NCBI GenBank assembly: GCA_018971385.1
Contig: JAGXAY010000009.1
Span: 1 to 42,067, forward strand
Length of the DNA: 42,067 bases
Direction of reading: 5' to 3'
Origin: Acidobacteriota bacterium
Lineage (GTDB): Bacteria > Actinomycetota > Acidimicrobiia > Acidimicrobiales > RAAP-2
Shown here in pieces: positions 1 through 42,067 of the stretch. A program made the translations under genes and the position numbers. The notes under the pieces are model-generated. The model was not told the origin of the DNA. It was given only the letters and a program-made list of their open reading frames with translations, and searched no databases. Every line of letters begins with the position of its first letter. Position 1 is the first letter of the stretch.

Positions 1-50
1 AGATTACCGGGTGCTCACCTACGGGTCCCGGGAGACTTGGCGTGACCTCG

Positions 51-123
51 TAGGGCCGGTGGGGATCGAACCCACGACCCAGGGATTATGAGTCCCCTGC
101 TCTGACCACTGAGCTACGGCCCC
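51..123 (-). tRNA. tRNA with CAT anticodon (elongator Met, or Ile2)
   Basis: A complete cloverleaf reads on the minus strand. The acceptor arm GGGGCCG pairs with CGGCCCT with a G-T first pair. The D arm is GCTC/GAGC, the anticodon loop is CTCATAA and the T arm is GTGGG/CCCAC with loop TTCGATC. The discriminator is A at position 51, and CCA is not encoded. The base pair next to the anticodon loop is A-T rather than the three G-C pairs of an initiator, so this is elongator tRNA-Met or the tRNA-Ile whose CAT anticodon is modified to lysidine. Sequence alone does not separate these two. Confidence 0.93.
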
Positions 124-259
124 GCTACTCCAGCCTACCGAGCGGGCTCGACCTCACCAGGCCCCACCTCGAAGGACCACAACGACACACTGACAATTTT
201 CCACCCCCGACTCGGTGGCGGCTCGCTCTAGAGTCACCCCGAGTACCGAGGGGGAGACG

Positions 260-1789
260 ATGTCGAGGACGAGTGACGTCATTGTGGTGGGCGCGGGGCA
301 CAACGGACTGACCTGTGCGGCGTATCTCGCCGAGGCCGGCCTCGAAGTGGTGGTTCTAGAGGCGCGCTCCTTTATCGGGGGCAATACGGCGACCGAGGAA
401 CTTACCCTGCCCGGTTGGCGTCACGACTCGTGTTCGAGCGCCCACGTCGTTATCCAGTCCAACCCCCTCATCTCCCGGGACGAACTCGGACTCCTCGAAC
501 GCTACGGACTCGAGTACATCGTGAGTGATCCCGCGGTCGTTTTTCCGAACGCCGGGGAGGATAGCCTCGTCTTTCACCCGGACCTCGAACGCACCCGGGA
601 GCGCGTCGCCCGCTACTCTCCGAGCGACGCCACCGCGCTCGTCGAGATGGTGAGTGAGTGGGAAGAGGGCCTGCGCACCGTTCACGCCTACGTCCAGTCC
701 GGACTCCCCGCCTCCGACGACGAGTGGGCTCGACGTTACGAGGAGTTGCGGCGGCGTAGCGCCCGCGAGGTGATCGAAGAGAAGTTCACTCACCCCGTCG
801 TTCGTCGAGCCATCACCTGGCTCGCCTTCGCCACCATTCAGTCCCCGATACGTCCGGGCACCGGGGTCCTCCCCGCCTCCATCGTTACCGGTCGCATTCG
901 TTTCGGCTGGACCACCCCTCGGGGTGGATCGGAGGCTCTCCCCCGGGCCCTCGAGCGTCACCTCGTTGATCACGGAGGAGAGGTCGTCCTCGACGCCTCC
1001 GTCGCTCAGTACCTCCGCGAGGGGGACCGCTGCGTCGGAGTACGAACAGTGGACGGGCGGGAGTTCTTCGCCCGGCGCGCGGTGGTCGCGGGTAGTCACC
1101 TTCGCCGCTTGGCCGATCAGATGGATGAACCGAGCGCCGATCTCCTGCGAGCCAAGGAGACCTGGCGACCCGGACTTTCGGTCTTCGCCGTCCACTTCGC
1201 TCTGCGCGAGCACCCGACCTATCGAGTGGACGGAGAGTGGCGCCCGGCCGTCGCCGCGGGTCTCGGAAGCCCCGAGGGACTGCACACTCAGGTCGCGGCC
1301 GCGGAGCGAGGGGAGGTGGACCTCACGAGCCCCTGGCTCCTCATGGTCGACTCGACGGTTGTCGATCCCTCCCGCGCCCCGGGGGCGGCGTACAAGTTTT
1401 TGACTATCGCTCCGGAACGCGTCGACGGACACGAGTGGACGGCGAGTGACGCCGAGCACTACGCCGACCAGTTAGTCGAGTTCGCCCGACCCCACGTGCG
1501 CGGGCTCGAGGAGGAGAACATCCTCGCCCGAGTCGTCGAGTCACCGACCTCTCTCGCCGCGCACAGCCCCGCCAATCTCGGCGGGTCCTGTCACGGCGGC
1601 GAGTTCCACGACGAGGGTCAGATTCTCCCCGGGTGGCTCAGCCCACGCGCCGGCGTCGCCGGCCTCTACCTCACGGGTTCGACCTCCCACCCCGGTGGCT
1701 CCGTCTCGGGACGCCCCGGACGAAACGCCGCGCGGGCCGTTCTCGAGGATCTCGGCCCCGGGGGACGAGAGGTCATGGCCCGGCCGTGA
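260..1789 (+). CDS. FAD-dependent oxidoreductase, phytoene dehydrogenase/PYROXD2-like
   Basis: A 509-residue flavoprotein of the CrtI-like amine-oxidoreductase superfamily (COG1233 type). The N-terminus carries the dinucleotide-binding motif VVGAGHNG at about residues 9-16, followed by an acidic strand end (VVVLEAR). The C-terminus has the family signature GLYLTGSTSHPGGSVSG plus NAARAVL, where FAD is closed in. This pattern fits the PYROXD2-like branch better than true carotenoid desaturases, and no other carotenoid gene is nearby, so the substrate is unknown. I chose ATG 260 because GGGGGAG lies 4-5 bases upstream. An in-frame GTG at 215 would add 15 residues ahead of the Rossmann strand without a ribosome site. 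A TAGAGT box at 229-234 could be its -10 element. It is followed by, but not overlapping, the nucleotidyltransferase gene. Confidence 0.85.
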   Translation: MSRTSDVIVVGAGHNGLTCAAYLAEAGLEVVVLEARSFIGGNTATEELTLPGWRHDSCSSAHVVIQSNPLISRDELGLLERYGLEYIVSDPAVVFPNAGEDSLVFHPDLERTRERVARYSPSDATALVEMVSEWEEGLRTVHAYVQSGLPASDDEWARRYEELRRRSAREVIEEKFTHPVVRRAITWLAFATIQSPIRPGTGVLPASIVTGRIRFGWTTPRGGSEALPRALERHLVDHGGEVVLDASVAQYLREGDRCVGVRTVDGREFFARRAVVAGSHLRRLADQMDEPSADLLRAKETWRPGLSVFAVHFALREHPTYRVDGEWRPAVAAGLGSPEGLHTQVAAAERGEVDLTSPWLLMVDSTVVDPSRAPGAAYKFLTIAPERVDGHEWTASDAEHYADQLVEFARPHVRGLEEENILARVVESPTSLAAHSPANLGGSCHGGEFHDEGQILPGWLSPRAGVAGLYLTGSTSHPGGSVSGRPGRNAARAVLEDLGPGGREVMARP

Positions 1790-1810
1790 TGTATCAGTTC
1801 CGTAACGTAG

Positions 1811-1839
1811 TTGCACCGTCCGTAATCCCTGATTAGCGT
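1811..1839 (+). promoter_or_regulatory. Promoter of the nucleotidyltransferase gene
   Basis: TTGCAC at 1811-1816 and TAGCGT at 1834-1839 are separated by exactly 17 bases, an almost consensus sigma-70 layout. The -10 box ends seven bases before ATG 1847, so transcription would start at or next to the A of the start codon, giving a leaderless message. This is the only leaderless-type promoter in the window with a clearly recognisable -35 box. Confidence 0.6.
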
Positions 1840-1846
1840 GGCGGAC

Positions 1847-2686
1847 ATGCGGGGACCCACACTGGTGATTCTGGCGGCGGGTCGAGCCCGGCGCTACGGG
1901 GGCATTAAGCAGCTCGCCCCCATTGGTAAGCACGGCGAAGCGACGATTGATCTCATCGCCTCCGACGCGGTCTCGGCCGGCTTCGAACGGTTCGTCATCG
2001 TCATTAACCGAGAGACGGGCCCCATCATTCGCGAGCACATCGAGTCCACCTGGCCGAGTCACCTCCGGGTCGACTTCGCCTTCCAGGACACCTTGCGCGG
2101 CACCGTCGACGCGGTCCTGAGCGCCGAAGAGGCCGTCGGTCACGACACTCCCTTCGGTATCTCGAACGCCGACGACATCTACGGACCCGACGCCTTTCGC
2201 CAGCTCGGTCGCTTCCTCGTGGAGGAACAGGACAACTGCCTGGTGGGCTTTCGCCTCGAGAACTCCCTCATCGGCGACCTCCCCGTGTCCCGGGGGACCT
2301 GCCGGGCCCACGACGGCCGCTTGAGCGCGATCGTCGAACGTCGAAACGTGCACCGCGTCGACGATCACTTCATCGCTGACGACGGACTCGTACCCCGCGA
2401 GATCGATCCGCACGTCCTCGTCTCCATGAACCTCTGGGGATTTCAGCCCCTGGTGTGGCCCCTCCTGCACCGGGCTATGGACGAGCACGACTTCGAACTC
2501 AGTGCTGAAGTTCTTCTCCCGACCTTCGCCGCCGAGAGCATGGTTCGCGACCACCTCATCTTCCGGGTCCTGGAAACCGACTCGCGCTGCATCGGTGTCA
2601 CTCACGCCGAGGACCTCGACCTCGCCCAGGAACTGATGCGGGCCGAGATCGAGGACGGGCTTCGGCCCGATCGGGCCTTCGGCTGA
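1847..2686 (+). CDS. Nucleotidyltransferase family protein (NTP_transferase fold)
   Basis: A 279-residue protein with the N-terminal nucleotide-binding signature LAAGRARRYGG followed by KQLAPIG, and the metal-binding aspartate motif NADDIYG near residue 110. This is the GT-A-like fold of sugar-1-phosphate nucleotidyltransferases that couple an NTP to a sugar or alcohol phosphate. The sequence resembles the poorly studied 'LAAG-RYGG-KQL' group more than GlgC or GalU, so I do not assign a substrate. A GTG at 1838 is in frame, but ATG 1847 fits the promoter geometry (-10 box TAGCGT ending at 1839) and there is no ribosome-binding site, so a leaderless start at 1847 is preferred. It converges on the glucan operon, with only two bases between the two stop codons. 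A link to glycogen synthesis is possible by position but unproven. Confidence 0.75.
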   Translation: MRGPTLVILAAGRARRYGGIKQLAPIGKHGEATIDLIASDAVSAGFERFVIVINRETGPIIREHIESTWPSHLRVDFAFQDTLRGTVDAVLSAEEAVGHDTPFGISNADDIYGPDAFRQLGRFLVEEQDNCLVGFRLENSLIGDLPVSRGTCRAHDGRLSAIVERRNVHRVDDHFIADDGLVPREIDPHVLVSMNLWGFQPLVWPLLHRAMDEHDFELSAEVLLPTFAAESMVRDHLIFRVLETDSRCIGVTHAEDLDLAQELMRAEIEDGLRPDRAFG

Positions 2687-2688
2687 TC

Positions 2689-4839
2689 TCAGCGAGTCCG
2701 GTAGATGGTGGTGTTGTAGTCGCTCAGCATGCGCGTCGTCGAGTACTCCGGCGACAGGGTGCGTAGCGAGTCTCGCACCCGCGCCAGCCACGCCGTCGGC
2801 ACACCGGAGAGATCACGGGCGGCGAAGAGGGGCTTCACCTCGTCTTCCAAGATTCGGTACAGCAGGTGGGCGTCCCGGTAGTCCTGAGCGCCGGGGTCGG
2901 ACTCGACGGTACCCGAGATACCCCAACCGTTCTGGGCGTTGAATCCCTCGGCCCACCAACCGTCGAGCACGGAGAGGTTGAGCACTCCGTTCATCGCCGC
3001 CTTCATTCCACTCGTCCCGGAGGCCTCGAGGGGCGGACGGGGCAGGTTGAGCCACACGTCGACGCCGGAGACGAGGGCCGGCGCGATGCGCAGGTCGTAG
3101 TCCTCCAAGAACACCACCCGATCCGAGAGTCCGAAGTCACGAATCACCCCGAAGAGATTCTTCGCGACCGACTTTCCGTGCTCGTCGAGGGGGTGAGCCT
3201 TACCGGCGACGAGGAGTTGCAAGCCGTCGCCCTCACGCACGATGCGGGCCAGGCGCTCGGCGTCGTAGAAAACGAGGTCGAGGCGCTTGTACGTCGCGAG
3301 CCGACGGGCGAAGCCGACGGTGACAACGTCGGGATCGAAGAGGTGTTGGCCGGCCGAGGCGAGGCTGACGTTCTCGCCCCGGGCCAAGCGATCGACCGAG
3401 ACCTTGGAACGAATCATTTCGATGAGGCGTCGGCGCAACTGATTGCGCACCGCCCAGAGGTCGAGGTCCGAGATCTCGTCCAAATGGCTCCAGATGGAGG
3501 GGTCACTGCAGCGACGCTCCCACTCCACTCCACAAAAACGCCCAATCAGGTCCCGCATCGGGGGGGCCATCCAGGTGGGGAGGTGCACGCCGTTCGTCAC
3601 GTAGGAGATGGGGACGTCGGCCGCCTCACGTCCGGGAAAGAGGGGGCGCCACATTTCTCGGGCCACCTCGCCGTGGCGCTCGGAGACGGCGTTCGTCGAT
3701 CGAGAGACCTTGATGGCGAGCGGAGAGAGCCCGAGGGGCTCGTGGGGGTCCTCGCCGTTCACCCGAGCGAGGCGGGCCACTTCGTCGCGACCGAAACCCA
3801 TCTGCTCGACGGCGCGCCCGAGGACGGAGAAGAAGGTCGAAGGGTCGTAGGTCTCGTTACCCGCCGGCACCGGCGTGTGGGTCGTGAAGACGAAACGATC
3901 CCGACCCTGCGCGACGAGGTGGGCGAGGTCTGGTCGTTGCCCTCCGAGCTCTCGGGCGGTGCGCGAGGCCACCTCGAGCGCGGCGAGGGCCGGGTGGCCC
4001 TCGTTCATGTGGTAGAGCGCCGGGCGAATTCCCATCGCCTCGAGGGCCCGCACTCCCCCGACCCCGAGCAAGCCGTACTGGGCCAGACGAATTTCGTGGC
4101 TACCCTCGTAGAGCCGAGCGGTCGTCCATCGCTCGAGGGCGGTGTTCTCCCGTAACTCCGCGTCCAGGAGGTAGAGGACGGTGCGCCCCACGTTGACCCG
4201 CCAGACCTGGGCGAGCAGGTCGTCGTCGCCCACGGGCACGGAGACGACGATGGGTTGATTATGGGGGCCGCGTACCCGAACGAGGGGCATCTGGCCGGTG
4301 TTCATGACCTCCCAGAACTCGTGCTGCCAGCCGGAGACGTCCATGCGCTGGTGGAGATAGCCCCGCCGGTAGAGCAACCCCACCCCCACGGTGTCGAGGC
4401 CCTGGTCGGAGGCCTCCTTCAGGTAGTCCCCAGCGAGTACGCCGAGACCTCCGGAGTACACGGGGAGGGAGGAATGAATGGCGAACTCGGCGCACATGAA
4501 GGCCACGGGTCCACTCGGGAGCACCCGCGAGGTGGGACGGTCCAGTTCGGTGCGCATCCGGGTCGCCACTCGCTCGAGGAGGTCGAGGACCTCCCGATCG
4601 GTGGCGGCGTGTAGCAGGTCTCGCTCGGGCAGGTTGAGGAGGAAACGAACGGGGTTGTGACCGGCCAACTCGAACCGGTGGGCGTCAATCAGGTTGAAGA
4701 GGTCCTCGCCCCCGGGAGTCCAGGACCAGAGGTAGTTGAAGGAGATCCAGGCCAGGTCCTCGAGGGGCTCGGGGAGACGCCGGTGGAGGCGCTCCTCGGC
4801 TCGTCGAAGGTCGCGGGCGCCGTCAAATCGCTGTTCCAT
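2689..4839 (-). CDS. glgP: Alpha-glucan phosphorylase (GT35), copy 1
   Basis: A 716-residue PLP enzyme of the short 'alpha-glucan family phosphorylase' type, which releases glucose-1-phosphate from glycogen or maltodextrin ends. It carries EFAIHSSLPVYSGGLGVLAGD near residue 115-135 in shorter form (FAIHSSLPVYSGGLG), MNEGHPALAALE, FTTHTPVPAGNE, VTNGVHLPTW and the PLP-site block SGTSGMKAAMNG with the lysine near residue 612. It is the last gene of the glucan operon, starting nine bases after the GH57 stop. A TAGGTT box at 4846-4851 ends six bases before the ATG, so it may also be transcribed separately as a leaderless message. It differs clearly from the second phosphorylase at the head of the operon, so the two are not a recent duplication. 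The oligomer-length preference of each is unknown. Confidence 0.93.
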   Translation of the reverse strand: MEQRFDGARDLRRAEERLHRRLPEPLEDLAWISFNYLWSWTPGGEDLFNLIDAHRFELAGHNPVRFLLNLPERDLLHAATDREVLDLLERVATRMRTELDRPTSRVLPSGPVAFMCAEFAIHSSLPVYSGGLGVLAGDYLKEASDQGLDTVGVGLLYRRGYLHQRMDVSGWQHEFWEVMNTGQMPLVRVRGPHNQPIVVSVPVGDDDLLAQVWRVNVGRTVLYLLDAELRENTALERWTTARLYEGSHEIRLAQYGLLGVGGVRALEAMGIRPALYHMNEGHPALAALEVASRTARELGGQRPDLAHLVAQGRDRFVFTTHTPVPAGNETYDPSTFFSVLGRAVEQMGFGRDEVARLARVNGEDPHEPLGLSPLAIKVSRSTNAVSERHGEVAREMWRPLFPGREAADVPISYVTNGVHLPTWMAPPMRDLIGRFCGVEWERRCSDPSIWSHLDEISDLDLWAVRNQLRRRLIEMIRSKVSVDRLARGENVSLASAGQHLFDPDVVTVGFARRLATYKRLDLVFYDAERLARIVREGDGLQLLVAGKAHPLDEHGKSVAKNLFGVIRDFGLSDRVVFLEDYDLRIAPALVSGVDVWLNLPRPPLEASGTSGMKAAMNGVLNLSVLDGWWAEGFNAQNGWGISGTVESDPGAQDYRDAHLLYRILEDEVKPLFAARDLSGVPTAWLARVRDSLRTLSPEYSTTRMLSDYNTTIYRTR

Positions 4840-4845
4840 CCCTAG

Positions 4846-4851
4846 AACCTA
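4846..4851 (-). promoter_or_regulatory. Possible internal -10 box of glgP copy 1
   Basis: TAGGTT read on the minus strand lies six bases ahead of the ATG at 4839. Its first three bases are also the TAG stop codon of the upstream GH57 gene. The spacing is the same as at seven other genes in the window. No -35 box was seen. Confidence 0.35.
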
Positions 4852-6861
4852 CAAGAACTCGTCAACCGTTCCCGTCGCCGGGAACATCTCGGCGAGTCCG
4901 ACCGCTCGCCCGAGGGGGCCGAGAGTCTCACGACGAACGTCGTCCAGTCCGTGGGAGACGAGGGCCATCAGGGCCCGTCGAAGCGCGGTCTCACCCGAGG
5001 GGGAGACGCACCGCGGGGCGCAGGCGAGAGCTTGCAGGAGGGCGTCGTCGTCGCGGGTACCGGGTCGACGGAGCAGTTCGGCGGCGAGAGCGTCGGTTGC
5101 CCCCTCGTAGTCGTGACTGCCCACGCCCCGCAACCACCCGGCGCCCACTCGGGCGACGACGTCGTGACCGAGGTGGGAGAGATCGAACTCCTCCTCACCC
5201 GCGGGGCCGACCACGCGCACACTCATACCCCGACTGGGGTGAGTCGTGACGTCTCCCACGAAAGTGGTCGAGCGCGTCGTACGCTCGTCTCTCACGACGA
5301 CCTCCCGCCCGTTCACCCGATAGGAGTAGTGGCCCCGGCGTCGGTGGGCGTACTCCCGGTGGACGTGGTACTCCGCGAGGGCTCCGGCGGCGACGAGAGC
5401 GGCGTCAGCCCGCTCGGACTCGACCGCCCCCCGCCAGAGTTCCCGGCCGGCCCGGCCGGTCAGGGCGGAGCGCACCCCGGAGAGCTGGTCGATGAACCAC
5501 TCGGTGAGATCCTCTCCGGTCGCCGAGGCCACCATCTCGATGGCCACCTGGGCGTAGCGCAGGACGATACTCGTCTCGATGTCGGCCGGATCAGCGAAGA
5601 ACCAGGCGCAGCTGGTGAAGGCGTAGAGGAGGTGTCGATAGCCCTCGACGAGTTCGAGGACGCGCACCACCTGCTCCTCGGAAAGCCCCTCGGCTCGCTC
5701 GCGGACGAACTCGACCGGAGTCGTCGCCCCCGCGAGTACTCGTCCGTACTCGGTCAGGGTGCCGGGAACGTCCTCGACCAAGTCCTCGAGAGCCCCCGTC
5801 AGACGCTCCACCAGCTCGTCTCGCAGAGAGTCCAGGGCGTGGCGCAGGGGGCGCCGCCAGGCCAGGTCGTATCCGGGGCGCTCCCCGGTGACGCACCCGC
5901 AGTCGGAGTTCCAGCGCTCCACGCCGTGGGCGCAACTCCACGCCGACACCGGCTGCAGTTCCACCTCGTCAACCGGATCGTGACTCTCCAACCACTCTCC
6001 GAGGGAGGTCTCGATGCCGTGACCCTCGCGAAGGCGACGAAGAGCCCAGGCGACCCCGACGTCGCCGAAGCGGTGGTGGTGACCGTAGGTCTCCCCGTCG
6101 GCCACGATGAGGGCCGCCCCGTCGGAGCCCGCCCGCGCGGCCAGGCGATCGGCGAGTCCGTTCCCGTCACTCAGGAGCTCCCCGAAGGCCACGAGTCGGG
6201 AGAGTTCTCCGTCCCCGAAAACCACCCGTAGGGAGCGTCCCGAGGAGAGTACGACTCGGTAGGCCCGGGTGGTGTCGAGACTGGACTGATCGACCTCTCG
6301 CCACTCCTCCCCGGCGCGGCGCACCCGTCGGGCCTGACTCGGCATGAGAACGGTGTAGGTGATCCCGGCGTCGACGAGATCGAGGAGAGTCGCTTCGTCC
6401 ACCGCGGTTTCGGGGAGCCACATGCCCTCGGGGTCCGAACCGTAGCGGTGACGGTAGTCGGCGATACCCCAGGCGATGAGGCGACGTCGATCCTCCGGTC
6501 GAGCCAGGGGCAAAATGGCGTGCACCGCCGGCATCGCCATCACCGGCGAGTCCCCCCGGTGACTTCTCTCGGCCATCTCGTGACGAAGGGACCCCTCGAC
6601 GTCGACGGCGTGGACCTCCATCCAGTGGTGAAGAGTCGGCGCGACGTTGAACGAGCTCATGGTCAGGGGTTCGACCAACTCCAACGATCCCCCCTCCCCC
6701 TCAATGGCGACGGCCACCATGGCCCGGTAACACTCCGCGGCGATGCGCTCGTTCCAGTCGTGGTAGGGAAAGGCCGACCACTCGTTGTGCACAACCCCCA
6801 GCCAGGGATTCTCCCGCGGGGGTTGGTAGAAGTGGAAGTGAAAACCGGCGAGGGGGGTCAT
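4849..6861 (-). CDS. Glycoside hydrolase family 57-like protein with DUF3536 region
   Basis: A 670-residue protein. The N-terminal half has the hallmark blocks of GH57 alpha-glucan enzymes: HFYQPPRENPW at about residues 9-19 (region 1), SSFNVAPTL near 68, GMWLPETAVDE near 145 with the candidate nucleophile glutamate, and ADGETYGHH near 255 with the candidate acid/base aspartate. The C-terminal half (about 390-660) matches what is called DUF3536. There is no signal peptide, so it should act in the cytoplasm. It overlaps the MalQ-GlgB stop codon by four bases (ATGA) and precedes glgP copy 1 by nine bases. This embeds it in alpha-glucan metabolism, and an amylase, debranching or glucanotransferase activity is a reasonable inference. 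The exact reaction is not established by the sequence. Confidence 0.85.
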   Translation of the reverse strand: MTPLAGFHFHFYQPPRENPWLGVVHNEWSAFPYHDWNERIAAECYRAMVAVAIEGEGGSLELVEPLTMSSFNVAPTLHHWMEVHAVDVEGSLRHEMAERSHRGDSPVMAMPAVHAILPLARPEDRRRLIAWGIADYRHRYGSDPEGMWLPETAVDEATLLDLVDAGITYTVLMPSQARRVRRAGEEWREVDQSSLDTTRAYRVVLSSGRSLRVVFGDGELSRLVAFGELLSDGNGLADRLAARAGSDGAALIVADGETYGHHHRFGDVGVAWALRRLREGHGIETSLGEWLESHDPVDEVELQPVSAWSCAHGVERWNSDCGCVTGERPGYDLAWRRPLRHALDSLRDELVERLTGALEDLVEDVPGTLTEYGRVLAGATTPVEFVRERAEGLSEEQVVRVLELVEGYRHLLYAFTSCAWFFADPADIETSIVLRYAQVAIEMVASATGEDLTEWFIDQLSGVRSALTGRAGRELWRGAVESERADAALVAAGALAEYHVHREYAHRRRGHYSYRVNGREVVVRDERTTRSTTFVGDVTTHPSRGMSVRVVGPAGEEEFDLSHLGHDVVARVGAGWLRGVGSHDYEGATDALAAELLRRPGTRDDDALLQALACAPRCVSPSGETALRRALMALVSHGLDDVRRETLGPLGRAVGLAEMFPATGTVDEFL

Positions 6862-9800
6862 GACACCTTTCGGGTGAGGACCATCACGCCGAGCGGGGGG
6901 AGTCGGAGTCGGACCTCAGAGCCCAGGTTAGGGGCCTCGGCCGAGGCCGGGTAACCAGAACCACCGTAGATCGCCTCGTCGGAGTGGGCGAGAACCACCA
7001 TCTCGCCCTCGCCGGGGAAGTGGATGACGTAGTTCTCCCGGGGCACCGGCGTGAAGTTCGCCACCACGTAGGTCGCCCGTTCGCCCACCCCGCGCCGCCA
7101 GGCGAGGATGGACTGGTCGACGTCGTCGCAGGACACCCATCCGAAGTCCATCTCACTGGCGTCGTCGCCCCACCAACTCCGCTCCCCGCGGTAGATCTCG
7201 TTGAGGGCCTGGACCCAGCGCCTCACCCCCTCGTGACGGGGATCTGCGAGCAGGTGCCAGTCGAGGGAGCGCTCGTGATCCCACTCCCGAATTTGGGCGA
7301 ACTCCGAACCCATGAAGAGGAGTTTCTTACCGGGCAACCCGTACTGGTAGCCGTAGAGAAGGCGCAGTGAGGCGAATCGTTGCCAGTCGTCACCGGCCAT
7401 TTTGGTGAAGAGGGACCCCTTGCCGTGCACCATCTCGTCGTGGGAGAGAGCCATGACAAATCGTTCGTGGTGGGCGTAGAGGGCCCGAAAGGTCACCTCG
7501 TGATGGTGGTAGCGCCGGTGGATGGGGTCACGTCCGAGGTAGGTGAGGGTGTCGTGCATCCAACCCATGTCCCACTTGAAGTCAAAGCCGAGTCCCCCTT
7601 CTCGACTGGGGGCGGTCACTCCGGCCCACGCGGTCGACTCCTCGGCGATCGTGACGACTCCGGGGTAAGCCCCGTGGAGATGGTCGTTCACGTAGCGCAG
7701 GAGATCGATGGCGTCGAGGTCTTCTCGACCCCCTTCGCGGTTGGGCACCCACTCCCCCGGACGGCGGCTGTAGTCGAGGTAGAGCATCGAGGCGACGGCG
7801 TCGACACGCAGGCCATCGGCGTGGAACTGTTCAATCCAGTAACTCGCGCTCGAGGTGAGAAAGCTCCGGACCTCGTTCCGGGAGTAGTTAAAGGTCCAAC
7901 TCAACCAGTCGGGGTGCACCCGCTGACGCTCGTCGGCGTGCTCGTAGAGGTGAGTACCGTCGAATACCGCGAGCGCGTGGGCGTCGGAAGGAAAGTGGGA
8001 CGGCACCCAGTCGAGAATCACCCCGACGCCCACTCCGTGGAGGGCGTCAACGAGGGCTCGTAGGTCGTCCGGAGTGCCAAAGCGTGACGAGGGGGCGAAG
8101 TAGCCCACGCTCTGGTAGCCCCACGAACCGTAGAAGGGGTGCTCCATCACCGGCATGAGTTCCACGTGAGTGAATCCCATGTCGGCGACGTACCCCGGCA
8201 ACTGTTCAGCCATCTCCAAATAGGTGAGCGGGCGGTTCCCTTCTTCGGGGACTCGACGCCACGATCCGACGTGCACCTCGTAGATCGACATGGGGCGATG
8301 GTGGGACGCCGAACGTCTCGCCATCCACGCCTCGTCACCCCACACGTAGCGGGACTGGAAGATGCGCGAACCGGTGCGGTCGGGAATCTCGAACTGCGTC
8401 CCCACCGGATCGGCCTTCTCGAACTCCGCTCCGCCGAGGCGGGAGCGCACGTGGTACTTGTAGACCTGGCCCTCGAGAGCTCCCGGGATGAAGCCCTCGA
8501 AGACGCCCGAGGAGTCCCGGGGGGTCAACGGGTGGGCACCGGGGTCCCAGCCGTTGAAGTCACCGACCACCGAGACTCGTTCGGCGTTCGGGGCCCACAC
8601 CGCGAAGTAGCAGCCCTCCACCCCCTCGACCACGCTCGGGTGGGCTCCCAAGTGATCGAAGATACGAAAATGGCGGCCCTCGTTGAAGAGGTAGACGTCG
8701 TCGGGGCTCCAGCGGGAGTAGGGCACGACCGACGGCTCCACCCCGCGCGAGAGCGCGAGGGGGGCGAGTCGCTTCGAGAGAGTCTCGGAGTGGCGCATCT
8801 CCTCGAGCGACTGCCCGCAGAGTTGGGACCAGTTCGAGCGCTCACTCGAGGTACCGGGCAGATTCACCGCTCGCGTCTCACCGAGGAGGTCCTCCACTTG
8901 GACCATAACGAGACCCGCGTCCGACTCACCGAGACGACGATGCAGAAGGTGGAAGGCCTCCTCGGCGCCGGCGTCAGCGTCGAGGTGAAGACTGCGCCGG
9001 AGTCGGCCAACGTCGCGCTGGCGCTGCTCACGGGCCTCGGCGGCACTCTCGGGGCTGAGGATCTCCAGCTCGGCCCGTTCGTCGATATCCACGCCCTCCC
9101 ACCATCCCCAGAAGGTCGGGGTGTCGTGAGTGGCGAAGGAGGCGACACTCCCCGCGGGCACCGGGGCTAGTTCATGCTCCTCGAGGGCGTACTGGGCCAC
9201 GTACATTCCCCGGAGTCCCTCGTGGGCCATGGCGTCGCGCAGGGCGGGATCGACGGTGCCGAGGTCCTCTCCCACTACGTCGACGCCGAAGCGCTGGGCC
9301 TCAATGGCCACGACGGCCATCAGTTCGTCGAGGGGCATCGAGACGTAGGTGCCGTCGTGCCCCGTCCCGCCGTCGGGCACCCAGAAGAGGCGCTGAAGAC
9401 CCATGACGTGGTCGAGGCGCACGACGCCGGCGACGCGCATGTGGCACCGGAGCGCTTCGCGAAATTGACGGTGGGCGCTCTCGCGCACCCGTTCGGGGTG
9501 GGGGGGTGGCGCCCCCCAACTCTGACCGTCCCGGGTCACGGGATCGGGCGGAGTTCCGATGGAGAAACCGGCCACCCACTCGTCGGGGTAGCGCCAGACG
9601 TCGTAACCGTCGGGGTGCACCCCCACGGGAATGTCCAACTGGAGGGTTTGTCCCCGCTGGGCGAGGCGAGCCGAGAGTTGGTGCATCTGCTGATCGATGA
9701 TCCACTGGGCGAAGAGGTGGTAACGCACTCGAGTGGGGTCGACGTCGTTCCAACGAAGCAGTCCCGATCGAGCGGTCGTCGGCCACGTGCGAAAGTTACG

Positions 9801-10796
9801 TCCCATGGTCTCTCCGGCCGCGCGGAATCGGGCGAAGTCGTTCACCTCGGGATGCTCCATCACGTAGGAGCGCAGACCCTTCTCGTAGAGGGCCATGAAC
9901 TCACTCTGGGTCGCCGCCCAGGCCTGAATGACGTTGCGCTTCGCGTTAAAGGCCGCGGCCGCATCCACCCGCTGACCGTCTCGCCAGGCGCGGCGGGCCT
10001 CGGGTCCGTACGTGTGACGCATCAAGTGTTGGGCGGCCGGCGAGTCCTCGAGAAACTCCACCTGATCGAGGGCGATGTAGCGGTCGTTCCAGAATCGCCG
10101 AGACACCGGCCGATAGGGCGAGGGCTCGAAGTCGTGGGGACCGAAGGAGGACAGGAGGGGCAGGGTCGCCACCACGCTCGCCCCCCGGGGGGCGACCAGG
10201 GCGGCGAAGGCGTCGAGGTCGGCGACGTCCCCCGATCCCCAGGAACGTTCCGAGTGAAGGGAGAAGACCGGCGCCTGGACCGAGATGGCGCGCCAGTCGT
10301 CGGCGAAGCGGTTGGGTCGGGCCCGCAGTGGACGAACAATCAGTGTCGACCACGCGGAACGCTTTCCGGTCATCACGCAGAGGCGGTGGTATCCGACGCG
10401 CAGAGCCGGTAGGCGTAGGCCGAACCGGCGCTCCTCGCCGGGCAGTGGATCGAGCTCGCTACCGGCGACTTGCCAGGAGACGTCGCCCCCGAACTCGAAC
10501 TCCACCCGGCACTGATAGGTCGGAGCGCGCCGAACGAGGCGAAGGCCCACCGTGTGGTCGACCCCCTCGTCGAGAACATAGACGGGCTCCACCATGCGGT
10601 CGGTGACGGACTGGCGCCACTCGAGCAGGGCGCGCGGCGCGTCCTCCACGCTTCGCGGCGCCCCGGGGTCCCCCATCGCGCGCAGTACCGCGAGCAGCGT
10701 GTCGGGCGCCACCGACACGGTGCGGGAGAGTCCGTCCACGAAGTGGGTCGAGACGCCGCGCAGTCGAGCGAGCTCGTGAAGGGCGTCGAGACTCAC
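6858..10796 (-). CDS. malQ-glgB: Bifunctional 4-alpha-glucanotransferase / 1,4-alpha-glucan branching enzyme fusion
   Basis: One uninterrupted frame of 1312 codons holds two complete enzymes. Residues 1 to about 690 are a long-type MalQ (GH77): an N-terminal helical domain ([13 protein letters not shown]), then RLDHVMGL near 460 (nucleophile Asp), GEDLGTV near 510 (acid/base Glu) and ATHDTPT near 558. Residues about 691-1312 are a GlgB (GH13) without the extra N1 domain: the start block [19 protein letters not shown], a CBM48 segment ([20 protein letters not shown]), DGLRVDAV near 997, IAEEST near 1050 and [13 protein letters not shown] near 1118. There is virtually no linker. Start GTG 10796 overlaps the preceding phosphorylase stop as GTGA, and its own stop overlaps the next gene as ATGA. 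Both halves keep their catalytic residues, so one chain should both disproportionate and branch alpha-glucans. Confidence 0.93.
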   Translation of the reverse strand: [1312 protein letters not shown]

Positions 10797-13327
10797 GAGG
10801 CCCACACGATCAGTCCGGCCTCCACGTCGCCGTCGGTGTGCACGAGGGAGGGAACGATTCGAAGCGCCCACTCGTTCTCGAGGTCGGTCGCGTCGAGGTG
10901 AACGCGGTAACGAGCGTGGACGTCGCGACGATCGAAGAGGAAAGCGTCGAGGGGCCGACACCCCTCCGCCTCTCGCCACACTTGAACCGACAGATCGGCC
11001 GGCTCGAGGGCACCGAGGTGTACCCCCACCTCGAGATCGAGGCCCGTGGACACGGGAACCTCCTTCTCCACTCGAAGCGCGAGTTCCGACCAGTGCGCGC
11101 GGAGGCGACGCTGGTGAGCCGTCCGATCGCGAGCAGACTGGGCGCCTCCGGCGAGGAGTTGCTCCGACTTCACGAGACCGGGCAGGTAGAAGCGCTCGGT
11201 GTACTCCCGCGTCATGCGCAGGGAGTCCCACGTCGGAGCGAGGGTCGACATGGACTGCTTCACTGAGGCGAGCCAGCGGCGGGGCACCCCGTCGGCGTCG
11301 CGTTCGTAGAAGGCGGGCACGATCTCCTCTTCGAGCACGGTGTAGAGCGAGTCGGCGTCGAAGTCGTCCTGGGCCGACTCGTCCTCCCACCGCTCCTTGT
11401 TTCCAATCGTGAAACCGATGGGGGGCGCGCTCGGGTCAGCGTCGGCGAGAGCCTCGTCCCACCACCCGTCGATGGTCGAGAGATTGAGCACCCCGTTCAT
11501 ACCCGCCTTCATACCCCCCACCCCGCAGGCCTCGAGCGGACGTCGGGGAGTATTCAACCAGAGGTCCACCCCCTGGGTCATCGCGCGGTCCATGGTGGTG
11601 TCGAAGTCCACCATGAAGACCACGCGGTCACTGACGCCGTAGCGGGAGGCGAAGTCAATCATGTCGGCGAGCAGACGCTTTCCCCCCTCGTCGCTGGAGT
11701 GGGCCTTCCCGGCGAAGACGATCTGCACCGGACGTGCGGGATTCTTCAAAATGGCGGCGAGACGCTCGGGGTCACGCAGTAGGAGGGTGGGCCGCTTGTA
11801 GGCGACGAAGCGCCCGACGAATCCGATGGTGAGAAAGTCCTCGTGCAACACCGAAACGGCCGCCACCCGCTCGGTGGGTGCGTGGCGGCGAGCGAGGTCC
11901 TTACGGGCGCGGCGACGGGCGAACTCTACGAGGTCGGCTCGGGCCTTGTTCTTCACCTGCCAGAGGGCGGCGTCGTTCGCCCGCGTGAGCTTGGACCACA
12001 TCACCGGGTCCCCGGGAGTCGTCTGCCACTGGGCCCCGATTGCGGAGGTCAGTAACTCGGCGAAGGGTCCCGTGACCCAGGACTCGAGGTGCACTCCGTT
12101 CGTGACGTGAGTGATCGGCACTTCGACCTCCGGCGTGCGGGGCCAGAGCATCGACCACTGGCGCCGGGTGACCTCGCCGTGGAGTCGAGAGACCCCGTTA
12201 CGGTGGCCGGCTAGTCGAAGGGCGAAGACGGTGGGGCAAAAGCTGTCCCCCTCCCACTCGGGGGTGACCCGGCCGAGGGACACCAACTCCTCGGTGGAGA
12301 TGGCTAGCTGGGCCGCGTAGGGAGCGAGATACTCCCGAGCCAGGTGGGGGGCGAAGTAGTCGTGACCAGCGGCGACCGGAGTGTGCGTGGTGAAGACCAG
12401 ACTCGGGCGCACCGCCACCCGGGCCTCCTCGAAACTGAGGCCCTCGCGGGCCATGACCCGACGCAGGTGTTCGAGCAGAGCGAAGACCGAGTGCCCTTCG
12501 TTGAGGTGAACGGTGGTCGGAATCAGGTCGAGCGCCGCCAGGGCGCGCATTCCTCCGACGCCGAGTATGAGCTCCTGGGCGAGGCGCACGTCGGGACGCG
12601 AGTCGTAGAGCTGGGTCGTGAGGAGACGGTCCGCCTCCGAGTTGTTCTCGAGGGCCGCGTCGAGGAGGAAGAGTCGCCGGCGTCCCACCTGGGCCTCGTA
12701 GACCGCTACTTGGAGGTCCCGTCCGGGCAGGGACACCGCCACCTGGACCTCGCGCCCCTGGGAGTCGCGGGCTCGCGAGATGGGCATCTGTTCCGGAGAC
12801 ATCATGTCCCAGGCCTCGTGCTGGCGTCCCTCGCGGTCGAGCCACTGGTGAGAAGATCCCCGGTAGAGCAGTCCCACGCCCACGAGGGGAATACCGAGGG
12901 CGCTCGCCGCCTTCATCTGCTCGGCCGCCACCGTCCCGAGACCACCGGCGAAGATCGGCAGAGAGTCGGTGAGGGAGAACTCCGCCGCGAAGAAGGCCAC
13001 CAAAAGATCACGCTGGGATCGGTGTGTTCCGGAGAACCAGGTCTTCGCCCCGTGGGCCATATACGTGCGAAAGTTCCGCACCACCTCGTCGGCGAGATCT
13101 CGAATCTCCTCGTCGCGAAGCAGCTCCTCCACCCGGCTTCGCCCGAGACCGAGGAGTAACTGCTCCGGCCACTCGAGCGCGCCGGGACTGGCCGTAGGGT
13201 CGAGGCGCGCGAAGAGACGCCGGGCGTCAATCTTCCAGGTCCAGCGTAGGTTCCTCGCGACCTGGAGTAACTCGTCGTAGGACGCGCGGTGACGGCGAGT
13301 GCTCGGGGAACTCAGAGCCTCACTCAC
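10793..13327 (-). CDS. glgP: Alpha-glucan phosphorylase (GT35), copy 2
   Basis: An 844-residue phosphorylase and first gene of the glucan operon. It contains the N-terminal helical segment found in this group (NLRWTWKIDARRLFARLDP), FAAEFSLTDSLPIFAGGLG, LNEGHSVFALLE, FTTHTPVAAGHD, VTNGVHLESW and the PLP-site block CGVGGMKAGMNG with the lysine near 607. After about residue 700 it has a C-terminal extension absent from copy 1, ending in a beta-rich segment (DLSVQVWREAEG ... VHLDATDL) that may bind glucan or help assembly. GTG 13327 is chosen because GGAGGAGGG lies just upstream. The open frame extends another 27 codons to 13408, but without a ribosome site and with low-complexity residues. Its end overlaps the MalQ-GlgB start by four bases. 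It should make glucose-1-phosphate from glucans. Confidence 0.92.
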   Translation of the reverse strand: MSEALSSPSTRRHRASYDELLQVARNLRWTWKIDARRLFARLDPTASPGALEWPEQLLLGLGRSRVEELLRDEEIRDLADEVVRNFRTYMAHGAKTWFSGTHRSQRDLLVAFFAAEFSLTDSLPIFAGGLGTVAAEQMKAASALGIPLVGVGLLYRGSSHQWLDREGRQHEAWDMMSPEQMPISRARDSQGREVQVAVSLPGRDLQVAVYEAQVGRRRLFLLDAALENNSEADRLLTTQLYDSRPDVRLAQELILGVGGMRALAALDLIPTTVHLNEGHSVFALLEHLRRVMAREGLSFEEARVAVRPSLVFTTHTPVAAGHDYFAPHLAREYLAPYAAQLAISTEELVSLGRVTPEWEGDSFCPTVFALRLAGHRNGVSRLHGEVTRRQWSMLWPRTPEVEVPITHVTNGVHLESWVTGPFAELLTSAIGAQWQTTPGDPVMWSKLTRANDAALWQVKNKARADLVEFARRRARKDLARRHAPTERVAAVSVLHEDFLTIGFVGRFVAYKRPTLLLRDPERLAAILKNPARPVQIVFAGKAHSSDEGGKRLLADMIDFASRYGVSDRVVFMVDFDTTMDRAMTQGVDLWLNTPRRPLEACGVGGMKAGMNGVLNLSTIDGWWDEALADADPSAPPIGFTIGNKERWEDESAQDDFDADSLYTVLEEEIVPAFYERDADGVPRRWLASVKQSMSTLAPTWDSLRMTREYTERFYLPGLVKSEQLLAGGAQSARDRTAHQRRLRAHWSELALRVEKEVPVSTGLDLEVGVHLGALEPADLSVQVWREAEGCRPLDAFLFDRRDVHARYRVHLDATDLENEWALRIVPSLVHTDGDVEAGLIVWAS

Positions 13328-13330
13328 GTA

Positions 13331-13339
13331 ACCCTCCTC
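13331..13339 (-). promoter_or_regulatory. Strong ribosome-binding site of the glucan operon
   Basis: GGAGGAGGG on the minus strand sits four to five bases before GTG 13327. It is the strongest Shine-Dalgarno sequence in the window and fixes the start of phosphorylase copy 2. Confidence 0.8.
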
Positions 13340-13382
13340 CAGCCGACCCGGGGTCACCGAATGGGCTGTTCCATGACTAGCA

Positions 13383-13432
13383 CACTCGCCGACACGTCGT
13401 CTCCTCACAACCCCTCGGCGGGTCGGCGAGTG
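13383..13432. repeat. Inverted repeat between glucan operon and mazG-like gene
   Basis: CACTCGCCGAC at 13383-13393 is repeated in perfect inverted form (GTCGGCGAGTG) at 13422-13432, separated by 28 bases. It lies in the 140-bp divergent intergenic region, upstream of the strong ribosome site of the glucan operon and about 35 bases before the mazG-like start. The long spacer suggests two sites for a dimeric regulator or a looped structure rather than a terminator. No T-run follows on either strand. Confidence 0.6.
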
Positions 13433-13467
13433 CGTCAGCCAGACTGGAGGTACGTGAAGGAGGACGG

Positions 13468-13788
13468 GTGAGCGACATCGAGGATCTCATGGACGAGGCG
13501 CGCCAGTTCGCCGAGGTGCGTCACTGGACCGAGTTCCATACGCCGAAGAACTTGGCGATGGCCCTCGCCGGAGAGGCCGGAGAATTGGTCGCCGAGTTTC
13601 GTTGGCTGACTCCCGACGAGGCTCAGCTCGACGCGCTGTCCGTCGAACACCTCGGGCTCATTCGCGACGAGATGGCGGATGTCTTCATCTTTCTCCTGCG
13701 CTTGGCCGACGTGCTGGAGGTGGATCTCGCGGCCGCGGTGCGGAGCAAACTAGCGAGGAACGAGAGCCGTTTCCCCCGACCCGATTAA
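13468..13788 (+). CDS. MazG-like nucleotide pyrophosphohydrolase
   Basis: A 106-residue all-alpha protein of the MazG/dCTPase (RS21-C6-like) group, which hydrolyses NTPs or dNTPs to the monophosphate and pyrophosphate. The helix carrying the first metal ligands reads LAGEAGELVAEF near residues 33-44, with the paired acidic motif RDEMADVFIF near 67-76, matching the EXXE...EXXD magnesium site. Start GTG 13468 has GGAGG upstream. It is divergent from the glucan operon and convergent with the GH18 gene, and the two stop codons overlap within TTAA. A house-cleaning role against non-canonical nucleotides is the family expectation; the substrate is not predictable here. Confidence 0.88.
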   Translation: MSDIEDLMDEARQFAEVRHWTEFHTPKNLAMALAGEAGELVAEFRWLTPDEAQLDALSVEHLGLIRDEMADVFIFLLRLADVLEVDLAAAVRSKLARNESRFPRPD

Positions 13789-15353
13789 CCCAGGGCCGGT
13801 TCGCCGGGCCACGTGAAGAGCGCCGTCCAGGGTGATCCCGTCGGATTGGTTGCCGCCGCGGCTGGCGACTGCGCCACGTTGTACCACTTGGACTGATACG
13901 GCAGTCCGTTGAAGAGGACTCTCTGACCCGCCACGTACGTCCGCCGCGGCGACCACGCGGGATAGGTCCCGGTGGGCAACGTGGTTGTCGTGGGTGGGTG
14001 ACTACCGGGCAGGACCGGCCCGATGAGTTGCCACGGAGTTTGCGACGGGTACTGGACGACCGTCGCCGGATCCTGTCCCTGCGAGAACCACTTCGCCTGA
14101 TAGATCTCCCCGTTGCGCACCACCTTGTAGGTCGGTGGGTACGGAACTGAGGCGGACCACTGCGGGTAGGGCCCCGGGGCGTTCGAGGGAGCTACGACAG
14201 TTCCCGACGTGGTCGCCGGAGCCCCGACGCCGTCGCGAGCGCTAAAGGCGCCCGAAAAGAGACGGGAGTAGCCGAGCGCGGACTCGGTCGCGCCGGAGCA
14301 GGTCGTCGAGAGCACGCCAATCTCAGCGAAGGCGGAGCCGCACTGGTCGTCTCGATTGAGTGACCACATCGAGATCCGACCCCAGTGATGAAGTGACGCC
14401 GCCGAGACCACTCGCGTCGCCCCCGCGATCGACAGATTCTCCCCGGGAGTGTCGTTCTCACCAATCATGACCGTCACGCCAAATCTCGCGTTCAAATCTC
14501 CCGACACTCCGTAGCGTTGATAGAGCTGGTTCACTTGGGCCTGAGCGGCCGTCGCCACGGAGACGACCGCCCCCGACATCGACTGCTCCGGTTGCCCAAA
14601 GTCCATGGCCATCACGTCGACTCCGGCCGGCACCACGCCGGCGGCGAGAACGCTCTCCACAGTCTGCAGCGCGGAGTAGGAGAGGCCACCGGGGCCCGCC
14701 GGAATGGTGAGCCACACACCCAAGTGACGAGACCCTCCGCTCGCCTTCACGACCGCGGCGATGGCCCGAGCTCGTCGGTGAAGAGACGCGACGTTATTGA
14801 GTGCGGACCCTTCGACGTCAAAATCCAGAATCGACGGGTGGTAATGGCTAACGACCGCCTCGTACGCTCGCGTCAGCGCGGCCGTCGTGGGGCACGCTTG
14901 CGCGAGATCGAGGTGATCTCGCCCACCGAAGGAGATGATGATGTCGCCTCCAATCGACCGGTACTGAGCAATTCGACTGGAGAGATTGAGGGTGTTGTCG
15001 GCCTGGACGAGGGTGTACGCCGCCCCCCACGAGGGTGTGCAGCCGCCTCCCGACACGACGAATCCAAGCACCGTTTGGCGGGCGACGTTTTGCGACGGAT
15101 CTTGAAACTGGTACGTCGGGGTCAAGGTGGTGTCCACGTAGGGGGCGAACCAGGTACCAGTGCTCGTGGTCGACGCGGCGGCCCGGGTCGAGAACTGGGC
15201 TCGCCACCACCAACCAGCGCCCGCGAGGAGAGCGACGCCCACGAGGAGCGCCACGGTCACTCTCAGGGGCGAGTACTCCGGACGGGGCTCGTCGTCGCGG
15301 CCGTCGTCGTCCGTCCACTCCGACGTATCGGCATAACGAGATTGATCGGACAT
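13785..15353 (-). CDS. Membrane-anchored GH18 glycosidase with two chitin-binding-like repeats
   Basis: A 522-residue protein. An acidic cytoplasmic tail of about 28 residues is followed by one hydrophobic segment (about 32-51, VALLVGVALLAGAGWWW), so it is anchored with the bulk outside. Residues about 70-370 are a GH18-like barrel: GGDIIISFGGRDH, then SILDFDVEGSAL near 175, which keeps the D-x-D-x-E core with the catalytic glutamate but has serine where the first aspartate of DxxDxDxE usually stands. Two C-terminal repeats, around residues 395-440 and 465-512, have the CBM5/12 pattern (YPQWS...NGEIYQAKWF and YPAWS...NGLPYQSKWY). GGAGG precedes ATG 15353. It is divergent from the GT2-EAL synthase across a shared control region, which suggests it trims or binds that enzyme's polymer, perhaps one built on GlcNAc. 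The polymer itself is inference. Confidence 0.85.
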   Translation of the reverse strand: MSDQSRYADTSEWTDDDGRDDEPRPEYSPLRVTVALLVGVALLAGAGWWWRAQFSTRAAASTTSTGTWFAPYVDTTLTPTYQFQDPSQNVARQTVLGFVVSGGGCTPSWGAAYTLVQADNTLNLSSRIAQYRSIGGDIIISFGGRDHLDLAQACPTTAALTRAYEAVVSHYHPSILDFDVEGSALNNVASLHRRARAIAAVVKASGGSRHLGVWLTIPAGPGGLSYSALQTVESVLAAGVVPAGVDVMAMDFGQPEQSMSGAVVSVATAAQAQVNQLYQRYGVSGDLNARFGVTVMIGENDTPGENLSIAGATRVVSAASLHHWGRISMWSLNRDDQCGSAFAEIGVLSTTCSGATESALGYSRLFSGAFSARDGVGAPATTSGTVVAPSNAPGPYPQWSASVPYPPTYKVVRNGEIYQAKWFSQGQDPATVVQYPSQTPWQLIGPVLPGSHPPTTTTLPTGTYPAWSPRRTYVAGQRVLFNGLPYQSKWYNVAQSPAAAATNPTGSPWTALFTWPGEPALG

Positions 15354-15385
15354 GACGAGCCTCCAACGTGGGTACGGTTCTCGAG

Positions 15386-15403
15386 AGAGGCTAGAGAGCC
15401 TCT
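15386..15403. repeat. Perfect hairpin in the GH18 leader
   Basis: AGAGGCT, loop AGAG, AGCCTCT: seven perfect pairs with a four-base loop, about 33 bases upstream of the GH18 start codon. It could be an operator or a 5' leader hairpin of the GH18 transcript. Confidence 0.55.
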
Positions 15404-15405
15404 GG

Positions 15406-15433
15406 CAATTCCTTCACAATTCCCGGTCAATTC
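15406..15433. promoter_or_regulatory. Three CAATTC direct repeats with 11-bp phasing
   Basis: CAATTC begins at 15406, 15417 and 15428, that is at exactly 11-bp steps, about one helical turn. The repeats sit midway between the divergent GH18 and GT2-EAL genes. Direct repeats of 11 bp are the known layout of OmpR/PhoB-family sites such as actinobacterial PhoP boxes. The core here differs from the PhoP core, so the regulator is unknown. Confidence 0.6.
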
Positions 15434-15478
15434 GTCATTTTCTGGTTGAAACTACGCGGAGTCCCTTTTGTCGGCCCC

Positions 15479-15484
15479 GAGGAG
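15479..15484 (+). promoter_or_regulatory. Ribosome-binding site deciding the GT2-EAL start
   Basis: GAGGAG lies seven bases before GTG 15492. The alternative TTG at 15468 has no such sequence in front of it. Confidence 0.75.
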
Positions 15485-15491
15485 ATCAACC

Positions 15492-18410
15492 GTGACGCCC
15501 GAACTCAGCACGACGACATCACCCGCACCGGCCACTTCCTACGCGGATCGACCGGTACAGACGCTGGCCCCCATCATCACCGATCGACGCGTCATGATGG
15601 GCCGGGTCGCGGTAGTCGCCACTCTCGTGGTGTGGATGACGTACGTGGGTTCGTGGCTCGTCGGTCAATTCTTTGATGGTCAGGCGCACTCCATTAGGTC
15701 GAAGGTGGAGGCGGTGGTCTATCTGCTCGTCGTCACGCTACTCACGGCCTCGTCCCTGGCGTACCTCATGACGAGGCTCGGCTACATGTACCGCACTCGC
15801 CAGCACCAACGGGTCCCGCGGGCCGTGATTGATGACTACTTCGCCCACCACCTCCCCACTCTCACCGTCATCGTGCCCTCCTACGAAGAAGAGCCGCGGG
15901 TCATTCGCAATACGTTGCTCTCCGCGGCCCTCCAGGAGTATCCCTTTATCAGGGTGGTCCTCCTGATTGACAACAACCCCCACCCGAAGAAATCCTCCGA
16001 GCGCCGTCTACTGCGGGCGGCTCGCGACTCGGCTCGCGAGATTGAGGAGCTACTGAAGACGCCGGCTACGACCTTTCGACGAGCCCTCGAGGAGTTCGAG
16101 AGTTCGCCACGCGCCCACCAACCCGACGAGCGAACGATGCGGGATCTCGCCGCACTCTACGAATCCGCCGCCACCACCGTCCTCGGGTGGCGGGACCCGA
16201 GCCTCCACGCCGATCCCGCCGAACGTTTCTTCGATCAGGGTGTGCTCGAGGGACTCGCGGAGGATCTCATCACCACCTCCCTCGCCCTCACCCGGGCCAG
16301 CGACGAGGGAGTCGTCCTACCGGCCGAACGTCTTCACCAGTTCTACCGTCGGCTGGCCTGGACTTTCCGAGCGGACGTGACGTCGTTCGAACGGAAGCTC
16401 TACGCCAATCTGTCTCACGAGCCCAACAAGGCGATGAACCTCAACTCCTACATCGGCCTGATGGGCCACTCGTACCACGACGTGGAGACCGTGGCCGGTC
16501 GCGTCCTTCTTCCCGCCGGATCCGGTCGACGGAGCCTCGAGATTCCGAACACTGACTACGTCGTGACCCTGGACGCTGACTCGGTCATCCTGCCCGAGTA
16601 CTGCCTTCGTTTGGTCTATCTCATGGAGCAAACACAGAACGCCGACGTGGCGGTGGCCCAGAGTCCCTACAGTGCCTTCCCCGGCTCCTCCTCTCCCCTC
16701 GAGCGCATCGCGGGGGCGACCACCGATATTCAGCACATCGCCCACCAGGGCATGACGTACTACAACGCCACCTTCTGGGTGGGGGCGAACGCCGTACTGC
16801 GTAAACGGGCGCTCGACGACGTCGTCGAGACGACCTACGTCGGGGACTGGCCCGTTCATCGCTACATTTCGGACCGGACGGTCATCGAAGACACGGAGTC
16901 CACGCTGGACTTGGCCCGTCGGGGCTGGCGACTCGTGAACTACCCGGAACACCTGGCGTACTCGGCGACGCCCCCCGACTTCGGATCACTCGCGATTCAG
17001 CGCCGACGCTGGGCTAACGGAGGCCTGATCATCGCTCCAAAGCTCCGTCAGATGGCCCGGGAGAAGAGCGAACGGGGTAAGGAGACCAGGTTCTCGGAAC
17101 AACTCATTCGCATGAACTACTTGGCGTCCATCGCCTGGAGCACCTTCGCGCTCGTGCTGCTCCTCGTCTACCCCTTTAGTGCGTCCCTTCTCCAGCCCAT
17201 CCTCATACTCCTACCCCTGCCCTACTTCGCCGCGATGGCGTCCGACCTGCGCTCACTCGGGTACCGCAGGCGAGATCTCGCGAGTACGTATGGGTTCAAT
17301 CTGCTACTCATCCCCATCAATTTGGCGGGAGTCGGAACCTCACTCATTCAGGCAATCCTGTCGGACAAGAGCGCCTTCGGGCGAACCCCCAAAGTCCGGG
17401 AACGTACCGTTCCCGCCCTGAGTTTCATCGTGGCGCCCTACCTCATCGTCGCCGTCGCGGCCTACACCACCGTTCACGACATTCACCTGCGTCACTGGGT
17501 AAACGCCTTTTTCGCGGGAGTGAACATGACGTTGCTGAGCATCGCCATCGTGCGCTTCATCGGACTGCGTCACAGTGCCGTCGACGTCGTTCGTCATCTT
17601 CAGTTGCGTCTCTACAAGCCGCAGCGAGCCACCCCCACCCCCATCGCGACGCCGACGGAGCGGGCCAACCAGGACTGGGCCACCATCTTGCACGTGGGGT
17701 CGTCGGGGAGCTCCTCCTCACCCCGGGGACAGTTATCGCTCGACGGCCTTCACCGGCGAACCGACACCGAGGTCATCTTTCAGTCCATCTGGGACTTGAG
17801 AGAACGCCACATCGTGGGGTACGAAGCCCTCAGTCGATTCTTGGATGGCGGGGCTCCCCACTTCCGCATCGCCGAGGCGTCAGCTGAAGGGCGCGGCGTG
17901 GAACTCGAAACCCTCCTCGCTCGTTACGCCGTCGAGAGTTCTCACGAACTACCCCCCGCCGGCTACCTCGCCCTCAACGCGTCACCCGCCTTCGCCCTGT
18001 CGGGGGCTCTCCACTCACTACTACGTCCCCTGCAGCGCCCGGTTGTCCTCGAGATCAACGCCCGCGATATCTCGGACCACTCCTTCTCCCCCCGTTTGCC
18101 CCAGGGGGTGAGCTGGGCCCTCACCGACATCGACTTAAGTTCCGACTCTCGAACTCTCATTGCGAGATACACCCCGCGTCAAGTGAAGATAGATATGCGT
18201 TGGGTACGACTCGGGGCTACGGAGGAGGGACGCGGCGAGCTCTCAGCACTCCTTCAGTTGTGCCGCGTCCACGACATCGACATCGTGGTGCAACACGTCG
18301 AAGCGACTCGGGATCTGCAACTTCTCGAAAGTATGGGCATCGCTTTCGGACAGGGCTACCTCCTCGGTCGCCCTCGATCACTTCAGCCCCAGCCGCCCCT
18401 CGTTCCCTAG
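15492..18410 (+). CDS. GT2 membrane polysaccharide synthase fused to a degenerate EAL domain
   Basis: A 972-residue protein. Two membrane helices (about 39-61 and 73-95) precede a processive GT2 domain with IVPSYEEE near 128, LDADS near 359 (DxD), a VIEDTE block near 466 and QRRRW near 503. The last is the Q(Q/R)xxRW motif of cellulose, chitin and hyaluronan synthases. More membrane helices follow at about 540-690. From about 759 to 966 is an EAL domain: YEALSRF near 777, LNAS, EINA, VKIDM and GQGYLLGRP are kept. However, the usual DDFG reads TDID near 877, and the AEGVE motif reads VQHVE near 933, so a metal-binding Asp and the catalytic Glu are replaced by Thr and Gln. Such domains typically bind c-di-GMP without cutting it. 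I infer a synthase gated by c-di-GMP, with EAL doing the job of PilZ in BcsA. Its stop overlaps the convergent DUF393 stop within CTAG. Confidence 0.88.
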   Translation: MTPELSTTTSPAPATSYADRPVQTLAPIITDRRVMMGRVAVVATLVVWMTYVGSWLVGQFFDGQAHSIRSKVEAVVYLLVVTLLTASSLAYLMTRLGYMYRTRQHQRVPRAVIDDYFAHHLPTLTVIVPSYEEEPRVIRNTLLSAALQEYPFIRVVLLIDNNPHPKKSSERRLLRAARDSAREIEELLKTPATTFRRALEEFESSPRAHQPDERTMRDLAALYESAATTVLGWRDPSLHADPAERFFDQGVLEGLAEDLITTSLALTRASDEGVVLPAERLHQFYRRLAWTFRADVTSFERKLYANLSHEPNKAMNLNSYIGLMGHSYHDVETVAGRVLLPAGSGRRSLEIPNTDYVVTLDADSVILPEYCLRLVYLMEQTQNADVAVAQSPYSAFPGSSSPLERIAGATTDIQHIAHQGMTYYNATFWVGANAVLRKRALDDVVETTYVGDWPVHRYISDRTVIEDTESTLDLARRGWRLVNYPEHLAYSATPPDFGSLAIQRRRWANGGLIIAPKLRQMAREKSERGKETRFSEQLIRMNYLASIAWSTFALVLLLVYPFSASLLQPILILLPLPYFAAMASDLRSLGYRRRDLASTYGFNLLLIPINLAGVGTSLIQAILSDKSAFGRTPKVRERTVPALSFIVAPYLIVAVAAYTTVHDIHLRHWVNAFFAGVNMTLLSIAIVRFIGLRHSAVDVVRHLQLRLYKPQRATPTPIATPTERANQDWATILHVGSSGSSSSPRGQLSLDGLHRRTDTEVIFQSIWDLRERHIVGYEALSRFLDGGAPHFRIAEASAEGRGVELETLLARYAVESSHELPPAGYLALNASPAFALSGALHSLLRPLQRPVVLEINARDISDHSFSPRLPQGVSWALTDIDLSSDSRTLIARYTPRQVKIDMRWVRLGATEEGRGELSALLQLCRVHDIDIVVQHVEATRDLQLLESMGIAFGQGYLLGRPRSLQPQPPLVP

Positions 18411-18784
18411 GGGGTGACGCGACAGGCGGAGCTCGCTCCGGGAAGAAGGTGACGATGACGAGCGACCCAGCGATAGATCCTCGCCGTCAGGGGTCGCATC
18501 AGGGGGCTGTCCACCACTCGGCCGAGCGGCGAGAGCCCCCCACCCGCGACGAGGAGGGCTCGCGCGACCGCTCGCTCCCCCCCGACTGGTCCACGCTCGT
18601 CCACCCACCACACCTGGGATTCGGCCTGAATCAGCGTCAGTCCGTGACGCGCCAATCCGTCAGCGCCCAGCGCCTGGTACGCGACGATGGAGGCGACGCC
18701 GTCGGGCCAACGGGACTCAATCCAGCGGGCCGCGCGAGAGCAACCGCCGCAGTCTCCGTCGTAGATCAATAGGGACGAGGCCAC
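18407..18784 (-). CDS. DUF393 (DCC family) thiol-disulfide oxidoreductase-like protein
   Basis: A 125-residue small protein beginning with the family signature YDGDCGGCS, where the two cysteines of the DCxxC motif lie at about residues 12 and 15. A conserved aromatic block (SQVWWVDERG) and a C-terminal helix segment (PLTARIYRWVARHR) follow. The fold is predicted thioredoxin-like; a thiol redox role is assumed for the family but rarely shown. GTG 18784 has no good ribosome site, but TACCGT ends six bases before it, pointing to leaderless transcription. It lies just downstream of tRNA-Asn on the same strand. Confidence 0.85.
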   Translation of the reverse strand: MASSLLIYDGDCGGCSRAARWIESRWPDGVASIVAYQALGADGLARHGLTLIQAESQVWWVDERGPVGGERAVARALLVAGGGLSPLGRVVDSPLMRPLTARIYRWVARHRHLLPGASSACRVTP

Positions 18785-18790
18785 ACCTTG

Positions 18791-18796
18791 ACGGTA
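18791..18796 (-). promoter_or_regulatory. -10 box for leaderless DUF393 transcript
   Basis: TACCGT on the minus strand is followed by six bases (CAAGGT) and then GTG 18784. No clear -35 box is seen. Confidence 0.45.
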
Positions 18797-18828
18797 CCGG
18801 GAAAGGCCCTTGCCCCAGTCGGCGCCGT

Positions 18829-18904
18829 TGGCTCCCAGAGCAGGACTCGAACCTGCAACCTAGCGATTAACAGTCGCTTGCTCTGCCAATTGAGCTATCT
18901 GGGA
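18829..18904 (-). tRNA. tRNA-Asn (GTT)
   Basis: A full cloverleaf on the minus strand: acceptor TCCCAGA/TCTGGGA with seven perfect pairs, D arm GCTC/GAGC, anticodon stem AGCGA/TCGCT with loop CTGTTAA (anticodon GTT), T arm GCAGG/CCTGC with loop TTCGAGT. The discriminator is G and an encoded CCA follows. It lies between the sigma factor and DUF393 genes. Confidence 0.96.
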
Positions 18905-18923
18905 CCGCACCCGAGGGCACTTC

Positions 18924-18929
18924 ACATTA
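18924..18929 (-). promoter_or_regulatory. Possible extended -10 box for tRNA-Asn
   Basis: TGCTAATGT on the minus strand fits the extended -10 pattern TGnTAnnnT (the box is TAATGT). It lies 19 bases before the first base of tRNA-Asn, downstream of the sigma gene stop. No -35 box was recognised. Confidence 0.35.
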
Positions 18930-18956
18930 GCACCGGACTTTAAGGGTCCCGCGGGC

Positions 18957-19787
18957 TCAGCGCCGATCGAACCAGGCCTGGAGGCGCTGCGCCTCGGGGC
19001 TTTCTCTCACCGCCCGACGACAGCGCTCCAGACGCTTCGACAATGCTTGGCGCGAGATTCCTCGTCCCTGGGCCATCTCCTCAATACTGGTCGTCCGAAA
19101 GGTCCACTGCCAGAACGCGTCGAAGTCCTCCCCGCAGAGGCGCTTCAACGTCTCGATAATCCAGTGGGGGGCGTCATCCACCGATGGCGCCGCCTGGGGG
19201 ATGTCGTCCACGTCCCGGTCCACGTCGACCACTCGTCGATTCACGAGAGTGCGCTCCAACTCACGAATCTCGCGCGCCCGCTCCGGGGTGATCTTCAGGG
19301 CATTGGCGATATCACGTGCGGAGAACGTTTTCGAGAGATCACTTCGCCGCAGTCGTTGGAGGGCGAGAATCTGGTCCATTTCCGACTCCGTGAGACCGGC
19401 CTGCTGACGAATCGCCTGATTGACCAGTTTCGTGATCCAGTAGTAGGCGTAGGTGGAGAAGCGATTACCCGACGAGGGGTCAAATCGGTGCAGGGCGTTC
19501 ACGAGCCCTTCGACACCGGCGAGTTCGAGATCTTCGTCGGAGAAGCGGTACCCCCGTTCGACGACTCGGTGACGCACGAGAGCGAGGGTGGACTGAATCA
19601 ATCGGGTCTCGGCCCGCTCTCCGCGGTCTCGTTCGGCGCGTAGCTCCCGGCGACGTTGGGGATCAACTTCAGTCTCGAGCTCGCGGGAGGCTCGTCTCCC
19701 GGCCTCAATCTCTCTCAACAACTCCCGTTCCTCGTCGGCCCGCAAGGGGGGCAGAATCTCCAGGCCCCCGACGCGCGCCCGGTTCAC
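18957..19787 (-). CDS. Divergent sigma-70 family RNA polymerase sigma factor
   Basis: A 276-residue sigma factor with a region 1.2-like segment (LPPLRADEERELLREIEAG), region 2 (LIQSTLALVRHRV ... NRFSTYAYYWITKLVNQ near 125-160), a region 3 segment (SARDIANALKITPERAREI) and a region 4 helix-turn-helix (EEMAQGRGISRQALSKRL) at the end. Region 1.1 is missing. In region 2.3/2.4 the usual YATWWIRQAIT reads YAYYWITKLVN: one of the two melting tryptophans is tyrosine, and the positions equivalent to E. coli Q437 and T440 are K and N. It sits where rpoD often sits, coupled to dnaG, but it is too short and divergent to be an ordinary housekeeping factor. Start GTG 19787 overlaps the dnaG stop as GTGA; GTG 19811 is an alternative. 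Confidence 0.85.
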   Translation of the reverse strand: MNRARVGGLEILPPLRADEERELLREIEAGRRASRELETEVDPQRRRELRAERDRGERAETRLIQSTLALVRHRVVERGYRFSDEDLELAGVEGLVNALHRFDPSSGNRFSTYAYYWITKLVNQAIRQQAGLTESEMDQILALQRLRRSDLSKTFSARDIANALKITPERAREIRELERTLVNRRVVDVDRDVDDIPQAAPSVDDAPHWIIETLKRLCGEDFDAFWQWTFRTTSIEEMAQGRGISRQALSKRLERCRRAVRESPEAQRLQAWFDRR

Positions 19788-21577
19788 GCGACGCCCCGGG
19801 CCTCGAGCCACTCACGGAGGTCGGCGATGGCCGCCTGACGCGTCGGGCCTTCCAGTTCGTTCACCCTCTCCTTCACGTCGCGCACCACCGACATCGCGAG
19901 ACCCGGTTCGATCACGCCCTGGCGCAACTCCCGGTCGATAACGCGTAGTTCGTGAGTGACGGCGGAGCGAACGAGTTGGGCGATGACGGCCTCGGGATCG
20001 AGTTCGGCCGGCGCATCCATGACGACGAGGGCGTCGAGAAGCTCGGCCGCCTCGACCTCACCCCGACTGCGCAGTGCATCGACGGCCGACGACACCGACC
20101 CGTGCTCACTGAGAGCCGTGGCGACGAGTCGCTGACGGGGATCGACGAAGAGTCGAGCCGGGAGGTCCTCGCGCACGCCCGCGGGATTCGCGAGCAGGAG
20201 TCTCAGGGCTTCGGTACCCGGGCGCGGAAGGTCTCCGACGGGGGCGCGGGGGGGCGGAGTCTCGTTGGACGAGACCGGTGAGCTACGCCGCGGTGTGCCG
20301 CGAGCCGAGTGGCGAAGCGTGTCGACGTCCAGTCCGAGTCGGTCGGCGACTCGAATGAGGTACTGATCTCGCACTAGGTCACTCGGGTGTTCGTTCACCA
20401 CTTTGAGGGCGGCCTCGGCGGCCTTGGCCCGACCGGTCGGCGTCGAGAGATCGGCGGCGAGAAGTACGCGCTCGAGACGAAACTCGATGAAGGGAATCGC
20501 TTCGGCGACGGCCCGTCGCAGCGCGTCGGGATCCTCTCGAGCGAGTTCGGCCGGGTCGTGCCCGGCCGGAAGCGAGGCGACAACGACGTCTACCTCGTAC
20601 TGACGTTCCCACTGGTAGACCGATTCGGCGGCGCTCTGACCGGCCCCGTCGGCGTCGTAGGCGAGAACGATGCGGGTCGCGAAGTTGCGCAGGGTACGAA
20701 AGTGATCTTCGCCGAGGGCGGTGCCGCAGGTCGCGACCGCCCGGGGTAGGCCCACCTCGAAGAAGGCGATCACGTCGGTGTAGCCCTCGCACACGATGAT
20801 TTCACCCTCGCGGATGATGTCGTCCTTGGCCCAGTTCAGGGCGTAGAGAGTGCGGCGCTTGGAGTAGATAGGGGTCTCGGGAGAGTTTTTGTACTTACCC
20901 TCCCGACGGGTCTCGTCGGTGTAGCCCGGGATCACGCGGCCCCCAATGGCGACCGCTCGACCGGAGGAGTCAAAGATGGGAAAGATGAGCCGCGCTCGCA
21001 GAAAGTCCTGGTAGCGACCGAGACGGTTCTTAAACCCGAGTCCGGTACCTTCGAGTTGGGCGGGGCTGAATTTCAGCGAGGTCGTCAGGCGATCCCACTC
21101 GTCGGGGGCGAAGCCCAGTTTGAATCGGCGGGCCACCTCTCCGTTAATACCGCGACTCTTCAAGTACTCCCGGGCGACCCGCGCCTCGGGCGCGTTCATC
21201 AACTGATCGTGGTACCACTCGACGGCCTGATCCATCGCCTCGTAGAGGCGGCGCCGCTCCTGGTGGAGGTGGCGTTCACTCTCGTCCTCGGTGAGTTCAA
21301 TACCGGCGCGCTCGGCGAGCTGACGCACCGCGTCGACGAAGTCGAGTCGCTGAGTCTCGCGCAACCAGGTGATCTGATCTCCCGACACCCGACACCCGAA
21401 GCAGTGGTACCGACCCTCCTCGGCGTTCACGTAGAAGGACCCGGTCTTTTCCGCGTGAAAGGGACAGAGGCCCACCCAGCGCCGCCCGACCCGCTTCAGA
21501 GCCACCTGCTCGGTAATCAGGGCGACAATATCTGTCGCCGCCCGCACCCGGGCGATGTCGTCCTCGGATATCGCCAT
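19784..21577 (-). CDS. dnaG: DNA primase
   Basis: A 597-residue primase that makes RNA primers at the replication fork. The N-terminal CHC2-type zinc finger reads CPFHAEKTGSF and YHCFGC at about residues 38-63. The catalytic core contains the TOPRIM motif VCEGYTDVIAFFEVG near 255-270, with the acidic pair in LAYDADGAG near 310. The C-terminal helicase-binding region is present. The open frame runs 43 codons further upstream, but ATG 21577 starts the canonical MAISEDDIARVRAATDIV segment and has TACCCT ending exactly six bases before it, suggesting a leaderless start. The stop overlaps the sigma factor start by four bases, recalling the dnaG-rpoD macromolecular synthesis operon. Confidence 0.97.
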   Translation of the reverse strand: MAISEDDIARVRAATDIVALITEQVALKRVGRRWVGLCPFHAEKTGSFYVNAEEGRYHCFGCRVSGDQITWLRETQRLDFVDAVRQLAERAGIELTEDESERHLHQERRRLYEAMDQAVEWYHDQLMNAPEARVAREYLKSRGINGEVARRFKLGFAPDEWDRLTTSLKFSPAQLEGTGLGFKNRLGRYQDFLRARLIFPIFDSSGRAVAIGGRVIPGYTDETRREGKYKNSPETPIYSKRRTLYALNWAKDDIIREGEIIVCEGYTDVIAFFEVGLPRAVATCGTALGEDHFRTLRNFATRIVLAYDADGAGQSAAESVYQWERQYEVDVVVASLPAGHDPAELAREDPDALRRAVAEAIPFIEFRLERVLLAADLSTPTGRAKAAEAALKVVNEHPSDLVRDQYLIRVADRLGLDVDTLRHSARGTPRRSSPVSSNETPPPRAPVGDLPRPGTEALRLLLANPAGVREDLPARLFVDPRQRLVATALSEHGSVSSAVDALRSRGEVEAAELLDALVVMDAPAELDPEAVIAQLVRSAVTHELRVIDRELRQGVIEPGLAMSVVRDVKERVNELEGPTRQAAIADLREWLEARGVA

Positions 21578-21583
21578 GGCCCG

Positions 21584-21589
21584 AGGGTA
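21584..21589 (-). promoter_or_regulatory. -10 box for leaderless dnaG transcript
   Basis: TACCCT on the minus strand, then six bases (CGGGCC), then ATG 21577. The 58-bp dnaG/ABC transporter divergent region carries such a box on each strand. Confidence 0.5.
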
Positions 21590-21623
21590 GTGGGTCGAGG
21601 CCGCTCCATCGGTCGAGGACCCG

Positions 21624-21629
21624 TAGACT
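21624..21629 (+). promoter_or_regulatory. -10 box for leaderless ABC transporter transcript
   Basis: TAGACT followed by six bases (CCCGTC) and ATG 21636, mirroring the dnaG promoter on the other strand. No ribosome-binding site is present. Confidence 0.5.
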
Positions 21630-21635
21630 CCCGTC

Positions 21636-22613
21636 ATGTCCGACGTCGCCGTCGAGGTCCGCGACCTCACTCGTTCCTTTAAAAAGGGTGGCGTCCAAGC
21701 CCTCAAGGGAGTCTCTCTCGACGTACCCCGGGGTCAAGTTTTCGGACTCCTCGGGCCGAACGGCTCGGGCAAGACCACCATGGTCCGCATTCTCTCCACC
21801 ATTCTCGCCCCCACCTCGGGCACCGCGGTCGTCGACGGGTACAACGTCGCCACCCACCCCCAGGAGGTGCGTCGTCGCATCGGACTCGCCGGGCAGTACG
21901 CGACGGTGGACGAGAACTTGACCGGACTCGAGAATCTCACCATGATCGGGGCCCTCAATCACCTCGATAAGGGCTTCGTGGCGCGCCGCTCGCGAGAGCT
22001 CCTGGGTGAGTTCAACCTCACCGACGCCGCCTCGCGCAGCGTCAAGACCTACTCCGGAGGTATGCGACGTCGCCTCGACCTCGCGGCGGCTCTCGTCGGA
22101 CACCCGCCCGTCCTCTTTCTCGACGAACCCACGACGGGCCTCGACCCCCAGAGTCGCCAGGACCTCTGGAGCATCATCGAGGGACTCGTCGAGCAGGGCA
22201 CGACAGTTCTCTTAACGACGCAGTACTTAGAGGAGGCCGATCGCCTCGCGAAACTCCTCGTCGTTCTCAACCGGGGGGAGATCATCGCCCAGGGGACGAG
22301 CGCTGAACTGAAAGAGCAGCTCGGTGCGACCGTCCTCTCGCTCAGTTTCTCGACGGTGGACGCGGCCTCCCGAGCGGTGGAGATCATTCGACCACTCAGC
22401 CCGAAGAGCCCGGTCGTTGAGGGCACCGTCGTGGACCTGCCGGTCGAAGGCGGGCCGGCGACCGCCGCCGAAGCGCTCCGTCGTCTCGACGCGGCCGGTC
22501 TCGCCCCGACCGGACTCACCTTGCGCGAACCGAGCCTGGACGACGTCTTCGTGAGTCTCACCGGCCACCGCGTCGAGGACGACACACCCGTACGACCCGG
22601 GAGGAATTCGTGA
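21636..22613 (+). CDS. ABC transporter ATP-binding protein, DrrA-like
   Basis: A 325-residue ATPase of the daunorubicin-resistance (DrrA) family of ABC-2 exporters. It has Walker A GPNGSGKTT near 40, the signature YSGGMRRRLDL near 138, Walker B VLFLDEPTTGLD near 158, and the H-loop position is glutamine (LLTTQYLEEADRLA), a common feature of this family. The C-terminal domain (about 230-325) is the accessory region of drug and lipid exporters. It is the first gene of a three-gene transcript, and its stop overlaps the permease start as GTGA. The substrate is unknown; hydrophobic drugs or lipids are typical. Confidence 0.93.
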   Translation: MSDVAVEVRDLTRSFKKGGVQALKGVSLDVPRGQVFGLLGPNGSGKTTMVRILSTILAPTSGTAVVDGYNVATHPQEVRRRIGLAGQYATVDENLTGLENLTMIGALNHLDKGFVARRSRELLGEFNLTDAASRSVKTYSGGMRRRLDLAAALVGHPPVLFLDEPTTGLDPQSRQDLWSIIEGLVEQGTTVLLTTQYLEEADRLAKLLVVLNRGEIIAQGTSAELKEQLGATVLSLSFSTVDAASRAVEIIRPLSPKSPVVEGTVVDLPVEGGPATAAEALRRLDAAGLAPTGLTLREPSLDDVFVSLTGHRVEDDTPVRPGRNS

Positions 22614-23410
22614 GTAACGACACGTCCGTCGCGACCTATCCGACCGAGGGTCGAGGGGCTCTCTGGGCCATCCGCGACATTCGCACCGTGACGGTGCGCA
22701 ACCTGCGCAACCTCGTCCGGGTCCCGGTGCAGGTGGTCTTCTCCCTCATTCAACCGGTGATGTTCGTGGTCCTCTTTCGCTACGTCCTCGGTGGAGCCAT
22801 CCCCGTTCCCCACTACGTGAACTACCTCATCCCCGGGGTGCTCGTGCAGACCACCATCTTCGGGGCCGTCGGTACCGCCATTGGTCTCGCCGAAGATCTC
22901 CAACGGGGCCTCATCGAGCGGTTCCGAGCCCTCCCGATGGCCCGCATGGCCATGCTCGCCGGGCGCACCGTCTCGGATCTCCTGCGCAACGTCATCGTCG
23001 TGATCACCATCTCCCTCGTGGGACTGCTCGTCGGCTTTCGACCATCGGGGACCTTTCTCAACTACCTCCAGGCCTGCCTCTTGATGCTGATCTTCGCCTA
23101 CGCCCTCTCCTGGGGTTTCGCCTTTATCGGACTGGCCGCCCCCAACTCCGAAGCGGCCCAGGCGATGACCTTTCCCCTCATCTTCCCCCTGACCTTCGCC
23201 TCCTCCGCCTTCGTGCCCGTCGCCACGATGCCCGGCTGGCTGCGCCCCTTCGCCCAGAACCAGCCGGTCACTCAGGTCGTCGACGCTGTGCGCGGTCTCA
23301 TGCTCGGACTCCCCCACGGATCCTCGACGTGGATTACCCTCGCCTGGGCCCTCGGGGCCGTCGTCGTGCTCGCCCCCTTCGCCGTTCAGAAGTACCGCCG
23401 CGTCACGTGA
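22610..23410 (+). CDS. ABC-2 type permease, DrrB-like
   Basis: A 266-residue membrane protein that partners the preceding ATPase. It shows the ABC-2 permease pattern: an N-terminal amphipathic segment (IRDIRTVTVRNLRNLVR), a first helix VVFSLIQPVMFVVLF, the block YVNYLIPGVLVQTTIFG, the conserved motif ERFRALPMARMAML, then several helices and a closing pair near 225-258. Start GTG 22610 overlaps the ATPase stop by four bases, and its own stop overlaps the MFS gene start, also as GTGA. Confidence 0.93.
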   Translation: MSNDTSVATYPTEGRGALWAIRDIRTVTVRNLRNLVRVPVQVVFSLIQPVMFVVLFRYVLGGAIPVPHYVNYLIPGVLVQTTIFGAVGTAIGLAEDLQRGLIERFRALPMARMAMLAGRTVSDLLRNVIVVITISLVGLLVGFRPSGTFLNYLQACLLMLIFAYALSWGFAFIGLAAPNSEAAQAMTFPLIFPLTFASSAFVPVATMPGWLRPFAQNQPVTQVVDAVRGLMLGLPHGSSTWITLAWALGAVVVLAPFAVQKYRRVT

Positions 23411-24594
23411 GTCACCCCGAACGTCGGTTGACCCCGGCGCTCACGGGCATCATGGCCGTGGCGATCGGGACCATCGTCGCCAACCTCTACTACCTCCAGC
23501 CACTCCTCCACCTCATTCGCGGAGACTTTCGAGTTTCCACCTTCGCCGCGTCGAGCCTCGTCACGCTCCTCCAGATCGCCTACGCCGTCGGTCTCATCAC
23601 TCTCGTTCCCCTGGGCGACCTCGTCGCTCGTCGACGACTAGTGGTCGTGATCTTTCTCCTCGCGGGACTGGCCATGGCCCTCGCCTCCTTCGCGCAGACC
23701 TTCGCCATCTTCGCCCTCAGTACCCTCGTCGTGGGGTTGACCTCGATTGCCGGCCAGATCCTCATCCCCTTCGGGGCGGACCTCGCCGATCCGGCGACCC
23801 GCGGTCGCTCGGTGGGGCGCCTCATGACCGGTCTGCTCGCCGGGGCCCTGCTCTCCCGCACGGTCGCGGGATTCCTGAGTGAGTCGGTCGGTTGGCGCGG
23901 CGTCTACCGCGCCGCCGCCGGAGCCCTCGTTCTCATCGCCCTCCTCCTGTCCCGGGTCTTACCGGACGAGGGCGTTCGACCCCGGGTGACCTACCCGAGC
24001 CTCCTCGGGCGCACCTTCCGACTCTTTCTCGACCAGCCCACTCTGCGCCGGCGCTGCTGGTACGGGGGAACGGCCTTCGGGGCCTTTTCCGTGCTCTGGA
24101 CGACCCTCGCCTTCCACCTCGCCGGGCCACCCTTTCACTACTCCACCGGTGTCATCGGACTCTTCGGGCTCGTGGGTCTCGCCGGCATCCTCGGCGCGAA
24201 CCTCGCGGGACGACACGCCGACCAGCGTCGCGAGCACGTCGTCACCTGGATGGGGGCTGGGCTCGTGGTACTCAGTTTCGCTCTCCTCTACCTCGCCCCC
24301 GGGTCACTGCCGATGCTTCTCGTCGGGGTCGTCCTGCTCGACGCCGGCACTCAGATGGTTCACGTCTCCAACCAGTCGATCATCTACGCCCTCGCGCCCG
24401 ATCAGCGGAGCAGCATCAACTCCGTCTACATGCTCTCCTTCTTTCTCGGCGCCTCGCTGGGCTCGCTCGCCTCGGGGGCCGCCTACAGTCACGCCGGCTG
24501 GCGGGGAACCTGTCTCGTGGGACTGTTCTTCGGCCTGGCGGCCCTCGCTCCCGCGCTCCTCGAGCGTTCCACCCCGCTGAGAACGACGGCCTAG
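23407..24594 (+). CDS. MFS transporter (YnfM/AraJ-like efflux type)
   Basis: A 395-residue major facilitator with about twelve hydrophobic helices. The N-terminal half has IVANLYYLQPLLHLI and the loop motif GDLVARRRLVV (motif A, between helices 2 and 3). The centre has SESVGWRGVYRAAAG, and the second half repeats the pattern with GRHADQRREHV and SHAGWRGTCLVG. Such proteins are usually proton-driven exporters of sugars, drugs or metabolites. GTG 23407 overlaps the permease stop as GTGA, so an ABC exporter and an MFS exporter are translated from one message. Confidence 0.9.
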   Translation: MSHPERRLTPALTGIMAVAIGTIVANLYYLQPLLHLIRGDFRVSTFAASSLVTLLQIAYAVGLITLVPLGDLVARRRLVVVIFLLAGLAMALASFAQTFAIFALSTLVVGLTSIAGQILIPFGADLADPATRGRSVGRLMTGLLAGALLSRTVAGFLSESVGWRGVYRAAAGALVLIALLLSRVLPDEGVRPRVTYPSLLGRTFRLFLDQPTLRRRCWYGGTAFGAFSVLWTTLAFHLAGPPFHYSTGVIGLFGLVGLAGILGANLAGRHADQRREHVVTWMGAGLVVLSFALLYLAPGSLPMLLVGVVLLDAGTQMVHVSNQSIIYALAPDQRSSINSVYMLSFFLGASLGSLASGAAYSHAGWRGTCLVGLFFGLAALAPALLERSTPLRTTA

Positions 24595-24639
24595 TACCTC
24601 TCGCTACGCTCGAACGGAGTCGAGAGAAAGCGAGACGCC

Positions 24640-25665
24640 ATGCGCGGAGTGGTCATGCACGCCCCGGGAGATATTCGAGTCGAGGAGTTGAGTGACCCGA
24701 GTATTCAGGAGCCGACCGACGCCGTCCTGCGCCTCAGTGCCACGTGCGTCTGTGGCAGTGACCTCTGGCGCTACCGGGGCGAGGACGCCTTTAGCTCCCC
24801 TCAACACATGGGCCACGAGTACGTCGGCGTCGTGGAGGAGATCGGCTCAGCGGTCACCACCCTTCGCCCCGGGGACGTCGTGGTGGGCTCCTTCTTCGCC
24901 TCCGATAACACCTGCGAGATCTGTCGCGCCGGCTACCAGACCTCCTGCGTGCACCGCCAACTGATGAGTGGCGCCCAGTCCGAACTTCTGCGGGTCCCGC
25001 TCGCCGACGGCACTCTCGTCGCCGTCGAGGGCACCCCGGACGACACCCAGCTACGGGGACTACTCGCCGCCTCCGACGTCTTCGGGACCGGCTGGTTCGG
25101 AGCCCGCGCCGCCCAGGTGGGACCCGGTTCCACCGTGGTCGTCGTGGGTGACGGCGCGGTGGGCCTGCTCGCCGTGCTCTCGGCGAAGTTGATGGGCGCC
25201 GAGCGCATCATCGCCATGAGTCGACACGCCGCTCGTCAAGAGATCGCCCGGGAGTTCGGGGCGACCGACATTGTCGCCGAGCGCGGTGAGGAGGGGGTCG
25301 AACTCGTGCGGGAGATGACCGGAGGACTCGGCGCCCCGAGCGTGATCGAGGCCGTCGGCACCCAGGCCGCGATGAGCCAAGCCTTTAGAGTGACTCGAGC
25401 CGGTGGCCACCTCGGCTTCGTCGGCGTGTCCCACGGCGTGACCTTCGAGGGACGAGACCTCTTCATGTCCCACGTGCACCTGCACGGAGGGCCCGCCCCG
25501 GTGCGCGACTACCTGCCCGATCTCACGTCGCGCATCATGGCCAAGGAGATCAACCCCGGACGAGTCTTCGATCTGGATCTGCCCCTCGCCGAGGCGGCGG
25601 AGGCGTACCGGGCGATGGACGAGCGACGGGCCGTGAAGGCCCTCCTGCGGCCCTCGGCCCCCTAA
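24640..25665 (+). CDS. Zinc-dependent alcohol dehydrogenase family protein
   Basis: A 341-residue medium-chain dehydrogenase. Catalytic zinc ligands are visible in CVCGSDLWRY (Cys near 37) and HMGHEYVG (His and Glu near 60). The structural zinc loop reads DNTCEICRAGYQTSC, which has three cysteines plus an aspartate, a pattern seen in some subfamilies. The cofactor site is VVVGDGAVGLLAV near 168. The substrate is not predictable. ATG 24640 is preceded by a GAGAAAGCGAGA purine stretch and a TACGCT box at 24605-24610. It follows the MFS gene by 45 bases and may be a separate unit. It converges on glyS, with the two stop codons overlapping within CTAA. Confidence 0.92.
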   Translation: MRGVVMHAPGDIRVEELSDPSIQEPTDAVLRLSATCVCGSDLWRYRGEDAFSSPQHMGHEYVGVVEEIGSAVTTLRPGDVVVGSFFASDNTCEICRAGYQTSCVHRQLMSGAQSELLRVPLADGTLVAVEGTPDDTQLRGLLAASDVFGTGWFGARAAQVGPGSTVVVVGDGAVGLLAVLSAKLMGAERIIAMSRHAARQEIAREFGATDIVAERGEEGVELVREMTGGLGAPSVIEAVGTQAAMSQAFRVTRAGGHLGFVGVSHGVTFEGRDLFMSHVHLHGGPAPVRDYLPDLTSRIMAKEINPGRVFDLDLPLAEAAEAYRAMDERRAVKALLRPSAP

Positions 25666-26981
25666 GCGCGTCCGGTCTGATCCCGGAGATAGGTGAGAAG
25701 GCCCGCGAGGGGCACGCGCACCTGGTCCGTCGTGTCCCGGTCCCGCACGGTCACCGCGTCGTCTTCGAGAGAGTCGAAGTCGACGGTCACGCAGTAGGGG
25801 GTACCGACCTCGTCCTGGCGGCGGTAGCGCTTGCCGATCGACTGGGTGACGTCGGTGTCGACGACGTACTCCGCGCCGAGGAGATCGACAACCCTCGTGG
25901 CGAGTCCCTCCAACTCGGGCTTCTTCGAGAGGGGAAGCACGGCCACCTGGTAGGGCGCGAGACGCCAGTCGAGACGAAGGAGGGCCCGCGTCTCTCCCCC
26001 GACCTCGTCCTCGTGGTAGGCGGCGAGGAGGAAGGCCATCATGGCCCGGGTCGCTCCGGCCGCCGGTTCGATCACGTAGGGGGTGTAGCGCTCCCCGCTC
26101 GCCTGATCGAAGTACTCGAGACGCACGCCGGAGTGTGTGGAGTGCTGGGTCAAGTCGTAGTCGCCGCGATTAGCGATGCCCTCGAGCTCGTCCCAACCCC
26201 AGGGGTAGAAGAACTCCACGTCGGTGGTGCCGCGGGAGTAGTGGGAGAGGTCCTCCTTGGCGTGAACGTGCTGGCGGAGAAAGTCCTCAGGAATTCCGAG
26301 GTCGAGGTACCAGGCGAACCGGGTCGCAATCCAGTAGTGGTACCACTCCTCGGCCTCAGCGGGCGGGACGAAGTACTCCATCTCCATCTGCTCAAACTCC
26401 CGAGTACGAAAGACGAAGTTGCCCGGGGTGATCTCGTTGCGAAAGGACTTACCAATCTGGGCGATACCGAAGGGAGGCTTCTTACGAGTCGTCTGGAGGA
26501 CGTTGGCGAAGTTGGTGAACATCCCCTGGGCCGTCTCGGGTCGCAGGTAGGCCGTCGCGCCGTCCCCCTCGACCGGTCCAGCCTGGGTCTTAAACATCAA
26601 GTTGAAGGCTCGAGCCTCGGTGAACTCCCGGGAGCCGCACTGGGGGCAGACGCCGTCGATCTTGTCCTCACGCCAACGCTCGTGGCACTTCTTGCAGTCG
26701 ACGAGGGGGTCGGTGAAGGTCTCCAAGTGGCCCGAGGCTGCCCAGATGGCGGGGGGCGAGAGAATGGCCGCGTCGAGACCCACGACGTCCTGGCGCCGCT
26801 GGACCATCGCGCTCCACCAGGCGTTCTTGACGTTGCGCAACATGTTGACCCCGAGGGGGCCGTAGTCGTAGGTGGAGCGAAAACCGCCGTAGATTTCGGC
26901 GGAGGGGAAGATAAACCCCCGTCGTTTCGCGAGATTGATGACCTTGTCGAGGTGATCGGGGGCGTACACCGGTTCTGCCAT
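25662..26981 (-). CDS. glyS: Glycyl-tRNA synthetase (alpha2 type)
   Basis: A 439-residue class II synthetase charging tRNA-Gly. It has the N-terminal SAEIYGGFRSTYDYGPLG block, a zinc site made of CKKC and CPQCGS near 97-120, YLRPETAQGMFTNF, motif 2 (FRNEITPGNFVFRTREFEQ) and motif 3 with the C-terminal anticodon domain beginning near LAPYQVAVLPLSKK. Length is normal for the single-chain bacterial/eukaryotic-type enzyme. ATG 26981 has no ribosome site; TAGCCT ends six bases before it. The gene lies 20 bases after hemW on the same strand but with its own likely promoter inside that gap. Confidence 0.97.
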   Translation of the reverse strand: MAEPVYAPDHLDKVINLAKRRGFIFPSAEIYGGFRSTYDYGPLGVNMLRNVKNAWWSAMVQRRQDVVGLDAAILSPPAIWAASGHLETFTDPLVDCKKCHERWREDKIDGVCPQCGSREFTEARAFNLMFKTQAGPVEGDGATAYLRPETAQGMFTNFANVLQTTRKKPPFGIAQIGKSFRNEITPGNFVFRTREFEQMEMEYFVPPAEAEEWYHYWIATRFAWYLDLGIPEDFLRQHVHAKEDLSHYSRGTTDVEFFYPWGWDELEGIANRGDYDLTQHSTHSGVRLEYFDQASGERYTPYVIEPAAGATRAMMAFLLAAYHEDEVGGETRALLRLDWRLAPYQVAVLPLSKKPELEGLATRVVDLLGAEYVVDTDVTQSIGKRYRRQDEVGTPYCVTVDFDSLEDDAVTVRDRDTTDQVRVPLAGLLTYLRDQTGRA

Positions 26982-26987
26982 GGGTCA

Positions 26988-26993
26988 AGGCTA
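26988..26993 (-). promoter_or_regulatory. -10 box for leaderless glyS transcript
   Basis: TAGCCT on the minus strand, six bases (TGACCC), then ATG 26981. It lies in the short gap after hemW; no -35 box was recognised in the hemW 3' end. Confidence 0.45.
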
Positions 26994-27001
26994 GTGGAGT
27001 C

Positions 27002-28111
27002 CTACGAACGCTCCGGAGTGACGGCCTCCTCGGCGCTGCGCAGTCGAAGGATCACTTGATTGGCGACGAGGCGCGCCTCGGGGCGAAGGGTGACGCGGCC
27101 CTCGTCCACTCGTATGAGGTGTGCAATCTCCTCGAGTGAATCGAAGGCCTCACGGGGTACTCCGCGCCGGGTACGCAGCGCCAGGGAGTCCCGTTCAAAC
27201 GCACGCGCGTCGTCACCGAGTAGTTCCTCGCCCCCGAGGGGAGTCTCGCCCCGCTTCACCATCTGGATGTAGCGATCCGGAGTCCGCACGTTCCACCAGC
27301 GTCGATGGCCCCGGTGAGAGTGGGCGGCTGATCCGAAACCCACGTAGTCCCCATCGTCCCAGTAGACGTGGTTGTGGCGGCACTCGTGCCCCGGTCTCGC
27401 CCAGTTGGAGATCTCCTCCCACTCGTAACCGGCCTCTTCCAGTCGACGACCGACGAGGTCGTAGGCGTCGGCGGTGTCGTCTTCGTCGGGGTGACGGGCC
27501 GGGTCCTGTCCGAGGGGGGTCGCCGGTTCGGGGGTGAGGGCGTAGCAACTGATGTGGGGAGGCGGGGACTCCAGGGAGAGAATGTCCTCGAGGGTCGCCT
27601 CGACGTCGGCGAGGGACTCGGCCCGGGAGCCGACGATGAGGTCCATGTTCCAACTGGCGAAACCGACCTCACTGGTGCGCGCGGCGACTTCCCGGTGCGC
27701 CCCCGTGCCGTGACGACGCCCGAGATCGGCGAGGACGGCCGGTCGAGTCGACTGGATGCCGTAGCTCATGCGGGTGACACCCGCCGATCGATAGGCCCGC
27801 AGCCGATCGAGAGAGGCGTCTTCGGGATTGCACTCCACGGTGATCTCGCAGTCCTCGCTCTTCGGTAGGGCCTCGAGGACGCGGGCGAGTTGCTCCGCCG
27901 GGAGGCGAGACGGGGTTCCACCCCCGAAAAAGACGCTGGTGGCGACGGGGAGACCCCCCTCCTTCGCCCGAGCGATCTCTTGAAGGAGAGCCTCGACGTA
28001 CTCCCCCATGAGGTGGTCCCGATCGGCGTAGGTGGCGAATGCGCAGTAGTCGCACCGGTGGGCGCAGAAGGGCACGTGGACGTAGACCCCGAACTCCGAC
28101 GGTGAACTCAT
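27002..28111 (-). CDS. hemW: Radical SAM heme chaperone HemW (HemN-like)
   Basis: A 369-residue radical SAM protein. The iron-sulfur motif CAHRCDYC (CxxxCxxC) lies near residues 14-21, followed by FFGGGTPSRL (SAM-binding GGGTP) near 55. The family signature continues with a Tyr-Gly-Ile-Gln block (MSYGIQST) and the HemW C-terminal domain. It lacks the N-terminal residues of true coproporphyrinogen dehydrogenase HemN, so heme chaperone is preferred. Start ATG 28111 overlaps the photolyase stop as ATGA; the frame is open 41 codons further, without support. It is the last gene of the uppS-recO-photolyase chain. Confidence 0.9.
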   Translation of the reverse strand: MSSPSEFGVYVHVPFCAHRCDYCAFATYADRDHLMGEYVEALLQEIARAKEGGLPVATSVFFGGGTPSRLPAEQLARVLEALPKSEDCEITVECNPEDASLDRLRAYRSAGVTRMSYGIQSTRPAVLADLGRRHGTGAHREVAARTSEVGFASWNMDLIVGSRAESLADVEATLEDILSLESPPPHISCYALTPEPATPLGQDPARHPDEDDTADAYDLVGRRLEEAGYEWEEISNWARPGHECRHNHVYWDDGDYVGFGSAAHSHRGHRRWWNVRTPDRYIQMVKRGETPLGGEELLGDDARAFERDSLALRTRRGVPREAFDSLEEIAHLIRVDEGRVTLRPEARLVANQVILRLRSAEEAVTPERS

Positions 28112-29511
28112 CGGGTGGCCTTCACTTCGGCGAAACGGACGAGGGCTTCGTCGCGTTCCCGGGCGGCGTCGATGAGGGGAGCGACGTAACCGGCCGGAGC
28201 GAGCAGTCCCCCACCACCCCCCGGTTGGAGACACTGGGGCGCGGGAGTCTCGGCGAGGGGGGTGACGTAACGCCGTACGTAGCGACCCTCGGGATCAAAA
28301 CGCTCCGCCTGGAGCGTCGGATTAAAGACTCGATGGAAGGGGGCGGCGTCGGTGCCGGTCCCGGCCGTCCACTGCCAGCCGTGCTGGTTGGAGGCGACGT
28401 CGGCGTCGATGAGACACCAGAGGAACCACCGCGCGCCCCAGCGCCAGTCGAGGTGGAGGTGCTTCACGAGAAAGGAGGCGCACACCATACGTACCCGATT
28501 GTGCATCCACCCCTCGGCGAGGAGCTGACGCATCCCGGCGTCAACGAGGGGGTAACCGGTCTCGCCCCGAGCCCAGGCTCGGAATCGACTCCGAGCCTCC
28601 TCCCCGTCGTCGACCCGCAGGTGCTCCATCGCCGGCTGGAGGGCTCGCCACACCGATTGGGGTTGATGAAAGAGGACGTCGCCGTAGAACTCCCGCCAGG
28701 CCACCTCGGAGCGAAAGACTCCGGCCGACTTCGACGTTCCCCGCGTCGCCGCGAGGACTTGCCGGGGGTGAATGGTGCCAAAACGAAGGTGGGGACTCAA
28801 CCGGGACGTCGACTCCTCGCCCGGAGTGTTGCGAGCTTCGCCGTAGCTCTCGAGTCGGGTGAGAAACTGCTCGAGCTGACGCTGCGCCCCCGCCTCACCC
28901 ACGTCGGCGAACGTCGTGGCGGTCGGGTCGGGGAGGTCCCCGAAGAGGTCCGGCCGCCTCGTCCCGGCGTACCGAAAGATGGTGTTCACCTCGAGAGAGT
29001 CGAGAGTAACCCACTCCGGGGTGACCTCCTCGTCGAGGGGCGGGGGCGGAGAGGTCGCCTCCCAGCCCCGAAAGAAGGGAGTGAAGACCTTGGGGGGCGT
29101 GCCGGCTTGGGTGCGCACCGTGCCCGGTCGAACGGCGTAGGGGGTGTCCATCCCGAGTAGTTCGACACCGAGGGCGGCGAGGTGATCCCTCACCCGCTCG
29201 TCCCGGGATCGTCCGTAGGGGGCGAAGTCCTCGGTGACGTAAACCCGCGTGGCTCCGACCTCTCGACAGACCTCGGCGAGAACCTCGGCCGAATCGCCCG
29301 CTCGCACCACGAGGGCTCCCCCCATCGATTCGTTGAGGGCAGTGAGGGTCTGGGCGAGGTAGTGGGCGCGGGAGGGTCCGCACCCGGCGAGCAGGACGGG
29401 ATCGAGAACGTAGAGTCCGACGACGCCCGAATGACGGGACGCCTCGAGGAGAGCGCGGTGATCACTCAGGCGCAGGTCGCGGCGAAACCAGAGAACGGTC
29501 GGCGAAGTCAC
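28108..29511 (-). CDS. phr: Deoxyribodipyrimidine photolyase (class I)
   Basis: A 467-residue light-dependent DNA repair enzyme that splits cyclobutane pyrimidine dimers. The N-terminal antenna domain starts VLWFRRDLRLSDH. The FAD domain contains WREFYGDVLFHQP, TGYPLVDAGMRQL, GWMHNRVRM, and the closing block SNQHGWQWTAGTG with FNPTLQAERFDP. All residues expected of a CPD photolyase of normal length are present. GTG 29511 overlaps the recO stop as GTGA and its stop overlaps hemW as ATGA. Its presence implies exposure to light or UV in the habitat. A cryptochrome-like role is less likely given the repair-gene company. Confidence 0.94.
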   Translation of the reverse strand: MTSPTVLWFRRDLRLSDHRALLEASRHSGVVGLYVLDPVLLAGCGPSRAHYLAQTLTALNESMGGALVVRAGDSAEVLAEVCREVGATRVYVTEDFAPYGRSRDERVRDHLAALGVELLGMDTPYAVRPGTVRTQAGTPPKVFTPFFRGWEATSPPPPLDEEVTPEWVTLDSLEVNTIFRYAGTRRPDLFGDLPDPTATTFADVGEAGAQRQLEQFLTRLESYGEARNTPGEESTSRLSPHLRFGTIHPRQVLAATRGTSKSAGVFRSEVAWREFYGDVLFHQPQSVWRALQPAMEHLRVDDGEEARSRFRAWARGETGYPLVDAGMRQLLAEGWMHNRVRMVCASFLVKHLHLDWRWGARWFLWCLIDADVASNQHGWQWTAGTGTDAAPFHRVFNPTLQAERFDPEGRYVRRYVTPLAETPAPQCLQPGGGGGLLAPAGYVAPLIDAARERDEALVRFAEVKATR

Positions 29512-30254
29512 CGCACCGTTCTAGTGGTCGTACTCTCGAGGGCCGCCCGGGCGCTCTTCAGGCGCCGACCGAGGTGATCCTCGACCGCCTCGGTGAGAAG
29601 GAGGGTGATCTCCGTCTCGCCGGCCGGGTGAGACTCTCGCAGAACGCCCGCGAGGTCACCCCCGAGCATGCGACGGGCGAGGGCGAGGGCCTCCGCCGAG
29701 ATCACGCGCCCGGTACGACACCCCCCGCAGAGGGCACCCCCACTCGGGGCGTGAAAGGCGACGAGGGGGCCCTCGCTTGCGCACTGGGCGCACGCAAAGA
29801 GCTCCGGGGCGACCCCGTCGTGGACGAGGAGACGCGCGAAGAAGGCCGGCGCGACGAGGGCCGGGGAGAACGATGGATCGTCGAGGGTGCGTAGTACCCG
29901 GATGAGGAGCTCGTAGAGCTCGGCGTCCGCGAAGTCGTCGAGGGGAATCGCGTCAATCGCCTCGATGACCGAGAGCCCGGCGAGGATCCGTTCGTAGTCG
30001 GTGCGAATCGTCTCGTAGCGCTCGACGTGGGCGACGTGACGGGTCACGTAGAGCGCCCCGCGGGACTGCACGGCGTCGACCTTCACGCGGGCTAGGGGCT
30101 CGAGGGCGCCGCCCATGCGAGAACTGGTGCGACGCACCCCGCGAGCGAGGAGTCGCACCTTGCCCGAGTGCTTCGTCCACAGGACCACGACCCGGTCGGC
30201 CTCCCCCGAGGAGTAGGTCCGCAGCACCACCCCCTCGTCGGCCAACTCCTTCAC
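29508..30254 (-). CDS. recO: DNA repair protein RecO
   Basis: A 248-residue RecF-pathway mediator that helps load RecA onto SSB-coated DNA. The N-terminal OB-fold starts DEGVVLRTYSSGEADRVV. The central helical part follows, and a zinc site is formed by CAQC near 155 and CGGC near 177. Start GTG 30254 overlaps the stop of the small membrane protein gene as GTGA; its stop overlaps the photolyase start. The uppS-recO neighbourhood is a conserved actinobacterial arrangement. Confidence 0.94.
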   Translation of the reverse strand: MKELADEGVVLRTYSSGEADRVVVLWTKHSGKVRLLARGVRRTSSRMGGALEPLARVKVDAVQSRGALYVTRHVAHVERYETIRTDYERILAGLSVIEAIDAIPLDDFADAELYELLIRVLRTLDDPSFSPALVAPAFFARLLVHDGVAPELFACAQCASEGPLVAFHAPSGGALCGGCRTGRVISAEALALARRMLGGDLAGVLRESHPAGETEITLLLTEAVEDHLGRRLKSARAALESTTTRTVR

Positions 30255-30478
30255 GCCGAGGGATCCTCACGACCGTGACGATCTCGCCCCTCGAACTTGG
30301 GGTGACGGGGCGAGATTCCGACGAAGCGCTGAATCCAGACGCCTCCGGCGACGAGTAGTCCGAGCACGAGGGGGGTGGCGAGGGGCCCAATCCAGGCGTG
30401 GTTCGCGGTCAGGGCAACGAACCAGAGAGCGAGGTAGAAGAGGGCTCCGAGGATCCAGGCGAGGAGTTTGGCGCTCAA
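30251..30478 (-). CDS. Small two-helix membrane protein, unknown function
   Basis: A 75-residue protein with two predicted membrane helices (about 5-25, LLAWILGALFYLALWFVAL, and 31-52) and a charged C-terminal tail (SPRHPKFEGRDRHG). I do not recognise a family. It starts with TTG and overlaps the uppS stop as TTGA, and its own stop overlaps recO as GTGA. The unbroken coupling on both sides is the main evidence that it is real. Its neighbour makes undecaprenyl-type lipid, so a role at the membrane is conceivable, but nothing in the sequence shows it. Confidence 0.7.
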   Translation of the reverse strand: MSAKLLAWILGALFYLALWFVALTANHAWIGPLATPLVLGLLVAGGVWIQRFVGISPRHPKFEGRDRHGREDPSA

Positions 30479-31215
30479 CTCTCGAGCGCTCCGAAGCGTC
30501 GATCCCGGCCCTGGTACTCCTCGATGGCCGAGAAGAGGTGCTCCCGACGAAAATCCGGCCAGAGGACGTCGGTGAAGACCAGTTCGGAGTAGGCCATCTC
30601 CCAGAGCAAAAAGTTGGAGGTGCGATACTCCCCCGAGGTGCGCACGATGAGGTCGGGGTCAGGTAGTTCGGGGTGATAGAGACGGGACGCGATGGCCTTC
30701 TCGTCCACCCGAGCGGCCGAGACGCCGTCCTCCACGAGTCGCTTCACGGCGTCGACGATCTCGGCTCGCCCCCCGTAGTTGAACGCGATGTTGAGGGTGA
30801 GAGCGGTGTTCCTCGCGGTGAGTTCGGCGGCCTCGTCCATGCGCTTTAACACTCCCCGGGGAACGCGCCAGTCCCGTCGACCGGAGAAGGTGATGCGGAC
30901 GCCGACCTCGTGGAGTTCGTGCTGGCGCCGCTCGAGGAGGCCCCGATTGAAGTTCATGAGGTAGCGCACCTCGTCCACCGGGCGACGCCAGTTCTCGGTG
31001 GAGAAGGCGTACACGGTAAGAGCCTTCACTCCGAGAGAAAGGGCCCCGTAGGTGGTATCGACGAGGGCGCTCTCCCCCGCCCCGTGACCCTCGGTGCGCG
31101 GCAGTCCCTGACGGGTCGCCCACCGACCGTTACCGTCCATGACGATGCCGACGTGACGGGGAATACGGGAGCGGTCCAGGGTGGCGGGAAGCGGCACGGG
31201 ACGCGGATCGGGCAC
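30475..31215 (-). CDS. uppS: Isoprenyl transferase (undecaprenyl diphosphate synthase family)
   Basis: A 246-residue cis-prenyltransferase that elongates farnesyl or similar diphosphate to the long polyprenyl diphosphate used as carrier lipid for the cell wall. It has the catalytic block GIVMDGNGRWATRQG near 24-38, YAFSTENWRRP near 75-85, FNYGGRAEI near 145 and the C-terminal DLIVRTSGEYRTSNFLLWE. Start GTG 31215 is preceded at six bases by TAACGT and lacks a ribosome site. It leads the chain uppS - small membrane protein - recO - photolyase - hemW, all coupled by four-base overlaps. Confidence 0.95.
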   Translation of the reverse strand: MPDPRPVPLPATLDRSRIPRHVGIVMDGNGRWATRQGLPRTEGHGAGESALVDTTYGALSLGVKALTVYAFSTENWRRPVDEVRYLMNFNRGLLERRQHELHEVGVRITFSGRRDWRVPRGVLKRMDEAAELTARNTALTLNIAFNYGGRAEIVDAVKRLVEDGVSAARVDEKAIASRLYHPELPDPDLIVRTSGEYRTSNFLLWEMAYSELVFTDVLWPDFRREHLFSAIEEYQGRDRRFGALES

Positions 31216-31221
31216 ACGGTT

Positions 31222-31227
31222 ACGTTA
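31222..31227 (-). promoter_or_regulatory. -10 box for leaderless uppS transcript
   Basis: TAACGT on the minus strand, six bases (AACCGT), then GTG 31215. An identical TAACGT box with the same spacing serves dinG on the opposite strand. Confidence 0.5.
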
Positions 31228-31255
31228 CTGCCCGGGCTCGACACCCCCCCGCCTC

Positions 31256-31261
31256 TAACGT
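31256..31261 (+). promoter_or_regulatory. -10 box for leaderless dinG transcript
   Basis: TAACGT, six bases (GGGTGG), then GTG 31268. It forms a mirror pair with the uppS box 28 bases away, and no -35 consensus is visible between them. Confidence 0.5.
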
Positions 31262-31267
31262 GGGTGG

Positions 31268-33235
31268 GTGAACTCCTTCGACCCCGACGTCGAGGAACCC
31301 GACGTCCTCGACGAGGTTCCCGAACGCCAGCTGCGTGATGCGGTCGGCATCGACGTCGCGGAGGCACTCGCCGTCCTCGACCGAGTGAGTGCCCGAATCC
31401 CGGGGGGCGGGGAGATTCGCGAGGGCCAGCGCCAGATGTTGACCGGCGTCGTCACGGCCTTCACCACCCGGGAGCCGACCTTCATCGAGGCCGGGACCGG
31501 CGTCGGCAAGTCTCTCGCCTACCTCATTCCGGCGGCCCTCGCACGCCGGCGGGTCGTCGTCGCCACGGCCACGAAGAACCTCCAGGACCAGTTAGCCCTG
31601 AACGACGCTCCCCTCCTCCAGCGCGTCCTCCCCGCCACCTCCGTCGCGGTCTTAAAGGGCAAACAGAACTACCTCTGCCGTTTGAAGGTGGTCGAGAACG
31701 CCGGGGCCGACCAGTTGAGCTTCGACGACGGCTCGGCCGTACCGGTCTCCCTCGCCCGTCAGGTCCGGCGCCTGGTGCGCTTCGCCCAGGAGACCGAGAC
31801 CGGGGAGCGAGACGACGTCGAGTTCGACGTCGATCCGCGGGCCTGGCGCAGCGTCTCGGTGAGCGCCCAGGAGTGCGTGGGGCGAGCCACCTGCCCCCAG
31901 GGTCACAACTGCTTTCACGAACTGGCCAAAGACCGGGCCCAGGCGGCCGACGTCGTGATCGTGAACACCCACCTCTACGCCTCCCACCTCGCCTCGGGCT
32001 CCATGCTGCTGCCCGAGCACGACCTCGTCGTCTTCGACGAAGCCCACGAAGTGCCCGACATCTTTTCGGCCCTCCTCGGAACCTCCCTCAGCCCCTCTCG
32101 CCTCGTCGCCCTCGCCCAGTCGGCCTCCCCTCTCATCGACGACGAGGTGCTCTGTGACTCGGTACGCCGCAGCGGGGAGTCTCTCGCCCGCGTGCTCGAA
32201 GAGCAGTTCGCCACCGACCAGACGAGCGGGCTGAGCCCCGCGACCCGCGAGGAGCTCGACGTCGCCCGAGCCGTCCTCGGTGCCCTCGTCGAAGCGCTAC
32301 GCACGACACCCGTCGACTCGAGTGGGGCCGAGGCGCGACGGGCCCGGGCCCTCGGTCCGGCCCAGCACGCCCTCACCGACCTCACTCGTCTCCTCGAGGC
32401 GACCAGTGGCGAACTGGTCTATCTCACGCGGAGCGACCGGGACCTCGTTCTCGAACTGAACGTACTCGACCTCGGTCCGCGCTTGAGAGAGGATCTCTGG
32501 AGCGCCGTGACCCCCGTCCTCACCTCGGCCACCCTGCCCGACTCCTTAGCCCCGCGACTCGGACTGACGGGGGCCACCTCCCTCCAGGTACCGAGCCCCT
32601 TCGACTACCGCTCCCACGCTCTGCTCTACGTACCGGAGGACTTTCCGGCCCGCAACGACGAGCGGGCCGAGGGGGCCATCGTCGAGGAACTCATCACCCT
32701 CATCAACGCCGCCGGGGGACGCACCCTCGCCCTCTTCACCAACCGCACGGTGATGGCTCGGGTCGCCGAGGCGGTGGAACGTCGGGTGTCGACCCCGATC
32801 CTCGTCCAGGGCACTCTCTCGCGCCAGCGTCTCATCGAAGAGTTCCGCGAGACGGCCGAGGCCAGCCTCTTCGCGGTCACGAGCTTTTGGCAGGGCGTCG
32901 ACGTACCCGGGCACTCTCTCAGTCTCGTCACGATCGACCGACTCCCCTTCGCCGTGCCGAACGACCCCCTAGCGGTTGCTCGTCGAGAGCGCAGCTCCAA
33001 CCCCTTCGTCGAGGTGGATCTCCCCCGCGCCACGATGCTCCTCGCTCAAGGGGTGGGACGCCTCATCCGATCCGCGCAGGACCGAGGCGTTGTCGCCGTT
33101 CTCGACACCCGTCTCGCCGAGGCCACCTACCGCAGTCAGCTCTTTCGCAAACTCCCCCCGATGCGACGCACCCGGACGCGATCCCAGGTGGTCGAGTTCC
33201 TCGAGGCCATCAGGGACGAGCACGAGGCGGTATAA
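31268..33235 (+). CDS. dinG: ATP-dependent DNA helicase, DinG/XPD-like
   Basis: A 655-residue superfamily 2 helicase. It has Walker A EAGTGVGKSLAYL near 78-90, the DEAH box VVFDEAHEVP near 255, and four cysteines of an iron-sulfur cluster: one in KGKQNYLCRLK near 136 and three in CVGRATCPQGHNC near 203-215. The C-terminal motor includes SFWQGVDVPG near 540 and the arginine-finger block LAQGVGRLIRS near 595. Family members unwind DNA 5' to 3' at forks and repair structures. GTG 31268 is leaderless by spacing. It is transcribed divergently from uppS. Confidence 0.93.
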   Translation: MNSFDPDVEEPDVLDEVPERQLRDAVGIDVAEALAVLDRVSARIPGGGEIREGQRQMLTGVVTAFTTREPTFIEAGTGVGKSLAYLIPAALARRRVVVATATKNLQDQLALNDAPLLQRVLPATSVAVLKGKQNYLCRLKVVENAGADQLSFDDGSAVPVSLARQVRRLVRFAQETETGERDDVEFDVDPRAWRSVSVSAQECVGRATCPQGHNCFHELAKDRAQAADVVIVNTHLYASHLASGSMLLPEHDLVVFDEAHEVPDIFSALLGTSLSPSRLVALAQSASPLIDDEVLCDSVRRSGESLARVLEEQFATDQTSGLSPATREELDVARAVLGALVEALRTTPVDSSGAEARRARALGPAQHALTDLTRLLEATSGELVYLTRSDRDLVLELNVLDLGPRLREDLWSAVTPVLTSATLPDSLAPRLGLTGATSLQVPSPFDYRSHALLYVPEDFPARNDERAEGAIVEELITLINAAGGRTLALFTNRTVMARVAEAVERRVSTPILVQGTLSRQRLIEEFRETAEASLFAVTSFWQGVDVPGHSLSLVTIDRLPFAVPNDPLAVARRERSSNPFVEVDLPRATMLLAQGVGRLIRSAQDRGVVAVLDTRLAEATYRSQLFRKLPPMRRTRTRSQVVEFLEAIRDEHEAV

Positions 33236-33237
33236 AC

Positions 33238-33260
33238 TACTATTTCACTAGAAAATAGTA
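33238..33260. repeat. AT-rich palindrome upstream of the TauE/SafE gene
   Basis: TACTATTT, seven-base spacer, AAATAGTA: eight perfect pairs. It begins three bases after the dinG stop codon and ends just before the -10 box of the permease gene. The A+T content stands out sharply against the surrounding GC-rich DNA. Position over the -35 region suggests a repressor operator; a terminator is less likely because no T-run follows. Confidence 0.6.
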
Positions 33261-33261
33261 A

Positions 33262-33267
33262 TATACT
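33262..33267 (+). promoter_or_regulatory. -10 box for leaderless TauE/SafE transcript
   Basis: TATACT, six bases (GCCGAG), then GTG 33274. The palindrome at 33238-33260 occupies the place where the -35 contacts would be. Confidence 0.55.
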
Positions 33268-33273
33268 GCCGAG

Positions 33274-34140
33274 GTGCACCTCAACCTGGTCCTCGTTCTC
33301 GCGAGCGCCGTCGTCGGTTTCGCCGTTGGACTGACCGGTGTCGGGGGTGGGGCCCTCATGACGCCGATGCTCGTACTGCTCTTCGGTATCGCTCCCTCGA
33401 CCGCCATCACCTCCGACCTGGTGGCGGCCCTCGTGATGAAGCCCTTCGGGGTCTCGGTGCACCTTCGTCGTCGGACCATCCACTGGTCCCTCGTCGGTTA
33501 CCTCTGTCTCGGGTCCGTTCCGGCGGCCCTCCTCGGGGCCTGGACTCTCCACCAACTCGGGACCTCGCACGGCGCCGAACACCTGGTGCAGCGCATCCTC
33601 GGCGCCGCCCTGGTCATCGGGGCCGCAGCCCTCCTCACCCGACCCTTCGTGCCCCACGTGGACGCCGACGAATCCCTCGTTGTTCGCCGACTCCCCCTCG
33701 TGGCCGTCGGCGTCCTCGGTGGTTTCATGGTGGGTCTCACCTCCGTGGGGGCGGGATCTCTCATCGTGATCTTCCTTCTCGCTCTCTACCCCCGCCTCGC
33801 GAACGATCGACTCGTGGGTACCGATCTCGCCCAGTCCCTCCCCCTGACGGCGGCGGCTACGCTCGGCACGCTGCTCTTTGGTCACGTGCACTTCGGAGTG
33901 ACCCTCGACATCATTCTCGGCTCCGTGCCGGCCGTCATTCTCGGGGCTCGCCTCTCCTCGCGGTCCTTCTCCCGACACCTACGACCGATAATCGCCACCC
34001 TCGTCCTCCTGAGTGGCCTGAAGTACATCGGCGCTCCACAACTCCTCCTCGGCGTCGGTGCGCTCGTTCTCCTCCCCGCGAGTTTGGGGCTGGTGATCCG
34101 ATCGGCTCGTCGTACTCCAACGGTGCTCGAGGCGTCCTAG
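33274..34140 (+). CDS. TauE/SafE (TSUP) family sulfite/organosulfonate exporter-like permease
   Basis: A 288-residue membrane protein with about eight helices in two related halves. The first has GFAVGLTGVGGGALMTPML and the second GGFMVGLTSVGAGSLIVIF, the twin glycine-rich signature of the family. SDLVAALVMKP after helix 2 and GTDLAQSLPL in the second half are also typical. Members export sulfite, thiosulfate, sulfoacetate and similar anions. The start is GTG 33274 with a leaderless-type promoter and an AT-rich palindromic operator, so expression is probably controlled by a small-molecule-responsive repressor. No regulator gene lies nearby. Confidence 0.9.
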   Translation: MHLNLVLVLASAVVGFAVGLTGVGGGALMTPMLVLLFGIAPSTAITSDLVAALVMKPFGVSVHLRRRTIHWSLVGYLCLGSVPAALLGAWTLHQLGTSHGAEHLVQRILGAALVIGAAALLTRPFVPHVDADESLVVRRLPLVAVGVLGGFMVGLTSVGAGSLIVIFLLALYPRLANDRLVGTDLAQSLPLTAAATLGTLLFGHVHFGVTLDIILGSVPAVILGARLSSRSFSRHLRPIIATLVLLSGLKYIGAPQLLLGVGALVLLPASLGLVIRSARRTPTVLEAS

Positions 34141-34735
34141 ACGATCCGGTTGTCGACCGTGGGCGTCGGTCCTTGAGGCGCCAGGGGACGAGACGTCGAT
34201 GTCGGACACCCACCGACCCAGCCGAGGTAGACGGGCCGACACCGACCTCTAGGGGCCGAGGTGGACGAGGCACATCGAACCGGTTCCGCCCAGGGGGCCG
34301 TGGAGAGATGAGGTTCGCCGGGCGCGGACCCACGGTGGCGGACGAGAGTTCAGGGGAGATGAGAGTCCTGGCTTCTTGAGGTGCTGTGTCGTTGGCTCGA
34401 GAAGAGTGAACTCATTCACTCGGCGAGGCTGTCGGAGGACCTCTACCCATTCAGTCGGTCGATCACCACGCGAGATTGCGGGGCTAGTGGAGCTGCGTGG
34501 AGTACTCGCCGGCCCGTGTCACGGACCTTCGATCGAAGCGTGGGGAGTGTCCCTCACCGTATTGGTCTCGCCAGCTAAGTACAGAGAAGGAACACCGCCC
34601 GTCATCGAACGGGCTCACCCGGAAACTCCACTCCTCACCGTCGACGAGTTACCCCTCCCCCTCGCCGTCGCCCCATCGACGTTCCATCACTTCACTCGAG
34701 GTGCGAACCAATAATCTTTCAACGGCGGCCGAGAT
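34141..34735. other. Gene-free stretch of about 595 bp
   Basis: Between the converging TauE/SafE and cfa genes I find no protein with recognisable motifs, no RNA gene and no clear terminator. A few short open frames of up to about 110 codons exist (for example 34376-34714 on the plus strand), but their translations are arginine- and serine-rich and look like chance frames. The last part (about 34560-34735) is less GC-rich than the surroundings. It may be decayed coding DNA. Confidence 0.5.
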
Positions 34736-36058
34736 CTACAGCAGTGGCTCAAAATCGGGCCGAAGGGGCAAGCCGCTTCGACCTCCGTCGGGTCGCACAC
34801 TCAGAATTTGGTGAATCTCCAAGTGGTGTCGCCTAAACGCCACCGCCGACCCGGCCATGTAGAGTCGCCACACGCGGGCGCGCTCGACGCCCACCTCCTC
34901 GACCGCCTCGTCAAATCGTTGGGTGAGGTTCTCCACCCAGTGCCGCAGCGTGATGGTGTAGTGCTCACGAAGACTCTCGAGGTCGCGAACTTCGAAGCCG
35001 TGGGCCTGAAATATCGAGACCAACGTGCCCACCTCGTGCAGCTCACCGTCGGGGAAGACGTAGCGATTGATGAAGGCGCTGCCCGTCTTGGAGGGACCCC
35101 TCAATCCCAGGGCGATCTGGACCTGACGGGTGAACTCGGAGGCCCGAGTGGGTCTCGGATTCTCCTCGAAGGAGACGGGCTTGCCGATGGCGTGATTGAG
35201 GAATCGACCACCGGGCTTCAAGAGGTCGAAGATGATCTGGGTGTACTTGGGCAACGACTTGATGCCCACGTGTTCCGACATACCGATGGAGCTCACCGCG
35301 TCGAAGGGTCCGTCGGTGACGTCGCGAAAGTCCTGAATCCGAAAGTCCACCAGATCACTCACGCCGGCCCGTCGAGCCGCCTCGGTGGCGTAGTCGCGCT
35401 GGGCTCGCGACAGGGTGACCCCGACCACGCGCACCCCGTAGTGTTTCGCCGCGTGGATCCCCATCGCGCCCCACCCGCACCCGACGTCGAGGAGGCGCGT
35501 GCCGGGCTGGAGGTCTAACTTGCGCGCGACGAGGTCCACCTTTCGGGTTTGAGCCTCCTCGAGCGTGTCGTCGGGGGTCCTAAAGACCGCGCACGAGTAG
35601 GTCATCGAGGGGCCGAGCACCATCTCGTAAAACCGATTCGACACGTCGTAGTGATGGGTGACGGCCTGGCGATCTCGGGCGCGCGAGTGCATCACGCCAC
35701 GCGGGCGCGCCTCGATGGACGGTGGTGCGAGAGGCTTCATCGCCGCGGTGCCGACCTCGCCGATCAGCGATGGGAGAGTTCGGCCCGACAGAAGTTTGTG
35801 AAGGGGTGGCGTCGCCAACTCGAAGAGAGGGTCGAGGTCGCCGTCAATCTCGATATCGCCGGCCACGTAGGCCCGAGCCAGCCCCAGTTCGCCCGGGTGA
35901 GTCACGACCCGCGTGATGGCGTCGCGCCGGCGAATGGTGAGAGTCGTCGAGTTCGCGGCGGACACGACCGTTGGTTCAGCGACACTTCCGTCGTACGCTT
36001 CGACCCGAAAGGGGAGCTCCCCGTTGAACAGTGACGCGACCACTGAGGCGACGTTCAT
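34736..36058 (-). CDS. cfa: Cyclopropane-fatty-acyl-phospholipid synthase family methyltransferase
   Basis: A 440-residue SAM-dependent enzyme that methylenates double bonds of phospholipid acyl chains. The N-terminal domain (about 1-120) is the lipid-binding part of the CFA synthase family. The catalytic part holds HHYDVSNRFYEMVLGPSMTYS near 135-155 in shorter form (HYDVSNRFYEMVLG), LDVGCGWGAMGIHAAKHYG near 195 (SAM loop), SIGMSEHVG near 265 and the C-terminal block RFDEAVEEVG. ATG 36058 is preferred over GTG 36109 because GGGAGAA lies two bases upstream of the adjacent GA-ATG. An AT-rich TAAAAA at 36110-36115 may be the -10 box. It is read in the same direction as the Gfo/Idh pair, 173 bases downstream of it. 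Confidence 0.92.
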   Translation of the reverse strand: MNVASVVASLFNGELPFRVEAYDGSVAEPTVVSAANSTTLTIRRRDAITRVVTHPGELGLARAYVAGDIEIDGDLDPLFELATPPLHKLLSGRTLPSLIGEVGTAAMKPLAPPSIEARPRGVMHSRARDRQAVTHHYDVSNRFYEMVLGPSMTYSCAVFRTPDDTLEEAQTRKVDLVARKLDLQPGTRLLDVGCGWGAMGIHAAKHYGVRVVGVTLSRAQRDYATEAARRAGVSDLVDFRIQDFRDVTDGPFDAVSSIGMSEHVGIKSLPKYTQIIFDLLKPGGRFLNHAIGKPVSFEENPRPTRASEFTRQVQIALGLRGPSKTGSAFINRYVFPDGELHEVGTLVSIFQAHGFEVRDLESLREHYTITLRHWVENLTQRFDEAVEEVGVERARVWRLYMAGSAVAFRRHHLEIHQILSVRPDGGRSGLPLRPDFEPLL

Positions 36059-36060
36059 TC

Positions 36061-36067
36061 TTCTCCC
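36061..36067 (-). promoter_or_regulatory. Ribosome-binding site deciding the cfa start
   Basis: GGGAGAA on the minus strand just before ATG 36058. The earlier in-frame GTG 36109 has no comparable sequence. Confidence 0.6.
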
Positions 36068-36231
36068 TTTCGTTCCGAGTGACCGACGCGAAGAGGCTTC
36101 CTCATCCACTTTTTACCAGGACCACGGCGACGCCCACGCCGGCGACCACCCCGAGAGCTGGACAACCCCTCGCGGTGCGGCCTAGTTGACCCCTCGAGTC
36201 TCTCGGGTGCCGAGAACCAGAGGGCACCGGT

Positions 36232-37176
36232 TCACGGGTGGCGCGCGATCGAGTCGAGAAGGGCCGCCACGCGCTCGGAGTCGGACGGGGGGACTACCCA
36301 CGCATCCTCACCCCTGATCATTCGACTGACGTTCTCCACCATGACGACGAAGGCGTTCGTCTCGGGAAACTCCTCGACCACGCCGTTGACGCGCAGGGAG
36401 CTGGCCTCGTTCCAGGTGGTAAAGGACTCTCCCCGCGCGGTGCTGATCTCGCCGTCCGTTCCTCGCACGACCAACTCCTGACGAGAGGGTAGGGCGAAAG
36501 AGCTGAGGGAGTGCGCCGTGACGTCGCCGGCGAACCGCACCGTCACCTCGGTGGTGAGGTCGACTCCGCTCGACCCGAGGGTGCGCTCGAGGTGCAGAAT
36601 GGTGAACTCGTCGGCACCTCCGGTCAGGGCCACCCACGAGTGCGCCTGGTAGCACCCGACGTCGAGGAGTGCCCCCCCGCCCATCGCCGGATCGAGGCGA
36701 TAGTTGTCGGTCATGTCGGAGACAAAGGTGAAGGCCGACTCAATGTGGTGAACGGCCCCGATGTCCCCGTTCGCCACGAGGTGAACGAGGCGGGCGAAGC
36801 GGGGATGCCAACGAGACCACACCGCTTCGACGAGGAGGCGTCCGTTGGTCGCCGCGGCCTCGAACATCGCGTGGGTATCGTCGGCACGAATTCCCAGAGG
36901 TTTCTCACACAGAACGTGCTTACCCGCCTCCAGTGACTTCACGACCCACTCACGGTGTTGACCATTGGAGAGACTGATGTACACGGCGTCGACGCGGTCG
37001 TCGGCCAAGAGGTCGTCGTAGGACGCGTGAACTCGCTCTGGTTCGAGAGTCGCCGAGCGTCGCTCATCACGACTGGCGACGGCGTACAACGAGGCGCCCC
37101 GCGAGGTGTGCACCGCGGGCGCGAGACCCCGGCTGGCGACGAAGCCGGCGCCGAGAAACCCCCAGCGGACGGACAC
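36232..37176 (-). CDS. Gfo/Idh/MocA family oxidoreductase (first of two)
   Basis: A 314-residue NAD(P)-dependent dehydrogenase. The Rossmann motif GFLGAGFVASRG is at residues 6-17. The conserved SLSNGQH and HVLCEKPLGI near 88-97 carry the catalytic lysine of the EKP motif. The C-terminal substrate domain has GGGALLDVGCYQ near 165. Members oxidise or reduce sugars, inositols and related compounds. GTG 37176 starts three bases after the stop of the second oxidoreductase gene, so the pair forms one transcript. Sequence similarity between the two is low outside the family motifs; they are not a tandem duplication. Confidence 0.9.
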   Translation of the reverse strand: MSVRWGFLGAGFVASRGLAPAVHTSRGASLYAVASRDERRSATLEPERVHASYDDLLADDRVDAVYISLSNGQHREWVVKSLEAGKHVLCEKPLGIRADDTHAMFEAAATNGRLLVEAVWSRWHPRFARLVHLVANGDIGAVHHIESAFTFVSDMTDNYRLDPAMGGGALLDVGCYQAHSWVALTGGADEFTILHLERTLGSSGVDLTTEVTVRFAGDVTAHSLSSFALPSRQELVVRGTDGEISTARGESFTTWNEASSLRVNGVVEEFPETNAFVVMVENVSRMIRGEDAWVVPPSDSERVAALLDSIARHP

Positions 37177-37179
37177 GTC

Positions 37180-38208
37180 CTAGGACCGCCGGAGCACCGG
37201 GGTCACCGGTAGGGCGTTGTTCGCGGCCGACTGCTCAGCCGCCTGCATGATGGCCACCACGTTTCGAGACTGCACGGCGTTGACCTCCATGGGAACCCCG
37301 TGGTGCAGGTACTCGACGATCGAGCGATGGAAGGCGTAGGGTTCACGCGGTTGAAGGGGCGCCACGCGTGACGTTCGGTCACCGTAGTGCACGCTCACGA
37401 GGGCGGGGAGGTCGGCCACCGCGGGTTCACCGGCGGGGTCCCACTCACCGAGGATGGCACCCTCGGTGCCGAGCACGTAGAACTTGGGCTTACGTACCGC
37501 CGCCAGATCGGAGTGAACGAACGTCGCTTGCTTACCGGTCGAGAAGGTCACGGTGACCTGTGCGTGGTCCGCGTTCGAGACGTGATGCCACACTCGCTTG
37601 TGATTGTGTCCGCTCACGTGAGCCACCTCGTCGGGGATGACGTTCAGAATCTGGTCAATGAAGTGACTGCCCCAGTCGAAGATGGCCCCCCCGGAGACCT
37701 CCGCGTCGGAGTGCCAGTAGTCGCAGGGTCGCGAGTACCCTCCGACGAAGCTGTCGAAGTGGTAGACGTCCCCGATCTCCCCCGAGCGAATGATCTCTCT
37801 CATCGTGACAAAGTCCGGGTCGTATCGACGGTTCTGGTACACCACCAGCAGCAGGTCACGGTCTGACGCCAACGCGAGTAACTCGTCACACTGGTCGGTC
37901 GTGAGCGCCATCGGCTTTTCCAGGACGACGTGGAGGCCTCGCCGAAGCGACTCTTTCGCCCACTGGTAGTGGCTATTCGGTGGGGTCGAGATCACGACGA
38001 GGTCGAGTAGGCCGGAATCCAACATGGCGCTCGCGTCTGTGAAGGCGCTCGCGTCGGGCGCGAGGTCGAGGGCGGCGGCCACCCGCTCGGGATTCGAGTC
38101 GCAGACGGCAGCGAGCTCCAGCCCGGGGGTGTGCTGGACCGCGTGATTGTGTTCGTGACCGATGGCACCGTACGCCAGCAGTCCGACGCGCAGGGTGTTT
38201 TTCGTCAC
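37180..38208 (-). CDS. Gfo/Idh/MocA family oxidoreductase (second of two)
   Basis: A 342-residue dehydrogenase. The nucleotide-binding motif reads GLLAYGAIGHEH near 9-20, where the second glycine of GxGxxG is tyrosine-flanked (AYGAIG). STPPNSHYQWA and HVVLEKPMALT near 92-102 follow, with the EKP lysine. The C-terminal domain has GGAIFDWGSHFIDQI near 172-186, with the aspartate and histidine typical of the catalytic site. GTG 38208 has TACACT eight bases upstream and no ribosome site. It is upstream of, and probably co-transcribed with, the first oxidoreductase. An inositol or sugar-acid pathway is possible, but no partner transporter or isomerase is in the window. Confidence 0.9.
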   Translation of the reverse strand: MTKNTLRVGLLAYGAIGHEHNHAVQHTPGLELAAVCDSNPERVAAALDLAPDASAFTDASAMLDSGLLDLVVISTPPNSHYQWAKESLRRGLHVVLEKPMALTTDQCDELLALASDRDLLLVVYQNRRYDPDFVTMREIIRSGEIGDVYHFDSFVGGYSRPCDYWHSDAEVSGGAIFDWGSHFIDQILNVIPDEVAHVSGHNHKRVWHHVSNADHAQVTVTFSTGKQATFVHSDLAAVRKPKFYVLGTEGAILGEWDPAGEPAVADLPALVSVHYGDRTSRVAPLQPREPYAFHRSIVEYLHHGVPMEVNAVQSRNVVAIMQAAEQSAANNALPVTPVLRRS

Positions 38209-38315
38209 AGGTGGTCAGTGTAGGGGTGGAAGGTGACCCGGATAGTCGCCGGCGGCATCGAATCAGCCGTTTCCGCAGCCCTCACGTCGCGACGTGCGCT
38301 CGGGGCCCTCCGGAG

Positions 38316-38337
38316 GTGACGGGGGCGTGACGGGGGC
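38316..38337 (+). repeat. Tandem 11-bp repeat GTGACGGGGGC (two units, third copy at 38607)
   Basis: GTGACGGGGGC at 38316-38326 is repeated directly at 38327-38337 and followed by GTGACACGACT. A third exact copy is at 38607-38617. The region lies upstream of the Gfo/Idh operon (about 110 bases before its start). Confidence 0.6.
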
Positions 38338-38392
38338 GTGACACGACTCGTCGACTCCTCGCCCGGACCTCCTGGACCACGAGCCTCCCTTA

Positions 38393-38411
38393 CAGTGAGC
38401 CCCGCTCACTG
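38393..38411. repeat. Perfect 8-bp stem, 3-base loop
   Basis: CAGTGAGC, loop CCC, GCTCACTG. No T-run follows on either strand, so an operator or structured RNA element is as likely as a terminator. Confidence 0.55.
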
Positions 38412-38943
38412 AGCCCCGGGGGCCAGAGTGAGGGATGTTCAGACATCACCACACGCTCAAGAGACCCACCTGAACGCCAGCGCTCGAGGGATCCCGAGGG
38501 ACCGTCTCGCCTTAGTTCTGGGAATGGACGATGGGCGCCCGGTCGCCCACGTCAGCCACGGGATGGGTATCTCTCGTCACACCCGTCACCTGGTGGCCCC
38601 GCGAGTGTGACGGGGGCGAGCTCGGACCGGTTAATCGCTCGAGCCGAGCGCCACTGTCCCCACGAGTCCCCGCCGACGGTCGGGTCCCGGAGAGGCGAAC
38701 TGCGCACCACCGTAACGTTCGCTCCGTCGCTTCGGTAACGGATTCATCCACTCGGTGAGGTTCCGGCCCATTCGGGGTTCGAGGTCAGGGGTTCTCGTCG
38801 ACAGTGGCGAGTGCTCACATGGTGTCGACGTACGTGCCGCCGGGCGGGGAGGTCACGCACCCCCACCATCACTACCGGGAACACTCGGCCCTCCGGGGTA
38901 CACCCGGCATCGGAGGTGTCCACGACCCACCTGGTCACGACGG

Positions 38944-39846
38944 CTAGAGCCCGAAGCGGTCCATCACGTCGTCCCGGCGCTGCCAATCATCTTCGACCAC
39001 CACCCGAAGTTCAAGGTAGCAACCCTCGGGGAGCTGACGTCGAGCCCCGATACCCACCTCTTTGAGGAGGTGTCCACCCTTTCCGATGACCATCCCCTTC
39101 TGGGACTCGCGCTCCACCACAATCTCGACGGTGACGTGGGGCCACTCGAACTCACTCACCCGACAGTGGATGGAGTGAGGAATCTCCTGGCGAGTCTTTC
39201 GTACCAACTGCTCCCGGACGAGTTCGGCCACCCAGACGGCTTCGGGGACGTCCGACACCTCCTCCTCGGGAAAGAACCACGGGCCCTCGGGCATCTGGGC
39301 GAAAATGAAGGCGACGAGATCCGGCACTCCCCGTCCGGTACGCGCCGAGACCGGGAAGTACTCCACGGAGTCGAGCACCTCCTCGCGGCCCCGCTCCCGG
39401 GCGAGAGTCTCGACGACCCCTTGCACCTCGAGGAGTTGACGGGCGGTTCCCTCGCCCCCCGAACGATCCATCTTGTTGACGACGACGACGAGGCGAGGGC
39501 CCCGCGGCCGCGCCGTGTCGAGACCGAGAGTGAGGGCGGTCCGGTCCCCGGCTCCGATCTCGGCCGAGGCGTCGACCAGCACGGCGATGACGTCCACTCC
39601 GTCGGTGCCGGCCCGGGCCGCCTCGTTCAGGCGGTGGCCGAGCCGTGAGGCGGGACGGTGGAGCCCCGGAGTGTCCACGAAGATCACCTGGGTCTCACCC
39701 TCGGTGACGATGCCCCGTACGAGACCCCGGGTGGTGTGGGGAGTGTTGGAGGTAATGGTGACCTTGGTGCCGACGATGGCGTTCACCAGAGTCGACTTGC
39801 CGACGTTGGGTCGTCCGACCAGGGCGCAGAATCCGGAACGGGTCAC
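38944..39846 (-). CDS. era: GTPase Era
   Basis: A 300-residue GTPase needed for 16S rRNA and small-subunit maturation. G1 is GRPNVGKST near 10-18, G3 is DTPGLH near 58, and G4 is VNKMD near 125. The C-terminal KH RNA-binding domain includes GMVIGKGGHLLKEVG near 245-260. Start GTG 39846 overlaps the stop of the CNNM/CBS gene as GTGA; the open frame continues 50 codons upstream inside that gene, so the later start is used. It is the last gene of the phoH-ybeY-CNNM-era chain. Confidence 0.96.
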   Translation of the reverse strand: MTRSGFCALVGRPNVGKSTLVNAIVGTKVTITSNTPHTTRGLVRGIVTEGETQVIFVDTPGLHRPASRLGHRLNEAARAGTDGVDVIAVLVDASAEIGAGDRTALTLGLDTARPRGPRLVVVVNKMDRSGGEGTARQLLEVQGVVETLARERGREEVLDSVEYFPVSARTGRGVPDLVAFIFAQMPEGPWFFPEEEVSDVPEAVWVAELVREQLVRKTRQEIPHSIHCRVSEFEWPHVTVEIVVERESQKGMVIGKGGHLLKEVGIGARRQLPEGCYLELRVVVEDDWQRRDDVMDRFGL

Positions 39847-41120
39847 GCGACACCTCCCCGCTCCACTAACACCTCTTCCACCCGTCGCCCGTCGAGACGT
39901 TGCACGACCAGACGATAGGGGCCGAGATCGAAGGTCTCCCCCGGTTCCGGCACGCCCCCGGCGAGGTCCATCACGAGACCCCCGACGGTGTCCCAACTTC
40001 CCGTGGGCAGATCCAACTCGTACTCCTCGTTCACGTCATCAATGTTCCAGCGCCCCGAGAGGACGAGACCGTGCCCTTCGAGGACCGCGACGTCGTCCTC
40101 GTCGGGGTCGGACTCGTCGGTGATCTCTCCCACCAACTCCTCGAGGACGTCCTCCAGGGTGACGAGCCCCACGGTTCCCCCGTACTCGTCGACGACGACG
40201 AAGAGGTGGTTGTTACCCTCACGAATCTGGCGCAGCAGAGCCGCGACCTTCTTCGTCTCGGGCACGAAGTGCGCTTCGGAGAGGTGCACCGCCACCCGGT
40301 CGTCCCCGTGGCCCTCCCCCACGAGGCGAGCGAGGTTGCGCAGGTTGACGATCCCGACGACGTCGTCGATACCGCCCTCGCCGATGACCGGGAGGCGACT
40401 GCGTCCGGTCTGAATGGAGATCTCGAGAGCCTCCGAGATCGGGGCGTCGTGGGCGACGTCCACGATGTCGACCCGGGGCACCATCACCTCGCGCACGATG
40501 GTGTCACCGAACTCGAAGACGGAGCGGATGAAGTCCCTCTCCTCCTCCTCGATCACGTTCTCCTCGTGCGCGACATCGGCGAGAGCGATGACCTCGGACT
40601 CGGTGATCTGGGACCCCGGCCCCCTCACCCCGACGAGGGCGATGGCCCAGGTGGCCACCTGGTGAAGCCCCTTCGAGATCCAGGTGAGTGGGGGAAAGTT
40701 CACGAGGGCGGCGACGACGGGAGCGCTCAGGAGAGCGGCGGAGTCGGGGTGGGCGACGGCCAGGTTCTTCGGAATGGCCTCGAAGAGGGTGAAGATCACG
40801 ACCACCTCGACGACGGTCGCCACGATGACCCCGGCCGCCCCGAAGAGGTGTCCGGCGAGGATGCCCACGAGGGTCGCCGAGACCAGCTGGCAGATGAGCA
40901 CGAAGAGGAGCACCGTGTTGAGGAAACTCTCCGGTTGTTCGACGAGGGCGACCAGGGTCACGGCACCCCGTCGGTCAGCCTCGCGCAAGCTCCGGGCCCG
41001 GGAGCGGTTCATTCGAGTGAGGGAGGTCTCGGCCATGGCGAGAAAGCCCGAGAGCAGGAGCAGAACGACGACCGCCACCGCCACCCCGGTGTCGGCACCC
41101 GTCCAGAGGGTCGCGATCAC
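39843..41120 (-). CDS. CNNM/CorC-like membrane protein with CBS domain pair
   Basis: A 425-residue protein of the HlyC/CorC family. An N-terminal DUF21 (CNNM) membrane domain of about 190 residues has helices starting GVAVAVVVLLLLSGFLAMAE and the family motif AETSLTRMNRSR. Two CBS domains follow (MVPRVDIVDVAHDAP near 215 and VVVDEYGGTVGLVTLED near 310). A C-terminal CorC_HlyC domain (about 345-425) completes it. Members are implicated in magnesium and cobalt transport; the older 'hemolysin' label is not supported. GTG 41120 overlaps the ybeY stop as GTGA, and its stop overlaps era. The gene between ybeY and era is standard in actinobacteria. Confidence 0.92.
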   Translation of the reverse strand: MIATLWTGADTGVAVAVVVLLLLSGFLAMAETSLTRMNRSRARSLREADRRGAVTLVALVEQPESFLNTVLLFVLICQLVSATLVGILAGHLFGAAGVIVATVVEVVVIFTLFEAIPKNLAVAHPDSAALLSAPVVAALVNFPPLTWISKGLHQVATWAIALVGVRGPGSQITESEVIALADVAHEENVIEEEERDFIRSVFEFGDTIVREVMVPRVDIVDVAHDAPISEALEISIQTGRSRLPVIGEGGIDDVVGIVNLRNLARLVGEGHGDDRVAVHLSEAHFVPETKKVAALLRQIREGNNHLFVVVDEYGGTVGLVTLEDVLEELVGEITDESDPDEDDVAVLEGHGLVLSGRWNIDDVNEEYELDLPTGSWDTVGGLVMDLAGGVPEPGETFDLGPYRLVVQRLDGRRVEEVLVERGGVA

Positions 41121-41626
41121 CCTCGGTCCGAGGCGTAGTGGCGGGCGAGGATGTCGCGCTCGCGCGCTTCCATCCGCTCGGCCTCCTCGTCCTCCACGTG
41201 ATCCCAGCCCCGCAGGTGCAAGACCCCGTGCACAATCAGGAGCGCCACTTCGTCCTCGAAGCTGCACTCGTGCTCGACGGCGTTACGCGCGGCGACCAGG
41301 GGACAGATGACGATGTCACCGACCAGTTGGGGAATCTCCTCCATCGGGGGCTCTCCGGGTCCGGCCCCGCCGGCGTCGGGGACCCGGCCGGTCGGTTCCG
41401 GTTCGGCGTCGATGGGAAAACTAAGCACGTCGGTCGGACCGGTCTTACCCATGAACTGCTGGTTGAGTTCGGCCATCACGGTCTCGGTGGTGAAGATGAG
41501 AGACACCTCGGCGAGCCCACTCACGCCCTCGTCGACGAGAGCGGCGCGACACAGTGTGCTCCAGCGTTCCAGCTCGAGGGGGCGATCCGTCTGCTCGTCG
41601 GCTACGTAGATATCGATGTCGCTCAA
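41117..41626 (-). CDS. ybeY: Endoribonuclease YbeY (rRNA maturation factor)
   Basis: A 169-residue metal-dependent RNase for 16S rRNA 3'-end maturation and ribosome quality control. The zinc site [11 protein letters not shown], three histidines in the HGxLHLxGxDH pattern, is near 133-143. The conserved TDVLSFPID block is near 62-70. The start is TTG 41626, overlapping the phoH stop as TTGA; no other start fits the conserved N-terminus. It is followed by the CNNM gene with a GTGA overlap. Confidence 0.94.
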
Positions 41627-42067
41627 CTCTCGGCCCTCTCGTAAGCGGCGACGATGTCGGCGACGATGCGGTGACGCACCACGTCGCGCGCGCCGAGGTG
41701 CACGAAGGAGATGCCCTCCACCTCGGAGAGCACGTGTTCAATGCGTACGAGGCCGGAGGTCTTGCCGTTGAGGTCGATCTGGGTGACGTCCCCGGTAATG
41801 ACGGCCTTCGAGTTAAACCCGATGCGAGTCAGGAACATCTTCATCTGCTCCGGGGTGGTGTTCTGGGCTTCGTCCAAGATGATGAAGGAGTCGTTCAGCG
41901 TGCGTCCCCGCATGAAGGCGAGGGGGGCAACCTCGATGGTGCCGTTCGCGATGAGGCGCTGGGCCCCCTCGGGAGTCAGCATGTCGTAGAGGGCGTCGTA
42001 GAGGGGTCGCAGGTAGGGGTCGACCTTCGCCATGAGGTCTCCCGGGAGAAAGCCCAGGTGCTCTCCC
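41623..42067 (-). CDS. phoH: PhoH family ATPase (5' part outside the window)
   Basis: The 3' part of a PhoH-like P-loop ATPase, open to the right edge: the visible codons begin [19 protein letters not shown], which is the middle of the protein. It shows [15 protein letters not shown] (Walker B), [11 protein letters not shown] and [11 protein letters not shown], all typical of the C-terminal half. The Walker A lies outside. The stop overlaps the ybeY start as TTGA. The phoH-ybeY pairing is conserved in many bacteria and suggests a link to RNA metabolism. Confidence 0.94.

Follow-up and report, generated by a model that had tools for sequence, protein, structure and literature searches.

The window analyzed here is a stretch of 42,067 nucleotides, and the host of the fused gene that it carries is an uncultured actinobacterium. 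The features of interest all lie on the minus strand, in the following arrangement:

10793 to 13408 (predicted start), minus strand: upstream alpha-glucan phosphorylase of the DUF3417 type (TIGR02094, 694 bits), with a 4-base overlap with the fused gene
6858 to 10796, minus strand: malQ-glgB fused gene, 1,312 codons plus stop, GTG start, start position matching that of relatives
10329 to 10589, minus strand: MalQ_N beta-sandwich domain, residues 70 to 156 (PF21226, 32.7 bits, cutoff 24.1)
8826 to 10271, minus strand: GH77 catalytic domain, residues 176 to 657, with D462, E510, and D558 (PF02446, 295.5 bits)
8700 to 8771, minus strand: linker between the profile ends, residues 676 to 699, variable in relatives
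6858 to 8699, minus strand: GlgB half, residues 700 to 1312 plus stop, with D999, E1052, and D1120 (PRK05402)
8406 to 8651, minus strand: CBM48 of the GlgB half, residues 716 to 797 (PF02922, 74.8 bits)
6870 to 7139, minus strand: C-terminal all-beta domain of the GlgB half, residues 1220 to 1309 (PF02806, Alpha-amylase_C, 47.3 bits)
4849 to 6861, minus strand: downstream GH57 protein with DUF3536, a putative enzyme, with a 4-base overlap with the fused gene
2689 to 4839, minus strand: second alpha-glucan phosphorylase of the DUF3417 type (TIGR02094, 706 bits)

The malQ-glgB frame runs on the minus strand from 10796 to 6858, giving 1,312 residues before the stop. The first-pass annotation had placed the gene and its length correctly and named no strand; its description of a single unbroken frame holding two complete enzymes was borne out by the minus-strand translation and the domain profiles. 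Reading 6858 to 10796 on the plus strand meets stops in frame, and a longer minus-strand frame of 1,510 amino acids extends into the upstream phosphorylase gene. The GTG at 10796 was chosen as the start because the relatives begin there.

As read from the profiles, the protein consists of a complete GH77 MalQ, a linker of 24 residues, and a GH13 GlgB devoid of an extra GlgB_N domain. The GH77 match spans nearly the whole profile (positions 2 to 456 of 465), and the NCBIfam model TIGR00217 (malQ) scored 258 bits over residues 129 to 675, against a cutoff of 206. The second half passed three GlgB equivalog profiles, PRK05402 (874.7 bits, cutoff 741, residues 700 to 1308), PRK12313 (841 bits, cutoff 577), and TIGR01515 (769 bits, cutoff 464), with residues 869 to 941 as the best stretch of the Pfam Alpha-amylase domain. 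A separate GlgB_N (PF22019) reached only 20.2 bits in the window protein, below its cutoff of 27 and overlapping the CBM48. The expectation of almost no linker was slightly off, with 24 residues between the profiles here and 29 to 36 in the genus relatives and in the fusion of genome G276. An AlphaFold prediction of residues 130 to 1312 built with ten sequences was unusably poor (mean pLDDT 51.4, pTM 0.36).

D462, E510, and D558, which we take to be the catalytic acids of the GH77 half, align with residues 448, 496, and 548 of MalQ from E. coli (chain 4s3p), while D999, E1052, and D1120, presumably those of the GlgB half, lie in segments that align with GlgB chains of solved structure. All six are invariant across ten aligned fusions, in agreement with the earlier reading that the catalytic residues are intact in both halves.

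Among the matches listed, an in-frame junction is seen in G000, G002, G005, G016, G023, G024, G026, G028, G030, G328, and G703, 11 genomes that belong to the genus or lie close to it, and also in G276, G312, and G271, one genome from each of three other families in the order. The ten further fusions from the genus or close to it share about 62 to 66% identity with the window protein. A missed stop or frameshift that merges two genes could be imagined in an assembly as fragmented as this one (221 contigs), and separate, adjoining malQ and glgB genes are frequent elsewhere, but the identical in-frame junction in ten further genomes and three other families makes such an artifact extremely improbable. 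The stop that had been looked for near 8700 to 8760 is not there, the relatives read through the same junction, and they do not have two separate genes only, since the fusion is conserved in them. Given this recurrence, we reject the artifact and regard the fusion, on comparative grounds, as genuine and not an assembly slip. Within the genus it appears to be dispensable, since, of the genus group's 37 genomes, 24 gave no strong match of any kind and 3 have separate genes. Both halves are evidently under purifying selection, with dN/dS values in three close pairs of 0.15 to 0.22 for the MalQ half and 0.10 to 0.19 for the GlgB half; those of the linker were higher, at 0.55, 0.85, and 0.23.

In the genus, the fused gene sits in an operon with the order phosphorylase, MalQ-GlgB, GH57/DUF3536, phosphorylase, which is conserved at the genus loci to the limits of the contigs, and in G276. 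We consider that MalQ-GlgB is probably a true bifunctional enzyme that serves alpha-glucan metabolism inside the cell, where its halves would act together, as a single chain, on the same glucan. The GH77 half is predicted to have transferase activity on maltodextrins and would shift alpha-1,4 segments among linear chains, altering their lengths, while the GH13 half, predicted to be a branching enzyme, would cut segments and reattach them via alpha-1,6 bonds. The short linker would hold the two activities at a fixed ratio on one glucan. Disproportionation could turn short stubs into chains of branchable length, and branching could supply MalQ and the operon's two phosphorylases with new nonreducing ends, so that a coupling of the two reactions by the fusion is plausible. 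With such a natural tether of chain-shuffling and chain-branching enzymes, one can test directly whether glucan structure changes when the two are joined. The combined use of both activities is of interest for starch processing.

The fusion might also do no more than fix equal expression of the two activities, with no catalytic coupling, which we rate as possible but clearly short of probable. The genes are already translationally close, with 4-base overlaps at both sides of the fusion, and the linker drifts; however, the fusion has been kept in 11 genomes, at 62 to 66% identity to the window protein, although an overlap could match expression too. It is very unlikely that an internal ribosome start in the linker yields free GlgB beside the fused chain. 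In all nine sequences examined, in-frame ATG, GTG, or TTG codons do occur no more than 60 codons away from the GlgB start, but neither their positions nor the preceding bases are conserved among the nine, and a search for internal initiation found no support.

As the genomes with the fusion offer no convincing glycogen synthase, one may ask how these bacteria make or use branched glucan. No convincing GT5 glycogen synthase (GlgA) was found in any of the 11 genus genomes that have the fusion, whole or cut off at a contig end. Three of them had no match to PF08323, and the other eight gave 20 to 28 bits in a frame of 408 or 418 amino acids, formally over the cutoff; the corresponding frame in G000 scored 360 bits with MshA vs 92 bits with glgA_Coryne, whose cutoff was reached in 0 of 20 genomes. 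As for the classical GlgC-GlgA-GlgB pathway, PF08323 was unmatched in G000, a genome that is 96% complete, so that absence is unproven, and the best GlgC candidate there (88.9 of 424.9 bits) fits mannose-1-phosphate guanylyltransferase better.

The lack of a convincing GlgA is suggestive of either synthesis driven by phosphorylase or salvage alone. Salvage or breakdown of imported or stored glucan, with phosphorylases and MalQ as the working enzymes and a minor or remodeling role for the branching half, has somewhat less than an even chance in our view. It fits the two phosphorylases and the GH57 protein that flank the fusion, as well as the lack of a convincing synthase throughout the 11 genus genomes, but pure breakdown poorly explains the strong purifying selection on the branching half, and in G312 and G271, whose fusions are related, a GT5 gene is present a short way upstream. 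The salvage reading is about which way the flux runs and shares ground with the bifunctional-enzyme explanation. We think it rather unlikely that the genus builds branched alpha-glucan free of GlgA, with the two phosphorylases synthesizing from glucose-1-phosphate, MalQ-GlgB giving primers and branches, and the tether replacing a processive synthase.

The first-pass annotation cited no description of this exact fusion, yet Neisseria sicca has been described as carrying fused malQ and glgB, the glucanotransferase being N-terminal and the branching enzyme C-terminal (2024 review, PMC11046441, section 3.3). We found no other description in print, in a literature search that mostly excludes subscription journals. 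Five Neisseria-like fused genes were located in the genomes searched. They match the window protein in both enzymes, their order, and the single frame, as does the N. sicca fusion described in that section, but the Neisseria-like protein has a GlgB_N between the halves (PF22019, 88.4 bits, positions 710 to 803 in L204) that the window protein lacks, and its spacer measures 129 positions vs 24 to 36 in the actinobacterial fusions. According to the same section, the N. sicca fusion sits among glgP, glgX, and amylosucrase genes and not between two DUF3417 phosphorylases (PMC11046441). What is new is the actinobacterial variant, its operon, and the missing convincing GlgA in the 11 of 11 genus genomes searched.

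The fusion was also found in metagenome-assembled genomes of Gemmatimonadetes (G700, G1266, and G1238) and of a deltaproteobacterium (L067). These proteins have the MalQ-CBM48-GH13 layout of the window protein, with GlgB_N below the cutoff in the three scanned (L101, L237, and L067), and the Gemmatimonadetes fused gene is followed by a GH57 gene, as in the actinobacterial operon; identity in the MalQ half is only 32 to 36%. Searches at the level of order, phylum, and class were samples with strict thresholds (1e-60 to 1e-200), and fusions whose halves were reported apart could be detected only by reading long frames, which gave 2 fused (G271 and G1238) and 18 unfused among 20 regions.

The MalQ tree used 65 of the 71 collected rows, after contig-end pieces and duplicates were dropped, and the GlgB tree 72 of 197, of which 52 were hand-chosen unfused rows. 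A single clade of all 20 fused MalQ halves was rejected by the AU test (p-AU 1.05e-59), from which we conclude that, as judged by the tree, the Neisseria-like type arose separately; the tether would thus have evolved at least twice, in two architectures. A common origin of the 15 non-Neisseria fused rows, among them those of actinobacteria, Gemmatimonadetes, and the deltaproteobacterium, was compatible with the test (p-AU 0.128), compatibility being no demonstration. G271 and G312 form long branches of unsure placement in the MalQ and GlgB trees, and in the latter the G312 half groups as sister, at a support of 100, with an unfused GlgB from G181, which has the same genus code, a pairing that could stem from splitting, swapping, or an independent fusion.

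A separate malQ lies upstream of glgB on the same strand at 28 distinct loci among those fetched, and a candidate malQ-glgB operon is known in Pasteurellaceae (PMC1805755). These have the enzymes, gene order, and strand of the fusion but make two polypeptides. Since separate malQ genes directly upstream of glgB are common, fusion would be an easy step, and the gene most likely arose from adjoining malQ and glgB via stop loss or frameshift. MalQ is also joined to other partners in two families whose MalQ part was matched, namely, the bifunctional GlgX/MalQ (NF011082), with GlgX, and NF011077, named malto-oligosyltrehalose synthase, with trehalose synthase; the window protein scores far under both cutoffs (297 of 2511 and 377 of 2148 bits, respectively).

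The minus-strand frame at 10796-6858 of the window encodes a single protein of 1,312 residues, along which the Pfam profiles MalQ_N, GH77, CBM48, Alpha-amylase, and Alpha-amylase_C follow one another; both the malQ and the GlgB equivalogs of NCBIfam scored above their cut-offs. The extra Pfam domain GlgB_N stayed under its cut-off (20.2 of 27 bits) and overlaps CBM48. By sequence, the solved chains nearest to the N-terminal half are the 4-alpha-glucanotransferases 5b68 and 4s3p, and those nearest to the C-terminal half are the GlgB chains 8zqa and 6joy. Residues D462, E510, and D558, which we take to be catalytic in the MalQ half, align with E. coli MalQ residues 448, 496, and 548, and these three together with D999, E1052, and D1120, presumably the catalytic residues of the GlgB half, are invariant (6/6) across ten aligned fusions. 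Values of dN/dS in three close pairs were 0.15 to 0.22 for the MalQ half and 0.10 to 0.19 for the GlgB half, and ca. 0.34 and ca. 0.27, respectively, in the wider pair formed by the window and its genus relative G024. These low values in both halves suggest that both enzymes are probably in use. The linker (23 to 33 codons) gave 0.55, 0.85, and 0.23 in the close pairs and 0.87 in the wider one, with high dS in the last two.

The fusion gene is flanked in its operon by the following genes:

10793-13408, minus strand, upstream alpha-glucan phosphorylase, overlapping the fusion gene by 4 bases
4849-6861, minus strand, downstream GH57/DUF3536 protein, overlapping the fusion gene by 4 bases
2689-4839, minus strand, second phosphorylase, after the GH57/DUF3536 gene

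This order (phosphorylase, fusion, GH57, phosphorylase) is kept in the loci of the genus as far as the contigs extend and also in G276, from another family of the order. A GH57/DUF3536-like gene was also found 3' of the fusion in G271, from a further family, and in Gemmatimonadetes MAGs (loci L220, L101, L202, and L237), so the pairing of the fusion with GH57 extends outside the genus. The window's GH57 neighbor matches both the GH57 family and DUF3536 in Pfam; its matches to characterized GH57 enzymes are weak, and therefore it gives no verdict on the direction of glucan flux.

No second match to the fusion protein appeared at E ≤ 0.001 in the window's own genome (2.1 Mb, 221 contigs, 96% complete). 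Among the 37 genomes of the genus group, this one included, seven carry the whole fusion on a single contig (G000, G005, G016, G023, G024, G026, and G028). The gene is broken by contig ends in G002 and G030, with the frame still running across the junction, and G009 has the MalQ part alone, reaching a contig end. Three more (G007, G008, and G027) have separate malQ and glgB genes, the MalQ being ca. 34% identical, and the other 24 gave no strong match. In these three genomes (L032 to L036), the unfused malQ is followed by glgB and more GH13 genes, and its product branches well away from the fused clade in the MalQ tree; malQ-glgB systems of two distinct kinds thus occur in the genus.

The junction is also in frame in G328 and G703 (record JAKAPH010000025.1), and fusion-bearing records include uncultured actinobacterium isolate AM-2014-D4_bin-419 and Actinomycetes bacterium isolate YF1.bin62. 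Sampling 298 genomes of the order gave at least five fusions (G000, G328, G276, G312, and G271). Across a sample of 396 genomes of the phylum, a match spanning both halves at E ≤ 1e-200 was found in G000 only, and none of nine long-frame regions read from eight other genomes of this sample was fused. A contig scan matched 592 loci, of which at least four are fused; these four, among the 80 loci kept, come from two records of actinobacteria, one MAG of the Deltaproteobacteria (L067), and one of the Gemmatimonadetes (L101, genome G700). In a sample of 198 genomes from the class of the latter, three were found to be fused (G700 itself, G1266, and G1238).

From the order of an Accumulibacter genome (399 genomes), 20 were picked for small genome size and a weaker GlgB score, and five of them had both halves in one frame of 1,433 to 1,447 aa. 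The surroundings of these five fusions (17.6 to 20 kb each) contain 20, 21, 3, 14, and 26 copies of GCCGTCTGAA, which we take to be the DNA uptake sequence of Neisseria, with ca. 0.04 expected; it is absent from each of five other fusion loci counted. The five genomes are taken as Neisseriaceae. A fusion of glgB and malQ, with the glucanotransferase N-terminal and the branching domain C-terminal, has been described in Neisseria sicca (PMC11046441, section 3.3). The kind of fusion is already known; in the literature searched we found no assay of the N. sicca protein and no description of an actinobacterial malQ-glgB fusion or of its operon.

A single clade for all 20 fused MalQ halves was rejected (p-AU 1.05e-59), whereas one without the five Neisseria-like rows was not (p-AU 0.128). 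The Neisseria-like protein retains GlgB_N (one scanned), and the spacer between the halves spans 129 positions in 5/5 Neisseria-like fusions versus 24 to 36 in the window, its genus relatives, and G276. Given the clade test, the retained GlgB_N, and the spacer length, which set the Neisseria-like type apart, the MalQ-GlgB fusion originated at least twice. The spacer is 47 to 64 positions in the Gemmatimonadetes group and 25 to 31 in G312, G271, and L067, and the GlgB-half tree needs five changes of fused/unfused label, at least four of them forced by starred branches.

Among the loci fetched, 28 distinct ones (duplicates taken out by hand) have a separate malQ upstream of glgB on one strand, with the profile ends no more than 600 bases apart, and five loci have the reverse order. 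A passage of PMC1805755 gives a candidate malQ-glgBXCAP operon in Pasteurellaceae. Since such neighbors are frequent, and the open frames of malQ and glgB in G041 overlap one frame apart, fusion through a lost stop or through a frameshift would be easily reached.

Regarding the rest of the pathway, G000 had no match to PF08323 (GT5). Among 11 genomes of the genus with the fusion or a contig-end part, three had none and eight had matches of 20 to 28 bits, counted as above cut-off, on frames of 408 or 418 aa. The corresponding 405-aa protein of G000 scored 360 bits to MshA (cut-off 462) versus 92 to glgA_Coryne; given the same length, the 408- and 418-aa frames would be this protein. It is a GT4 (contig C55, locus L243, 1557-2774, minus strand) resembling, below cut-off, the mycothiol enzyme MshA. 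None of 20 genomes reached the cut-off of glgA_Coryne. The best glgC match of G000 remained under cut-off (88.9 of 424.9 bits), and mannose-1-phosphate guanylyltransferase is the better fit for it. On this picture, the operon may serve either salvage and breakdown of glucan or synthesis via the phosphorylases. Unlike the window's genus, G312 (L201) and G271 (L220) have GT5 genes shortly upstream of the fusion (172 and 159 bits), whereas in the Neisseria-like G997 the GT5 gene (242 bits) is located elsewhere in the genome.

Just upstream of the glucan operon, a 522-aa frame (13785-15353, minus strand) carries a C-terminal CBM5/12 module (28.8 bits, cut-off 26.2) as its only Pfam match. Beyond it, a 980-aa protein (15468-18410, plus strand) combines a cellulose-synthase-like GT2 (130.6 bits) with a C-terminal EAL domain (74 bits) in Pfam. 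Judged by eye against what we assume to be the usual EAL motifs, some are kept and some are missing, so this domain may sense c-di-GMP instead of cleaving it.
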